Source of the DNA: a virus
Reading direction: 5' to 3' (one strand)
Virus record (IMG/VR): IMGVR_UViG_3300028610_000085
Coordinates: 1-44,442 of that record
DNA: 44,442 bases
Both the position numbers and the translations under genes were made by a program. Shown here in pieces: positions 1-44,442 of this stretch. Below the pieces are notes generated by a model. That model searched no databases. It was not told where the DNA came from and worked only from the letters and a program-made list of their open reading frames with translations. Position 1 is the stretch's first letter. Every line of letters starts with the position of its first letter.

Positions 1-144
1 AGCTAGCTCAAACCTTAGGTACAGAGTGGGGCCGTGATCTTATCTGTGAGGATATCTGGATTCGTATTGCAGCACAGAGGGCACAAGGTAAGAATGTAAT
101 CATCTCTGATCTGCGCATGGAGAATGAAGCTGACTGGGTAAGGA
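1..144. repeat. 144-bp direct terminal repeat, left copy
   Basis: Bases 1-144 are identical to bases 44299-44442. The repeat lies inside an open reading frame that continues in phase from the right end of the window into the left end. The ends therefore join into one circle or represent a permuted/redundant molecule. Because the repeat is inside a gene, an assembler overlap on a circular or permuted genome is more likely than a packaging-generated terminal repeat. Confidence 0.95.
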
Positions 145-803
145 AGGCGGGAGGTATTGTAGTTCACCTAGAGAGAAAGGATCTAGAGAGAATTGCAGAG
201 TCTAGTCATAAGACTGAGGCAGGTATAGCAGTACATCACTGTGATTATAAGATTCTTAATAACTGGAGCATCAGACAGCTATATGATACCTGTACTCAAG
301 TAGCGGATGATTTGAAGGGTATCTTAGATCATAAGTTAGCTTGGGGACTGGAAGAAGAACAGATGGGACAGGATCAGTTAGGTATACTTATACACTCAGC
401 AACCAATATGACAATTAAGAACATATCTATTGCTAATCAATCGCAATTAGATATCGCTACTCCTGGCGAACCAGAACTAGAGGATATTGCTGGATGGAAT
501 CTGGAAGCTTACTATGCTAAGCATGGTACTATAGGAGACTGCGCTACTCAATGTAATCGCCGGACTCCTGCTATGACTGATCCTACCTGTGGTAAGTGTC
601 AGACTATGAGGAAGGAGAAAGCAGCAGAGCAGCATGTAGCTGATTTAGAGCGTGCAATTATTCTTGAGAGTCCTTGCAGCGAAAACTGTACAGGCTGTGT
701 ACTAGGAGAAGAGTGTACAGCTAAATGCCCTACCTGTAAGGATACAGGCAAGGTACGTAATCACACCAAAGAAGGTCTGTATTCTTGTCCTGACTGCCAA
801 TAA
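1..803 (+). CDS. Deoxynucleotide monophosphate kinase, C-terminal part (partial at window start), with Cys-rich tail
   Basis: This is the 3' part of the gene that starts at 43986; codons are in phase from base 3. Joined across the 144-bp repeat the protein is 371 residues. The N-terminal half carries the P-loop and the LGTEWGRD motif typical of phage dNMP kinases, which phosphorylate dNMPs to feed replication. The part here includes DLRMENEAD and then leaves the kinase fold. Its last ~85 residues are rich in Cys pairs (CGKC, CTGC, CPTC, CPDC), suggesting one or two zinc ribbons, an unusual appendage. An internal Met at 117 is not the real start, because the frame is open and conserved-looking upstream. 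It is followed 20 bases later by a small gene in the same direction. The kinase call is by motif; the role of the tail is unknown. Confidence 0.85.
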   Translation, partial: LAQTLGTEWGRDLICEDIWIRIAAQRAQGKNVIISDLRMENEADWVRKAGGIVVHLERKDLERIAESSHKTEAGIAVHHCDYKILNNWSIRQLYDTCTQVADDLKGILDHKLAWGLEEEQMGQDQLGILIHSATNMTIKNISIANQSQLDIATPGEPELEDIAGWNLEAYYAKHGTIGDCATQCNRRTPAMTDPTCGKCQTMRKEKAAEQHVADLERAIILESPCSENCTGCVLGEECTAKCPTCKDTGKVRNHTKEGLYSCPDCQ

Positions 804-823
804 TCCTTAACCTAGGAGATACC

Positions 824-1075
824 ATGAACACTATCGAAGGTAATAACATCATTACTAATGATAAAGAAGTCATTCGTATATCAGATGCTATCATAGCTAA
901 GAGGACTGCAGAAATAAAGAAGAATGGGGAGCGACATAAGCCTAAGCTAATAGCTTATCTAGGCGGCAGAGAGTTATGTGCTATTCATGAAGTGACACAG
1001 ACTGGAGTGTTCTTACAAGCTCAGATAGTACGAGTAGCAGCAGAAGAACATCTGCATGTGGTAACTAGCCAATAA
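824..1075 (+). CDS. Hypothetical protein, 83 aa, last gene of the early block
   Basis: Not recognised. The start is supported by a good ribosome-binding site (AGGAG, 8 bases upstream). The protein is small and soluble-looking: a charged N-terminal half, a Lys/Arg-rich segment around residues 27-42, then a beta-like C-terminal half. It follows the dNMP kinase by 20 bases, so it is probably cotranscribed. It is the final plus-strand gene before the convergent late block, and the terminator hairpin follows within 10 bases. Confidence 0.7.
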   Translation: MNTIEGNNIITNDKEVIRISDAIIAKRTAEIKKNGERHKPKLIAYLGGRELCAIHEVTQTGVFLQAQIVRVAAEEHLHVVTSQ

Positions 1076-1084
1076 TAGCTAGAC

Positions 1085-1124
1085 AAAAAAAGACTCACAT
1101 CCAGCCTGACCTAGGTGTGAGTCT
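1085..1124 (-). terminator. Intrinsic terminator between the converging blocks
   Basis: AGACTCACA (1091-1099) pairs perfectly with TGTGAGTCT (1116-1124), a 9-bp stem with a 16-base loop. Read on the minus strand, the stem is followed by a run of T (A-run 1085-1090 on plus), so it should end transcription of the late operon. In the plus direction the T-tract is poor (ATTGTATT), but the stem may still slow early-operon transcripts. Confidence 0.8.
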
Positions 1125-1181
1125 ATTGTATTCCCTTACTTATTCTTTCCTATCTCCTTTCCTACCTTTCTTCCCCTTATC

Positions 1182-4100
1182 TTACTCTATAACTTCCTCC
1201 CCTACCACAGGCTGTCCTGCTGGTGTCGTAAAGTCTCTAAGTTCCTGACCTCCCATTATCTTCTGCATACTCTGACTGAACTGACCTCCTAACTGCTCCT
1301 TAATCTTATTAGCCTGGCTCATATTAGCTGTCTTATATAGCTGAGTGAACCAACCATTGAACTGCTCACTCTTACCTCCAGCAGCAGCATACTGCTCAGC
1401 AAAATCATCTATCTGATCCTGACTGGTTTCCTTACCAGCAATCAATGTAGTCTTAATTGCCTGCCCTATCACTGCTCTCTTCTTAGCATCAGCTAATCCA
1501 TAAGCTTTAAAGCGATACGTAGCATCAATAGCAACAGCTTCATCCAGTGGCTTACCTCCCACCATGCGCGCCAGATTTGCTACAGAGAGCAGATCATTAG
1601 CAGCTATCACATTACCTTTCTTAGATGTGCTATAGCTTGCCTGCTGTGGATTCTCTAAACCTTGCAATGTCTGAGCCAGTCCTGCTAGCGGGCGACTTAA
1701 TCCATTATGCTCTAGTCCCTGTAGCAAAGTAGTACTTACATCACCACCGGCCGCCAACTTATCTGCTGTATTAAATAAGTTAGCAAAGAACTTACCAGAT
1801 GCTTGCACAATAGGTACTGAGCTAGGATTGGTAGGTACAATAGTTACATGCCTAGGGTTAATATCACCGCGAGTATAAAGGTTAATCTTAAGATCAGGAT
1901 GTAAGAGCCCCAGTGCGTTAGATGCTGCACCATACATAATCCAGTCACCAGCATTCTTACCAGCAATACCATAGACTGTATCATAAGCATCACGATGTTC
2001 TTTATTACCTGATGCTGTACCTACTAGATGAGTATTAAGCGCATTGAATCCAGGTAAGCCATTCATTCCATGGATAGTACCTTGCAGAGCTAGCAGTGTC
2101 ATACTATCCTTTGCATGACCTTCACCTGCATGGCGCAAGAGCTGTTGAATAAGGTTAAACTGATAGGTTTGGAATAGCCCTATAGCCTGACCGACCGGAC
2201 CTTGGAACATCATAGGCCGCTGAGCTGCTAGATAGTTACCTTGTGTACGGTTCACAAAAGTATTGATATATGCAAGTGCTTCCTTAGGCTGCATCAGCCC
2301 TCTGGTAACTGCTACATCAGTAAGCTGCTTCATAACATCAGCTGCAACAAAGCGGTTAAACTCTTCAGCTAAGCGGTTACCTGTCCACTTCTCACCTTTA
2401 TCAGCTAGATCACGAAGCGAAGTATGTAGCTTATTAATTCTGCTATCCCAGTTAGCTACTGATTCTTTACCAGTAAAGGTAATAGAGTCTAACGCATCTC
2501 TATACTGAGAAGAGATGCTAGTAACATAACCGTTATCTTTATAGAATTTCATCTCCTCACCATTACGATTAAACTTCTTAATGGCGTTAGCAATAAGCTT
2601 CTGAGGAGCCATGATTAGCTTATCAGTACCGGGCACCTGTACTTTAGCAAGATCAGCTAGAGCACCTACTGCCTCCTTGTCCCCGCGATTAATAGCGCGC
2701 ACTACTGCCTGAGCCTCTGCACCTAAGAGCACATTAGAGGACACTGCGTTGTTTACCGCATTCAATGCATCCCAGCGAAGAACGATAGTAGCTAGTATAC
2801 TATTAGCTTTCTGAACTACAGTACTCAGTGCTCCTTTAGCTGGCTCAGCATTAGCAAACAGTACCATAGATTCATCGTAAGCTGCCCCTTTATACCCTGC
2901 TTTCTCTAGCATCCTATTAACACTAGCTAGCTCTTCAGGAGATTTAGTAGTCTCCACTACAGCAGTGGCTCGCTTAAGTAGTTTACTAACCGCAGCATCA
3001 GCCATCTGGTTAGGTTGTACCCACCAAGGATAATCTGAAGTCTTTCTTATTCCCAGTGCAGTCTTAATATAATCAGCAAAAGGATTCTTAACTGCATCAT
3101 CAGCGAATTTGAGAAGGTTAGAATCTGAGAATCGGCTAGTAGCTACATCAGTAAACTCCTCTCCTAACCTTCTTAGCTCTTCAAACTGAACTTCATACTT
3201 AGTAGCGACAGCCTCTCTTACTAGTCCAGTCTCTCGCTGCATGTGCCAACCAAGAGCATCAGAGGTAATCTTCTGAGGATCAGTAGCTACTAGGAAGGGG
3301 GCACTAACACCCTTACGGTGAGCTTCTACATCTAAGTAGTTATTATTCAAAGTCTTCTCATAGTCCCACTGACCGCGAGAGGAGTGATAAGCCTCAGCTT
3401 CATTCTTAGTAAGGATCTTAAGCTGCGGATTCTCTTTAAGCTTCTTAATCATCCCATCAAGTTCTTCACTACTAGAAGCAAAGAGTGTCTTGCTATGATT
3501 ACCAGATGTAATACTCTCATCAATAACTAGAGCAAAATGAGGGAAGTCATTAGGATTAATAGGGATAGGGTAGAAAGCTTCAGGTGCGCGATTAAACTGT
3601 AAGCCTTGTGCAGTACGAATACCTGCCAGTCCGTTAGTACGTAGCGCATTGACTTCAATATGGGCCCGCATAAGATCCCTAGTTTCTTGATGCACTATAG
3701 GGATCTCTAACTCCATTGCAGGATTAGTAAGCACAGGAGCTTTAGGTGCAGCCTTACCGGCAGCGGCAGCTTCAGCAGTAGCCTTCTTCCACCGTACTAT
3801 AGCTAATGGCTCCAGTGCAGTACCTGCGGCATTAAGTGCATACTCTCCTTCAATAGCTCGCACTCTCTGATTAAGTGTGCTCCACTCTACAGCAGCCTCC
3901 TGATTGTTACCTAGCTTATATAGCAAAGGCTCAAGAGTTTCTCTTGTTCTATTCTTAAACTTCTCAATCATACGACTGGTGACATTACCTATGTTCTCTG
4001 TAACAGCAGCAAGAGTACCATAATTGCTACTAGCAGCAGTAGCAAAACCAGCACCAGCCCCAGAAGGAACTGCACCATTAAATACTTTACCGCTATTAAT

Positions 4101-6191
4101 ATCCTCCAGCTTCGCATAGTCGTCACCTAGAATTGCAGCACTAGCTCTGCTAGTTCCTTCTTGGTACAATCTCTGCTGCTCTTTAATAACCGCCATGTTC
4201 TCTACTACGAAATTATTAATACCAGTAAAGTTAGAACTGTCATAGGTAAGCTTAATATGCTGAGGTACATTCCAGATATCTACTACACCATCCTTTTCCC
4301 TTCTTGTACCTTGAGATATTAGTTTGTTAGTAAAAGTCTCTGCATGATCCTGCATAGCTAGCATATCTTTAAGAGCATAGCTAGCTACAGGATCTTTAAC
4401 TACATCGCCAGAAAGGAAGCTAGACTTCACATTAATAATAGAAGCAATCTCTTCTTGTACTAGAGGCTCCTTACCTTTCTTAAGTACTGTAGCTTTCTCG
4501 CCTTTAATATTTAATAGCTTATGAGCTAGTTTAACTTTCTTATCTCCTAAGAACTCCTGCAAGCTATTACCGATAAACTCATCTTTATCTAAACCTACAA
4601 ACTTTACATTCACTAGCTCTTCAGCATCCTTACCTACATCGATCATTACCTTTTCCATAAGAGGAATATCATTCACATCAATACGGAGAGGAGCTTTAGC
4701 TGTAGGTGCAAACTTAGGTAGCTTAGATGCCCAGATATAACGAGCATTAGCTTCCAGCGGATCAGCCTTTAAGATATTCCAAGCAGTAGCTTTAGTAGGT
4801 TTCTGGGACTTATTAAATACAGTACTGAACTTAAACTTCTTAGCTCCAGCTTTAACTCCACCAAGAGTTACTTTAATCTGCTCTCCTTTCTTAAGGGTGT
4901 CAGCAAGAGTAGTAATACGAGGCTTCTCAGTCATCACTACACCTGCACCTTCTCCCCAAGACTTAGCATAAGATACCATAATATCGCTATCAGCAAACTC
5001 TTTGATTTCCTTATCAGAGGCTGTACCTTGTAATACTTTAGATTGTATCTTCTCTGCTTTATCTGCAATCTTAGCCTTGGCGCCTAGCTTATTAGCTTCG
5101 ACTACACCAATGAATGCAGACAGCTGATCCTCTTGCTTAGCTGCTTTAAAGGTCTGGAACATAGTCTCAGCTACATCCTGATCCCCACCAGCTAGCTCGC
5201 CCATATTCTTACGGATGCGATTCTCTAAGCGAGTTACCTTAGTAGCGGCCGCAGCAGTAAGGAATGCAGTACGCTCAGGAGAGAAGCCAGCAGGTACAGG
5301 AGGAATGTTACCTAGCTGCTCATAGTCAAGAGCTAGTTTTTCATAGGAGGTGCTTGCCTTAGCGGGCTCATCTATGAATGTCCAAGGACGAGCTTCAATA
5401 GCAGCAGAGTCCGCAGCTTTCTTAAGGGAGAAGCTAATCTTAGTAGCATCCACAGCACCAGCTACGAAACCAAAGACACCTGCACCAAAAGCTACATTGG
5501 TAATAAAGTCTCCTAGATCCTGATTCTCTAAGATAGGAGATTTAAATAAGGTCGCAGCTACAGCAGTCTCAAAAGCAAGAGCCTCCAAAGCATTCTGACC
5601 AAAACCAGAACTTACTGCTTTAAGTGCATTACGATTAAGTAAGGTCGCAGCAGAAGAGTTCGTGGCTACTTCTACCAGCGCCTTATCTATAAATACTTGT
5701 TTCTGAGGGGCCAGAAGTGACAGTGCCTTACCTGTATTCTCTCCAAAGCGACCAGCGCCTATAGCAGTAGATAGAGACTTCTGTCCTGCGTTAAGTACCT
5801 TGATGCCTCCGATACCAGGCACTAAGCTGCTTATCATAAATCCTACTAGATCTGACCCTTCCTGATGTTCTTGATAGAAAGCACCTAAGTCAGAATCTAC
5901 TGCAGTCATTACATCCGCAGTATTAGATCGCTCGATATCTGCTCCCAGCAAGTTACCTACATCAGCAGGAATATTATATAACTGGTTAGCCCCAGAAATT
6001 ACAGACGCAGCAACAAACTTAGGGATGCTATCTATAGTATCTACAGCAGCCTCTAAGAATGTTTCATTACCGTTAGCTACATTAAGAGTATCTGCAGCTA
6101 CCATATAAGCAGGAGTCTGTGATCCAGTAGGATCGTCACCGGAAGCTATAAGCTCTAAAGCTTCTTCATAAGCAGTACGTGGATCAGCCAT
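1182..6191 (-). CDS. Very large internal virion / DNA-ejection protein candidate, 1669 aa
   Basis: This is the largest gene and the last of the late operon, directly after two other ejection-protein candidates. That position and size fit the big internal core protein of podoviruses (the role of T7 gp16 or P22-type ejection proteins). The N-terminal ~250 residues contain Gly/Ala-rich hydrophobic stretches (for example GFMISSLVPGIGG and FGAGVFGFVAGAV) that could insert into membranes. The middle is long, charged and helical, and the C-terminal ~100 residues are polar. I see no lysozyme or lytic transglycosylase motif and no RNA polymerase motif; the N4-type virion polymerase is also about twice this size. 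The start ATG at 6191 has only a weak GAG-type ribosome site. The role is inferred from context. Confidence 0.75.
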   Translation of the reverse strand: MADPRTAYEEALELIASGDDPTGSQTPAYMVAADTLNVANGNETFLEAAVDTIDSIPKFVAASVISGANQLYNIPADVGNLLGADIERSNTADVMTAVDSDLGAFYQEHQEGSDLVGFMISSLVPGIGGIKVLNAGQKSLSTAIGAGRFGENTGKALSLLAPQKQVFIDKALVEVATNSSAATLLNRNALKAVSSGFGQNALEALAFETAVAATLFKSPILENQDLGDFITNVAFGAGVFGFVAGAVDATKISFSLKKAADSAAIEARPWTFIDEPAKASTSYEKLALDYEQLGNIPPVPAGFSPERTAFLTAAAATKVTRLENRIRKNMGELAGGDQDVAETMFQTFKAAKQEDQLSAFIGVVEANKLGAKAKIADKAEKIQSKVLQGTASDKEIKEFADSDIMVSYAKSWGEGAGVVMTEKPRITTLADTLKKGEQIKVTLGGVKAGAKKFKFSTVFNKSQKPTKATAWNILKADPLEANARYIWASKLPKFAPTAKAPLRIDVNDIPLMEKVMIDVGKDAEELVNVKFVGLDKDEFIGNSLQEFLGDKKVKLAHKLLNIKGEKATVLKKGKEPLVQEEIASIINVKSSFLSGDVVKDPVASYALKDMLAMQDHAETFTNKLISQGTRREKDGVVDIWNVPQHIKLTYDSSNFTGINNFVVENMAVIKEQQRLYQEGTSRASAAILGDDYAKLEDINSGKVFNGAVPSGAGAGFATAASSNYGTLAAVTENIGNVTSRMIEKFKNRTRETLEPLLYKLGNNQEAAVEWSTLNQRVRAIEGEYALNAAGTALEPLAIVRWKKATAEAAAAGKAAPKAPVLTNPAMELEIPIVHQETRDLMRAHIEVNALRTNGLAGIRTAQGLQFNRAPEAFYPIPINPNDFPHFALVIDESITSGNHSKTLFASSSEELDGMIKKLKENPQLKILTKNEAEAYHSSRGQWDYEKTLNNNYLDVEAHRKGVSAPFLVATDPQKITSDALGWHMQRETGLVREAVATKYEVQFEELRRLGEEFTDVATSRFSDSNLLKFADDAVKNPFADYIKTALGIRKTSDYPWWVQPNQMADAAVSKLLKRATAVVETTKSPEELASVNRMLEKAGYKGAAYDESMVLFANAEPAKGALSTVVQKANSILATIVLRWDALNAVNNAVSSNVLLGAEAQAVVRAINRGDKEAVGALADLAKVQVPGTDKLIMAPQKLIANAIKKFNRNGEEMKFYKDNGYVTSISSQYRDALDSITFTGKESVANWDSRINKLHTSLRDLADKGEKWTGNRLAEEFNRFVAADVMKQLTDVAVTRGLMQPKEALAYINTFVNRTQGNYLAAQRPMMFQGPVGQAIGLFQTYQFNLIQQLLRHAGEGHAKDSMTLLALQGTIHGMNGLPGFNALNTHLVGTASGNKEHRDAYDTVYGIAGKNAGDWIMYGAASNALGLLHPDLKINLYTRGDINPRHVTIVPTNPSSVPIVQASGKFFANLFNTADKLAAGGDVSTTLLQGLEHNGLSRPLAGLAQTLQGLENPQQASYSTSKKGNVIAANDLLSVANLARMVGGKPLDEAVAIDATYRFKAYGLADAKKRAVIGQAIKTTLIAGKETSQDQIDDFAEQYAAAGGKSEQFNGWFTQLYKTANMSQANKIKEQLGGQFSQSMQKIMGGQELRDFTTPAGQPVVGEEVIE

Positions 6192-6231
6192 AATAAGTTA
6201 CTCGTCAGGGAGTAGGAAGAGATATAAGTAT

Positions 6232-8187
6232 TTACTTCTCAGCAATAGGAGTAGTTTCTTTAGGTGCAGTAGAGGACAGGAGTTTAACAATTGCTTCCTG
6301 TATTCTAGTACCGTCCATCATATCTACAGTAGTAGTACGCGCCTTAGCTTTCTTAGCTATAGATTCTGCAAGACTATCTCCTGCTTGCTCTATCCCTACT
6401 GTAGGTAATAGAGCAGTAAGACCAAAGAGAGCTGCAGAAGGAGCGGAAGTAATACCTAACTTAAGCAGATCTACTCCAGTTACAGGAGCTTGGATTTGAG
6501 TGTTATAGGTAACTTGATTAGGTAGCCCGACTCTTCTAAATCCACCTTGCATAGTATTATTATACAGAGCAGCTGCATCAAAGATAGCTTCAACACCAGA
6601 AGCAGCAGACTCAGGAGATACAGAACCAGCTCGCACACCTGCAATAGCTGCATCTAAAATCTTCTGGGGATTTACCTCTTTCATCTCCATAGCTTTAAGT
6701 ACGTTAGTATACAACTCAGTACTAATTACTGATGTCATAGTTTCTAGCACAGAGAAAGGAGGTGCATGATAAGGATTGGTCGCATCTCCTGTATTAATGT
6801 TAGCGGCCTTAGTATCCATAAATGCTTGAGCTGTACCATTGAAATCAGAAGATAACGTCTCTTCATCCTTAGGTACTTTACCTGCTTTCTTATATACCTG
6901 TGCTTGCAGATCTGTAATAGCTTCTAGTGCTTTAATGCCAGGAGTCTGAGTTACATTACCTGAAGGGGCCACAAGTTGTAAGCTAGTACCTGCTTCAAAA
7001 GCAGTTGCTCCTAGTACTGGATCAGTAGCTCCGCCTAGTTCTTGCAGACGAGCATACTTAGCACCTACTGCACCGGTCTGATTAAGCCCGAATACAATAG
7101 TCTCACGCTCTTCAATAGGAGCGCCTGCTAAGGATTGTCCTTTCTGTACAGCCTCTACCAACTGATCTTCTGTAGCTACCAGATCATTAAATCGCTTAGT
7201 AGCTGCGTTAAAGTTAGCTTCAGTTGCAAGTCTGCGCTCAGGAGTAAGTAGGGTTGAATCCTCCAGTGCAAGAGTAGCACGATCTAAAGCTACCTTAGCA
7301 GCAGGAAGCTCTACTTGCCACTTCTCTCTGGCAAAGGCCATCTGCTCTCGCTGGAATACCATACGTTCCTGCTTAAGCGCTCGCTCTTCTACCTCCCCTT
7401 CTAATCTGAACTGCTGTACAAGATTACTTACATTCCTTGAATCTGCCTGTACTAGATTACTCATAGCAGTAGCATTAGCATTGATATTCTGAATCTCAGC
7501 CTGACTTGCTTTTAGCTGACCTTGAGCTGCAATAAACTTCTGATTAGCTTCAATGACTCCTTCATTAAGAGTCTTCTTAGTTAATGCATTAGCTTGAGCA
7601 AAAGACTCAGTAGCAGCAGTGATGCTAGAAATCTCTTTCACAGTTTGTGCTTGCTGAGCTGTAGCTGCATCTATCTCCAGACTTGTCTGGAAAGAACGGA
7701 ACTCATTAATGATACCGTCAATAATCTGGACACCGGTAAACTCATCATCAATAATATCTTGCTTCTCATCAAGCAATCCAGCTACTCGCTGCTGATCTGC
7801 TCGCAAGGTAGCCATAAGATTTGCTTGAATGTCAGCTCCTCCGCTAGCTTCAAACGCACGGATGGTAGCGTTCTGAGCTTGCAGATCAGCAGTATCAGAG
7901 GCAGCTTTAGTAATCTGAGTAGCTGCAGTGATATCACCTATAGCTCCAGTAATAGCCTCGGTAGCTACACGAGTCTCAGCCCTGCCAGCTTCTAGGGCAG
8001 TAATACTAGAAGTGATTCGCTGGGTCGATACTCCTAAAGCATCTTCCACAGCTTGTAACTTAGAACTAACTTCAGGAGCAGGAGTAGAGACTACCTTAGG
8101 AGTAGCGGTAGTATCAGCCACCTTAGTAGCTGCCTCCTTACCTGCCTGTGCTAAGATAGGATTAATTTGTGCATCTGCATGGGGCAT
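6232..8187 (-). CDS. Internal virion / ejection protein candidate, 651 aa
   Basis: This is the second of three consecutive genes at the end of the late operon. The start has a clear AGGAG site 6-7 bases upstream. The protein is Ala/Gln/Thr-rich and strongly helical. A charged segment around residues 265-300 (Glu/Arg/Gln-rich) looks like coiled coil, and there are many Ala-rich heptad-like stretches before it. The C-terminal third contains a Gly/Leu-rich segment (LFGLTALLPTVG) that could contact a membrane. Size, composition and position between a small Gly-rich protein and a giant protein match podovirus internal core/ejection gene order. No enzymatic motif was seen. Confidence 0.7.
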   Translation of the reverse strand: MPHADAQINPILAQAGKEAATKVADTTATPKVVSTPAPEVSSKLQAVEDALGVSTQRITSSITALEAGRAETRVATEAITGAIGDITAATQITKAASDTADLQAQNATIRAFEASGGADIQANLMATLRADQQRVAGLLDEKQDIIDDEFTGVQIIDGIINEFRSFQTSLEIDAATAQQAQTVKEISSITAATESFAQANALTKKTLNEGVIEANQKFIAAQGQLKASQAEIQNINANATAMSNLVQADSRNVSNLVQQFRLEGEVEERALKQERMVFQREQMAFAREKWQVELPAAKVALDRATLALEDSTLLTPERRLATEANFNAATKRFNDLVATEDQLVEAVQKGQSLAGAPIEERETIVFGLNQTGAVGAKYARLQELGGATDPVLGATAFEAGTSLQLVAPSGNVTQTPGIKALEAITDLQAQVYKKAGKVPKDEETLSSDFNGTAQAFMDTKAANINTGDATNPYHAPPFSVLETMTSVISTELYTNVLKAMEMKEVNPQKILDAAIAGVRAGSVSPESAASGVEAIFDAAALYNNTMQGGFRRVGLPNQVTYNTQIQAPVTGVDLLKLGITSAPSAALFGLTALLPTVGIEQAGDSLAESIAKKAKARTTTVDMMDGTRIQEAIVKLLSSTAPKETTPIAEK

Positions 8188-8201
8188 AATAATCTCCTAA
8201 C

Positions 8202-8630
8202 TTAGAATCCGAATACACCGCCGATCTTCTTAAGAGGCCCTTCTAGCAGACCTTCATCTGCCTGCTCTTGTTCCTGCGTGGTCCTAGTAGTCTGAGTACC
8301 TATCTGAGTAGCTTCTTTCTCAGCAGTCAATTTAGCTAGCTCTCCTACAAGTTTAGAAGCTATATCTCCAGCAGCCTGTGCAGCTACAGAACTATCAAAT
8401 ACTCCTGCTGCTTGCTCTTGTGAAAAGACTCCAGCTAAACCTTCAGCTCCCCCAAGCACATCTTGAATAATCTTCTGCACAGCTTCTTCATCTAACTTAA
8501 GACGCTCTGTCTGTGTAGTATCTGTAGTAGTAGTGCCGCTAGTCCTGCCTGAAGTAGCTAAGTCAGAACCAAATAGATCTTTACCTAAACTACCTATACC
8601 TGTTAAAGCACCGCCTAAATCGAATGCCAT
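8202..8630 (-). CDS. Small Gly/Thr/Gln-rich internal virion (ejection) protein candidate, 142 aa
   Basis: This is the first of the three presumed ejection genes, 14 bases before the next one. The start is set by AGAGGA about 7 bases upstream. The N-terminus (residues 1-25) and C-terminus (LKKIGGVFGF) are Gly/Phe-rich and hydrophobic. The centre is helical with Ala/Gln, and two Thr/Gln-rich low-complexity patches flank it. Such Gly-rich ends with a helical core resemble small DNA-transfer proteins of short-tailed phages, but the match is by character and context only. Confidence 0.6.
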   Translation of the reverse strand: MAFDLGGALTGIGSLGKDLFGSDLATSGRTSGTTTTDTTQTERLKLDEEAVQKIIQDVLGGAEGLAGVFSQEQAAGVFDSSVAAQAAGDIASKLVGELAKLTAEKEATQIGTQTTRTTQEQEQADEGLLEGPLKKIGGVFGF

Positions 8631-8669
8631 AATCTTATCCTCTGAGTTATTACTCTCATCATTTAATCT

Positions 8670-8699
8670 AGTATACTATTACTTATCTTAATCTGTCAG
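8670..8699 (-). promoter_or_regulatory. Candidate sigma70-type promoter for the ejection-protein genes
   Basis: On the minus strand CTGACA (8699-8694) is followed after 18 bases by TATACT (8675-8670), five of six matches at each element. The start point would be near 8663, about 33 bases before the ribosome-binding site and ATG at 8630. It lies in the 90-base gap after the 8721-9695 gene, the right place for a separate late promoter. The -10 is embedded in the palindrome TAGTATACTA. Confidence 0.45.
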
Positions 8700-8720
8700 T
8701 ATAGGAATCGGAGTATAGTC

Positions 8721-9695
8721 TTACTGATCCAGTACTACATGCCCTTGTGCAACTGCTCTGTATTTATCTAACCCGGTTAGATCATCTTGAACTATAATCT
8801 CAAGCTCTTCAAGTAAAGCTCCATCTAACGGAAGAACAACTCCTCGCTTAGACATTCCTGCCCAGGTACTACGAGCAGCGAAGGCATGTAAACCGCCACC
8901 GATCTTAGACTGAAGTCTATGATCAAACGCCCGATCAATAAACTCTCCGTTATCCCGCCAGTTAAAGTTATTGGTATAGTTACCGTCACTACCTAACTCT
9001 CTAAGTAAGCAACCTATAGCTAAACCTCCTGCAATACCTCCAAAGGTAGAGAAGTCCATAGCAGAGGCATCTTGCATAGTAATCATAATACGAGTAATGT
9101 GTATTTTCTGTAAAGTAGAAGGAGCAATAGAAAAGATACGGTTAGTAATTATAGAACCTAGTACATTTAAATTCGGGTCCCCTAAATCTAATACTACTCC
9201 TGAAGGGAAGTCTCTAGACCAGGGATTATTAACTGTAATGGTGTCTCCGACTACGTTTATAATCTCAGATTGTACATAGTTCTCAGCAGTACGGGCTTCA
9301 ATCACATCCCCAATTACAGCTCCGTGACCTACGTTTAGATCTACAGTATAGCCTCCTTGCAGTACAGCATTCTGAGTAGTGACTATACCTTTCTTTTCAG
9401 TAAACCATACATCGATAGCTTGAGTAGTTAAATCCTGACTATTAACAGGAACTGCTACATTACCTGTTGAAGAGACTTCTATAGGCATAGCAAAACCTAT
9501 ATGCTGAGTCTGCACCCAAGCAGTACTAGACCAGCGAAACCTATCACCTGTATCAATATGTTCTAGGATAGCCCCTGCTTCATCAGCAGTAGGTGTAGGG
9601 AAAGGATCAGCAGCTAGAGTAAGATAATCAGGACGCCCGCCTCTTACTAGCACCGCCTTCTCGGTCAGATTCTTAGGTACATTTTCGTAACTCAT
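8721..9695 (-). CDS. Virion protein of the tail region, unrecognised, 324 aa
   Basis: It starts at an ATG overlapping the stop of the upstream gene (ATGA type, 4-base overlap), with GGAA just upstream, so the two genes are translationally coupled. The sequence is mostly beta-rich, with short repeats of the type found in tail or baseplate accessory proteins. An N-terminal region of ~60 residues ending in DRFRWSSTAWVQ resembles linker segments common in phage structural proteins. No enzymatic motif was seen. Its position between the tail nozzle and the ejection genes makes a tail or connector component likely. Confidence 0.65.
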   Translation of the reverse strand: MSYENVPKNLTEKAVLVRGGRPDYLTLAADPFPTPTADEAGAILEHIDTGDRFRWSSTAWVQTQHIGFAMPIEVSSTGNVAVPVNSQDLTTQAIDVWFTEKKGIVTTQNAVLQGGYTVDLNVGHGAVIGDVIEARTAENYVQSEIINVVGDTITVNNPWSRDFPSGVVLDLGDPNLNVLGSIITNRIFSIAPSTLQKIHITRIMITMQDASAMDFSTFGGIAGGLAIGCLLRELGSDGNYTNNFNWRDNGEFIDRAFDHRLQSKIGGGLHAFAARSTWAGMSKRGVVLPLDGALLEELEIIVQDDLTGLDKYRAVAQGHVVLDQ

Positions 9696-10150
9696 ATTAT
9701 ATTCCAGCCAGTAAGAGTAGCTTTAATAGTGTAACTACTTTTAGTGCTTATGTTAATTCCGTCTACTCTTCCATCTATAAGTTCTGTACCATCACCTATC
9801 AGAGTAACTTTATTGGTAGTAATAAGATCTATTCTTTTCACATCATACCTATAGCCTTCAAAACCTGTAACAGGCTGAGCAGTGATTATTATATCCCCTG
9901 CAGACGCATCTACTTCAATAGTACCGTCAGTCTCTACTATAGTATAGTCAGCAGTAACTAAAGTATTATTTCGCTGCTTAGCTATATAAGCAACAAATAC
10001 TGCATCTGCATCATCGCTACCTGTAAGCAGAGTCTCTATAGCATTATGAATATCAAGTAACGCTTCATATAATACAGGATCTTCTACCTGAGGTACCTGC
10101 CCTAGGCTAAGATCTGTATTAGAATCGTAAGTATTAGTAGGAGCCGGCAT
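9692..10150 (-). CDS. Small virion-associated protein, 152 aa
   Basis: It starts after AGGAAC about 6 bases upstream and lies 9 bases after the nozzle gene. The N-terminal ~45 residues are probably helical. The remainder reads as a regular beta structure (VTADYTIVETDGTIEVDASA and following), the pattern of the small all-beta domains attached to phage tail fibres and baseplates. It overlaps the next gene by four bases. The specific function is unknown; a tail component is inferred from context. Confidence 0.6.
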   Translation of the reverse strand: MPAPTNTYDSNTDLSLGQVPQVEDPVLYEALLDIHNAIETLLTGSDDADAVFVAYIAKQRNNTLVTADYTIVETDGTIEVDASAGDIIITAQPVTGFEGYRYDVKRIDLITTNKVTLIGDGTELIDGRVDGINISTKSSYTIKATLTGWNII

Positions 10151-10159
10151 AATAAGTTC

Positions 10160-11674
10160 CTATCTCCTGCCTGCAGAAGTATAAGTAACCTGCACTGTTA
10201 CCAGATTATACTTACCAATAAATAGAAGTGAATGGTTAACAGCAGTAAGGCGGAAAGAGAAGTCTCTAAGATTCTCAGAAGAAGATATTACACCTCCTTT
10301 AATTGTGCTGCTGGCTTCTTTTCCTTTAAGAGATGCGCGAGAGTACAGATCTAAACTAGCAGATATATCTACATTCTCTACCTCTACTTTTTGCAACGTA
10401 AGAAGTCTGGTTCTAGAGGCTTGCAACTTACCTAGGATAACTACTCCAGAGGAGACTGCACTGGTAGAGAAATCTACTACACTTACAGAACCGTCAGCAG
10501 CTACCATAGCAATACTTTCTTTAGCTATCTCTGTCTGCGCATTTATATATTCAAATACATCTACATGGTCTAGCTTAAGCTTACCCAGTTTTTTCAATCC
10601 GATATCAAATACAAGAGCGTGGGTAAAGGAGGAGATACCGTAAGAGATTACTAGATAGCGGGAGCCTATATACTTAATCTTTTTAAGCATAGTAGCAGTA
10701 AGATCAGTACGAACATAGTCCAGAGCTACTTCATCAAAGTCTTCAAACCGCTTACCCGCCAGGAAATCTGTAACTTCTGGAAGTATAAGCTCTGCTCGCT
10801 GAGAGGTTATTGACTGCAGTCCAGCTTTAGAATATACAAACTGCTCATCTGCATTAGTCTGATAAGCTACTAGATCTAAGCCCAGACCTCCTTTAGAGCT
10901 CTTAACCTCCCGGAACTTAAAAGGAAACTGAGCATTACCTGTATAGGTACCTGCTACAGTATTAGCTGAGGTGTATAGAAGCAGACCAAGAGTATTAGTC
11001 GTACCAAAGAGAATAGCCCCTGCTAGATCTGCTACGTTACCGCCGCCTGCCCCAGTAACTTCACTAGGTACAAAATCAGTAGGGTCTATAGTGCTGCTCC
11101 AAGCAATAGCTTGTTTTGTATAAGCAACCAGATACCCAGAAGAAGCCATAACTCCTAAGATATCAGCAATAGCTAAACCTGTAAGAGTCTCTGCATCTAA
11201 AGAATCGGTAGTTTCATTATAAGTAAAAGAACCTATACCGGAATAAAAGATATGACTTACTCCGTTTACTGTACCTATAGTTATATCTTCTATAGAGAAT
11301 CCGGAACCTCCAGTAAGAGGAAAGGTAGGGGGTACAGTAACCCAAGCAGTAGCATTTAAAGGTAAGGCATATACATTACCTTCTGAGTCCCAAGCTAGAT
11401 GAATCCTGGAAGCAGCATCTCCATAAGCAATTCTTATATCAGAGAAAGATAGCCCGGCAGGTAAATCTCCAGCAGCAGGAATAGTAGGCAGATAAGCTAC
11501 AGAATCAAAACCTTCCTTAGAAGGCATTACGTTATGACAATAAGCTAAACCCGGCCGCTGATCCTTAGCTGGAGCTTCTCCTGCAGTAGACCCTATAATA
11601 GTTCTGGTCTGTTGTTCAGAGAGCATAGGGAAAATAGGAGTATCTAGAGAGATACTATATAGTTGCTGCGCCAT
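10160..11674 (-). CDS. Tail nozzle / beta-propeller-like virion protein, 504 aa
   Basis: The start has AGGGG upstream. The sequence is beta-rich with Ile-Ala-Trp-Ser-Ser and Asp-Pro-Thr-Asp-Phe near residue 195, a following Gly-rich stretch (TGAGGGNVADLAG), and an FPFKFREV-type segment. These recur in the nozzle/hub proteins of many podoviruses, where the protein forms the distal tail tube under the portal and adaptor. The length (about 500 residues) and the position next to tailspike, adaptor and ejection genes fit. The assignment rests on remembered family patterns rather than a search. Confidence 0.65.
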   Translation of the reverse strand: MAQQLYSISLDTPIFPMLSEQQTRTIIGSTAGEAPAKDQRPGLAYCHNVMPSKEGFDSVAYLPTIPAAGDLPAGLSFSDIRIAYGDAASRIHLAWDSEGNVYALPLNATAWVTVPPTFPLTGGSGFSIEDITIGTVNGVSHIFYSGIGSFTYNETTDSLDAETLTGLAIADILGVMASSGYLVAYTKQAIAWSSTIDPTDFVPSEVTGAGGGNVADLAGAILFGTTNTLGLLLYTSANTVAGTYTGNAQFPFKFREVKSSKGGLGLDLVAYQTNADEQFVYSKAGLQSITSQRAELILPEVTDFLAGKRFEDFDEVALDYVRTDLTATMLKKIKYIGSRYLVISYGISSFTHALVFDIGLKKLGKLKLDHVDVFEYINAQTEIAKESIAMVAADGSVSVVDFSTSAVSSGVVILGKLQASRTRLLTLQKVEVENVDISASLDLYSRASLKGKEASSTIKGGVISSSENLRDFSFRLTAVNHSLLFIGKYNLVTVQVTYTSAGRR

Positions 11675-11683
11675 TATAATCCC

Positions 11684-11986
11684 CTACCATATACCTTTAA
11701 ATTTAGTATATACTGCTCCTGCCGGTACAGTAAATACAGAAACCCACACTACAAATTTACGTAAAGCCTGAGTAAACTTCCAACTATCTACCAGACCCTG
11801 AGTAGAAATAACTAAGGTATCTACGCTTTTAGTAGTAGCTTCCTGTGCAAGTATCAACCTCTCTATCTTCAGATCCTGCTCGGAGTTACGCGCGTCACAC
11901 TCATGCACATGCTGATCCAGTCTACGGCGAAGTAAAATCAACTCTTCGTCATCAGGCATATCCGTTTTCCTTATATGTTCACTCAT
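11684..11986 (-). CDS. Tail-anchored membrane protein, XhlA-like, of the lysis cassette, 100 aa
   Basis: The frame is open to 12052, but the better start is the ATG at 11986: it has AGCAGG upstream and avoids overlapping the holin gene. The protein has an acidic/basic coiled-coil-like N-terminal two thirds (LRRRLDQHVHECDARN, then Gln/Lys/Glu-rich) and one hydrophobic segment near the C-terminus (FVVWVSVFTVPAGAVYTKF). This is the layout of XhlA/hemolysin-like accessory proteins that help holins. It lies 28 bases after the holin gene. The function is inferred from shape and context. Confidence 0.6.
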   Translation of the reverse strand: MSEHIRKTDMPDDEELILLRRRLDQHVHECDARNSEQDLKIERLILAQEATTKSVDTLVISTQGLVDSWKFTQALRKFVVWVSVFTVPAGAVYTKFKGIW

Positions 11987-12014
11987 AGTACAGTACCTGC
12001 TACTTATGGTTTTT

Positions 12015-12374
12015 TTACTTACCGCTTTTAGTATTCGTATAGTTAACACCAAAGGACGCAGTAACTATAGCGCCCCACGATGCAGTGATAGGGAGAAACA
12101 ATTCAGCCATAGCCTCTATAGCTTGCTTTCCTTGCGCCAGATCAGTAATGCCAAAGGCGTGAGCTAATACTAGAATAGACATTATCACTAAATAGAAACC
12201 ATAAGCTCTAGAGGCGAAACGAGATAAGTCTCTACGCATCTTACCATTAGGGTCAAGCGTTTTAATCATCAAGCTCTTAGCTTCAGCAGACTCCATATCA
12301 GTTTCTATGAATTCGCTAGCAAGCCGCTCAAGAGAACCAACAGCTCCCCCGGTTAAGAAAGACATAATACTCAT
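12015..12374 (-). CDS. Holin, 3TM / gene-transfer-agent type, 119 aa
   Basis: The N-terminal ~55 residues are amphipathic and charged. They are followed by a first hydrophobic helix (FYLVIMSILVLAHAFGI, about residues 55-73) and a second (LFLPITASWGAIVTASFG, about 91-108). This is the pattern of the holin family described for gene transfer agents (Holin_3TMs), in which an N-terminal segment precedes the paired helices. The protein would permeabilise the inner membrane at the end of infection. The start has GAGGA upstream, and the gene is three bases from the DUF5675-like gene. Confidence 0.75.
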   Translation of the reverse strand: MSIMSFLTGGAVGSLERLASEFIETDMESAEAKSLMIKTLDPNGKMRRDLSRFASRAYGFYLVIMSILVLAHAFGITDLAQGKQAIEAMAELFLPITASWGAIVTASFGVNYTNTKSGK

Positions 12375-12377
12375 TAT

Positions 12378-12830
12378 TTAATCCTCATCTATATAATGAA
12401 TAACTAAGTCACCAGCAATGGCAGCCTCTATGACTTTATTATATAAATTAATATATGCAGACTTAGAAGATCCTACAGCAAGATAATCTGCATCACAGTC
12501 AGATACAGCGCTCTGTCCCACAAGTAAGCACCCTGCAGTATCCTTCTCAGTGTTCCCTATATGAATGAGAATATACTCAAACCCAGGAACATCTAATACG
12601 TGCAGCATACCTTTATGAGAGTCAGGGAACTTAGCTGAGTAGCGGGTATGAAAACCGCCTACTGTACGTACTCCTACCTTATAAACTCCGGCAGGAATAC
12701 GAGTCTCGGCTGCTACTTTATCCTGTCTGTACTCATCCTCTAGACCAAAGCATTGAAACGCTCCGTCTATAAGGACTTGAGATAAAGTAGCATCGTTAGT
12801 AGATACAAACCGCCTGACTGTGATGATCAT
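12378..12830 (-). CDS. DUF5675-like protein, possible cell-wall lysis enzyme, 150 aa
   Basis: The sequence has an RIPAGVYKV segment (about residues 44-52), a following HTRYSAKFPDSHKGMLHV stretch, then YILIHIGNTEKDTAGCLLVG. In the last, His, Asn, Thr and Cys are arranged like the core of DUF5675 proteins, whose HxGN...GC layout recalls L,D-transpeptidase-like folds. It lies directly beside the holin in the place where an endolysin is expected, and no other lysozyme or amidase is visible in the window. An endolysin role is therefore a reasonable inference, not established. The ribosome site is weak (AGAG). Confidence 0.65.
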   Translation of the reverse strand: MIITVRRFVSTNDATLSQVLIDGAFQCFGLEDEYRQDKVAAETRIPAGVYKVGVRTVGGFHTRYSAKFPDSHKGMLHVLDVPGFEYILIHIGNTEKDTAGCLLVGQSAVSDCDADYLAVGSSKSAYINLYNKVIEAAIAGDLVIHYIDED

Positions 12831-12844
12831 AAGAAATTACTCTA

Positions 12845-15058
12845 TTATGTCGCAGGAGATACAGTAGAAGCAAACAGTGTAACAAAGGTTCCAGGAGTAC
12901 CAGATACAGTACAGCGCCATCCAATGATATGCATGTTATTTCCGTCTACTGTAAAGCCAGTATTATGTATGAAATCTCCGGCAGTATGAGTACCTAACAC
13001 AGGCTCTATAGAGCTCCAGTACTCCCTAGGATTCCAAGAGTTACCGTCTTCAATTCTCCGAGCTACAGCACTACCTGCAAAAGGTGTTCCGCTAAGATCT
13101 GTATTACGCGTGACTACAGTATCCGCACCCAGGTTATTAATACCTGCAGAGCCTGCTGCACCGAAGCTATTATTATCAACAATAGTTCCTACTGCCCCAG
13201 CCAAGATACTAACACTATGGCTAGAAGAAGGAAGTAATTCACAGTCTCTGACTTCACAGTTATCGCCTGTAATATTAACTGTTCTTACAGATGCAAGCTT
13301 ACAGTTTATTAGCTTATTGCCATTGCCTACAGGAGCCCAGCAATCTGTACTGGTACTCTGCATATTAAAATCTTCGATTGTGTTATCTGTAGCTGAAGCA
13401 AGTGCTAATCCAATAGCAGGAGTTGTTGTGGTAACTCCCTTGCCTCCTATAAGCTTATTACGTACAGCGTTAGTGTCAAATTTAATAATCTGTCCTGTAA
13501 GAGAAGGAAATTGAGCATTCTTAATAGTATTGTCTTGGGCGTTGTTTATCTCAATGCCGATGTTTGACTGCTGTCTAACTGTGATTCCGTCTATCTCATT
13601 ACCTACGCAATCAAATCCAACTTCACCAGTGATGAACAGAACTCGAGATGTTACAGCATCTTCCACTGTTATACTACTAATCTGATTAAAGGATGTATTA
13701 AACAACTGAACCGCAGTATTACCTGTCTTTTCAATAGTGATAGTACTTACAATATTACCCCAGCTATTAACATCTCCAGTCTCACCTTCAATAGAGATAG
13801 CGCCGCCAGTAGCTCCTACTTCTGTCTGAGCTGAGATAATTACTGAATCAGTAAAAATGTTACTGGTGCATTCGACCTGAACCGTCCAGGCTTTTCGGCC
13901 GATGTTAGAGAAAAAGCATTCAGTCGTTAGGGTATTCTCTGCGAAAGCAAAACCTACACCATTCTCTCCTACTAGATCGCTAGTATCTAGATGCAGTGCT
14001 CGAATAGTAATATCTCGTACATGGTTAGCATCGCCAGTTGTACCGATAGCACCAATTAGCTGACCAGATGTAGATGCGCTGATCAGCTTAAGCTTAGATT
14101 TAAACCCGTCACCATAAATTGTCTGCCCGTCATTAGCAGCAATATTATCACTAAGCTCATAATAGGTAGTAACAGGAGGTACATAGACTGTAGTGTCTAA
14201 AGCTACAGCATCTTTAAAAGCGTCTGTATCGTCAGTAGCTCCATCTCCTCTAGCCCCTAGCTGAAAGACAGTTACTTCTCTGTCAATACTTATCTTAAAG
14301 CCCTTACCTTTCGCATCAAAAAAACCAGAGTTATCAGCATAAAGAGTACTAACAGCGCCGGTAGTTCCATCTGAATGATACTCAGACCCGCCTTTAGGTC
14401 CAGCTACAGTAGCTGCCCAGCCGCTATAAAAGCTAACTGTCTCAATTAAATCAAAGTTAGCAAAGTTAAGTAGTGCAGCTGCTGCTAAGTTATCTGCCTT
14501 AAAAGGAGACTTAGCCATGAGAGCCTTTCTTACCCAACCTATAGTACCATCTCCGCCAGTAGGACGAATAACAAGTTCATTATCATCTACAAAGAAACCT
14601 ACCGCAGCTCCGGTAAGCTTCTGAAAGAAGTCTTCTCCGCCGTCAGCAGCAGTAACTTGACCTTGCGAGTACAGAGTGATTTCTGTACCTACGTAGTCTC
14701 GAATAGCTTGATAGTTAGCTACATAGATATCAGTGTCTCTAACATCCACATTAGCAGTGAGCCCTACATGAGCTTCTACAATGATCTTTTCTCCAGCAAC
14801 TGCTGGGGATACTAGAGAGAAAGAAGTAGTAGTCTGCTCTATAAAGCCTACTACAGGAGCCAGTTTACGAGTACCTAGATCATTTAAATCTGATCCCTGT
14901 CTAAAAACTGCAAGTGCTCCAGTACCTAAAACATAAGCAAAGTCAGTAATAGTAAATAGAGTCTGTCCTGCTGTTGCAGTAATTCGCTGACTTACAATCT
15001 TAGTATCCGAAGAAGTCTGTAGTACTGTACGAGGCTGCCAAATATTAGCTTCGCTCAT
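12845..15058 (-). CDS. Tailspike with parallel beta-helix (pectin-lyase-like) domain, 737 aa
   Basis: Residues 1-130 are a probable virion-binding head. Residues ~130-200 form a linker that includes GWVRKA. At 268-278 the motif LGARGDGATDD marks the start of a pectate-lyase-3 type beta-helix. From ~300 to ~640 there are short Asn/Ser/Thr/Ile-rich rungs typical of right-handed beta-helices (repeated N-T-I-x, D-N-S/T, N-x-I segments), and the C-terminal ~80 residues form a separate beta domain. Such spikes bind and often cleave surface polysaccharide, so this gene likely decides host range. The start has GGAG upstream. The catalytic residues cannot be assigned from sequence alone. Confidence 0.85.
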   Translation of the reverse strand: MSEANIWQPRTVLQTSSDTKIVSQRITATAGQTLFTITDFAYVLGTGALAVFRQGSDLNDLGTRKLAPVVGFIEQTTTSFSLVSPAVAGEKIIVEAHVGLTANVDVRDTDIYVANYQAIRDYVGTEITLYSQGQVTAADGGEDFFQKLTGAAVGFFVDDNELVIRPTGGDGTIGWVRKALMAKSPFKADNLAAAALLNFANFDLIETVSFYSGWAATVAGPKGGSEYHSDGTTGAVSTLYADNSGFFDAKGKGFKISIDREVTVFQLGARGDGATDDTDAFKDAVALDTTVYVPPVTTYYELSDNIAANDGQTIYGDGFKSKLKLISASTSGQLIGAIGTTGDANHVRDITIRALHLDTSDLVGENGVGFAFAENTLTTECFFSNIGRKAWTVQVECTSNIFTDSVIISAQTEVGATGGAISIEGETGDVNSWGNIVSTITIEKTGNTAVQLFNTSFNQISSITVEDAVTSRVLFITGEVGFDCVGNEIDGITVRQQSNIGIEINNAQDNTIKNAQFPSLTGQIIKFDTNAVRNKLIGGKGVTTTTPAIGLALASATDNTIEDFNMQSTSTDCWAPVGNGNKLINCKLASVRTVNITGDNCEVRDCELLPSSSHSVSILAGAVGTIVDNNSFGAAGSAGINNLGADTVVTRNTDLSGTPFAGSAVARRIEDGNSWNPREYWSSIEPVLGTHTAGDFIHNTGFTVDGNNMHIIGWRCTVSGTPGTFVTLFASTVSPAT

Positions 15059-15082
15059 GAGTGTAATCTCCGATAGTTAATT

Positions 15083-15673
15083 TTAGTAGCCTACGTCAAC
15101 TACAGCTGACAGTTTAAGTAAAGAGTATTCTTCTGCAACAAGTTGAGCTTGAGCATTAGACTCTTCTATCTGCCCTGTAGCTTTAAATATTGTTCTAGCT
15201 GCCTCATATACTATAGAGTAAGGCGCCTGCTCTGCTACCCAAGAAAGGTAAGCCCCTTCTCTTACTATAGGATATACATAAACCCCTAAGAGAGCTTTAG
15301 AGAACTCTACATTAGAGCGAATCTCTAATACTCGTCCAGCTACATAAGCAATATCTGTGAGATTACAACCGTAAGAATCTAATACTTCTTCGGGAGCTAT
15401 AATCTCTATAAACGCCCCTATATCATCCGTAGCAGAATCTACACGTCTAATATATTTAAATGCACGGAAGTTAGAGAAGAGAGACACATAATCTAAAGAC
15501 TGTCTGAAGTCAGCAGAGTCAAACTCAATACCAGATTCAAATATATCTTTAGAATAAAAATCAGTTTTGTGTGCTTTTAATGTGGCAGCTTTAACTGCTG
15601 ACTTAGTTTCGCCTACTAGGTCAGGACGGTTAGTAATAAGATACACTTCTTCTATCAGCTCATCGAATGTCAT
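15083..15673 (-). CDS. Head-tail adaptor (tail tubular A-like), 196 aa
   Basis: I take the ATG at 15673 (MTFDELIEEV) because AAGGA lies 8 bases upstream. A start at 15694 would overlap the previous gene and lacks a site. The motifs LITNRPDL near the N-terminus, AATLKAHKTDFYSKD, and LSWVAEQAPYSIVYEAA near residues 148-164 are characteristic of the adaptor proteins that sit between portal and nozzle in podoviruses (T7 gp11-like role). It is followed by the tailspike and preceded by a small virion gene. Confidence in a connector role is good; the exact family name is from memory. Confidence 0.7.
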   Translation of the reverse strand: MTFDELIEEVYLITNRPDLVGETKSAVKAATLKAHKTDFYSKDIFESGIEFDSADFRQSLDYVSLFSNFRAFKYIRRVDSATDDIGAFIEIIAPEEVLDSYGCNLTDIAYVAGRVLEIRSNVEFSKALLGVYVYPIVREGAYLSWVAEQAPYSIVYEAARTIFKATGQIEESNAQAQLVAEEYSLLKLSAVVDVGY

Positions 15674-15687
15674 AAGGGTATCCTTAC

Positions 15688-15960
15688 TTACCACATAGCT
15701 ACAATAAGGGAAGCAGTAGTATCAGTAGATCTGATCTGACTAGCACGAATACGCAGGATAGTACCTACAGGTACTGCTTGAAAGATAACAATACCTCCTC
15801 CTTTCATAGTTACTGCAAGATCTCCTACACCGCCTACATAGATCTGACGAGTAACATTAGCTAGATCTGTATCTGCGGGAGTAATAGCAGCTGCAAATGC
15901 TGCAGGTACATCGGTAGCTGTTTCTGCAAAATCACTTACTGTAGTTTTATTGGGACCCAT
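15688..15960 (-). CDS. Small virion protein resembling the RCAP_rcc01079 spike-base family, 90 aa
   Basis: The sequence has the layout D-F-x..ITPADTDLANVTRQIYVGGVGDL, then VPVGTILRIRASQI and a C-terminal TASLIVAMW. This recurs in small proteins annotated as spike-base in gene transfer agents and many tailed phages. The start is set by GAGGA about 8 bases upstream. It sits upstream of the adaptor gene; their open frames overlap slightly, but with the preferred adaptor start there is a 14-base gap. It is probably a small decoration or spike-base component of the particle. Confidence 0.6.
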   Translation of the reverse strand: MGPNKTTVSDFAETATDVPAAFAAAITPADTDLANVTRQIYVGGVGDLAVTMKGGGIVIFQAVPVGTILRIRASQIRSTDTTASLIVAMW

Positions 15961-15994
15961 AACAATATCCTCGTAGTATATTTAATAACTGAAG

Positions 15995-16022
15995 TTAACC
16001 TCCTAAAGATCTAAGAGGTTAA
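15995..16022. promoter_or_regulatory. Intergenic hairpin without U-tract
   Basis: TTAACCTC (15995-16002) pairs perfectly with GAGGTTAA (16015-16022), leaving a 12-base loop. It lies between the 16032-16484 gene and the 15688-15960 gene on the late transcript. There is no T-run on either side, so it is more likely an RNA-processing or stability element than a terminator. The copy of GGAGGTT in the stem could mimic a ribosome-binding site, but the gene downstream has its own GAGGA. Confidence 0.4.
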
Positions 16023-16031
16023 GTACAAGTA

Positions 16032-16484
16032 TTAGTTTGCTACTAGCTTACTAGAAGCAGGAGATACAGTAGAAGCTCCTTCTGTCTTACCCATATCTTT
16101 AATCTCGCCTTTAGCAGCAGCCATAGTTTCTGCTAGCTGCTTAGCTTTATATTCTTCTTCCCACTGCTTCTTAAGAGCGGTCATAGGGTCAGCCTCTTCA
16201 CGAGTCATAAGCTCGCCTTTAGTAATACCGACAAGGCCGCGTTCAATCTCTTCATTAAGATATTCCATAGCATCAGGATCGCAAGTAACAAACTGATGAC
16301 CTATAAAAACAATCTTAGTACCTTTACTAGAGATAAGCTGCATAGAAGTTAGTGCTGACTTATAATGCTGAAACTTAGTACCTGAACTAGCTTTAGTTAC
16401 AGGCGCTCGCAGAGGAGTAGACTGAGTAGGAACAGGGATATCAGAGTTAGCTTTCTGTTGGCCGGTCAGGTGAGAAAGATCCAT
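16032..16484 (-). CDS. Virion or head-completion protein candidate, 150 aa
   Basis: Not assigned to a named family. The central segment (residues ~45-95) reads as a small domain of the type Lys-Gly-Thr-Lys-Ile-x-Phe-Ile...followed by Asp-Pro-Asp-Ala-Met-Glu-Tyr-Leu-x-x-Glu-Ile. This is seen in small proteins next to capsid genes of several tailed phages. Residues ~105-130 are a Lys/Glu/Ala-rich helix, and the ends are low complexity (Ser/Thr/Pro). The start has AGAAGG upstream. It lies just downstream of the capsid gene and its terminator. Confidence 0.6.
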   Translation of the reverse strand: MDLSHLTGQQKANSDIPVPTQSTPLRAPVTKASSGTKFQHYKSALTSMQLISSKGTKIVFIGHQFVTCDPDAMEYLNEEIERGLVGITKGELMTREEADPMTALKKQWEEEYKAKQLAETMAAAKGEIKDMGKTEGASTVSPASSKLVAN

Positions 16485-16543
16485 GGGATTTACCTTCTAG
16501 GTTAAGTTGTCAGGGTAGGATTAATTAGGTAATACTGTCACTA

Positions 16544-16576
16544 GAAAAGCCCTGCACTCATAAGAGATACAGGGCT
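16544..16576 (-). terminator. Intrinsic terminator after the major capsid gene
   Basis: On the minus strand AGCCCTG (16576-16570) pairs with CAGGGCT (16554-16548), a perfect 7-bp stem with a 15-base loop, followed by TTTTC. It begins about 40 bases after the capsid stop codon. A partial terminator here would raise capsid mRNA relative to the downstream tail genes, as in many phages. Confidence 0.75.
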
Positions 16577-16614
16577 AGGAGCACAAGTCAATGTGCCTTA
16601 CTAAGTCCTAAAAC

Positions 16615-17844
16615 TTAGCCTACAGCTGCAGCAGTCAGGTTACGAATAACCACGTTAGCAGGAACGTTCTTGATAACAGTAGTTACCTCAGTGGTAAGAG
16701 TACCACCTACTGCATCGATTCCGTTATCTGCTGCTTGCTGGCCTTTGGTGTTAAACTCCATGTTCTGAGTCTTACGGCCTGCAAGATAAGCTAAACGGAA
16801 GGTAGGTAGATCTACACCTACTGCCATCTTCGCCCAGTCAGAGTTAGTATTAAACAGCGGATGCTCTACGATACGGTACTTACCACGAGAGATGGTAAGA
16901 GTAGAGAACTGCAAACCGAAGTTAGTCTGCCCATCCATCAACTGATAAGTACCATTCAAGCGACCGATGTTATTAAGTACTACCTTAGCATCACCGCCGC
17001 AGAACAGAACTCGCTCGTTGCCTCCCTTAGGATCAGTTACCTGATCAAATACAGGGTTAAGGAAACCTTCCAGCTGAGTCCAGTTAGTAGTGGCGCCAGC
17101 AGTAAAGCTGTTAGTAGCGCCGCCAAAACTAGCTGGATAGTTTCCAGGAGTCTCAATCATATTAAGCAAACCGTCCATGGTACGGAAAGGCTGACCATTA
17201 CGAGTACCTTGCGACTTCTGACCGAAGAAGATAGCCTTCTCGATATCAGTAGCATGGAACGCAGCAGCATCCTGACGGTTCTCAGCATCAGTACTGTCAC
17301 CAGCAATAACCTGAGTAGCCTGTGCAGAGCCAGAGATCGCCCAAGTATTACGGAAGATCTGAGTCAGGTTAGTAACTCGTACTGGGATGATGTTGTTAGC
17401 AGTAGGACGGTTAGAGCTTTCCTCAAACGCATTACCTACCTGATACAGATCATCATCATCATTGATAGCAGCTGCAGCTACAGTACCTACGCTACGAGTA
17501 ACAGATACAGTAGTTGCACTGTTAACCGTATTGATAATAATATTCTCACCGGTACGCTCGATACGCATGATCATGCCAGGCAAGGCATTAACAGTAGTAT
17601 CTACGATAAGAACAGTATCTCCAGCTAGAAAACCTGCAGCCAAGTTAATCTTAAGTTCGGGGAATACCATAGTCTTAGAGAAGAAACCATGCTCAACTTG
17701 CAGCGCAGTTTCATCAGTAAGCATGGAAGTAAGACCGAACAGAGGGGCGTTACCGCCAGGCATCAATCGTGTAATCATTGCAGCAAACGACTTAGCTGCT
17801 AGATCAGTTGCGAAATTACCAGTATTAAAGACTCCGGTAGTCAT
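16615..17844 (-). CDS. Major capsid protein, SU10 / DUF5309-like, 409 aa
   Basis: The length is typical of HK97-fold capsid proteins. The segment around residues 160-205 (VTNLTQIFRNTWAISGSAQA, then a run ending FHATDIEKAIFFG) is characteristic of the SU10-type capsid family (DUF5309). The N-terminus lists GNAPLFGLTSMLTDE, and the C-terminal part is beta-rich with valine/threonine. The gene has a strong AGGAG site at the start and a hairpin upstream. It sits between decoration-like and minor head genes and is followed by its own terminator. It should be the most abundant virion protein. Confidence 0.85.
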   Translation of the reverse strand: MTTGVFNTGNFATDLAAKSFAAMITRLMPGGNAPLFGLTSMLTDETALQVEHGFFSKTMVFPELKINLAAGFLAGDTVLIVDTTVNALPGMIMRIERTGENIIINTVNSATTVSVTRSVGTVAAAAINDDDDLYQVGNAFEESSNRPTANNIIPVRVTNLTQIFRNTWAISGSAQATQVIAGDSTDAENRQDAAAFHATDIEKAIFFGQKSQGTRNGQPFRTMDGLLNMIETPGNYPASFGGATNSFTAGATTNWTQLEGFLNPVFDQVTDPKGGNERVLFCGGDAKVVLNNIGRLNGTYQLMDGQTNFGLQFSTLTISRGKYRIVEHPLFNTNSDWAKMAVGVDLPTFRLAYLAGRKTQNMEFNTKGQQAADNGIDAVGGTLTTEVTTVIKNVPANVVIRNLTAAAVG

Positions 17845-17858
17845 AAGTAAATCTCCTG

Positions 17859-17871
17859 TCCCTTATAGGGA
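17859..17871. promoter_or_regulatory. Hairpin just upstream of the capsid ribosome-binding site
   Basis: TCCCT (17859-17863) and AGGGA (17867-17871) form a 5-bp stem with a 3-base loop. On the late transcript this sits directly before the AGGAG of the capsid gene. A small 5' hairpin at this place could protect or mark a processed capsid message. Short stems like this can occur by chance. Confidence 0.35.
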
Positions 17872-17911
17872 ACTATTAAAAAGTAAGAGTGACTAGCTAA
17901 ATGCCAGAGTC

Positions 17912-18325
17912 TTAGAAAAGATCGAAAGTAGCAGCTGCTGTTTTAATAAGCTTAAACAAGCGGCTAGACTGAGGAGGAACAGACAGAGAGTTATTAGCTC
18001 CTACTGCTGTATTACCTACACCTGCTCCGATAACTACATCAAAGGCAGCTGCTTGAGCATTGGTAACTTCAAACATGAAGCAGTCGCCTACATCCATAGT
18101 AGGAAACTCAGCAGCAATAAGAGCTGCAGTAGGTAGAGTATATATTACATCACTAGTAAGAGTAGTACCTTGCTGAATACTACCTCCAGATAGTTCTGCA
18201 GTAGTGATAGTTTCGTCTGTCTCAGCTACAAAACTTTTAACGCCAAGGTTAGCTACAAAACCATCCCCAGCTCGTAGAGGCTGAAGGAGTTTACCGTCAG
18301 CAGAAACGTTCGCACGTAAGAACAT
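17912..18325 (-). CDS. Head decoration / capsid fibre-like protein, 137 aa
   Basis: It is encoded directly upstream of the capsid gene. The protein is small and all-beta in character: after a ~35-residue N-terminal region comes a segment of the type TTAELSGGSIQQG, then YTLPTAALIAAEFP, then VGDCFMFEVTNAQAA. It ends in VPPQSSRLFKLIKT and a terminal Phe/Leu-rich strand. This arrangement is common in phage head-decoration and capsid-fibre proteins. The start follows AGGTG. The exact role is inferred from context. Confidence 0.65.
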   Translation of the reverse strand: MFLRANVSADGKLLQPLRAGDGFVANLGVKSFVAETDETITTAELSGGSIQQGTTLTSDVIYTLPTAALIAAEFPTMDVGDCFMFEVTNAQAAAFDVVIGAGVGNTAVGANNSLSVPPQSSRLFKLIKTAAATFDLF

Positions 18326-18401
18326 AATAACACCTATATATTAAGGAAAAGAAAAAAAGAATACAACGGTAAAGCTGGGGAGTTTCGAGACAGTAACTAG
18401 A

Positions 18402-19148
18402 TTAGACCTTATTCATAAAGTCATCCCAGTTAGTCTCTTGTAAGGCGTTATCGTTAACCACCTCTTTAGGTGCGAACTGCGCTCCCATAGCTACAATAAA
18501 GTCTTGTAGTTTCTCAGCAGTCTGAGCAGGAGTATCGCCGGGGAATTTCTGTAATAGTTGCTGACGGGTTGCATCAATTACAGGTTTTACTGCGGGGTTT
18601 GAAAACAAAGGGTTTAAATCGTTTAAATGTGAAGTAGCTGCCTGATCGCGCATTAAGCCTGGGAGTGTATTGGCTTGTTGTGCAAGAGCATCAGCAATAG
18701 CTTTCTCATTTAGTTTATTGCTGGCCATGATTGATTGAGTTACTGCTTGCTGAGTGGCTGAGTTAATCATAGCCATCATAGCTTTCTGTGCTTCTTCTCC
18801 TCCAGCTGCTACAGCAGCCATAACCTCTGGAGTAACACCGGCAGCAAAGTTAGCATTAGCTACTACTTTCTGTACTGCTTCTTGTGTCAGAGCTACTGGC
18901 TGTGCTGGAACTGCTGCGTTAGGATCTATAGTAGGAGTATCCCATAAGGTAGCAAAGTCAGCCATAGGGGAATCAGGAGTTACTGGATCTGTAGGTACAG
19001 CAGCAGGAGGAGCGCTAGGATCTACGTTAGGTGGAATATTACCTGGAGGTGTAGGAGTCGCTGCAGGAACGGGAGCTGCAGGCGCTACAGGAGCTGCTTG
19101 TACTGGTGCTGCTGGTGCTGCTGGCTTAGATCCGAAGATATTAAACAT
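18402..19148 (-). CDS. Capsid scaffolding protein candidate, 248 aa
   Basis: The N-terminal ~75 residues are almost entirely Pro, Ala and Val. The rest is predicted helical and Gln/Ala-rich (residues ~85-190), and the C-terminus ends in a short acidic and then basic stretch (NWDDFMNKV). This composition and the position between portal and capsid are typical of scaffolding proteins, which direct capsid assembly and leave the head before packaging. No protease gene was recognised nearby. The start has GAGAA upstream. Confidence 0.7.
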   Translation of the reverse strand: MFNIFGSKPAAPAAPVQAAPVAPAAPVPAATPTPPGNIPPNVDPSAPPAAVPTDPVTPDSPMADFATLWDTPTIDPNAAVPAQPVALTQEAVQKVVANANFAAGVTPEVMAAVAAGGEEAQKAMMAMINSATQQAVTQSIMASNKLNEKAIADALAQQANTLPGLMRDQAATSHLNDLNPLFSNPAVKPVIDATRQQLLQKFPGDTPAQTAEKLQDFIVAMGAQFAPKEVVNDNALQETNWDDFMNKV

Positions 19149-19199
19149 AATAGTTCTCGCTTATTTAAGTAGGGTAGGATGTTACAGGGTTAGTGCTTA

Positions 19200-19484
19200 T
19201 TACTTAGGTTGATTACTGGCTTGGAGCTTTAACTGCTCTTCAGCAACTAAGGAGCAGTCTATCAAATACTTTACAAAGTCTAGCTGCCCTTTCTTATAAG
19301 AGTCATCTTGGATAAACTTATTAGGGTTAGTTACATCAAACTCTAGTGCTAGTTTCTCTCCTGCTATCTGAGCTAGGTGATTCTGCATAACTTGTTTCTG
19401 AGTTATAGTAAATATAGCTCCTTGAATAGCTTCTTCGTCAGTAAGTTCATAGGATGAGAACTCATTATCTATTGCTGTTGCCAT
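19200..19484 (-). CDS. Small hypothetical head-region protein, 94 aa
   Basis: Not recognised. Its ATG overlaps the stop codon of the portal gene (TAATG), so translation is coupled to the portal. The protein is acidic and helical with many Gln, Glu and Lys residues and a segment DSYKKGQLDFVKYLID. Small genes of this kind between portal and scaffold often encode head-assembly helpers, but nothing in the sequence proves this. Confidence 0.65.
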   Translation of the reverse strand: MATAIDNEFSSYELTDEEAIQGAIFTITQKQVMQNHLAQIAGEKLALEFDVTNPNKFIQDDSYKKGQLDFVKYLIDCSLVAEEQLKLQASNQPK

Positions 19485-21514
19485 TATTGTTCACCTGCTT
19501 GGGGAGTTGTAGGAGGGTTAGCTCCTGGGGATTGGGTAGTTCCTTCTGGGGTAGGTGTGTTAGCTCTAGGATCGTAGCCGAACTGTTCAGGTAAAGGTTG
19601 AGGAGGTAGTTTACTAGGATCTATTCCTTTATCTATAGCAGTAAGCGCTAATTGCTGCCACTGCTGACTGGCCTGTTCAAAAGCTACCTGCTCAGGAGAC
19701 TTCTCAAAGTCAGTTAGCTCAGATGCTCCCTGTGTTTTCATCAGATAAGAGAAAGCAGGTCCTATATTATAGCTTGCTGCAATCTGAGGGGAGCTAGCAA
19801 TAGCTTGTAAACCTGATGTAAAGGCAGAAGTATTTAGAATCTTCTCGCTAGGGAGTAAGCCGTCAGATACACGGAAGTCCATTACTGCTTTCCGCAATGC
19901 TACTGGATCAATCTCTACTTCTACATCCTTATCTCGGTTATAGATAGTAGTACCTCCCTGAAACTGGAGGGTATTGACCTTAAGTATCTGCTTCATAGGC
20001 ATGAATACTTGGTACTCAAGTAAGATACTAGCTAACTGATCGCGCCCGTTAGCGTTCTGCATGATAGTATCAAACTCTTTAAGCGTCCTGTTACCCTTAG
20101 TAAACTGACCCTGCTGAGCTTTATTCTGCCCAGCTAAGTCATTAGACATAGAGAGAAGTACTTGAATCTGCTGCATAGAGCTAGCAGCCTGGTCTTCCCT
20201 ATAAGGAAACTGAAATACAGACTCTGCCAGATTTTTACCATAAGCTGCTGGGCGTACTGGAATCTTAGCAGAAGGATTAGCAGAATTAATATGAGCGCTG
20301 GTAATCCTGCTTGGATCATATAGAACTCGGTCAGATATAGCCCGGCGACGGGAGGCTATAATAGAGTTCATATAGGTAGTAGCTAGTTCCTGGAAAGGAA
20401 TACCATTATCAGCTAATGACTTAGTCTGATAAGCTAAACCGTCTTCTAGTGGTTGGCCAATCATTACAGGTAAGTAACCGTGAGCATTAGTTTGTAGCTC
20501 TGCATAAATAATATGCTGATGGTTTACAATAATAAGCTTATAGATCTGAGGAGTATTACCATTACGTGCACTAAGACTAAACTCAGCAGGTAGGATCTTA
20601 CAATATAAGGTAGTTACTTCGTAAGAGTCCTTATAATCAATAGCGGATCTGCGCTTATCCGTAGAGATACCTGCCCATTTAAGCCAGTTAGTTCCGCCTT
20701 TAAGATCTTCAGCAGATACAGCAGGATTAATAAGAGGTACATAGAAGTTCATAGCTCCAGCATCTACAGCTCCAGTAGTACCTCCTAACCCTGACTCAAA
20801 TGCAGGTACGATGTTAGCTATGATCTTATCAGGCAGCTCAGCAATAAAAGACTTAAGCTTAATGCGAGTCATAAACTGAGTACGTCCAGCAAACTCGCCG
20901 TCCTTATATAGCTCAGAAGGATCTACCCGCTCATCTATGAAAGTATTATACGGATCCCAGCGAGTAAGAGCATTACCACTCCAGATAACTTCCTTAGGTG
21001 TACCTTCTTTAATACTTCTATCTAAGTTAGTCTCTACAGAATAAGTAACTTCGCTCTTCCAGCTTACTTCTACAGGAGCAAAGTTATATTTAAAACCATC
21101 ACGGAAACTAAGTATAAGTTCACGTGGCCAGCTACCTCGGATAGAGTTATCTTCTAAGATAGACTGTAGTTGCAAAGCTTCATCTATAAACTTAGGCGGC
21201 GCTACTACACCAAAGATAGGATCGCCTGTAAGATACACAGACACCTGGTGAGTTACAGCTGCTTCTACTTGAGGCATTACTACAGGTACAGTCATGTTCT
21301 GAAACTTAGTAGTATCTCCTGCTGCATTAGCTGCCTTAGCTCGCTGATCTTCTTCTGATCTGTCTACCTCTCGTTGGTAAGCACGATCTTCTATCTCATA
21401 ACGAGCACGTTTCTCATTACGAGAAGTATTAAGCATAGCTTGCAAGCTTCTATAATACTCTATAAAAGCTTGTTGAGAGATCTTAGATAAAGGTACTACA
21501 GTAGAAGCTACCAT
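19484..21514 (-). CDS. Portal protein, 676 aa
   Basis: It lies between the large terminase and the scaffold/capsid genes. The N-terminal ~100 residues are helical and charged, leading to TVPVVMPQVEAAVTHQVSVY and YLTGDPIFGV. The central part resembles the stem and wing of podovirus portals: WPRELILSFRDGFKYNFAPV, then WDPYNTFIDERVDP. The C-terminal ~60 residues are Pro/Gln/Thr-rich and probably disordered. The portal forms the ring through which DNA is packaged and to which the tail attaches. The start has AGGAAC about 7 bases upstream. Confidence 0.8.
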   Translation of the reverse strand: MVASTVVPLSKISQQAFIEYYRSLQAMLNTSRNEKRARYEIEDRAYQREVDRSEEDQRAKAANAAGDTTKFQNMTVPVVMPQVEAAVTHQVSVYLTGDPIFGVVAPPKFIDEALQLQSILEDNSIRGSWPRELILSFRDGFKYNFAPVEVSWKSEVTYSVETNLDRSIKEGTPKEVIWSGNALTRWDPYNTFIDERVDPSELYKDGEFAGRTQFMTRIKLKSFIAELPDKIIANIVPAFESGLGGTTGAVDAGAMNFYVPLINPAVSAEDLKGGTNWLKWAGISTDKRRSAIDYKDSYEVTTLYCKILPAEFSLSARNGNTPQIYKLIIVNHQHIIYAELQTNAHGYLPVMIGQPLEDGLAYQTKSLADNGIPFQELATTYMNSIIASRRRAISDRVLYDPSRITSAHINSANPSAKIPVRPAAYGKNLAESVFQFPYREDQAASSMQQIQVLLSMSNDLAGQNKAQQGQFTKGNRTLKEFDTIMQNANGRDQLASILLEYQVFMPMKQILKVNTLQFQGGTTIYNRDKDVEVEIDPVALRKAVMDFRVSDGLLPSEKILNTSAFTSGLQAIASSPQIAASYNIGPAFSYLMKTQGASELTDFEKSPEQVAFEQASQQWQQLALTAIDKGIDPSKLPPQPLPEQFGYDPRANTPTPEGTTQSPGANPPTTPQAGEQ

Positions 21515-21577
21515 TAGATTGTTCCTATTATAGGGAGGGTATTAGGGGGTAGATGATAGAATGAGGCTCGTGCCTTG

Positions 21578-21706
21578 CTAACCCGCGGCTAAGCGTATCT
21601 GCGTATCCCCCATAAGCAAGTAGTTTAGCTCGGCCGCTACGCTAGACCTCTCGAAACGTTCTTGCCTACGGGTCCCGGATACTTGATAAGTTAGCTTCGC
21701 GGTCAA
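21578..21706 (-). CDS. Possible small gene with TTG start, 42 aa
   Basis: The frame is open for 42 codons from a TTG at 21706, which is preceded by GAGAGG four bases upstream. It runs to a stop at 21578, before the portal start. The peptide is mixed polar with KLTYQVSGTRRQERFERSS followed by a hydrophobic/helical VAAELNYLLMG. It uses more GC-rich codons than its neighbours. It could be a small protein or a chance frame in a structured intergenic region. Confidence 0.35.
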   Translation of the reverse strand: MTAKLTYQVSGTRRQERFERSSVAAELNYLLMGDTQIRLAAG

Positions 21707-21725
21707 CAGGCCTCTCGCCTCTTAG

Positions 21726-21854
21726 TTATGTCGCTTGCAGGCTCTTCTTAGTTATAGCTTTCTGCAACTGCATACTTAAGCGAGTAAACTGCACAGTCTT
21801 ATCCCAAGCAGCCTGCGGGTTAAAAGGATCTAAAGCTAGAAACATAAGGTACAT
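21726..21854 (-). CDS. Small gene between large terminase and portal, 42 aa
   Basis: An ATG at 21854 has GGAG six bases upstream, a standard site, and the frame is open for 42 codons. The peptide has a hydrophobic N-terminus (MYLMFLAL), then DPFNPQAAWDKTVQF, then a basic helix ending in KKSLQAT. It sits 15 bases after the large terminase stop. Such tiny genes between terminase and portal are common. No family was recognised. Confidence 0.55.
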   Translation of the reverse strand: MYLMFLALDPFNPQAAWDKTVQFTRLSMQLQKAITKKSLQAT

Positions 21855-21869
21855 AGTAGGCTCCGACTT

Positions 21870-23477
21870 CTAAAAACATGAGTTATTCTCTATTACTTCT
21901 AACGCATCAAACTCTTGAGTCTCAATTATATTACCTGAGATAACATACTCACCGAATTCTTGTACTACTCGGGGCGCGTAAGTTAATAGATCTAATAGTC
22001 CGTCAGTATTATCCCGCTTCATAGGATTAAACTGAGTTATCTGCATATGTACTTCTAAGCGACAAGCAACATGTACAAAGAATTCACCTGCTGCATAAGC
22101 TTTAAACATCTCTAAGATTCTAGCATTCTTAGCACGAGAGCCGGAATAGATAGGTACAGCTTCTATACCTTGTATACCCATCTGCTCACATATGAAGTCA
22201 AACCAGTAGAGAAGAGAGTACTGGTAAGCATTAGCCTCACAGGCTATTAAGCGACAGTTATGAACAAGACAGTAGTTAAGAGCTTTACGAATAGTCTCCC
22301 CTGGAGAGAAGCGCCCCTCTTCCATCTCCATCATTATAGGAGAGCCGTCATGAATTTCAAAATAACCAACGGAGACAGCGTCAGATCCCAGCTTATCCGT
22401 TGCAGGATCAATAATAATAAAGTTACCCCCAGGAATATCTCCATCAGTATGGGGGTTATCTGGTAGCTTAGAGAGGTCAATGAGATTATTAGCTGATACA
22501 TTCTCATCATTAAGTACTTCGGAATAGAATATCTCAGGGTGACCCATAGCAAGATCATTTTCAAACTCCGATGTAAGTTGCTTGATAGGTTGCAGCTCTT
22601 CCCATAGAGAAGTACCATCTGCTAAGATACCTCCTGCAATAAACTTAATCCATGTAGAGTTAGACTTAAGCTTACGGAGAATAGAGTGTTTAGTAGGATA
22701 CATGTTAGCTACGAATAGGAACATACATCCTGTAGGAGATTTAGCTTTCATTAGAGTACCGATCATCCAGTTCTCTAATGAGTTACTCTGTACTTCACTA
22801 TCTGCACACTCTCTGCTCTGTATGTCATCCATAAGAATAACATCAGGGCGCTCATTCTTTATATTCAGTCCACGTACGCTAGTTTCGGCGCCTGCTGCAG
22901 CTAAGGTAATATTTCTACCTCGGAAGCCAAACTTCTTAAGTGCCTGGGTATCTTTCTCTACACCTAACTTCCAGTCACCAAAGACAGATATTATATTAGG
23001 CTCTTCTAGCATATCTATTACATCAGATAAGATGTTCTCTGCTAGCTTAGCTGTGGCTGCTACTACCAGAATAAATTTTCTATTTGTGAATAAGATCACA
23101 TATATAAGGAAGATTTTCATCAATGTAGACTTACCAAAGCCACGAGGTAAGCCTAGAGCTAGTTGAGGAAAGGTACGCTGCTGATTAATAAAACCTAGTA
23201 GCCAAGCCCATACACCTTCCTTAAATACAGGAGGAAAGCAGAACTTAAATACCATAGGCATAATAAGTGCAGCTAAAAAATCCAGATCCCCTTTAGCAGT
23301 AGCTTGTATCTCGTCAGAAGATACTCCTATCTGAGCTACATCGTCTACCAGTGGCTGGGGATCTATAGAGCTAGCAGAGAAGCCTGTAGGTAAGTTAGTC
23401 TTAGCAATTTCAGCTGCGGTAGGTTCTGGCGCACCTCCTAAGGAAGCTAATAAATCATCTTCTCCGTATCTACTCAT
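21870..23477 (-). CDS. terL: Large terminase (packaging ATPase/nuclease), 535 aa
   Basis: The ATPase domain has a Walker A motif GLPRGFGKST at residues 109-118 and a Walker B VILMDD at 213-218. A coupling motif FLFVANMYPTK follows at about 253-263. The nuclease half starts with IIIDPATDKLGSDA (first catalytic Asp at 357, next acidic at 361), followed by CEAN (Glu414), and an acidic triplet near the C-terminus (DGLLDLL). It pumps DNA into the head through the portal and cuts the concatemer. The start has AAGGAG upstream and overlaps the preceding small gene by 8 bases. The N-terminal ~60 residues (DLLASLGGAPEP) look like a flexible linker. Confidence 0.9.
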   Translation of the reverse strand: MSRYGEDDLLASLGGAPEPTAAEIAKTNLPTGFSASSIDPQPLVDDVAQIGVSSDEIQATAKGDLDFLAALIMPMVFKFCFPPVFKEGVWAWLLGFINQQRTFPQLALGLPRGFGKSTLMKIFLIYVILFTNRKFILVVAATAKLAENILSDVIDMLEEPNIISVFGDWKLGVEKDTQALKKFGFRGRNITLAAAGAETSVRGLNIKNERPDVILMDDIQSRECADSEVQSNSLENWMIGTLMKAKSPTGCMFLFVANMYPTKHSILRKLKSNSTWIKFIAGGILADGTSLWEELQPIKQLTSEFENDLAMGHPEIFYSEVLNDENVSANNLIDLSKLPDNPHTDGDIPGGNFIIIDPATDKLGSDAVSVGYFEIHDGSPIMMEMEEGRFSPGETIRKALNYCLVHNCRLIACEANAYQYSLLYWFDFICEQMGIQGIEAVPIYSGSRAKNARILEMFKAYAAGEFFVHVACRLEVHMQITQFNPMKRDNTDGLLDLLTYAPRVVQEFGEYVISGNIIETQEFDALEVIENNSCF

Positions 23478-23700
23478 CTAACTCCTTTGCTACTTTCTTT
23501 ATACTAACTACTTCATTCCTTTCAGGTAAAGCTAGCAGTCTGTCTAGTACAGTCTTAGCGCGAAGTATATCAGATGCAGAATAAGAGGCAGGAGTATGAG
23601 AAACTACTGGCTGGGTATCTTTTCCAGCTAGCTTAGCTAATACATCCTGCAGCCTAAGAGATGCTCCTCTAGGACGATATGGTTTATATGCTGCATTCAT
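23470..23700 (-). CDS. Hypothetical protein between terminase genes, 76 aa
   Basis: Not recognised. A strong GGAGAGG site precedes the ATG. The N-terminal ~20 residues are basic (KPYRPRGASLRLQ), then a helix (DVLAKLAGKD), a Ser/Thr/Pro linker and a C-terminal helical half with SASDILRAKTVLDRLLAL. It lies 2 bases after the small terminase candidate and overlaps the large terminase start. A packaging accessory or DNA-contacting role is possible but unproven. Confidence 0.65.
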   Translation of the reverse strand: MNAAYKPYRPRGASLRLQDVLAKLAGKDTQPVVSHTPASYSASDILRAKTVLDRLLALPERNEVVSIKKVAKELDE

Positions 23701-23702
23701 AA

Positions 23703-24386
23703 CTATACCTCTCCTATTCCTGGAACCTCCACACTGGCGGCTACCCTAGCTACTTCTGCTTCTTCTACCTGCTTAAGTAAGTTACCTGACGGCATGGTAA
23801 GCAGCTCTTGCTCTCCTGCCTTTATTACCTGATTATCTAAGTTAGTAGTAAACTTCTGTACTATAACTTGTGGCATTATAAGCTGCACTACATTCTGTGT
23901 AGTAGATGCTTGCTGAGGTGCTGACTGGCCGCGGCGCTTAGCTCCATTGACTATCTGGATAGCTTTTAAGATAGACTCAGGTTTTATTAGCAGCGGTAAC
24001 TGCCGCTCCAGTTTCGCTAGTAGCTTGTCTTCTAAGCTATCATAAGCACCATCGCGCTTGTTATGTTTCTGCAGACTTTCATAGCGGAGACTAGCTACCT
24101 TAACTGCAAAGCTCTCTTCAGCTAATAGCTGTGCTATGCGACTAGGAGTTACTCCTAATGCTGCCGCTACCTGCTCCGCACCAACTCCGCTACCTAAGAG
24201 ATGTAATGCCTTCTCCTCTGTGCTAGATGTTTGCCCCGGAGAGTGATGATTGCTAGGCGCGCTAACTGCCACAGGTATAGCTGTGCTGCTACCTCCGCCT
24301 AAGGAGTCTAAGATACTATCCGCACTTACTGGCTCTGGTGCACTGCTTGCTGCCACCTTAGCTAACCGATCTGATAAGTCATTCAT
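23703..24386 (-). CDS. Small terminase candidate, 227 aa
   Basis: It is the first gene of the late block, two genes upstream of the large terminase. Residues ~60-100 contain a helix-turn-helix of the type HLLGSGVGAEQVAAALGVTP followed by SRIAQLLAEE, as in DNA-recognition domains of small terminases. Helical residues ~105-150 could form the oligomerisation core, and the ends are Ser/Ala/Pro and Val/Glu-rich. There is no visible ribosome-binding site before the ATG, and a TATACT -10-like element ends 7 bases upstream, so it may be translated from a leaderless message. Confidence 0.65.
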   Translation of the reverse strand: MNDLSDRLAKVAASSAPEPVSADSILDSLGGGSSTAIPVAVSAPSNHHSPGQTSSTEEKALHLLGSGVGAEQVAAALGVTPSRIAQLLAEESFAVKVASLRYESLQKHNKRDGAYDSLEDKLLAKLERQLPLLIKPESILKAIQIVNGAKRRGQSAPQQASTTQNVVQLIMPQVIVQKFTTNLDNQVIKAGEQELLTMPSGNLLKQVEEAEVARVAASVEVPGIGEV

Positions 24387-24632
24387 AAGAGAAAGTATAA
24401 CGGCTATAGCTAAGGGAAGCCAGCGGGGAATCCTATGCCTTCTAGCTAACTACTAGGTATATACTTCTAGCTAAGCTATGTATGTAAAAAAGTTTAGTAA
24501 AATAGAGTAAGCTTCTTAGGAGTACACGTCGCGCGCAGATTAAAAAGGCTTCCACCCCCCTGCATGATTTCTAGTAGCTGGATTGGGAGTAGTTAGGTAG
24601 CTGATATAGTTAGGGAATAGTTAGATAGATGC

Positions 24633-24661
24633 TTGCAATTGCTGGGGGTGGCGACTATAAT
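24633..24661 (+). promoter_or_regulatory. Strong sigma70-type early promoter in the divergent region
   Basis: TTGCAA (24633-24638) is followed by exactly 17 bases and a perfect TATAAT (24656-24661). The start point should lie near 24668, giving a ~40-base leader to the first early gene at 24707. The 24387-24706 gap that contains it separates the two divergent gene blocks; the rest of the gap shows no reading frame. No equally good promoter was found for the minus-strand late block. Confidence 0.8.
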
Positions 24662-24706
24662 TAACTTACTGAATCAAACAACGCAACCAACACAGAGAGA
24701 CATACC

Positions 24707-24886
24707 ATGAACACACAACAAGCTAAGCAGTTAGTAAGCGACTTAATCAAGACAGCAACGGAACATGTAAAGAATGGTGAACCGGAGATGGCAATGGTTG
24801 CCTTTGATGAATGGGCTATAGAGTATCCGGTAGCAGCACAGAGCATCAATAGAGATGCATTCGAGTTAGCTGTAATGAATGGATAG
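24707..24886 (+). CDS. Hypothetical first early gene, 59 aa
   Basis: It is short but well placed: first reading frame after the strong promoter, with AGAGAG about 8 bases before the ATG. The protein is helical with the layout KQLVSDLIKTATEHVKNG followed by EMAMVAFDEWAIEYP. It is acidic overall. It was not recognised; small proteins made first in infection often act on host functions, but nothing here shows which. Confidence 0.6.
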   Translation: MNTQQAKQLVSDLIKTATEHVKNGEPEMAMVAFDEWAIEYPVAAQSINRDAFELAVMNG

Positions 24887-24993
24887 CAGATAGGTATATA
24901 TTGATAGCAGGTTAGTAGCTACATACACCTAGCCCGCTATAGGGATAGACCTACATAGACACATACAGCTACCTATACAGGGCAGCCATAGAC

Positions 24994-25008
24994 AGTAGCT
25001 AAGCTACT
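24994..25008 (+). promoter_or_regulatory. 15-base palindrome at the ribosome-binding site of the 249-aa gene
   Basis: AGTAGCT and AGCTACT form a perfect 7-bp inverted repeat around a single central A. It ends just before the AAGGA ribosome site of the gene starting at 25022. As DNA it could be an operator; the one-base loop makes it a poor RNA hairpin. The 135-base gap around it (24887-25021) has no gene and carries several TAGCTA-type repeats. Confidence 0.35.
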
Positions 25009-25021
25009 AAGGATATAAACC

Positions 25022-25771
25022 ATGAACAATCCACTAATGAATGAAGTATTAGAAACTGCTGCAACTGATAGCAATGACTCTAATCAGTTGCTTGCAACTA
25101 CGCTTAAAGACTTAGGTGAAGTATTAGGCGCTCCTAAAGCTTATGATTCGCAACTCCCTATTGCTGATATTGCAGGAACGCGGATTGTAAAGTGTCTGTA
25201 TCAAGCTGCTAAAGCAACTGGTAAAAAGAAGGCGGAAAATACTTATTACAGGGTTCCAACTAAGCATCTGACAGAAGAGTTGGTAGTTTCGCGTATTGCA
25301 GAATTGTCTCCTTATGTACTTTCGTATCTTCAGGAGCAGGAAGATAAAGAGATAAAAGCTTATCATGCGAAAGGAGGTCAGCAAGTATATACCGAATCAT
25401 TATCTATTGATAAGATTATAGAAGCATTAGAAGCTAGTGAAGCTGGAGCAAGACTTAATAAGGAGAAGATTGAGGCTTGGTTCACGGAATGTTTACAAGA
25501 TTCGCTGGCTGTAGCATTCGCAGCAAGGTTAGGCATTACTGAAAACTCTAGTGAGCAGGAACTAGTTAAGCTGGAGTTAGTTCTTAATGCTTATAAAGCT
25601 AAGTTTGCTAGCCTTGCTGGAGGTAAGACTTATATTAAAGAAGCTGATTGTATTGCTATGATCAGTGTAGTTGTTAAAGCTGAAGCAGAACAGAGCTTGT
25701 TAGGTAAGCGGTTTATTGCAAGACTTGAGAGCATGAAGAAGAAAGAGGATGATTTATTACTTAGCTTGTAA
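25022..25771 (+). CDS. Early protein of unknown function, 249 aa
   Basis: Not recognised. It starts with AAGGA about 9 bases upstream. The protein is acidic and mainly helical, with no Cys pairs, signal peptide or membrane segment. Noticeable segments are KDLGEVLGAPKAYDSQLP near the N-terminus, TRIVKCLYQAAKATGKKK at about residues 58-75, and a charged C-terminus (MKKKEDDLLLSL). It is the second gene of the early operon, and its size and position suggest a regulatory or host-takeover role, which is only inference. Confidence 0.75.
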   Translation: MNNPLMNEVLETAATDSNDSNQLLATTLKDLGEVLGAPKAYDSQLPIADIAGTRIVKCLYQAAKATGKKKAENTYYRVPTKHLTEELVVSRIAELSPYVLSYLQEQEDKEIKAYHAKGGQQVYTESLSIDKIIEALEASEAGARLNKEKIEAWFTECLQDSLAVAFAARLGITENSSEQELVKLELVLNAYKAKFASLAGGKTYIKEADCIAMISVVVKAEAEQSLLGKRFIARLESMKKKEDDLLLSL

Positions 25772-25792
25772 GATTCTAACTAGCTTGTCATT

Positions 25793-25811
25793 GCCGCTTA
25801 ATTGCGGCTTT
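25793..25811 (+). terminator. Weak intrinsic terminator (GCCGC/GCGGC stem)
   Basis: GCCGC (25793-25797) pairs with GCGGC (25804-25808) around the loop TTAATT and is followed by TTTGG. The stem is short and the T-tract brief, so it probably attenuates rather than ends the early transcript. The same loop recurs in the terminators at 26319 and 39137. Confidence 0.55.
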
Positions 25812-25849
25812 GGCAGTGAAACTATATGTTAACTATCGGAGTTACTATT

Positions 25850-26089
25850 ATGTTTGGTGCAACTGAAATATTCCTGATCACTTTTATCGACGCTCCTGAT
25901 TGTACTGGCGCATTTAAGTCTTTGGACGATGTTAAAGAATCGTTACAAGTTACTTATTGCCGTATGCAAGGATTGCTAACTATTGAGCCTTGCAATGTAG
26001 AGCCTGATAAATTCTATGCTTGTAGAGATGGAAATCAGATTGCTATGATAAGTAAAACTTATCTGTATTCTGGTCCTTGTCATTTGTAA
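25850..26089 (+). CDS. Hypothetical early protein, 79 aa
   Basis: The frame is open from 25826, but the ATG at 25850 has a GGAG site 8 bases upstream and the earlier ATG has none, so I use 25850. The protein has a hydrophobic strand near the N-terminus (EIFLITFID), then a mixed region containing three Cys (TYCRM, EPCNV, YACRD). A final Cys is near the end (GPCHL). Not recognised; disulphide- or metal-binding is possible. Confidence 0.6.
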   Translation: MFGATEIFLITFIDAPDCTGAFKSLDDVKESLQVTYCRMQGLLTIEPCNVEPDKFYACRDGNQIAMISKTYLYSGPCHL

Positions 26090-26111
26090 ACTAATATAAG
26101 GAAACTATCTA

Positions 26112-26291
26112 ATGCCAGCAACTAAAGCAAATACTGTTAATACTTCTAATGCTGATAATAATATCTCGCTTGTAACATTAGTTAAGTCGCAAGATGTTTG
26201 GAAACTTAACATTAACGGATCTGAAATAACTAGTGCAGAGTTTAAAGTTATAGTTAGATTTCTAGCAAGTCTCCAGCAAGTAAAGAACTAA
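26112..26291 (+). CDS. Hypothetical early protein, 59 aa
   Basis: AAGGA lies 8 bases before the ATG. The N-terminal ~18 residues are Asn/Thr/Ala-rich and probably disordered. The rest has alternating strands and a helix (SAEFKVIVRFLASLQQ) that resembles small DNA-contacting or dimerising phage proteins, but no family was recognised. It is the last gene before the terminator at 26319 and the large noncoding gap. Confidence 0.55.
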   Translation: MPATKANTVNTSNADNNISLVTLVKSQDVWKLNINGSEITSAEFKVIVRFLASLQQVKN

Positions 26292-26318
26292 CAGCATCTA
26301 ATCTAAAGTACTAATCCT

Positions 26319-26342
26319 AAAGCCTCTTAACTGAGGCTTTTT
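26319..26342 (+). terminator. Intrinsic terminator ending the first early transcript
   Basis: AAAGCCTC (26319-26326) and GAGGCTTT (26333-26340) form an 8-bp stem with loop TTAACT, followed by more T. It lies 27 bases after the stop of the 59-aa gene. It separates the first early segment from the noncoding region and the second early promoter. Confidence 0.85.
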
Positions 26343-26373
26343 AGTAAGTAAGATCTAACTACTAAAAAACCAT

Positions 26374-26418
26374 TCTGGCACGAAATGCCATTTGCTGACA
26401 GAATGCCAATCTGCCAGA
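26374..26418 (-). repeat. TGGCA-box array 1 (left arm, minus orientation)
   Basis: On the minus strand four boxes occur: TGGCA at 26416-26412, 26408-26404 and 26390-26386, and inverted TGCCA at 26380-26376. Their spacing is 8, 18 and 10 bases. The last two form the inverted repeat TGGCA-N5-TGCCA. The array matches the right arm at 26731-26777 in 36 of 47 positions, in opposite orientation, with identical box spacing. On this arm the promoter elements are degenerate (TTTTTT and CATTCT), so it probably serves as a binding array rather than a promoter. Confidence 0.8.
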
Positions 26419-26465
26419 GGAAAAAAACCCGTATCTGTGTGTATATCGGTGTGTTTGTGCATGGT

Positions 26466-26542
26466 CTGTATCTAACTACTATGTAACTATGTGTTAGCTG
26501 TAACTATGTATCTAACTATCTGTATCTAGTATCTATCTATAT
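26466..26542. repeat. AT-rich cluster of short direct repeats
   Basis: ACTATGT occurs at 26478, 26486 and 26503, and TATCTA at 26469, 26509, 26523, 26530 and 26534, within 77 bases of otherwise simple AT-rich sequence. There is no reading frame. Such a helically unstable, repeat-rich stretch between two protein-binding arrays resembles an origin unwinding element. This is inference. Confidence 0.5.
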
Positions 26543-26582
26543 AAGTATGTAAGTATATGTATTATTTAATTAATCAAAAACA

Positions 26583-26717
26583 ATATACCCCTATATACTA
26601 CCCCTCAATCCGATAGACACATTAGTAGTCCCTAAGCCCTATATAGAGGGTTATAGCTAACTACTAGCATATAGATAGCTTAGATAGGGATAGAGACAGT
26701 GTATCATAGGGGTATAT
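26583..26717. repeat. Inner 12-bp inverted repeat of the noncoding region
   Basis: ATATACCCCTAT at 26583-26594 is repeated inverted as ATAGGGGTATAT at 26706-26717, nested inside the TGGCA arrays. The right copy overlaps the palindrome GGTATATACC (26711-26720) directly upstream of the promoter -35. The 111 bases between contain no gene. Confidence 0.65.
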
Positions 26718-26722
26718 ACCGG

Positions 26723-26750
26723 TTGACATGCTCTGGCATTATGGCATACT
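26723..26750 (+). promoter_or_regulatory. Second early promoter, overlapped by TGGCA boxes
   Basis: A perfect TTGACA (26723-26728) is followed after 16 bases by CATACT (26745-26750), four of six matches to TATAAT. The start point would be near 26757, about 100 bases before the gene at 26859. Two TGGCAT boxes lie in the spacer and the TGGCA-N5-TGCCA element covers the start point, so a bound protein would block it. It most likely drives the 26859-32297 gene set. Confidence 0.7.
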
Positions 26751-26774
26751 GTCAGGATATGGCACCGAATGCCA
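26734..26774 (+). repeat. TGGCA-box array 2 (right arm, on the promoter)
   Basis: Boxes TGGCA at 26734, 26742 and 26760 and inverted TGCCA at 26770 repeat the 8-18-10 spacing of the left array. The core TGGCACCGAATGCCA differs from the left copy TGGCACGAAATGCCA at two of 15 positions. Conservation of both the boxes and their spacing argues for a bound protein. A further single TGCCA occurs at 26805. Confidence 0.8.
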
Positions 26775-26858
26775 GAACCGGTTTCGAGTAGTAAGCAAGA
26801 ACCATGCCAATACGCATGTAAGATAACAATTAAATTCATATAACATAGGATACACAGT

Positions 26859-27092
26859 ATGACTTATATATTTGTAGAGGTAGACTATAACGGAGTAACA
26901 GAGTACGCAACTAGCGATACTCCCTTACAAGGAGCTGAGTTAGATACAGTAGAGAATATACTAATAGCTTGTATAGATGTTAGTGACTACTCTATATTCT
27001 CTACTACTTACTATGGTACAGCTACTAGAAAGGTAGAGTATGAGTTTATTCTACAAGGGTTTATCTCAGGCTTAATTCACAGCAGTAAATAA
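26859..27092 (+). CDS. Hypothetical early protein, 77 aa
   Basis: It is the first gene after the second early promoter, with AGGA about 10 bases upstream of the ATG. It is acidic with beta-like N-terminal half (YIFVEVDYNGVTEYATSD) and aromatic-rich centre. A hydrophobic C-terminal helix (FILQGFISGLIHS) could pack in a dimer or touch a membrane. Not recognised. Being first behind a regulated promoter, it could be a regulator, but no DNA-binding motif is visible. Confidence 0.65.
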   Translation: MTYIFVEVDYNGVTEYATSDTPLQGAELDTVENILIACIDVSDYSIFSTTYYGTATRKVEYEFILQGFISGLIHSSK

Positions 27093-27108
27093 TTAAGGAT
27101 TACATATC

Positions 27109-27534
27109 ATGTCCAGTAAGTATACAGGTAAGAACTTCCCGTCTCTATCCGCATCTAAAGCGCGCAGAGCTACAGCAGTTAAAGCTAAGCTAGAGCAGAC
27201 TGCTAGCAATGCATTAAATCTATTAGAAGGAGAAGCAGCTATGGCATATCCAGCCACCAACAACGAGCCGCTAACATTAGAAGATTTTAAACATGCTTAT
27301 GTTTTTATAATCTCTACTCAAGGCGGATTAACTCCTAAGCAGATGGATACATTCTTAGACTCTTATTACTCACATATCAGAACTGACTGTATGAAGTATA
27401 TACTAGCAGTAACTAACCCTGATACTTATGTTCCTGAGCCTGCCGATCAAGCTGAAGTAGAGAGCGATGCAATTAAGCGAGTAGATGCTTATCTAGCAGG
27501 TAAAGGAGAGCATCTAAAGGAGCAAGCGAAATGA
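27109..27534 (+). CDS. Hypothetical early protein, 141 aa
   Basis: AAGGA precedes the ATG by about 8 bases. The N-terminal ~45 residues are basic and helical (SASKARRATAVKAKLEQTAS). The middle segment PLTLEDFKHAYVFIISTQGG and the helix DTFLDSYYSHIRTDCMKYIL look like a compact helical domain. It overlaps the next gene by 4 bases (ATGA), so they are translationally coupled. Not recognised. Confidence 0.65.
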   Translation: MSSKYTGKNFPSLSASKARRATAVKAKLEQTASNALNLLEGEAAMAYPATNNEPLTLEDFKHAYVFIISTQGGLTPKQMDTFLDSYYSHIRTDCMKYILAVTNPDTYVPEPADQAEVESDAIKRVDAYLAGKGEHLKEQAK

Positions 27535-27836
27535 TAGGTATCACTAAGCAAGGCAGTAACCCTACTAAACCGCTAACAGGGGCTATAATCTTATCTGTAA
27601 GGGCACCTAGAAAGGTAAGATCTTTTATGGGAGGTAAACATCCAGCTATAACAGCCGGTAAAGTATATAAAGTACATAAGTGCTACGTATCTGAGTGTAG
27701 TGTTCGTGACCCTGCCGCTGCTTGTTATATTATAGACGATACAAAGCAGCAGTATTACTTCTTGATAGGTAGCCATAAACCTGCCTATCAAGAAGGCTTT
27801 ACCATAGTTACATTTAAACAGGAGTCTAAACTATAA
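27531..27836 (+). CDS. Small beta-rich protein, 101 aa, paralogue of 28038-28319
   Basis: It contains IILSVRAPRKV, then AGKVYKVHKCYV, ACYIIDDT and GFTIVTFKQESK. The same sequence of elements occurs in the gene at 28038, which has ILSIRMPRV, EGKVYKVTDCSV, LCDIIDDT and ATIVTVETK. The two are clearly related by duplication. The fold looks like a small SH3- or KOW-like barrel, but no family was recognised. It overlaps its neighbours at both ends. Confidence 0.65.
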   Translation: MIGITKQGSNPTKPLTGAIILSVRAPRKVRSFMGGKHPAITAGKVYKVHKCYVSECSVRDPAAACYIIDDTKQQYYFLIGSHKPAYQEGFTIVTFKQESKL

Positions 27837-28036
27837 TGACTCAAATCTCCTTATCTGGTAAGCCAGCAGAAGTAATATTAGCTGCTGCTATGCTTACCAT
27901 TGTAGAGTTTACTAAAAACTTACCAGAATCAGAGCGAGTAGAGCTATGGAGTCTGCTAGCTACAGGTTACTGTCCGGCTTGTGGGTCTAAGTATCTACCA
28001 TGTACTGATTGTAACCCACCTAAAGGAGTAAACTAA
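27836..28036 (+). CDS. Small protein with C-terminal zinc ribbon-like motif, 66 aa
   Basis: The ATG overlaps the upstream stop (TAATG) and follows AGGAG about 12 bases upstream. The N-terminal ~40 residues form helices (EVILAAAMLTIVEFTKNLP). The C-terminus contains CPACGSKYLPCTDC, a Cys-x2-Cys...Cys-x2-Cys arrangement expected to bind zinc. It lies exactly between two paralogous genes. A DNA- or RNA-binding adaptor is possible. Confidence 0.65.
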   Translation: MTQISLSGKPAEVILAAAMLTIVEFTKNLPESERVELWSLLATGYCPACGSKYLPCTDCNPPKGVN

Positions 28037-28037
28037 T

Positions 28038-28319
28038 ATGAATCCTACTAAAGCACCCATTAATACTAAGATTTTATCTATCCGTATGCCTCGTGTGTTT
28101 GGGCATCCTTGTAACTATCTAACAGAAGGCAAAGTATATAAAGTTACTGACTGCTCTGTAGCTCGTGACGCTAGCGACTATGCACTATGCGATATTATTG
28201 ACGATACAGGAACCTCTGTTAATGTAACAGTAGGGCGCTCTTGCTATGTAGTAAGTAGTCATATAGGTAACAGTGCTACTATAGTAACTGTAGAGACTAA
28301 AGATAAGGAGTCTAAGTAA
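28038..28319 (+). CDS. Small beta-rich protein, 93 aa, paralogue of 27531-27836
   Basis: It shares with the gene two positions upstream the order NPTK...ILSxRxPR...GKVYKVxxC...CxIIDDT...TIVT...ESK. Identity is moderate, so the duplication is not recent. It ends one base into the next start (TAATG). Function unknown. Confidence 0.65.
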   Translation: MNPTKAPINTKILSIRMPRVFGHPCNYLTEGKVYKVTDCSVARDASDYALCDIIDDTGTSVNVTVGRSCYVVSSHIGNSATIVTVETKDKESK

Positions 28320-28780
28320 TGGTTACTAACCGCGCTAAACCAGCACAGAAGTTTCGCCCTGTATTAACAGCAGCTCAGATAGAGCATATCTTATATTTAG
28401 CTAAAACTGAGCAGCCTAGTATAACTGCTGCATCTATGTCTCTTATCTCCACTCTCTCTCCTTTTCAGGCTAAGATAGCTAACGCCGGTATACAGCCAGC
28501 TTATACTATGGCGCCAGTAAAACCTAAGGCAGCTAGTATAGAAGGGCTAGGCGGAGACCCTTTTGTTAATACTAAACTTATGGGACAGTCTAAGGAGATG
28601 TACTGGGCTGACTGCTATAACAAGTTTAGCGATAACCCAGCCCTTTGTAACTTAGATGAAATTGCAGCAGCTAAAGAACATATGTATCTTAATGATCTTA
28701 TGTCTCCGGCAGAGCTAGCTGAGTTTGAAACTAGCACTAATGACTATGATAAGACTGACAGTCAAGGTAATTTATTATGA
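28319..28780 (+). CDS. Hypothetical early protein, 153 aa
   Basis: Its start overlaps the previous stop, and GGAG lies about 8 bases upstream. The first ~85 residues are basic, with helices (TAAQIEHILYLAKTEQPS). The C-terminal half is acidic and helical (SKEMYWADCYNKFSDNPA, then an Asp/Glu-rich tail). No recognised domain. It overlaps the next gene by 4 bases. Confidence 0.65.
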   Translation: MVTNRAKPAQKFRPVLTAAQIEHILYLAKTEQPSITAASMSLISTLSPFQAKIANAGIQPAYTMAPVKPKAASIEGLGGDPFVNTKLMGQSKEMYWADCYNKFSDNPALCNLDEIAAAKEHMYLNDLMSPAELAEFETSTNDYDKTDSQGNLL

Positions 28781-29145
28781 GTAACAATACTAATTTAGCT
28801 ATTAACTTACCTATCTCTACTTCTTTAAAGGATAAGATAGTAGAGATTAAAGATTTAACCTCTCCAGGAGTATCAGAGTTACACGTACACGCTACTCACA
28901 GAGCTAGAGTAGTCTTTACTAATGGGTATGCTCTATCTATTATAAGAGGCGAATACACTCATGGAGGAGATGAAGGACTATATGAGATAGCTCCTATGGG
29001 TTTAAACGGTCACTTAGACGGCAATCTCTTAGATGAAGAGGATCAAGGAGATGATGTATTAGGCTGGTGTGATGAAGCTAAAGTTAACTACTATATAACT
29101 AAACTAGCTAACTTACCTAAGCAGGAGACATCTAATAATGGCTAA
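28777..29145 (+). CDS. Phage conserved-type hypothetical protein, 122 aa
   Basis: The central stretch ARVVFTNGYALSIIRGEYTH followed by GGDEGLYEIAPMG resembles a small phage protein family seen near replication genes, but I know no function for it. The C-terminal ~35 residues are acidic, then WCDEAKVNYYITKL. It overlaps both neighbours by 4-8 bases, consistent with one long operon. Confidence 0.65.
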   Translation: MSNNTNLAINLPISTSLKDKIVEIKDLTSPGVSELHVHATHRARVVFTNGYALSIIRGEYTHGGDEGLYEIAPMGLNGHLDGNLLDEEDQGDDVLGWCDEAKVNYYITKLANLPKQETSNNG

Positions 29146-30250
29146 TATAACCTGTGCAATATCAGGTATAAGGTTCTCCTGTTCTGGCTTAGATTCTATA
29201 TCTATACCTCATACAGCAGGTTACTTTCATCCTGTATTTGCTTTAGAACATAAAGAACTACATTCCTTATATAGTTCTCACTGTCGCGGTAAGCTTACAG
29301 CTAAGGACTCCTATCTCTTATTTATGGCTCTGGTACATTCCTCTGGTCACATAGACTGGAAGCACCCAGCCACCATAGATCCTAACTCACCTAAAACAAT
29401 CTCCCTTATAGAAAACAATCTATCACAGATGTTATCTATCCTTTCCCAAACAGATGCTATCCGCCACCCATCATTCCAACAACCTAAGTTTAAAGTAACC
29501 TATGAAAACTGTCATCTAATCCAGATACCTAATTGGATAGAAGCTTGGCAGGATAATATAGATGACTTTAAGTATGGGCGAGCAGATCTTAAGCAGCAAC
29601 AAGATTTGCAAGAGGTAGAGAATTCTCTATCTAAGCTTATTCTCTCTGGCGACTCTCCTGAACGCTATGCTCATGTTATAGCTAACTGGGCTAGTCAAGC
29701 AGCAGAGTTTCCAGCAGATAAGGATGAACTCTATCAGAAAACTATTCGCTCCTGCTTTAACATTACTAAGATGTTTAATACTCCGCTAGCATTGCTAAAA
29801 GAGATTAAAGATTACTGTGAATGTAATATAGAGGCAGGATCTATTCACTTTCATTCCTTATCCGCTGTGCTTAAAGAAGGCATAAGCAGAAACCTAGATT
29901 ACCTAGGAGGATCTAGCTTAGCTCTAGGGTATACTCTTCTTCCAAGCGAGGATATGTCTCCTGCCTGTAAGAAAGCAGAACTAAAGAATCAAGCTGAGGT
30001 TGCAGCATTGGCAGCTAAAGCGCCAGAAACTAAGCCAGTAAGAGCTGACTATGCTACTAGCTTAGACTTCTTAAAAGCAGAGCTAGCTTATAGAGTAGCA
30101 TTGAATGCAAGTAAACAGGCGGCTAAAGTAGAAGCTAAAATTAAAGCAGATGATAAGTCAGCTAACTGGACTGTTAATGTACCTGATGTTAAACCTACTA
30201 CTTTAGAAGAGCTTGACTTAGATAATTTAAAATCAGAGGATAACTTATAA
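29138..30250 (+). CDS. Hypothetical protein upstream of the helicase, 370 aa
   Basis: Not recognised. The N-terminus carries ITCAISGIRFSC, with a Cys pair separated by nine residues, followed by HTAGYFHPVFAL, so a small metal-binding or structural head is possible. Residues ~60-280 are mostly helical. The C-terminal ~80 residues are Lys/Ala-rich and then acidic and probably disordered. The start overlaps the upstream gene, and the stop overlaps the next ATG (TAATG). Position directly before a small gene and the helicase suggests a replication accessory, by context only. Confidence 0.65.
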   Translation: MANITCAISGIRFSCSGLDSISIPHTAGYFHPVFALEHKELHSLYSSHCRGKLTAKDSYLLFMALVHSSGHIDWKHPATIDPNSPKTISLIENNLSQMLSILSQTDAIRHPSFQQPKFKVTYENCHLIQIPNWIEAWQDNIDDFKYGRADLKQQQDLQEVENSLSKLILSGDSPERYAHVIANWASQAAEFPADKDELYQKTIRSCFNITKMFNTPLALLKEIKDYCECNIEAGSIHFHSLSAVLKEGISRNLDYLGGSSLALGYTLLPSEDMSPACKKAELKNQAEVAALAAKAPETKPVRADYATSLDFLKAELAYRVALNASKQAAKVEAKIKADDKSANWTVNVPDVKPTTLEELDLDNLKSEDNL

Positions 30251-30456
30251 TGAAAGTATTAATTAAACTAACGCATAACGGCGAGTACTATGTAGAACCT
30301 AACAAAGGAACTACCTCTAAGAGAGATGAGGCTCATATATATGACTGCGCTAACGATGTAGATGCGGCTTTTGTACAGTCAGCACTACGCAACGACTGTA
30401 AGGATCTTCGCTTAGTACTAGTAGAGCCTTTCGCAGCTACTTGGGAGGACTGCTAA
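30250..30456 (+). CDS. Hypothetical protein, 68 aa, before the helicase
   Basis: It begins and ends in TAATG overlaps with its neighbours, so it is translationally coupled to both. The N-terminal half has beta-like pattern (KVLIKLTHNGEYYVEP) and the C-terminal half LRNDCKDLRLVLVEPF. Not recognised. Its tight coupling to the helicase suggests a partner or regulator, which is only an inference. Confidence 0.6.
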   Translation: MKVLIKLTHNGEYYVEPNKGTTSKRDEAHIYDCANDVDAAFVQSALRNDCKDLRLVLVEPFAATWEDC

Positions 30457-32297
30457 TGTCACCTAAAATAAACATGGCTGCACTATTAGCAGCAGCAAGA
30501 GCTAAGGATAATAAGGAAGTAATAGATACTATTAACTCTGCTACTCCCCCTATGACTCATAGCCCTAAACCAGCATTAAGACCAATAACTAAACCCATCC
30601 CTAAACTAGATCTGTCAGCATTACGAGCTAAGCTAGCATTGGCAGCAAGCAATGAATCTAAGAAGGTTACAGCTGCTGGCCATGCTGATGGCAGCTTACC
30701 TGTAGATGAAGAGATAATAGCTAGCATAGAGGTAGTAAGCGAAGCGCCTACAACCACTGGTATGCATGGCGAGGCTATTACTTATAACTCACAGCAGGCA
30801 GAGTTTATCTCCCTTATATCTTCCGGCGAGTCTTGTGTACTTATTGGTGCCGCTGGTACAGGTAAGACTACTTGCTCTCAGGGAGGTATAGCAGCACTTA
30901 TAGCTACTGGTAAGGTGCAGCCGTTAGCTATAGAAGGACATAAGCATCTCTTACAGGGAGGTCCAGGTATAATCATTATCTCCTATACCCGCCGAGCGGT
31001 AAATAACATCCGCAAAGTACAGTCTACTGATATGCAGGGTAACTGTATTACTTCCCATAAGCTGTTAGAATATCAGCCAGAGTACTATGAGATAAGCGAT
31101 CCTGAAACAGGAGAGACTAAGAAGACTATGCGGTTTGAACCTACCCGCCATGCCTCTAATCCTTTACCTGCTAGTATAGGAACAATAATAGTAGAAGAAG
31201 CTTCTATGCTATCAGTAGAACTAACCTCTGAAATAGTCGCAGCTCTACAACATGAAATGCAGTGGGTATTTATAGGAGACATACAGCAGCTACCTCCTGT
31301 ATTCGGCTCCGCTATCTTAGGCTTTAAAATGATAGAGCTGCCTGTAGTAGAGCTTATACAGGTATATAGGCAGGCATTAGAGTCTCCTATCATTCGCTTA
31401 GCGCACCGGATTCTCTCAGGTAAGCCTATCCCAGGTAAAGAGTATCCTGAATGGAAAGAAGAAGGTAAACTAACCATTCATCCTTGGAAGAAGAAACTGC
31501 ATGCAGACCACGCTGCTCTTACCTTAGCTGCATTCTTTAAAGCTGCTATAGATAGCGGAGTCTATGACACAGAAGAGGATATGATACTTATACCTTATAA
31601 TAAAGCTTGTGGCACTATAGAAATTAATAATCATATAGCTAATCACTTAGCACGTAAGCGAGGTGTTATGACTTATGAAGTGGTAGCAGGCTTTAATAAG
31701 TGTTACTTTTCTACAGGAGATAAGATCTTATATGACAGAGAGGATGCTGAGATCATTGATATACAGACTAATCCTAGCTACAGTGGCGGTAAGTTTCAGC
31801 CAGCTAGTAAGAACTTAGATTATTGGGGACATAATCCTAAGATAGCAGAGGAGTCAGGGCAGAACTCTTATAATGATTATAGCGCTGATGCTGATGTAGA
31901 CTTCTTACTTGATCAGGTAGCTGCTAGCGATGAGCGTGTTACTCAAGCTAGCCATAAGCTAGTAATAAGGTTAGTAGACAGTGCAGCAGAAGTTACTGTT
32001 AACAAGGCGTCTGAAGTTAACTCCCTTCTCCATGCTTATGCACTTACTGTACATAAGAGTCAGGGGTCTGAATGGAGAAAAGTATTCTTCTGCTTACATC
32101 AATCACATGCAACTATGCTGCAAAGGGAGTTACTTTACACAGGAGTAACAAGAGCTAGAGAAGAACTGTATGTAATCTGTGAACCGGAAAGCTTTACTAA
32201 AGGAATAGTAAGTCAGCGGATCAAAGGAGACACATTAGCTGAGAAGGCTGAGTTCTTTAAAGGTAAAGTATTAGCTAATAAAAGAGTAGGAGGATAA
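30456..32297 (+). CDS. SF1 ATP-dependent DNA helicase, RecD/Dda-like, 613 aa
   Basis: I use the ATG at 30456: GGGAGGA lies 6 bases upstream and it overlaps the previous stop, while the TTG at 30441 is less likely. The motifs are Walker A IGAAGTGKTT (about residues 129-138), Walker B IIVEEASML (about 244), motif III FIGDIQQLPPV (about 271-281), motif V ALTVHKSQGSEW (about 530), and motif VI YTGVTRAREE (about 560). These place it in superfamily 1B with RecD2/Dda/Pif1-type helicases, which unwind DNA 5' to 3'. The first ~110 residues are an extra Ala/Lys-rich region holding two copies of a short LRAK-type motif. It is likely a replication or recombination helicase. Confidence 0.85.
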   Translation: MSPKINMAALLAAARAKDNKEVIDTINSATPPMTHSPKPALRPITKPIPKLDLSALRAKLALAASNESKKVTAAGHADGSLPVDEEIIASIEVVSEAPTTTGMHGEAITYNSQQAEFISLISSGESCVLIGAAGTGKTTCSQGGIAALIATGKVQPLAIEGHKHLLQGGPGIIIISYTRRAVNNIRKVQSTDMQGNCITSHKLLEYQPEYYEISDPETGETKKTMRFEPTRHASNPLPASIGTIIVEEASMLSVELTSEIVAALQHEMQWVFIGDIQQLPPVFGSAILGFKMIELPVVELIQVYRQALESPIIRLAHRILSGKPIPGKEYPEWKEEGKLTIHPWKKKLHADHAALTLAAFFKAAIDSGVYDTEEDMILIPYNKACGTIEINNHIANHLARKRGVMTYEVVAGFNKCYFSTGDKILYDREDAEIIDIQTNPSYSGGKFQPASKNLDYWGHNPKIAEESGQNSYNDYSADADVDFLLDQVAASDERVTQASHKLVIRLVDSAAEVTVNKASEVNSLLHAYALTVHKSQGSEWRKVFFCLHQSHATMLQRELLYTGVTRAREELYVICEPESFTKGIVSQRIKGDTLAEKAEFFKGKVLANKRVGG

Positions 32298-32301
32298 TAC
32301 T

Positions 32302-32442
32302 ATGAATAATAACAAACGTCTATCAGATGATCTGTCTCCGCCACTAACCGAGGATCAGAAAGATAGTAAAGTATGCTTACTAACTTGCTTAGCATTTGCT
32401 TGCTTAGTAATAGGTACAGCAGTCTGGTTATTTAATTTATAA
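32302..32442 (+). CDS. Small single-pass membrane protein, 46 aa
   Basis: A GGAGGA lies 8 bases before the ATG, and the frame is open for 46 codons. The first ~24 residues are polar (NNNKRLSDDLSPPLTEDQK). Residues ~25-46 are one hydrophobic segment (CLLTCLAFACLVIGTAVWLF) that should cross the membrane. Cys-rich in the membrane part. Unknown role; early small membrane proteins can act in superinfection exclusion or host takeover, but this is speculation. Confidence 0.6.
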   Translation: MNNNKRLSDDLSPPLTEDQKDSKVCLLTCLAFACLVIGTAVWLFNL

Positions 32443-32460
32443 ACTATAAGGAATAATCTT

Positions 32461-32673
32461 ATGTTTCAATCTCCTTTACAAAAACTGGCAGCTCAAACTA
32501 CTTGGGCTATTAACTTTAGCTTACAGAAGTTTAATACTTCTAATATAAGCTTCCCTCTTAGCGAAGAAACTCAACGGTTAATAGCTGTAAGAAATATGAC
32601 TATGCATAAGCTTAAAGCTAGTATCTTAGCTGATAGTGATAAAGAGAAAGCCAGGCTTCTAGCAGAGAAATAA
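32461..32673 (+). CDS. Hypothetical protein, 70 aa
   Basis: AAGGA is 9 bases upstream of the ATG. The protein is helical and positively charged in its C-terminal half (MTMHKLKASILADSDKEKAR). Not recognised. It is the last gene before the promoter at 32681, which starts 8 bases after its stop. Confidence 0.55.
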   Translation: MFQSPLQKLAAQTTWAINFSLQKFNTSNISFPLSEETQRLIAVRNMTMHKLKASILADSDKEKARLLAEK

Positions 32674-32680
32674 ATATATG

Positions 32681-32708
32681 TTGACGCCTTTTCAGGAGAT
32701 GTTATACT
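32681..32708 (+). promoter_or_regulatory. Strong sigma70-type promoter for the 241-aa gene
   Basis: TTGACG (32681-32686) and TATACT (32703-32708) are separated by 16 bases, five of six matches at each. The start should be near 32715, leaving an ~85-base leader. The leader holds a perfect 12-base palindrome AAGAAGCTTCTT and a CACCG/CGGTG hairpin (32753-32770). No TGGCA boxes are present here. Confidence 0.75.
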
Positions 32709-32798
32709 GGTTTTCCTGATTAGGCAAAGAAGCTTCTTTTCAGAAACCCAGCCACCGTAACTAAGCGGTGACTAACCTACCTAAGCGAGTACACTCTA

Positions 32799-33524
32799 AT
32801 GACCGAAGACACTAACGAAGTAGTAACCGAGAACAACGACCCTAAGCAACAGGTTATCTCTGTTGAAAACCCTAATACTGAAGAAATGGCAGCACTACTA
32901 GAGAATGTTAAAGTTAACTATAACTTTGATGTTCGTACTACCTCTACTCAGTTTAACTTTAAGAAGTCTAAAGATAAGATCTCTGGTATCGAAACTGTGC
33001 GAGAGTCTGTAGTTCTAGCTATGCCTTATCCTTCTATGGAAGGTATTGTAGCTATCCTGGAAGGTGGCGGCAAGGGGCTGGAACTTCTGGTAGAAGCAAT
33101 GGAGTCTGTAGTTAACGCTGCTGCACGTGACTTGCTGTATGAAGACACCACTCTTAATGCGGCAGCCTTTCCTGTAGATAAGGTGTCTTGGGAATTCATT
33201 GCTAACATGCCTAAAGCTCAGCGTAAGGGTGGCGGTATTCCTAAGGAGACTTGGGAAGGCTTTGCTCAGGATTATGTGGAAGTCATGCCTGCTGTTACTG
33301 GTAAGACTATCGATCAGGTTGCTAACGCGGCTAAGATCCTGGCAGCTAAGCTTACAGCAGTTCGTACTAACGAGCCTGTGCTGCAACTGCTAGTAGAGCA
33401 GCTGGCTGTCTATGCTGATAACTCTCCGAACGTAGAAGAGTATCAGGACTGTGTAGCCTTCTTGCTTAATAAGGCAGAGACTTTCCTTAATGTATCTGAA
33501 GAAGAGCTGCTTGCTAATCTGTAA
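32799..33524 (+). CDS. Acidic early protein with its own promoter, 241 aa
   Basis: Not assigned to a named family, though the segment MPYPSMEGIVAILEGGGKGL followed by a helical region looks like a protein I believe is widespread among phages. It is strongly acidic at both ends. Near the middle it has KAQRKGGGIPKETWEGFAQD and then VMPAVTGKTIDQVANAAKIL. Codons are more biased to common forms (CTG, GCT, AAC) than neighbours, suggesting high expression, and it has its own strong promoter. There is no good ribosome-binding site near the ATG. A nucleic-acid binding or replication role is possible. Confidence 0.7.
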   Translation: MTEDTNEVVTENNDPKQQVISVENPNTEEMAALLENVKVNYNFDVRTTSTQFNFKKSKDKISGIETVRESVVLAMPYPSMEGIVAILEGGGKGLELLVEAMESVVNAAARDLLYEDTTLNAAAFPVDKVSWEFIANMPKAQRKGGGIPKETWEGFAQDYVEVMPAVTGKTIDQVANAAKILAAKLTAVRTNEPVLQLLVEQLAVYADNSPNVEEYQDCVAFLLNKAETFLNVSEEELLANL

Positions 33525-33543
33525 GTAGTAATATAGTTTCGCC

Positions 33544-33588
33544 GCATCGATTAGCAACGCTTATATTTAAGCCTTCTGTAATCGGTGC
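33544..33588 (+). ncRNA. Structured RNA element (nested hairpins), candidate
   Basis: GCATCGATTA (33544-33553) pairs with TAATCGGTGC (33579-33588) over ten base pairs including one G-U. Inside, GCTTA-TATT-TAAGC forms a second perfect hairpin. It lies just after the 241-aa gene. Such nested pairing is unlikely by chance and suggests a folded RNA, perhaps a 3' element of that gene or a small RNA. Confidence 0.5.
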
Positions 33589-33621
33589 ATCAATCCAGTA
33601 ACTTATGTAGGAGCCAAGCGT

Positions 33622-33717
33622 ATGGCAACTGCACAACTTAAGAACCGAGTGTTCTTATACCGCACCCAATCGGCGGGTGTATGGATAAGCTCTCTCATCA
33701 AACACACATATGATTAA
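33622..33717 (+). CDS. Possible tiny gene, 31 aa
   Basis: AGGAG lies 8 bases before an ATG that opens a 31-codon frame. The peptide is basic with hydrophobic stretches (KNRVFLYRTQSAGVWISSLI). It contains a hairpin (CACCC/GGGTG) within the coding part. The good ribosome site supports it, but the gene is small enough to be chance. Confidence 0.35.
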   Translation: MATAQLKNRVFLYRTQSAGVWISSLIKHTYD

Positions 33718-33766
33718 GCTCCACTATCCACTAGCTAAGGGTAGTTAAAAACCCTAGTTAACTTGT

Positions 33767-33813
33767 CCTTGCCTGCGATCTATCTCATTCTATATGCGGG
33801 CAGGGGCTTTTTT
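33767..33813 (+). terminator. Intrinsic terminator in the structured gap
   Basis: CCTTGCCTGC (33767-33776) pairs with GCGGGCAGGG (33796-33805), ten pairs including two G-U, with a 19-base loop, followed by GC and six T. It should end the transcript that begins at 32715. Confidence 0.7.
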
Positions 33814-33816
33814 AAA

Positions 33817-33876
33817 GAACCTTTCCGATGTAAAAGTAGCCTCCGCGTTATCTATCCGCGGTCTTCGGAGAGGTTC
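33817..33876 (+). ncRNA. Long hairpin with inner stem, candidate RNA element
   Basis: GAACCTTTCCGA (33817-33828) pairs with TCGGAGAGGTTC (33865-33876), 12 pairs including one G-U. The inner segment holds CCGCG (33843-33847) pairing with CGCGG (33857-33861). It begins directly after the terminator and ends 45 bases before the next start codon. The outer stem could mask the SD-like GGAGAGG in its right arm. It is the strongest fold in the gap. Confidence 0.5.
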
Positions 33877-33921
33877 CCTATAAAAGCCTCACTAATCTTT
33901 CTTTTCTTATCCGGTATCTTT

Positions 33922-34164
33922 ATGCGAAAGTATCAACCTATATGGGAAGCAGTACGTAATAACTCTACAGCTTCTCTATCGGCTGAACCTATTATGCATA
34001 GAAGAATTATACAAGCTGTAAGAAAAGAGAAGACTAAAGATCTAGGCTGGAAGATGATGTGCTTAGAGGCAGGTAAGAAGTATGAGCTGTTAGATACTAC
34101 TGACGGTCACTTACTTACCTTTACTCTGGCAGATATCAGTCCAGTAAATATAGCAAGCTTATAA
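33922..34164 (+). CDS. Hypothetical early protein, 80 aa
   Basis: The frame is open from a TTG at 33763, but that start lies in the terminator. The conserved-looking protein begins MRKYQPIWEAVRNN at 33922. There is no clear ribosome-binding site before it, and a large hairpin lies just upstream, so translation may be controlled. The segment MHRRIIQAVRKEKTKDLGW is basic and helical, possibly nucleic-acid binding. It resembles small phage proteins of unknown function. Confidence 0.6.
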   Translation: MRKYQPIWEAVRNNSTASLSAEPIMHRRIIQAVRKEKTKDLGWKMMCLEAGKKYELLDTTDGHLLTFTLADISPVNIASL

Positions 34165-34178
34165 GATAGGTTACTACT

Positions 34179-34451
34179 ATGTCTAATCCCTCTCAAGCAT
34201 TTGAAGTACAGGAGAAGTTAGCCTCGCTAGAAGCAGCACTGCTAGCTAATACTCCTGACATGCCAGTTCTCTTACGAGACATTCACAGATCTCTTAAACA
34301 AGATCCTGATGTAGTTACACTCCTTTCAGAAGAAGAGTGTAGTATCTTAGTTCGCGGACTTAAGAAGCAGACTGCTACTGAGATTGCTACTAAGAAGATT
34401 AAGACTGGACCTAAGAAAGCTATGTCTAAGATGACAGTGAGTGATCTGTAA
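34179..34451 (+). CDS. Hypothetical early protein, 90 aa
   Basis: The first ~60 residues are helical and acidic (SLEAALLANTPDMPVLLRDI then VVTLLSEEECSILVRGL). The last ~25 residues are Lys-rich (TKKIKTGPKKAMSKM), a typical nucleic-acid-contacting tail. It overlaps the next ATG (TAATG). The ribosome site is weak. Not recognised. Confidence 0.6.
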   Translation: MSNPSQAFEVQEKLASLEAALLANTPDMPVLLRDIHRSLKQDPDVVTLLSEEECSILVRGLKKQTATEIATKKIKTGPKKAMSKMTVSDL

Positions 34452-34615
34452 TGGCCCGCTGTAATAATAGAACTAAAAGAATAAAAGCTGCTAGACATAA
34501 TGAAGCTTATGAAAGGATGCGCTATCAAGGCTGTCTTACAGAAGAGCAGAAGAAAGAAGAAGCTTTAGCAGCATACTTAAAGCGTAAGGCTATGATTCTA
34601 GAAGCTAAAGGTTAG
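34451..34615 (+). CDS. Small basic protein, 54 aa
   Basis: The start overlaps the preceding stop (TAATG). The protein is highly charged, with RCNNRTKRIKAARHNEAYER at the N-terminus and a helical EEQKKEEALAAYLKRK segment. The basic and helical character would suit DNA or RNA binding. Not recognised. It ends 10 bases before the next gene. Confidence 0.55.
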   Translation: MARCNNRTKRIKAARHNEAYERMRYQGCLTEEQKKEEALAAYLKRKAMILEAKG

Positions 34616-34625
34616 AGGTTAATTT

Positions 34626-35048
34626 ATGTCCTTCACTCTCCTTGCTAGAATGGCTGAACTACGCGCTAAGTCTGCATTAGCTGATCCTAGTCCTAGGTCT
34701 GAGGATACTAGCTCTGCTACCTTAGCTACCTTTCTTCTCCTATATAGCAAGGCTAGTCATGATTGTTATATAGATTATAACCAAGGTACTAAGGATCTGC
34801 TAGCATGGCTTACTAACAATGGTACGGCTCCGCTAGATTGGCAAGTAGAGAAGTATCCTGAGATAGAAAACACCAATTTTAAAGTGCCTCGCTTATGTGG
34901 CGGCTATGAGTCTAGCGAGGTAGCAAAGATTATAACCGGATCTGAAAGATCTTATCCAGACTTTGAATCATATCTCGCAGCAATAGCTAGAGCAGAGCGA
35001 GCTATATATTTCACAATGACTAAGCAGGTAGTGTATGAGTTATATTAA
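34626..35048 (+). CDS. Hypothetical protein, 140 aa, with N-terminal LRAK motif
   Basis: It is unrecognised apart from an N-terminal helix LLARMAELRAKSALADPS similar to those at the N-termini of the helicase and DNA polymerase of this phage. The rest includes aromatic/polar HDCYIDYNQGTKDLLAWL and a helical C-terminus. It overlaps the nuclease gene by 14 bases, so coupling to that gene is likely. A replisome-associated role is a guess from the shared motif and position. Confidence 0.6.
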   Translation: MSFTLLARMAELRAKSALADPSPRSEDTSSATLATFLLLYSKASHDCYIDYNQGTKDLLAWLTNNGTAPLDWQVEKYPEIENTNFKVPRLCGGYESSEVAKIITGSERSYPDFESYLAAIARAERAIYFTMTKQVVYELY

Positions 35049-36141
35049 ACAAGCAGTACCTGAGGTAGATAAGATTGGAGATCTGCTAGATTCTATTTCT
35101 CTAGATATCTCCTCTTCTATCCAGTCTGAAGTCACCTCTTTCTTAGATGACACTTCTGTAAGTACAGACTCAGAGGCAGCACAGGTATTAATTACCTTGC
35201 CAGCAGGAGAGATCGATCCTCGCTTAAAGCTTCTCTCTCACTCCTCTCGTACTACCTTACATAAGTGCCCTCGTAAGTATCAGCTCTATCGCCTATCCGC
35301 TACTCAGGTAGCTATGGCAGATCAGAAAGAAGTAGAGCAGGGAGTAACCTTTGCTTATGGTAAGGCAGTAGGTATAGGTGTACAGTCTACTATGGAAGAT
35401 AAGACTGACGATCAGATCTATCTAGATACCTTTCTTGAATGGGATACAGGGCTGCTAGATGAGAACCCTAAACAGAAGAAGTCATTTTGGTTAGCTATCT
35501 GGGCAGTACAGAAGTTTATGGTATTAAGAACTCAAGGTTTCTTAGATGAGTATGAGCTAGTATATTACCAAGGTAAGCCAGCAGTAGAGCTAAGCTTTCA
35601 AATCGTTCTCCCTAACGGTTACAAATATCGTGGCTTTGTTGATGCAGTGCTGAGGCATAAGGTAACAGGAGAGATAATGGTACTGGAGAATAAGACTTCC
35701 TCTGGTACAGCTAACTCCGCGATGTTTAAGAACTCAGGTCAAGCATTAGGATATAGTGTAGTATTAGATATCCTATTCCCTGAGATGAGTTCATACATAG
35801 TCTTATATCTAGTATATGAAACTAAGACTATGGAGTATGTAGAGCTTCCCTTTACTAAGAGCCTCCTTCAACGGGCGCTATGGTTACAAGAGCTGTTGAT
35901 TGATACACAGTTAGTAACTCTATATGATAGCTTTGATACTTACCCTATGCATGGCGAAGCCTGTTACGACTTCTTCCGTGACTGTGAGTATCTAGGAGTA
36001 TGTACTCTTAGTACAGAGAATCAAACCAAGCCATTGACGCAAAAGATCTTAGATAAGATTGAGATAGACAGCGAGGCTTATGATTTTAATATAGACTTCT
36101 ATGAGTTAGTAGAAGCACAAGTAGCTAAAGGAGGACTATAA
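35035..36141 (+). CDS. Cas4/RecB-like PD-(D/E)XK nuclease, 368 aa
   Basis: The nuclease core reads SRTTLHKCPRKYQLYRL (residues ~71-87, the RecB/Cas4 opening motif with Cys78). It is followed by FVDAV with Asp203 and VLENKTSS with Glu218 and Lys220, the D...ExK signature. Three further Cys at 310, 317 and 323 (ACYDFFRDCEYLGVC) together with Cys78 can hold an iron-sulfur cluster, as in Cas4 and AddB. It is a DNA exonuclease or end-processing enzyme, probably for recombination with the Sak4-like protein downstream. The first ~60 residues are an acidic, Ser-rich extension. Confidence 0.8.
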   Translation: MSYIKQAVPEVDKIGDLLDSISLDISSSIQSEVTSFLDDTSVSTDSEAAQVLITLPAGEIDPRLKLLSHSSRTTLHKCPRKYQLYRLSATQVAMADQKEVEQGVTFAYGKAVGIGVQSTMEDKTDDQIYLDTFLEWDTGLLDENPKQKKSFWLAIWAVQKFMVLRTQGFLDEYELVYYQGKPAVELSFQIVLPNGYKYRGFVDAVLRHKVTGEIMVLENKTSSGTANSAMFKNSGQALGYSVVLDILFPEMSSYIVLYLVYETKTMEYVELPFTKSLLQRALWLQELLIDTQLVTLYDSFDTYPMHGEACYDFFRDCEYLGVCTLSTENQTKPLTQKILDKIEIDSEAYDFNIDFYELVEAQVAKGGL

Positions 36142-36743
36142 TGGTTGATACTCCTGTATGTAAATGCACTAAAGGATTTGCTAGCCGTTATGATAGCCTC
36201 TGTCGTTACTGTAGAGAGAAAGACTTTAGTAGAGCACAAGCTAAAAAAGTAGGTGTCCGTCATAGAGGTGACGGCATGACGATAGATCAGATGATAAGAA
36301 TAACGGGAGACTTAAAAATGAGTAATGATTATGATGATTATGTAGCAGACCAGAATGGTAATGTAACTAACCGAGGCGGGCAGCATCAGGTAGAAGGGCA
36401 AGCAACTTCTTCTGTTCATGAGCTACCTATCACTAATGATCGAGTTAAGTTGGAGCATCACTCTCGCTTAGCTAACAGTTTAGTACTTATCTTTAATGAA
36501 GTAAAGGTAATCACTAAACCTGGTCATTGGGAAGGTGCATTGCTATTAGCAGTCACTGCTGGCAATGGTGAAGAGGTTGAGATGTGGCTGCCTAAGAAGC
36601 TTTGCAGTAATCTTGATCTTGAAGCTCAGACTGTATGTGTCTGGGATGTGTTTATGAATAAGAAGCTGGCTGAGCTGGATACAGTAGGAGGCTTAGCTAT
36701 CCCCGCTGAGCAGTATAAGCAGGAGGAATTAGGAGATGGCTAA
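36141..36743 (+). CDS. Zinc-finger-containing protein with possible internal start, 200 aa
   Basis: It starts after AAAGGAGGA and overlaps the nuclease stop (TAATG). The N-terminal ~40 residues hold CKC and CRYC pairs, likely zinc-binding. From residue 60 (ATG at 36318, preceded by GGGAG) a second good start would yield a 141-residue form without the finger. The C-terminal ~110 residues are beta-rich (NSLVLIFNEVKVI, EGALLLAVTAGN, EVEMWLPKKL), consistent with a small barrel such as an OB fold. It lies between the nuclease and Sak4-like genes, so a DNA-binding partner is likely. Confidence 0.65.
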   Translation: MVDTPVCKCTKGFASRYDSLCRYCREKDFSRAQAKKVGVRHRGDGMTIDQMIRITGDLKMSNDYDDYVADQNGNVTNRGGQHQVEGQATSSVHELPITNDRVKLEHHSRLANSLVLIFNEVKVITKPGHWEGALLLAVTAGNGEEVEMWLPKKLCSNLDLEAQTVCVWDVFMNKKLAELDTVGGLAIPAEQYKQEELGDG

Positions 36744-37653
36744 GCTATCCACTAAGAAAGCTTCAGCTACTCATAGGGTTATTATCTATGGCGCGCCTAA
36801 GACTGGTAAGACTCTGATTGCAGGCGAGCTAGCTGAATACTATAACCTTCTCTATGTAGGTATGGAGAACGGACATGAGACTCTGTTCCAGTTACCTGAA
36901 GAATGGCAAGAGAGAGTAGAGCTTATCAACCTACCTGATACTCGCGGATATCCTATCGCTATTGAGACTGTCCTTAAGATGGTTAAAGGTAAGGTAACTA
37001 TCTGCGAGCAGCATGGTAAGGTAAGTTGTATGATCTGTAAGAGAGAAGAGAAAGAGGTAGTAGAAGTTAACCTACCTGAGCTGGATCATAACTCAGTAGT
37101 TATCTTTGACTCTCTTACCCAGCTATCTAACTCCGCTATTGCTTTCATTACTAAGGCTCAACCTGATGATTATAAACTTAACTATGATGACTGGGGTAAT
37201 CTGGGTAAGTTATTAGATATCTTCCTCTCTCATGTGCAGCAAGCAGGATATAATGTAATAGTTATTTCCCATGAGACTGAGGCTGAGACTGAAGGTAAGA
37301 AGAAAACCTTAGTACCAGTAGGAGGTACAAGAAACTTCTCTCGGAATATAGCTAAGTACTTTGATCATGTTATCTATGCTGAGAGAAAGAATAAGAAACA
37401 TGTATTTGCATCTGGCTCCTGTTATGCAACTACCATTCTTACAGGGTCTAGGACTTCAGCATCTATGGAGGACGCAGATAAGGATGAGAAGCCTAGCCTA
37501 TTACGGATCTTTAAACCTGAACTGTATCCTGCACCTAGCATAGGCAGTACAGGTAAGGCAGCTAATACTAAGACAGCAGCGACTGAGAAGAAACCAGTAA
37601 CCTCTACTCAGTCAGCTAAAGATATCCTTTCGAGGATAGGTAAGAAGAAGTAG
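36736..37653 (+). CDS. Sak4-like RecA/AAA ATPase, 305 aa
   Basis: The Walker A GAPKTGKT is at residues 19-26 and the Walker B SVVIFDS at about 120-126. Residues 90-101 (CEQHGKVSCMIC) place Cys90, His93, Cys98 and Cys101 as a CCHC-like knuckle between the two ATP motifs. The C-terminal ~60 residues are Lys/Thr-rich and end in KDILSRIGKKK. This is the architecture of phage Sak4-type recombinases, which promote single-strand annealing or strand exchange with an SSB partner. It overlaps the upstream gene by 8 bases, and a possible SSB gene follows. Confidence 0.75.
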   Translation: MAKLSTKKASATHRVIIYGAPKTGKTLIAGELAEYYNLLYVGMENGHETLFQLPEEWQERVELINLPDTRGYPIAIETVLKMVKGKVTICEQHGKVSCMICKREEKEVVEVNLPELDHNSVVIFDSLTQLSNSAIAFITKAQPDDYKLNYDDWGNLGKLLDIFLSHVQQAGYNVIVISHETEAETEGKKKTLVPVGGTRNFSRNIAKYFDHVIYAERKNKKHVFASGSCYATTILTGSRTSASMEDADKDEKPSLLRIFKPELYPAPSIGSTGKAANTKTAATEKKPVTSTQSAKDILSRIGKKK

Positions 37654-37748
37654 AAAAGAAGTAGAAAACCTAGTACTACTAAACTTAATTAATACAATAA
37701 TGTATCTAATTAAATAATCTAATACATAATACTATAAGGTATAATACT

Positions 37749-38186
37749 ATGTCTGACTCACTTGATGCTTTACTTGATGCAACCCTTGATGATCTTGCTG
37801 ACCTTCCTTCATTTGCTCCTTTCTGTGCAGGCGCTCACCGCTGCTTGGCAACTATGGAAGCTAAGGAGATTAACGATAAGCCTACCGTAGAACTTACGCT
37901 AAAGCTTATTGAAACTATGGAGCTGGCGGATGAGAACCTGCCAGAAGAAGAGCAGTCTAAGCCTGACGATGTAGCTAATACATTGTTCTTTATGGATAAT
38001 GAGATTGGTCAAGGTAAGTTTAAAGCATGTGCTGCTAACTTTGTTGAGCTAGCAGGTTCTGAGAATCTACGTACCATTGTAGATACTGTTAAAGAGATCG
38101 AAGTAATGGTAGTAACTTCTGTCACTATTGATAAGAAAGATGCTACCCGTAAGTATCTTAACCTGCTTGAAATTCAAGTAGTATAG
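37749..38186 (+). CDS. Possible single-stranded DNA-binding protein, 145 aa
   Basis: It follows the Sak4-like gene after a 95-base AT-rich spacer containing a 10-base direct repeat (ATAATACTAT at 37726 and 37741). The N-terminal ~25 residues are acidic (LDALLDATLDDLADLPSF). The rest reads as alternating strands: AHRCLATMEAKEI, TVELTLKLIETMEL, LFFMDNEIGQGKF and KYLNLLEIQVV. It resembles small proteins found beside Sak4 in other phages, where SSB is the usual partner. I call it SSB-like only by position and pattern. AAGG precedes the ATG. Confidence 0.55.
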   Translation: MSDSLDALLDATLDDLADLPSFAPFCAGAHRCLATMEAKEINDKPTVELTLKLIETMELADENLPEEEQSKPDDVANTLFFMDNEIGQGKFKACAANFVELAGSENLRTIVDTVKEIEVMVVTSVTIDKKDATRKYLNLLEIQVV

Positions 38187-38206
38187 GCATTACCTAGTTA
38201 CACCCT

Positions 38207-38240
38207 AGCCCTGCTAATGTAAAAGTTAGTGGGGCTTTTC
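38207..38240 (+). terminator. Intrinsic terminator after the SSB-like gene
   Basis: AGCCCTGCTAA (38207-38217) pairs with TTAGTGGGGCT (38226-38236), 11 pairs including two G-U, with an 8-base loop, followed by TTTC. It lies ~20 bases after the stop. Confidence 0.75.
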
Positions 38241-38283
38241 TGGTGAGAGTACCCTGACTATCTTTCACTATAACTAAGAGTAT

Positions 38284-38571
38284 ATGATTATGGATATTAA
38301 CTGCCCTACTGCTGGCTCAACTCAGCGACCTGTTAAACATAACGATCTATACAGAGCTATCGATAATGTAGATTCTGTAATACAGAGTCTTGCTGATCTT
38401 AAACGAAAGATTACTGATAACCCTAACGCCGCTAAAGAGCCAGTTAATCCTGCTCCTCCTATACAGTCTCCTGCTTTAGTAGAAGTACTAGAACGAGGCT
38501 CTGCTATGTTAAGAGATAAGGTAGATACAGCTCACCAGATTATCTCAGAAATTGAAGAGATGTTATTCTAA
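38284..38571 (+). CDS. Hypothetical protein, 95 aa
   Basis: It has two possible starts, ATG at 38284 and at 38290; AAGAG is upstream of both. The protein is helical (YRAIDNVDSVIQSLADLKRK) with a Pro-rich middle (NPAPPIQSP) and a second helix (VLERGSAMLRDKVDTAHQI). It could be a small coiled-coil protein. Not recognised. Confidence 0.6.
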   Translation: MIMDINCPTAGSTQRPVKHNDLYRAIDNVDSVIQSLADLKRKITDNPNAAKEPVNPAPPIQSPALVEVLERGSAMLRDKVDTAHQIISEIEEMLF

Positions 38572-38580
38572 GAGGTTATA

Positions 38581-38760
38581 ATGAAAGCTAATAAAGTAAC
38601 AGTGGCAATAAAGATAGAAGCCTTAGATATAGCAGTAACTCAAGGGCTTGTATCTCAAGCAGTCTGTCAAATAGAAGCAGGTTATGAGGAGGGTAAACTT
38701 ATGGCAGATGATGGAGACACTGTGGAGTGGAAGACTTCTAGAGAGCCAGTAAGCTTTTAA
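38581..38760 (+). CDS. Hypothetical protein, 59 aa
   Basis: It starts 9 bases after the previous stop, with AAGAGG 6 bases upstream of the ATG. The N-terminal half is helical and hydrophobic in part (KVTVAIKIEALDIAVTQG), and the C-terminal half is acidic. It was found by reading this gap; the well-placed ribosome site and good spacing make it likely real. Function unknown. Confidence 0.55.
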   Translation: MKANKVTVAIKIEALDIAVTQGLVSQAVCQIEAGYEEGKLMADDGDTVEWKTSREPVSF

Positions 38761-38804
38761 ACTAGTACTGCCCCCTAACTATAACTAAAACTAAGGTAAT
38801 TATT

Positions 38805-39113
38805 ATGAGCGAACAAACTACTGAAGAGCAGATCCAAGCTAAAGGACTTAACGCTCCTCGTCTTACTCCTGACCTTATTGATAGCTGTATTACGGAAGTA
38901 GACTATCATGTGTTTCCCTCTACTTGTCTAACTGTCTGCTGCATGACTCTTACTAACGGCTTCACAGTAACAGGGGAGTCAGCCTGTGCTAGCCCTGAGA
39001 ACTTTGATGCAGAGATTGGACGTAGTATTGCTTGGAAAGTAGCACGAGAAAAGATCTGGATGTTAGAAGGTTACTTGCTTAAAGAGAAGTTATATCGATC
39101 AGATCGCTTCTAG
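38805..39113 (+). CDS. Hypothetical protein, 102 aa
   Basis: AAGG lies about 7 bases upstream of the ATG. The central part VDYHVFPSTCLTVCCMTLTN carries three Cys in five positions, followed by GFTVTGESACASP. The C-terminal segment RSIAWKVAREKIWMLEGYLL is helical. The layout matches small Gp49-like phage proteins in general character, but the identity is uncertain. A terminator follows 23 bases later. Confidence 0.6.
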   Translation: MSEQTTEEQIQAKGLNAPRLTPDLIDSCITEVDYHVFPSTCLTVCCMTLTNGFTVTGESACASPENFDAEIGRSIAWKVAREKIWMLEGYLLKEKLYRSDRF

Positions 39114-39136
39114 TTACTTTTCTCTTTCCTAAACCT

Positions 39137-39157
39137 AGCCACTTAATTGTGGCTTTT
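39137..39157 (+). terminator. Intrinsic terminator directly before the DNA polymerase gene
   Basis: AGCCAC (39137-39142) pairs with GTGGCT (39149-39154) around TTAATT, followed by TTT and C. Only 26 bases separate it from the polymerase start, with no clear promoter between, so read-through must supply the replication genes. Confidence 0.7.
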
Positions 39158-39182
39158 CTGGTATAAGATACCGGAGAATATA

Positions 39183-41612
39183 ATGCCCTCTAAACTATCC
39201 CTAACTTCTCACATAGCAAACCTCAGAGCACAAGAATCTAAAGCTCCTACCTCCAACCTTGCAGATGATGCTCTCCTATTCTGGGGTACAGGTTTTGATA
39301 AGTCTTATCTCCCTCAGCTTAAGTCAGCAGTAGGTAGTGCTACTGTCTATCTCCGCTTAGAGCCAGTAACCACACTGACTACAGTACGATTGTATTGTAA
39401 GCAGAAAGGTATTACTCGCATTATCTCTACCTCTACTACTCTCCTCCAGAAACTCTTACATTGGGATAAGCGCCGTGCTCCTAGCCTCTCTGACTACGCT
39501 GGAAGTTACTTTACTTTATCTGGGTATAGTGATACTGATCCTGAGATAGAGATAGTATTCATTCAGAATCTTAAGCAGCTAGTCACAGTTCCTTACGGGA
39601 AATTTATGGCTAAGAGACTTGTCTCCAAGCTAACTAAACCTGAGAGCTGGTATGTACCGACTGAGTTTACTGGGTTTGAGATACTTACTGCTAGTAATGA
39701 AGCACAGCTCTTTGGATGCTTCCAGTCTGCTTTCATTGTATGTATAGACATAGAAACTTTTAAAGAGAACGCTACTATAAGGTGTCTTTCTTATACTGCT
39801 TTCTTTAGTCAGCCTTCTGGAGAGTTTAAATCAGAGAGCGTAGTCTTACCTATGGATAGCGATTATGCTCTAGCTATTATGCGCAAGTGGAACTGGCAAC
39901 TCAAGGCTCCTAAGATCTTTCAGAATGGGAAGTATGATAATGCGTACCTTACTCGCTATAATGCTCCTGTGTATAACTACCTCTATGACACAGCGAACCT
40001 CTTCCACTGCTGGTATTCCGAGCTACCTAAGGACTTGGGATTCCTCAATTCCTTCTTTATTAGAAAGGCAGTATACTGGAAAGATCTGGCAGAAACAAAT
40101 GACCTGCATGAGTATTATAGATACAATGCCCTTGATACCTGGGGGACAGGTAATGCGTTTCTAGCTATGCTGCATGAAGCACCAGACTATGCAATACAAA
40201 ACTACCTCTTAGAGTTTCCTCTTACTTTCCCTTGTCACCTATCAGAGATGACAGGTATAGCTAGAGATATGGAAGCATTGGAGGTAGCTAGAGTTGAGCA
40301 GCAAGAGATAGTAGATAAGTACACAGCTCAACTTGATAAGATTCTCGGTACTCCAGCAGGCGAAAGCTTTAATGTTAAGTCTAGCCCGAATAAGAAAGCT
40401 CTATTTAAAATCTTAGGTTGCGGGGATCTTAAGCAGCAGGACGAGAAGAGTATTAAGAAAGCTATGTACCGGCACCCATTTAATGCCAGAGTACTGCGCT
40501 TGGTACTTAAGATTATTAAAGCCAGAACTCTTATCTCTAACTACCTGACAGCAGGTAAAGAATTCTATGACCAAAGCGGAAATAATCCTCGCTACTTATA
40601 CTCTCTTAATCCTCATGGTACAGATACTAGTAGACTAGCATCTAAGTCTCATCACTTCTGGTGTGGAGATAACATACAGAAGATACCTAGAGGTAAGATT
40701 GTTAAGCAGACTCTTAAAGCTGATCCAGGATTCATGTTATGTGAAGTGGATCTAGCACAGGCTGAGAGTAGAGACACAGGATATATCAGCGGAGATGCTA
40801 CTCTTATAGAGAATGTCGAACACTCTCCTGACTTCCATTGCTCTAATGCAAGTGGATTCTTTGGTGTTCCATTTGAAGAGATGTATGATGTCGCGGCAGG
40901 GAAAGTATTAAATAAAGATTTGCGACAGTTAGGTAAGCCAGTAAACCATGGGGCTAACTATAACATGGGGGCCTATGTATTAATAGATACTATGGGCGAA
41001 GAGAAGATTGTAATGGCTAAGCAGTTGCTAGGACTACCTAGGTTTTGGAGTTACTTACAGGTAGCTGATTACTTACTTGAGCAGTTTCATAAATTGTATC
41101 CTGGAATTAAAGGTACATTTTATGAAGGAGTTAAGCTTGAGATAGGTAAGACAAAGATGTTGGCAAGCCAAGCAGTACATCATAGTTGGCAAAATAATAA
41201 CGAATCTCTACCTCTCTTTAAAGAACTAGCAGAGAAGTCTTATGTAGATATGGTAGGCAAAGCATGGATTCGCTACTGCTTTGGCTCTCCCTCTACTAAT
41301 AAGCGCCATCTTAATGCTTATATTGCCCACCCTCCTCAATCACTTAATGCACAGACACTTAATAAATCTTATCTATCAGTATTTAAAGACATAGCAATTA
41401 ACCCTAATCACTCTAATAACTTTAAACTTAACTCACAAATTCATGACAGTATATTATTCCAGCATAGAATAGGGCATGAGTATTTAAAAGATATGGTTGT
41501 CGAGCGTATGCAAGTACCAGTAACCATCCGTGCTTATGACGGACTCATTCGTACATTTGTAGTTCCAGCTGATGCTAGTAATAGCGGTCAGTACTGGAGC
41601 GAACTAAAGTAA
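39183..41612 (+). CDS. Family A DNA polymerase with 3'-5' exonuclease, 809 aa
   Basis: I take the ATG at 39183 (GGAG 6 bases upstream) rather than the TTG at 39147, which lies in the terminator. The exonuclease motifs are CIDIETF (about residues 187-193), FQNGKYDN and YNALDTW, all with the expected acidic residues. The polymerase motif A is CEVDLAQAES (Asp at about 522), motif B RQLGKPVNHGANYN (about 581-594), and motif C IHDSILF (about 754-760), where Ser replaces the usual Glu of HDE. It is the replicative polymerase. Upstream ~180 residues are a phage-specific N-terminal region with an LRAQ motif. There is no obvious 5'-3' exonuclease. Confidence 0.9.
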   Translation: MPSKLSLTSHIANLRAQESKAPTSNLADDALLFWGTGFDKSYLPQLKSAVGSATVYLRLEPVTTLTTVRLYCKQKGITRIISTSTTLLQKLLHWDKRRAPSLSDYAGSYFTLSGYSDTDPEIEIVFIQNLKQLVTVPYGKFMAKRLVSKLTKPESWYVPTEFTGFEILTASNEAQLFGCFQSAFIVCIDIETFKENATIRCLSYTAFFSQPSGEFKSESVVLPMDSDYALAIMRKWNWQLKAPKIFQNGKYDNAYLTRYNAPVYNYLYDTANLFHCWYSELPKDLGFLNSFFIRKAVYWKDLAETNDLHEYYRYNALDTWGTGNAFLAMLHEAPDYAIQNYLLEFPLTFPCHLSEMTGIARDMEALEVARVEQQEIVDKYTAQLDKILGTPAGESFNVKSSPNKKALFKILGCGDLKQQDEKSIKKAMYRHPFNARVLRLVLKIIKARTLISNYLTAGKEFYDQSGNNPRYLYSLNPHGTDTSRLASKSHHFWCGDNIQKIPRGKIVKQTLKADPGFMLCEVDLAQAESRDTGYISGDATLIENVEHSPDFHCSNASGFFGVPFEEMYDVAAGKVLNKDLRQLGKPVNHGANYNMGAYVLIDTMGEEKIVMAKQLLGLPRFWSYLQVADYLLEQFHKLYPGIKGTFYEGVKLEIGKTKMLASQAVHHSWQNNNESLPLFKELAEKSYVDMVGKAWIRYCFGSPSTNKRHLNAYIAHPPQSLNAQTLNKSYLSVFKDIAINPNHSNNFKLNSQIHDSILFQHRIGHEYLKDMVVERMQVPVTIRAYDGLIRTFVVPADASNSGQYWSELK

Positions 41613-41625
41613 TAGGGATTAATAT

Positions 41626-42945
41626 ATGGGCGATATACATCCCCTACCTAAACCTAAGCAGCCTGACTTCATATCTACCTACATGCAATATACTTCTAAG
41701 ACAGAGTGCCCTACCTTCTTTCATCGCTGGTGCGCACTCTCTTCCTTAGCTGCATGGATTGGTAGAGACATCTACTTTCCATTCGGCCATACTAAAGTAC
41801 ATGCGAATATGTATGTAATGCTTGTTGGTCTAGCTGGAACTAAGAAGTCTACGGCAATTAAAATCGGTAGCAAGCTTCTCAAGCAAGCAGGCTATAAGAA
41901 CTTTGCTGCTAAGAAAACCAGACAAGAGAAGTTCCTAATAGATATGGCTTGCATCTCAGGTATAGTAGAAGGTGAGACAAGCTCAGAGCTAGGAGGTAAT
42001 GAGGACGATATCTTAGATCAGAATCTATTTGGGGCAGAGGAAGCTACCGCCGATCATCTACCTAGTGCTGAATGTTTTATCTCTGCTGATGAGATTAATA
42101 ACTTCATAGGTACAGGTAACCTAGACTTCATGTCTATCTTAGGTGAGCTATGGGATATAGATGAATCCTATGACTATAAGCTTAAGAACTCTAAGTCAGT
42201 TATCATTGCTACCCCTACCTTAAACCTCTTAGGAGGTAATACCTTTGTAGGATTCAATAAGCTCTTTCCTCCTGAAGCTACTGAACAAGGCTTCTTCTCT
42301 CGTATGCTCTTTATCTATGCCGAACCTAAAGGAAGAGAGTATACTATACCTCCTGAACCGGACTTAGAATTACAAGAGAAACTGCTGGCTCAGCTAGGCG
42401 AGATAAAGAGAAAGGTAGTAGGTAAGATAGAGATCTCCCCTGCTGCCTTTACTTTACTTGATAAGATCTACCATAGCTGGGGCGGCATGAATGATGTAAG
42501 GTTTGACTCTTATGAGAACAGAAGAATCATACATCTGCTTAAGATAGCTATGCTTATCATGGCTACCAGAATAGATACCACATTATCAGAGGGGGATATA
42601 TTAGAAGCTAATACTATCCTTACCTTTACTGAGCATCTTATGCCTAAAGCACTAGGTGAGTTTGGTAAGGCTAGAAATTCTGATGTGATACATAAGGTTA
42701 TGGCTGTGATTGAGACAGCTAAAGTACCTGCTAGTTTCCAGACTATATGGAAAGTTGTATTCTCTGATCTGGATAATCGCAATCAGCTAGTAGAGATATT
42801 AAGCAGCTTGCAGGTAGCTGAAAAGATTCAAGCAATCACTGGAGATAGTCCAGGATACTTACCTATTAAGAAGGTAAGAGAAGAAGCGGTTTCAGGGAGC
42901 TTGGACTGGAGCTTACTTACTGATGATGAAAGAGGATTGATGTGA
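41626..42945 (+). CDS. DUF3987-like helicase/primase ATPase, 439 aa
   Basis: The Walker A-like GLAGTKKST is at about residues 67-75 and a Walker B-like CFISADEIN at about 149-157. They are followed by NLDFMSILGELWDI and a long helical C-terminal half. This is the pattern of DUF3987-type phage proteins that accompany family A polymerases and act as replicative helicase or helicase/primase. No zinc primase domain is visible in this protein. It follows the polymerase by 13 bases and overlaps the next gene by one base (TGATG). Confidence 0.75.
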   Translation: MGDIHPLPKPKQPDFISTYMQYTSKTECPTFFHRWCALSSLAAWIGRDIYFPFGHTKVHANMYVMLVGLAGTKKSTAIKIGSKLLKQAGYKNFAAKKTRQEKFLIDMACISGIVEGETSSELGGNEDDILDQNLFGAEEATADHLPSAECFISADEINNFIGTGNLDFMSILGELWDIDESYDYKLKNSKSVIIATPTLNLLGGNTFVGFNKLFPPEATEQGFFSRMLFIYAEPKGREYTIPPEPDLELQEKLLAQLGEIKRKVVGKIEISPAAFTLLDKIYHSWGGMNDVRFDSYENRRIIHLLKIAMLIMATRIDTTLSEGDILEANTILTFTEHLMPKALGEFGKARNSDVIHKVMAVIETAKVPASFQTIWKVVFSDLDNRNQLVEILSSLQVAEKIQAITGDSPGYLPIKKVREEAVSGSLDWSLLTDDERGLM

Positions 42946-43265
42946 TGAAGCATTTTAACAACTTAACTCCAGCTCAAGCTGAAAGATTAGCTATTCTTGC
43001 AGAAGAGTGCGGAGAAGTAATACAGGCAGTTAATAAAATACTACGTCATGGATATGACAGCAAGCACCCTACAGCTATTCTTGCCCGCACTAACCGTCAA
43101 GATTTAGAACTAGAGGTAGGAGACTTAGAGCTAGCATTAGAATTAATGTATACCGGACGTGACTTGTGTCGAGACAGTGTAAGTCAAGCTTATCTCGAAA
43201 AAGGTAATAGATTAGGTCAATACCTACATCATAACAAATGTATTTTACAGGAGACTATAACATGA
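42945..43265 (+). CDS. MazG-like nucleotide pyrophosphohydrolase, 106 aa
   Basis: I use the ATG at 42945, which overlaps the previous stop (TGATG); GAGGA lies 8-9 bases upstream. The motif EECGE (Glu20, Glu21, Glu24) followed by EVGD (Glu57 and Asp60) is the ExxE...ExxD metal-binding signature of the MazG/all-alpha NTP-PPase superfamily. Such enzymes hydrolyse (d)NTPs, possibly to clear aberrant nucleotides or to lower alarmone levels. The gene lies among nucleotide and replication genes. Confidence 0.8.
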   Translation: MKHFNNLTPAQAERLAILAEECGEVIQAVNKILRHGYDSKHPTAILARTNRQDLELEVGDLELALELMYTGRDLCRDSVSQAYLEKGNRLGQYLHHNKCILQETIT

Positions 43266-43519
43266 GCATTAATAAAATAGATACAGCTAAGTTCGTAGCT
43301 TGGCATTCGACTGCTCGTGTAAACTATGCAATGGAGCAAATTAAACAGAACCTAGGTACAGCAGAGGTGCCTGATATTAGAAAGGTTACACTGTATATGG
43401 ATACTGATAAGGCAGGTAACTTAGAAGTAGTATTAGGAGATACTGTGCTCTATTCTGGTACTGATACTGCTGCTGCTAAGACTGCTTATGAAGCAGTAGT
43501 GGAGGATACAGGTGAGTAA
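43262..43519 (+). CDS. Hypothetical protein, 85 aa
   Basis: The ATG at 43262 has AGGAG 9 bases upstream and overlaps the MazG-like stop (ATGA); the in-frame ATG at 43238 is less likely. The protein is short and mixed alpha/beta (YAMEQIKQNLGTAEVPDI, then KVTLYMDTDKAGNLEVVLG). Not recognised. It overlaps the next gene by 8 bases. Confidence 0.6.
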   Translation: MSINKIDTAKFVAWHSTARVNYAMEQIKQNLGTAEVPDIRKVTLYMDTDKAGNLEVVLGDTVLYSGTDTAAAKTAYEAVVEDTGE

Positions 43520-43817
43520 TAATCTATGGGACCCAAAGAAGTTTGAGATGTTCTCTGAGCATAAGGTAGCAATACTTAAAAAACTTAAAGAGCACCCTCC
43601 GTTGCAGCAATTACTTCTCCAATATGATCAAGCTACTCAGTGGCCTGAGATGCTAGGAGAGATTGCTGCTTACTGTAACATTATAGTAGATGGAGTATAT
43701 ACTCCTGCAGAGTTGGAAGGTTTAGAGAAGTTACTAGCTCAAAAGCTATGGGAAGCTAGTGTAGTATTGGCTCAGACTCCTTTAGTTGGAAGTAAGAAAG
43801 GAGGATTAATACACTAA
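43512..43817 (+). CDS. Hypothetical protein, 101 aa, GTG start
   Basis: It begins at a GTG preceded by GGAGG 6-7 bases upstream and overlaps the previous gene. It is helical: KKFEMFSEHKVAILKKLKEH, PLQQLLLQYDQAT and AELEGLEKLLAQKLWEA. No domain recognised. It ends in TAATG overlap with the next gene. Confidence 0.6.
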   Translation: MSNNLWDPKKFEMFSEHKVAILKKLKEHPPLQQLLLQYDQATQWPEMLGEIAAYCNIIVDGVYTPAELEGLEKLLAQKLWEASVVLAQTPLVGSKKGGLIH

Positions 43818-43993
43818 TGACTCCCACAAAGCAAGCAGCTAGATATAAACAAGCACTGGAGAATATACAGGCTTATGTGCCTTATGCTTATGCTAAGGAG
43901 CTAGCAGCTAATGCATTAGATCTAGAGCAGGAGCTTATGGTAATACCTGCTGTTACGCCCCTTACAATAAAGCAGGAGAAAGAAGATGAATAG
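43817..43993 (+). CDS. Hypothetical protein, 58 aa
   Basis: The start overlaps the previous stop, and GGAGG is 13 bases upstream. The protein is helical and charged (KQAARYKQALENIQAYVPYA, then KELAANALDLEQEL) with an acidic tail. It overlaps the dNMP kinase start by 8 bases. Not recognised; by position possibly a partner of nucleotide metabolism genes. Confidence 0.55.
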   Translation: MTPTKQAARYKQALENIQAYVPYAYAKELAANALDLEQELMVIPAVTPLTIKQEKEDE

Positions 43994-44442
43994 TACAGAC
44001 AATCTAATAGGTACAAGCCGTAGCAGTAGTTTACAGCCTGAGCGTGTAGTAGATAATCATGGAGTACTTAAGCAACCACCTCTTACTTCTACTCCTACTC
44101 GTATCATTGCTATTACTGGCTATGCTCGTTCTGGTAAAGATACTGTGACTGAGATGCTAATTAAGATCTTCGCAGAGCGAGGCGAAAATTGGGAGCGACT
44201 ATCCCTTGCTGCTCCTCTTAAAGAGATGCTTAAGGTAGGGCTAGGTTTAGACGATAAAGACGAGCGAGCTGAAGAACTATACGGATGTAACTACCGCAAG
44301 CTAGCTCAAACCTTAGGTACAGAGTGGGGCCGTGATCTTATCTGTGAGGATATCTGGATTCGTATTGCAGCACAGAGGGCACAAGGTAAGAATGTAATCA
44401 TCTCTGATCTGCGCATGGAGAATGAAGCTGACTGGGTAAGGA
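43986..44442 (+). CDS. Deoxynucleotide monophosphate kinase, N-terminal part (partial at window end)
   Basis: AGGAG lies before the ATG. Residues 39-53 contain RIIAITGYARSGKDT, with the P-loop GYARSGKDT at 45-53. LGTEWGRD follows at 110-117 and DLRMENEAD at 141-149, all hallmarks of phage dNMP kinases. The first ~35 residues are a polar extension. The gene leaves the window in frame and continues at base 3 of the left end (371 residues in total). It phosphorylates dNMPs to dNDPs for replication. Confidence 0.9.
   Translation, partial: MNSTDNLIGTSRSSSLQPERVVDNHGVLKQPPLTSTPTRIIAITGYARSGKDTVTEMLIKIFAERGENWERLSLAAPLKEMLKVGLGLDDKDERAEELYGCNYRKLAQTLGTEWGRDLICEDIWIRIAAQRAQGKNVIISDLRMENEADWVR
44299..44442. 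repeat. 144-bp direct terminal repeat, right copy
   Basis: Identical to bases 1-144. See the left copy; together they show that the two ends of the window are one locus. Confidence 0.95.

Follow-up and report, generated by a model that had tools for sequence, protein, structure and literature searches.

We found that an intergenic region of an uncultured phage carries two mirror-facing arrays of short boxes, a real and conserved regulatory feature that probably serves an autoregulatory phage repressor with paired mirror operators. The region lies in the 44,442-base virus contig analyzed here (IMG/VR record IMGVR_UViG_3300028610_000085, positions 1 to 44,442), which we call the window. The layout of the arrays is kept among related phages while their letters change in step, which appears to mark a dedicated, fast-evolving genetic switch whose binder is a candidate only. 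An anonymous intergenic region thus becomes a testable regulatory switch of a large uncultured phage clade.

The window, whose ends are identical over 144 bases, is a 44.4-kb podovirus-type phage of that clade and distant kin of the Fredfastierviridae. Identical end repeats in relatives measure 114, 127, or 144 bases, lengths that suggest overlaps left by the assembly of a circular map. The phage codes for a large terminase, portal, major head protein, Dda-like helicase, PolA-type polymerase, primase, and Sak4-like protein, and two of its core proteins (25022-25771 and 32799-33524) look alike in their C-terminal halves and tails and may be paralogs. Its nearest cultured relatives by portal protein, about 30% identical, are Polaromonas phage Tiera, Aeromonas phage P5, and the Jamesmcgillvirus (Fredfastierviridae) phages of Pseudomonas aeruginosa. 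Searching by tblastn with the portal yielded 20 distant phages, and in IMG/VR 66 loci have a terminase at 56 to 88% identity; nucleotide relatives of the array locus were absent among GenBank phages. A host scan of genome contigs returned two metagenome-assembled contigs only and no reliable host. A 44-kb contig from a metagenome-assembled genome assigned to Coxiella sp. (L148; terminase 67% identical) shows the complete 8-8-10-10 series of TGGCA boxes in its right array; it is probably a phage contig and gives a weak host hint only.

Two mirror-facing arrays and an early promoter

The original prediction described three TGGCA boxes and one inverted TGCCA per array, in opposite orientation and with 8-18-10 spacing. 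We found these boxes where it had placed them, with TGGCA at 26376 (+) and TGCCA at 26386, 26404, and 26412 on the left and TGGCA at 26734, 26742, and 26760 and TGCCA at 26770 on the right. The inventory was incomplete, since a direct TGTCA inside each 18-bp step had been missed; the pitch of both arrays is 8-8-10-10 (Table 1). Identical spacing with divergent filler, as predicted, is borne out by box letters that agree at 24 of 24 positions between the arrays and filler that agrees at 6 of 17. Two quantities needed revision: the best ungapped match between the arrays is 34 of 47 positions and not 36, and they are separated by 317 bp, not about 311, of sequence that is AT-rich as stated but, at 65% A+T, only mildly above the genome. 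A 25-letter array pattern scored 24 of 25 at two places in the window, with 17 at the next best place and a maximum of 18 in 200 shuffled windows. Terminator-like hairpins such as the one next to the left array (Table 1) stand beside the left arrays of relatives too. The TGGCA-n5-TGCCA palindrome of the left array itself (26376-26390, minus strand), followed by GAATGGTTTT, also received a terminator-like hairpin score, in this case for transcripts running leftward.

Beneath the right array is a sigma-70 type promoter, directed at the early genes, that the original prediction had overlooked. A −35 element with at least five of six consensus bases is found at the right array in 21 of 26 genomes, a descriptive count because anchors were picked by eye on TTGAC where present, and in 19 of the 26 the TGG or TGT that extends the −10 comes from a box. 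A consensus promoter scan alone found no more promoters than in shuffles, and it is therefore the recurrence at one place that carries weight. In the window, the boxes of the right array run over the spacer, −10, and start region of this promoter, and relatives have the promoter at the equivalent place, the arrangement of an early-promoter operator. By contrast, TTGAC was found upstream of none of the left arrays listed for relatives. The roles of the two arrays would thus differ, with a promoter-occluding operator on one side and a presumed auxiliary site without a promoter on the other. A leftward promoter on the left array was rejected, as it would be without a −35 and would run antisense into the rightward genes; a sigma-54 promoter was rejected on account of the unsuitable TGGCA-n5-TGCCA spacing.

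Table 1. Coordinates of the features discussed, as positions in the window
Feature	Position	Strand	Description
Terminator-like hairpin AAAGCCTC...GAGGCTTTTT	26317..26343	+	Ends the upstream rightward genes just ahead of the left array; direct sequence reading
Left array	26376..26416	-	TGGCA-n3-TGGCA-n3-TGTCA-n5-TGGCA-n5-TGCCA on the minus strand; without upstream −35; proposed auxiliary operator; equivalents in relatives
Inter-array stretch	26417..26733		AT-rich core at ~26540-26575, then C-rich tract; may act as a loop and/or as the core of an origin
Sigma-70 type early promoter TTGACA-16-CATACT	26723..26750	+	Box 2 supplies TGG of the extended −10; equivalent place in relatives
Right array	26734..26774	+	Layout as left array, on the plus strand; reaches from the promoter spacer across the −10 into the start region; putative operator of the promoter; equivalents in relatives
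153-aa early protein	28319..28780	+	Best candidate for an array-binding repressor; N-terminal extended segment and two helices, putatively ribbon-helix-helix-like

Array layout and box letters in related phages

We scanned IMG/VR for the exact layout and obtained six contigs, all of them terminase relatives of the window phage. Mirror arrays between the small terminase and helicase genes are present in many relatives that cover this locus; absence from close relatives, the outcome that the original prediction had named as refuting it, is not what we found. For a test free of the TGGCA assumption, we used 26 genomes, including the window: the 85 bases that start at the −35 element of each were reverse-complemented and matched to the 380 bases upstream, both in that genome and in all the others, with shuffles as control. 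The match to a phage's own partner array exceeded shuffles by z > 4 in 23 of 26 genomes (the exceptions being L040, L062, and L066), so that a second matched operator-like array stands at a distance in the same genome, as in looping systems. Arrays of different phages that share TGGCA also match one another, as expected. In six phages with other or mixed boxes, the own partner was the best of all 26 (G023 with ATGATT, L065 with GTCTA, G028 with GGTAAAATAACC, and G031, G019, and G015), and in G012, with TGTCA, it ranked third. The letters, among them TGGCA, TGTCA, GTCTA, and ATGATT, therefore differ between phages but are usually matched within one phage. A relative of G023, L048, has the ATGATT repeat as well.

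The spacing is more constant than the letters. Whatever the letters, in 23 of 26 genomes the pitch of the right array, taken as the commonest repeat step of four-letter words, equals 8 or 10 bases, in some of them from few repeats; G023 has a pitch of 6, G028 peaks at 9, and L062 is without an exact repeat. A fixed footprint with changing specificity in one protein family seems the simplest reading of these values. When we scanned by self-similarity for exact 8-8-10-10 arrays built from different letters, just one more came up, because letters, box counts, and the orientation of the last box all vary. The distance from array to array is about 280-420 bp in relatives and shows no common helical phase. 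Taken together, layout, pitch, and left/right match are kept while letters and filler change, which strongly supports the earlier proposal of selection for protein binding. Individual loci have been rearranged: G021 (L095, ~9720-9800) has a doubled left array whose halves stand symmetrically back to back (>>>><<<), unlike that of other relatives, and in G012 (L106) and L023, a 249-aa gene adjoining the left array has an orientation or place other than in the window, with the arrays staying put.

A candidate repressor and its proposed paired operators

The reading we favor, with somewhat better than even confidence, is that a phage-encoded repressor uses the two arrays as paired operators to control the early promoter, the left one auxiliary, perhaps through looping, with the 153-aa protein of Table 1 as the best candidate binder. 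In its paired-operator part, the original prediction is strongly supported by the relatives. Since a sigma-70 promoter lies under the right array, repression of early transcription would be the leading function. A dedicated, phage-encoded, sequence-specific repressor bound to the right operator, which covers the promoter spacer through the −10 and the start region, would shut out host RNA polymerase. Facing the right operator in mirror orientation about 320 bp away, the left one would most likely raise occupancy by protein–protein contact across a loop. Looping is plausible, but the range of distances among relatives, without helical phasing, does not specifically indicate it. If the repressor is the 153-aa early protein, it would repress its own operon.

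Several properties recommend this protein. Homologs were detected in 23 of the 24 compared genomes in which the early region is present, and in nine relatives (G006, G015, G016, G019, G028, G031, L057, L059, and L062) the gene is the first behind the promoter, where an autoregulator is typically encoded. The window departs from this order, with the gene in sixth position; in G023, the phage with the pitch of 6, a homolog was not detectable. The N terminus reads K[YF]RP[SV]LT and is followed by two helices. An AlphaFold2 model (mean pLDDT 86) places an extended segment at residues 6-13 and helices at 14-25 and 33-51, these parts with a pLDDT of about 90, as a monomer without strand pairing. The N-terminal segment varies with box type, being RYRPAFS with TGTCA, TYRVTLT with mixed TGNCA, and KYRPYFT with GTCTA, although such differences would also be expected of any fast-evolving stretch. 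In a partial Mantel test of covariation, the family ranked third of 28, a weak signal (p=0.03, uncorrected) with two virion proteins ranking higher. Where the original prediction could assign no binding protein, a candidate can now be named, though not proved: position, distribution, and a short sequence resemblance make it a tentative choice, somewhat short of an even chance.

A ribbon-helix-helix nature, as in the repressors AmrZ, MetJ, and Arc, is suggested by the predicted N-terminal extended segment and two helices, and the position of the gene in relatives would likewise suit an autoregulator. AmrZ, a ribbon-helix-helix protein that represses its own gene, reads GGC half sites with five bases between them (PMC3325190); such GGC cores, one every 8 bp, have the pitch and core of TGGCA-n3-TGGCA. 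However, Foldseek found no match for the whole 153-aa protein and nothing significant in the PDB for its N-terminal domain; profile searches of Pfam and the PDB gave no ribbon-helix-helix match, and hhalign against four ribbon-helix-helix members was negative. With no profile similarity, we did not file the protein as a member of this group. The window also departs from ribbon-helix-helix systems, beyond this lack of a profile or fold match, in its direct repeats, its 10-bp steps, and its paired distant arrays.

Alternative functions and known switches

The stretch between the arrays suggests, from its composition, a second function, possibly an origin. All 26 genomes have an AT-rich core, with 27 to 35 of 35 bases A or T, and in most a C-rich tract comes after it; 10 of the 26 contain ACATCAA on one strand, where 0.2 would be expected, and the pyrimidine excess drops across the core. 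These tests are inflated, because the core was chosen by maximizing A/T and the genomes are related. If the region were a replication origin, a phage initiator on both arrays would open the core and the promoter overlap would give autoregulation, all of which is compatible with a repressor at paired operators; plain operator looping would have no need of a conserved center. As in iteron-type origins, short-repeat arrays stand beside an AT-rich stretch that could serve as the unwinding region. Unlike those origins, the window has mirror arrays on both sides, one of them on a promoter, and neither a recognized initiator nor a skew minimum at this place: GC skew does not switch at the arrays, and its cumulative whole-genome minimum is at 24367, a gene-direction switch 2 kb away. 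We therefore rate an origin as improbable. Next to the helicase, a 370-aa protein (29138-30250 in the window), present in 15 of 15 genomes compared, is a candidate replication factor.

A host-encoded factor, with letters that differ according to the host of each phage, is very unlikely to be the binder. The phage protein is a candidate only, and GGC at an 8-bp pitch resembles the sites read by the bacterial regulator AmrZ (PMC3325190), but pitch and layout persist while the letters change among phages with 60-80% identical terminases. One co-evolving phage family therefore fits better than many host factors. Least probable of all is a packaging (pac) site with the small terminase bound on both sides, for which the nearness of the small terminase gene, 2 kb away, and the known paired binding sites around the SPP1 cut site would speak; we rejected it because the predicted small-terminase recognition helix (GVTPSRIAQLL) stays similar while the box letters change completely and so does not co-vary with box types, and because overlap with an early promoter is not expected of such a site.

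In architecture, the arrays are a variation on known operator systems. The OL/OR pair of lambda, joined by looping CI, likewise has two clusters of several boxes, one over an early promoter, and lambda-type operators, like those of the window clade, differ in letters between related phages with the architecture kept. In contrast to lambda, the left array is promoterless, the arrays are ~320 bp apart and not 2.4 kb, and the boxes are 5-bp, mostly direct repeats at 8/10-bp pitch, where lambda has 17-bp palindromes. Neither a CI-like protein nor an integrase was recognized in the window phage. Across the compared genomes, letters change and architecture is kept, a natural series useful for following the evolution of DNA-binding specificity.

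The repressor could also act as the immunity switch of a nonintegrating lineage, an extension we regard as doubtful: flanking the early-promoter (and perhaps origin) region, it would give a quiet episome and an immune cell, and selection by immunity would drive box turnover. For Shea, a Jamesmcgillvirus of the Fredfastierviridae, episomal persistence and superinfection resistance have been reported with no recognized lysogeny genes (PMC13348215). A paired-operator switch could explain a Shea-type episomal state, and selection by immunity could account for the turnover of boxes. If so, the arrays would supply the molecular basis of that superinfection-resistant state and, were the tie to Fredfastierviridae pseudolysogeny to hold, a mechanism for a lifestyle without known genes.

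A similar switch, with other boxes, is apparently common to cultured Pseudomonas phages too. The Jamesmcgillvirus phages PaMx41, 119X, and PaP2 have three copies of CAAGGT on the left and four to five of ACCTTG on the right, mirrored in the same intergenic region around ~270-300 bp, and they share a related portal and the gene order with the window. They differ from it in box letters, in a pitch of 10-13 bp, and in that a homolog of the 153-aa protein was not found. We found no description of these arrays in the literature searched. The evidence is a count of CAAGGT, a motif picked by eye: in PaMx41, 7 of 29 genome-wide CAAGGT/ACCTTG sites fall within 562 bases (P about 3e-8, for a motif chosen after inspection). 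Mirror matching over the whole region gave borderline results in 119X and Tiera and did not reach significance in PaMx41. In Tiera, a 23-base inverted pair is 87% complementary at a distance of 427 bases. The intergenic region of Tiera equivalent to the array locus also contains a perfect 72-base tandem duplication (L142, 43928-44071).
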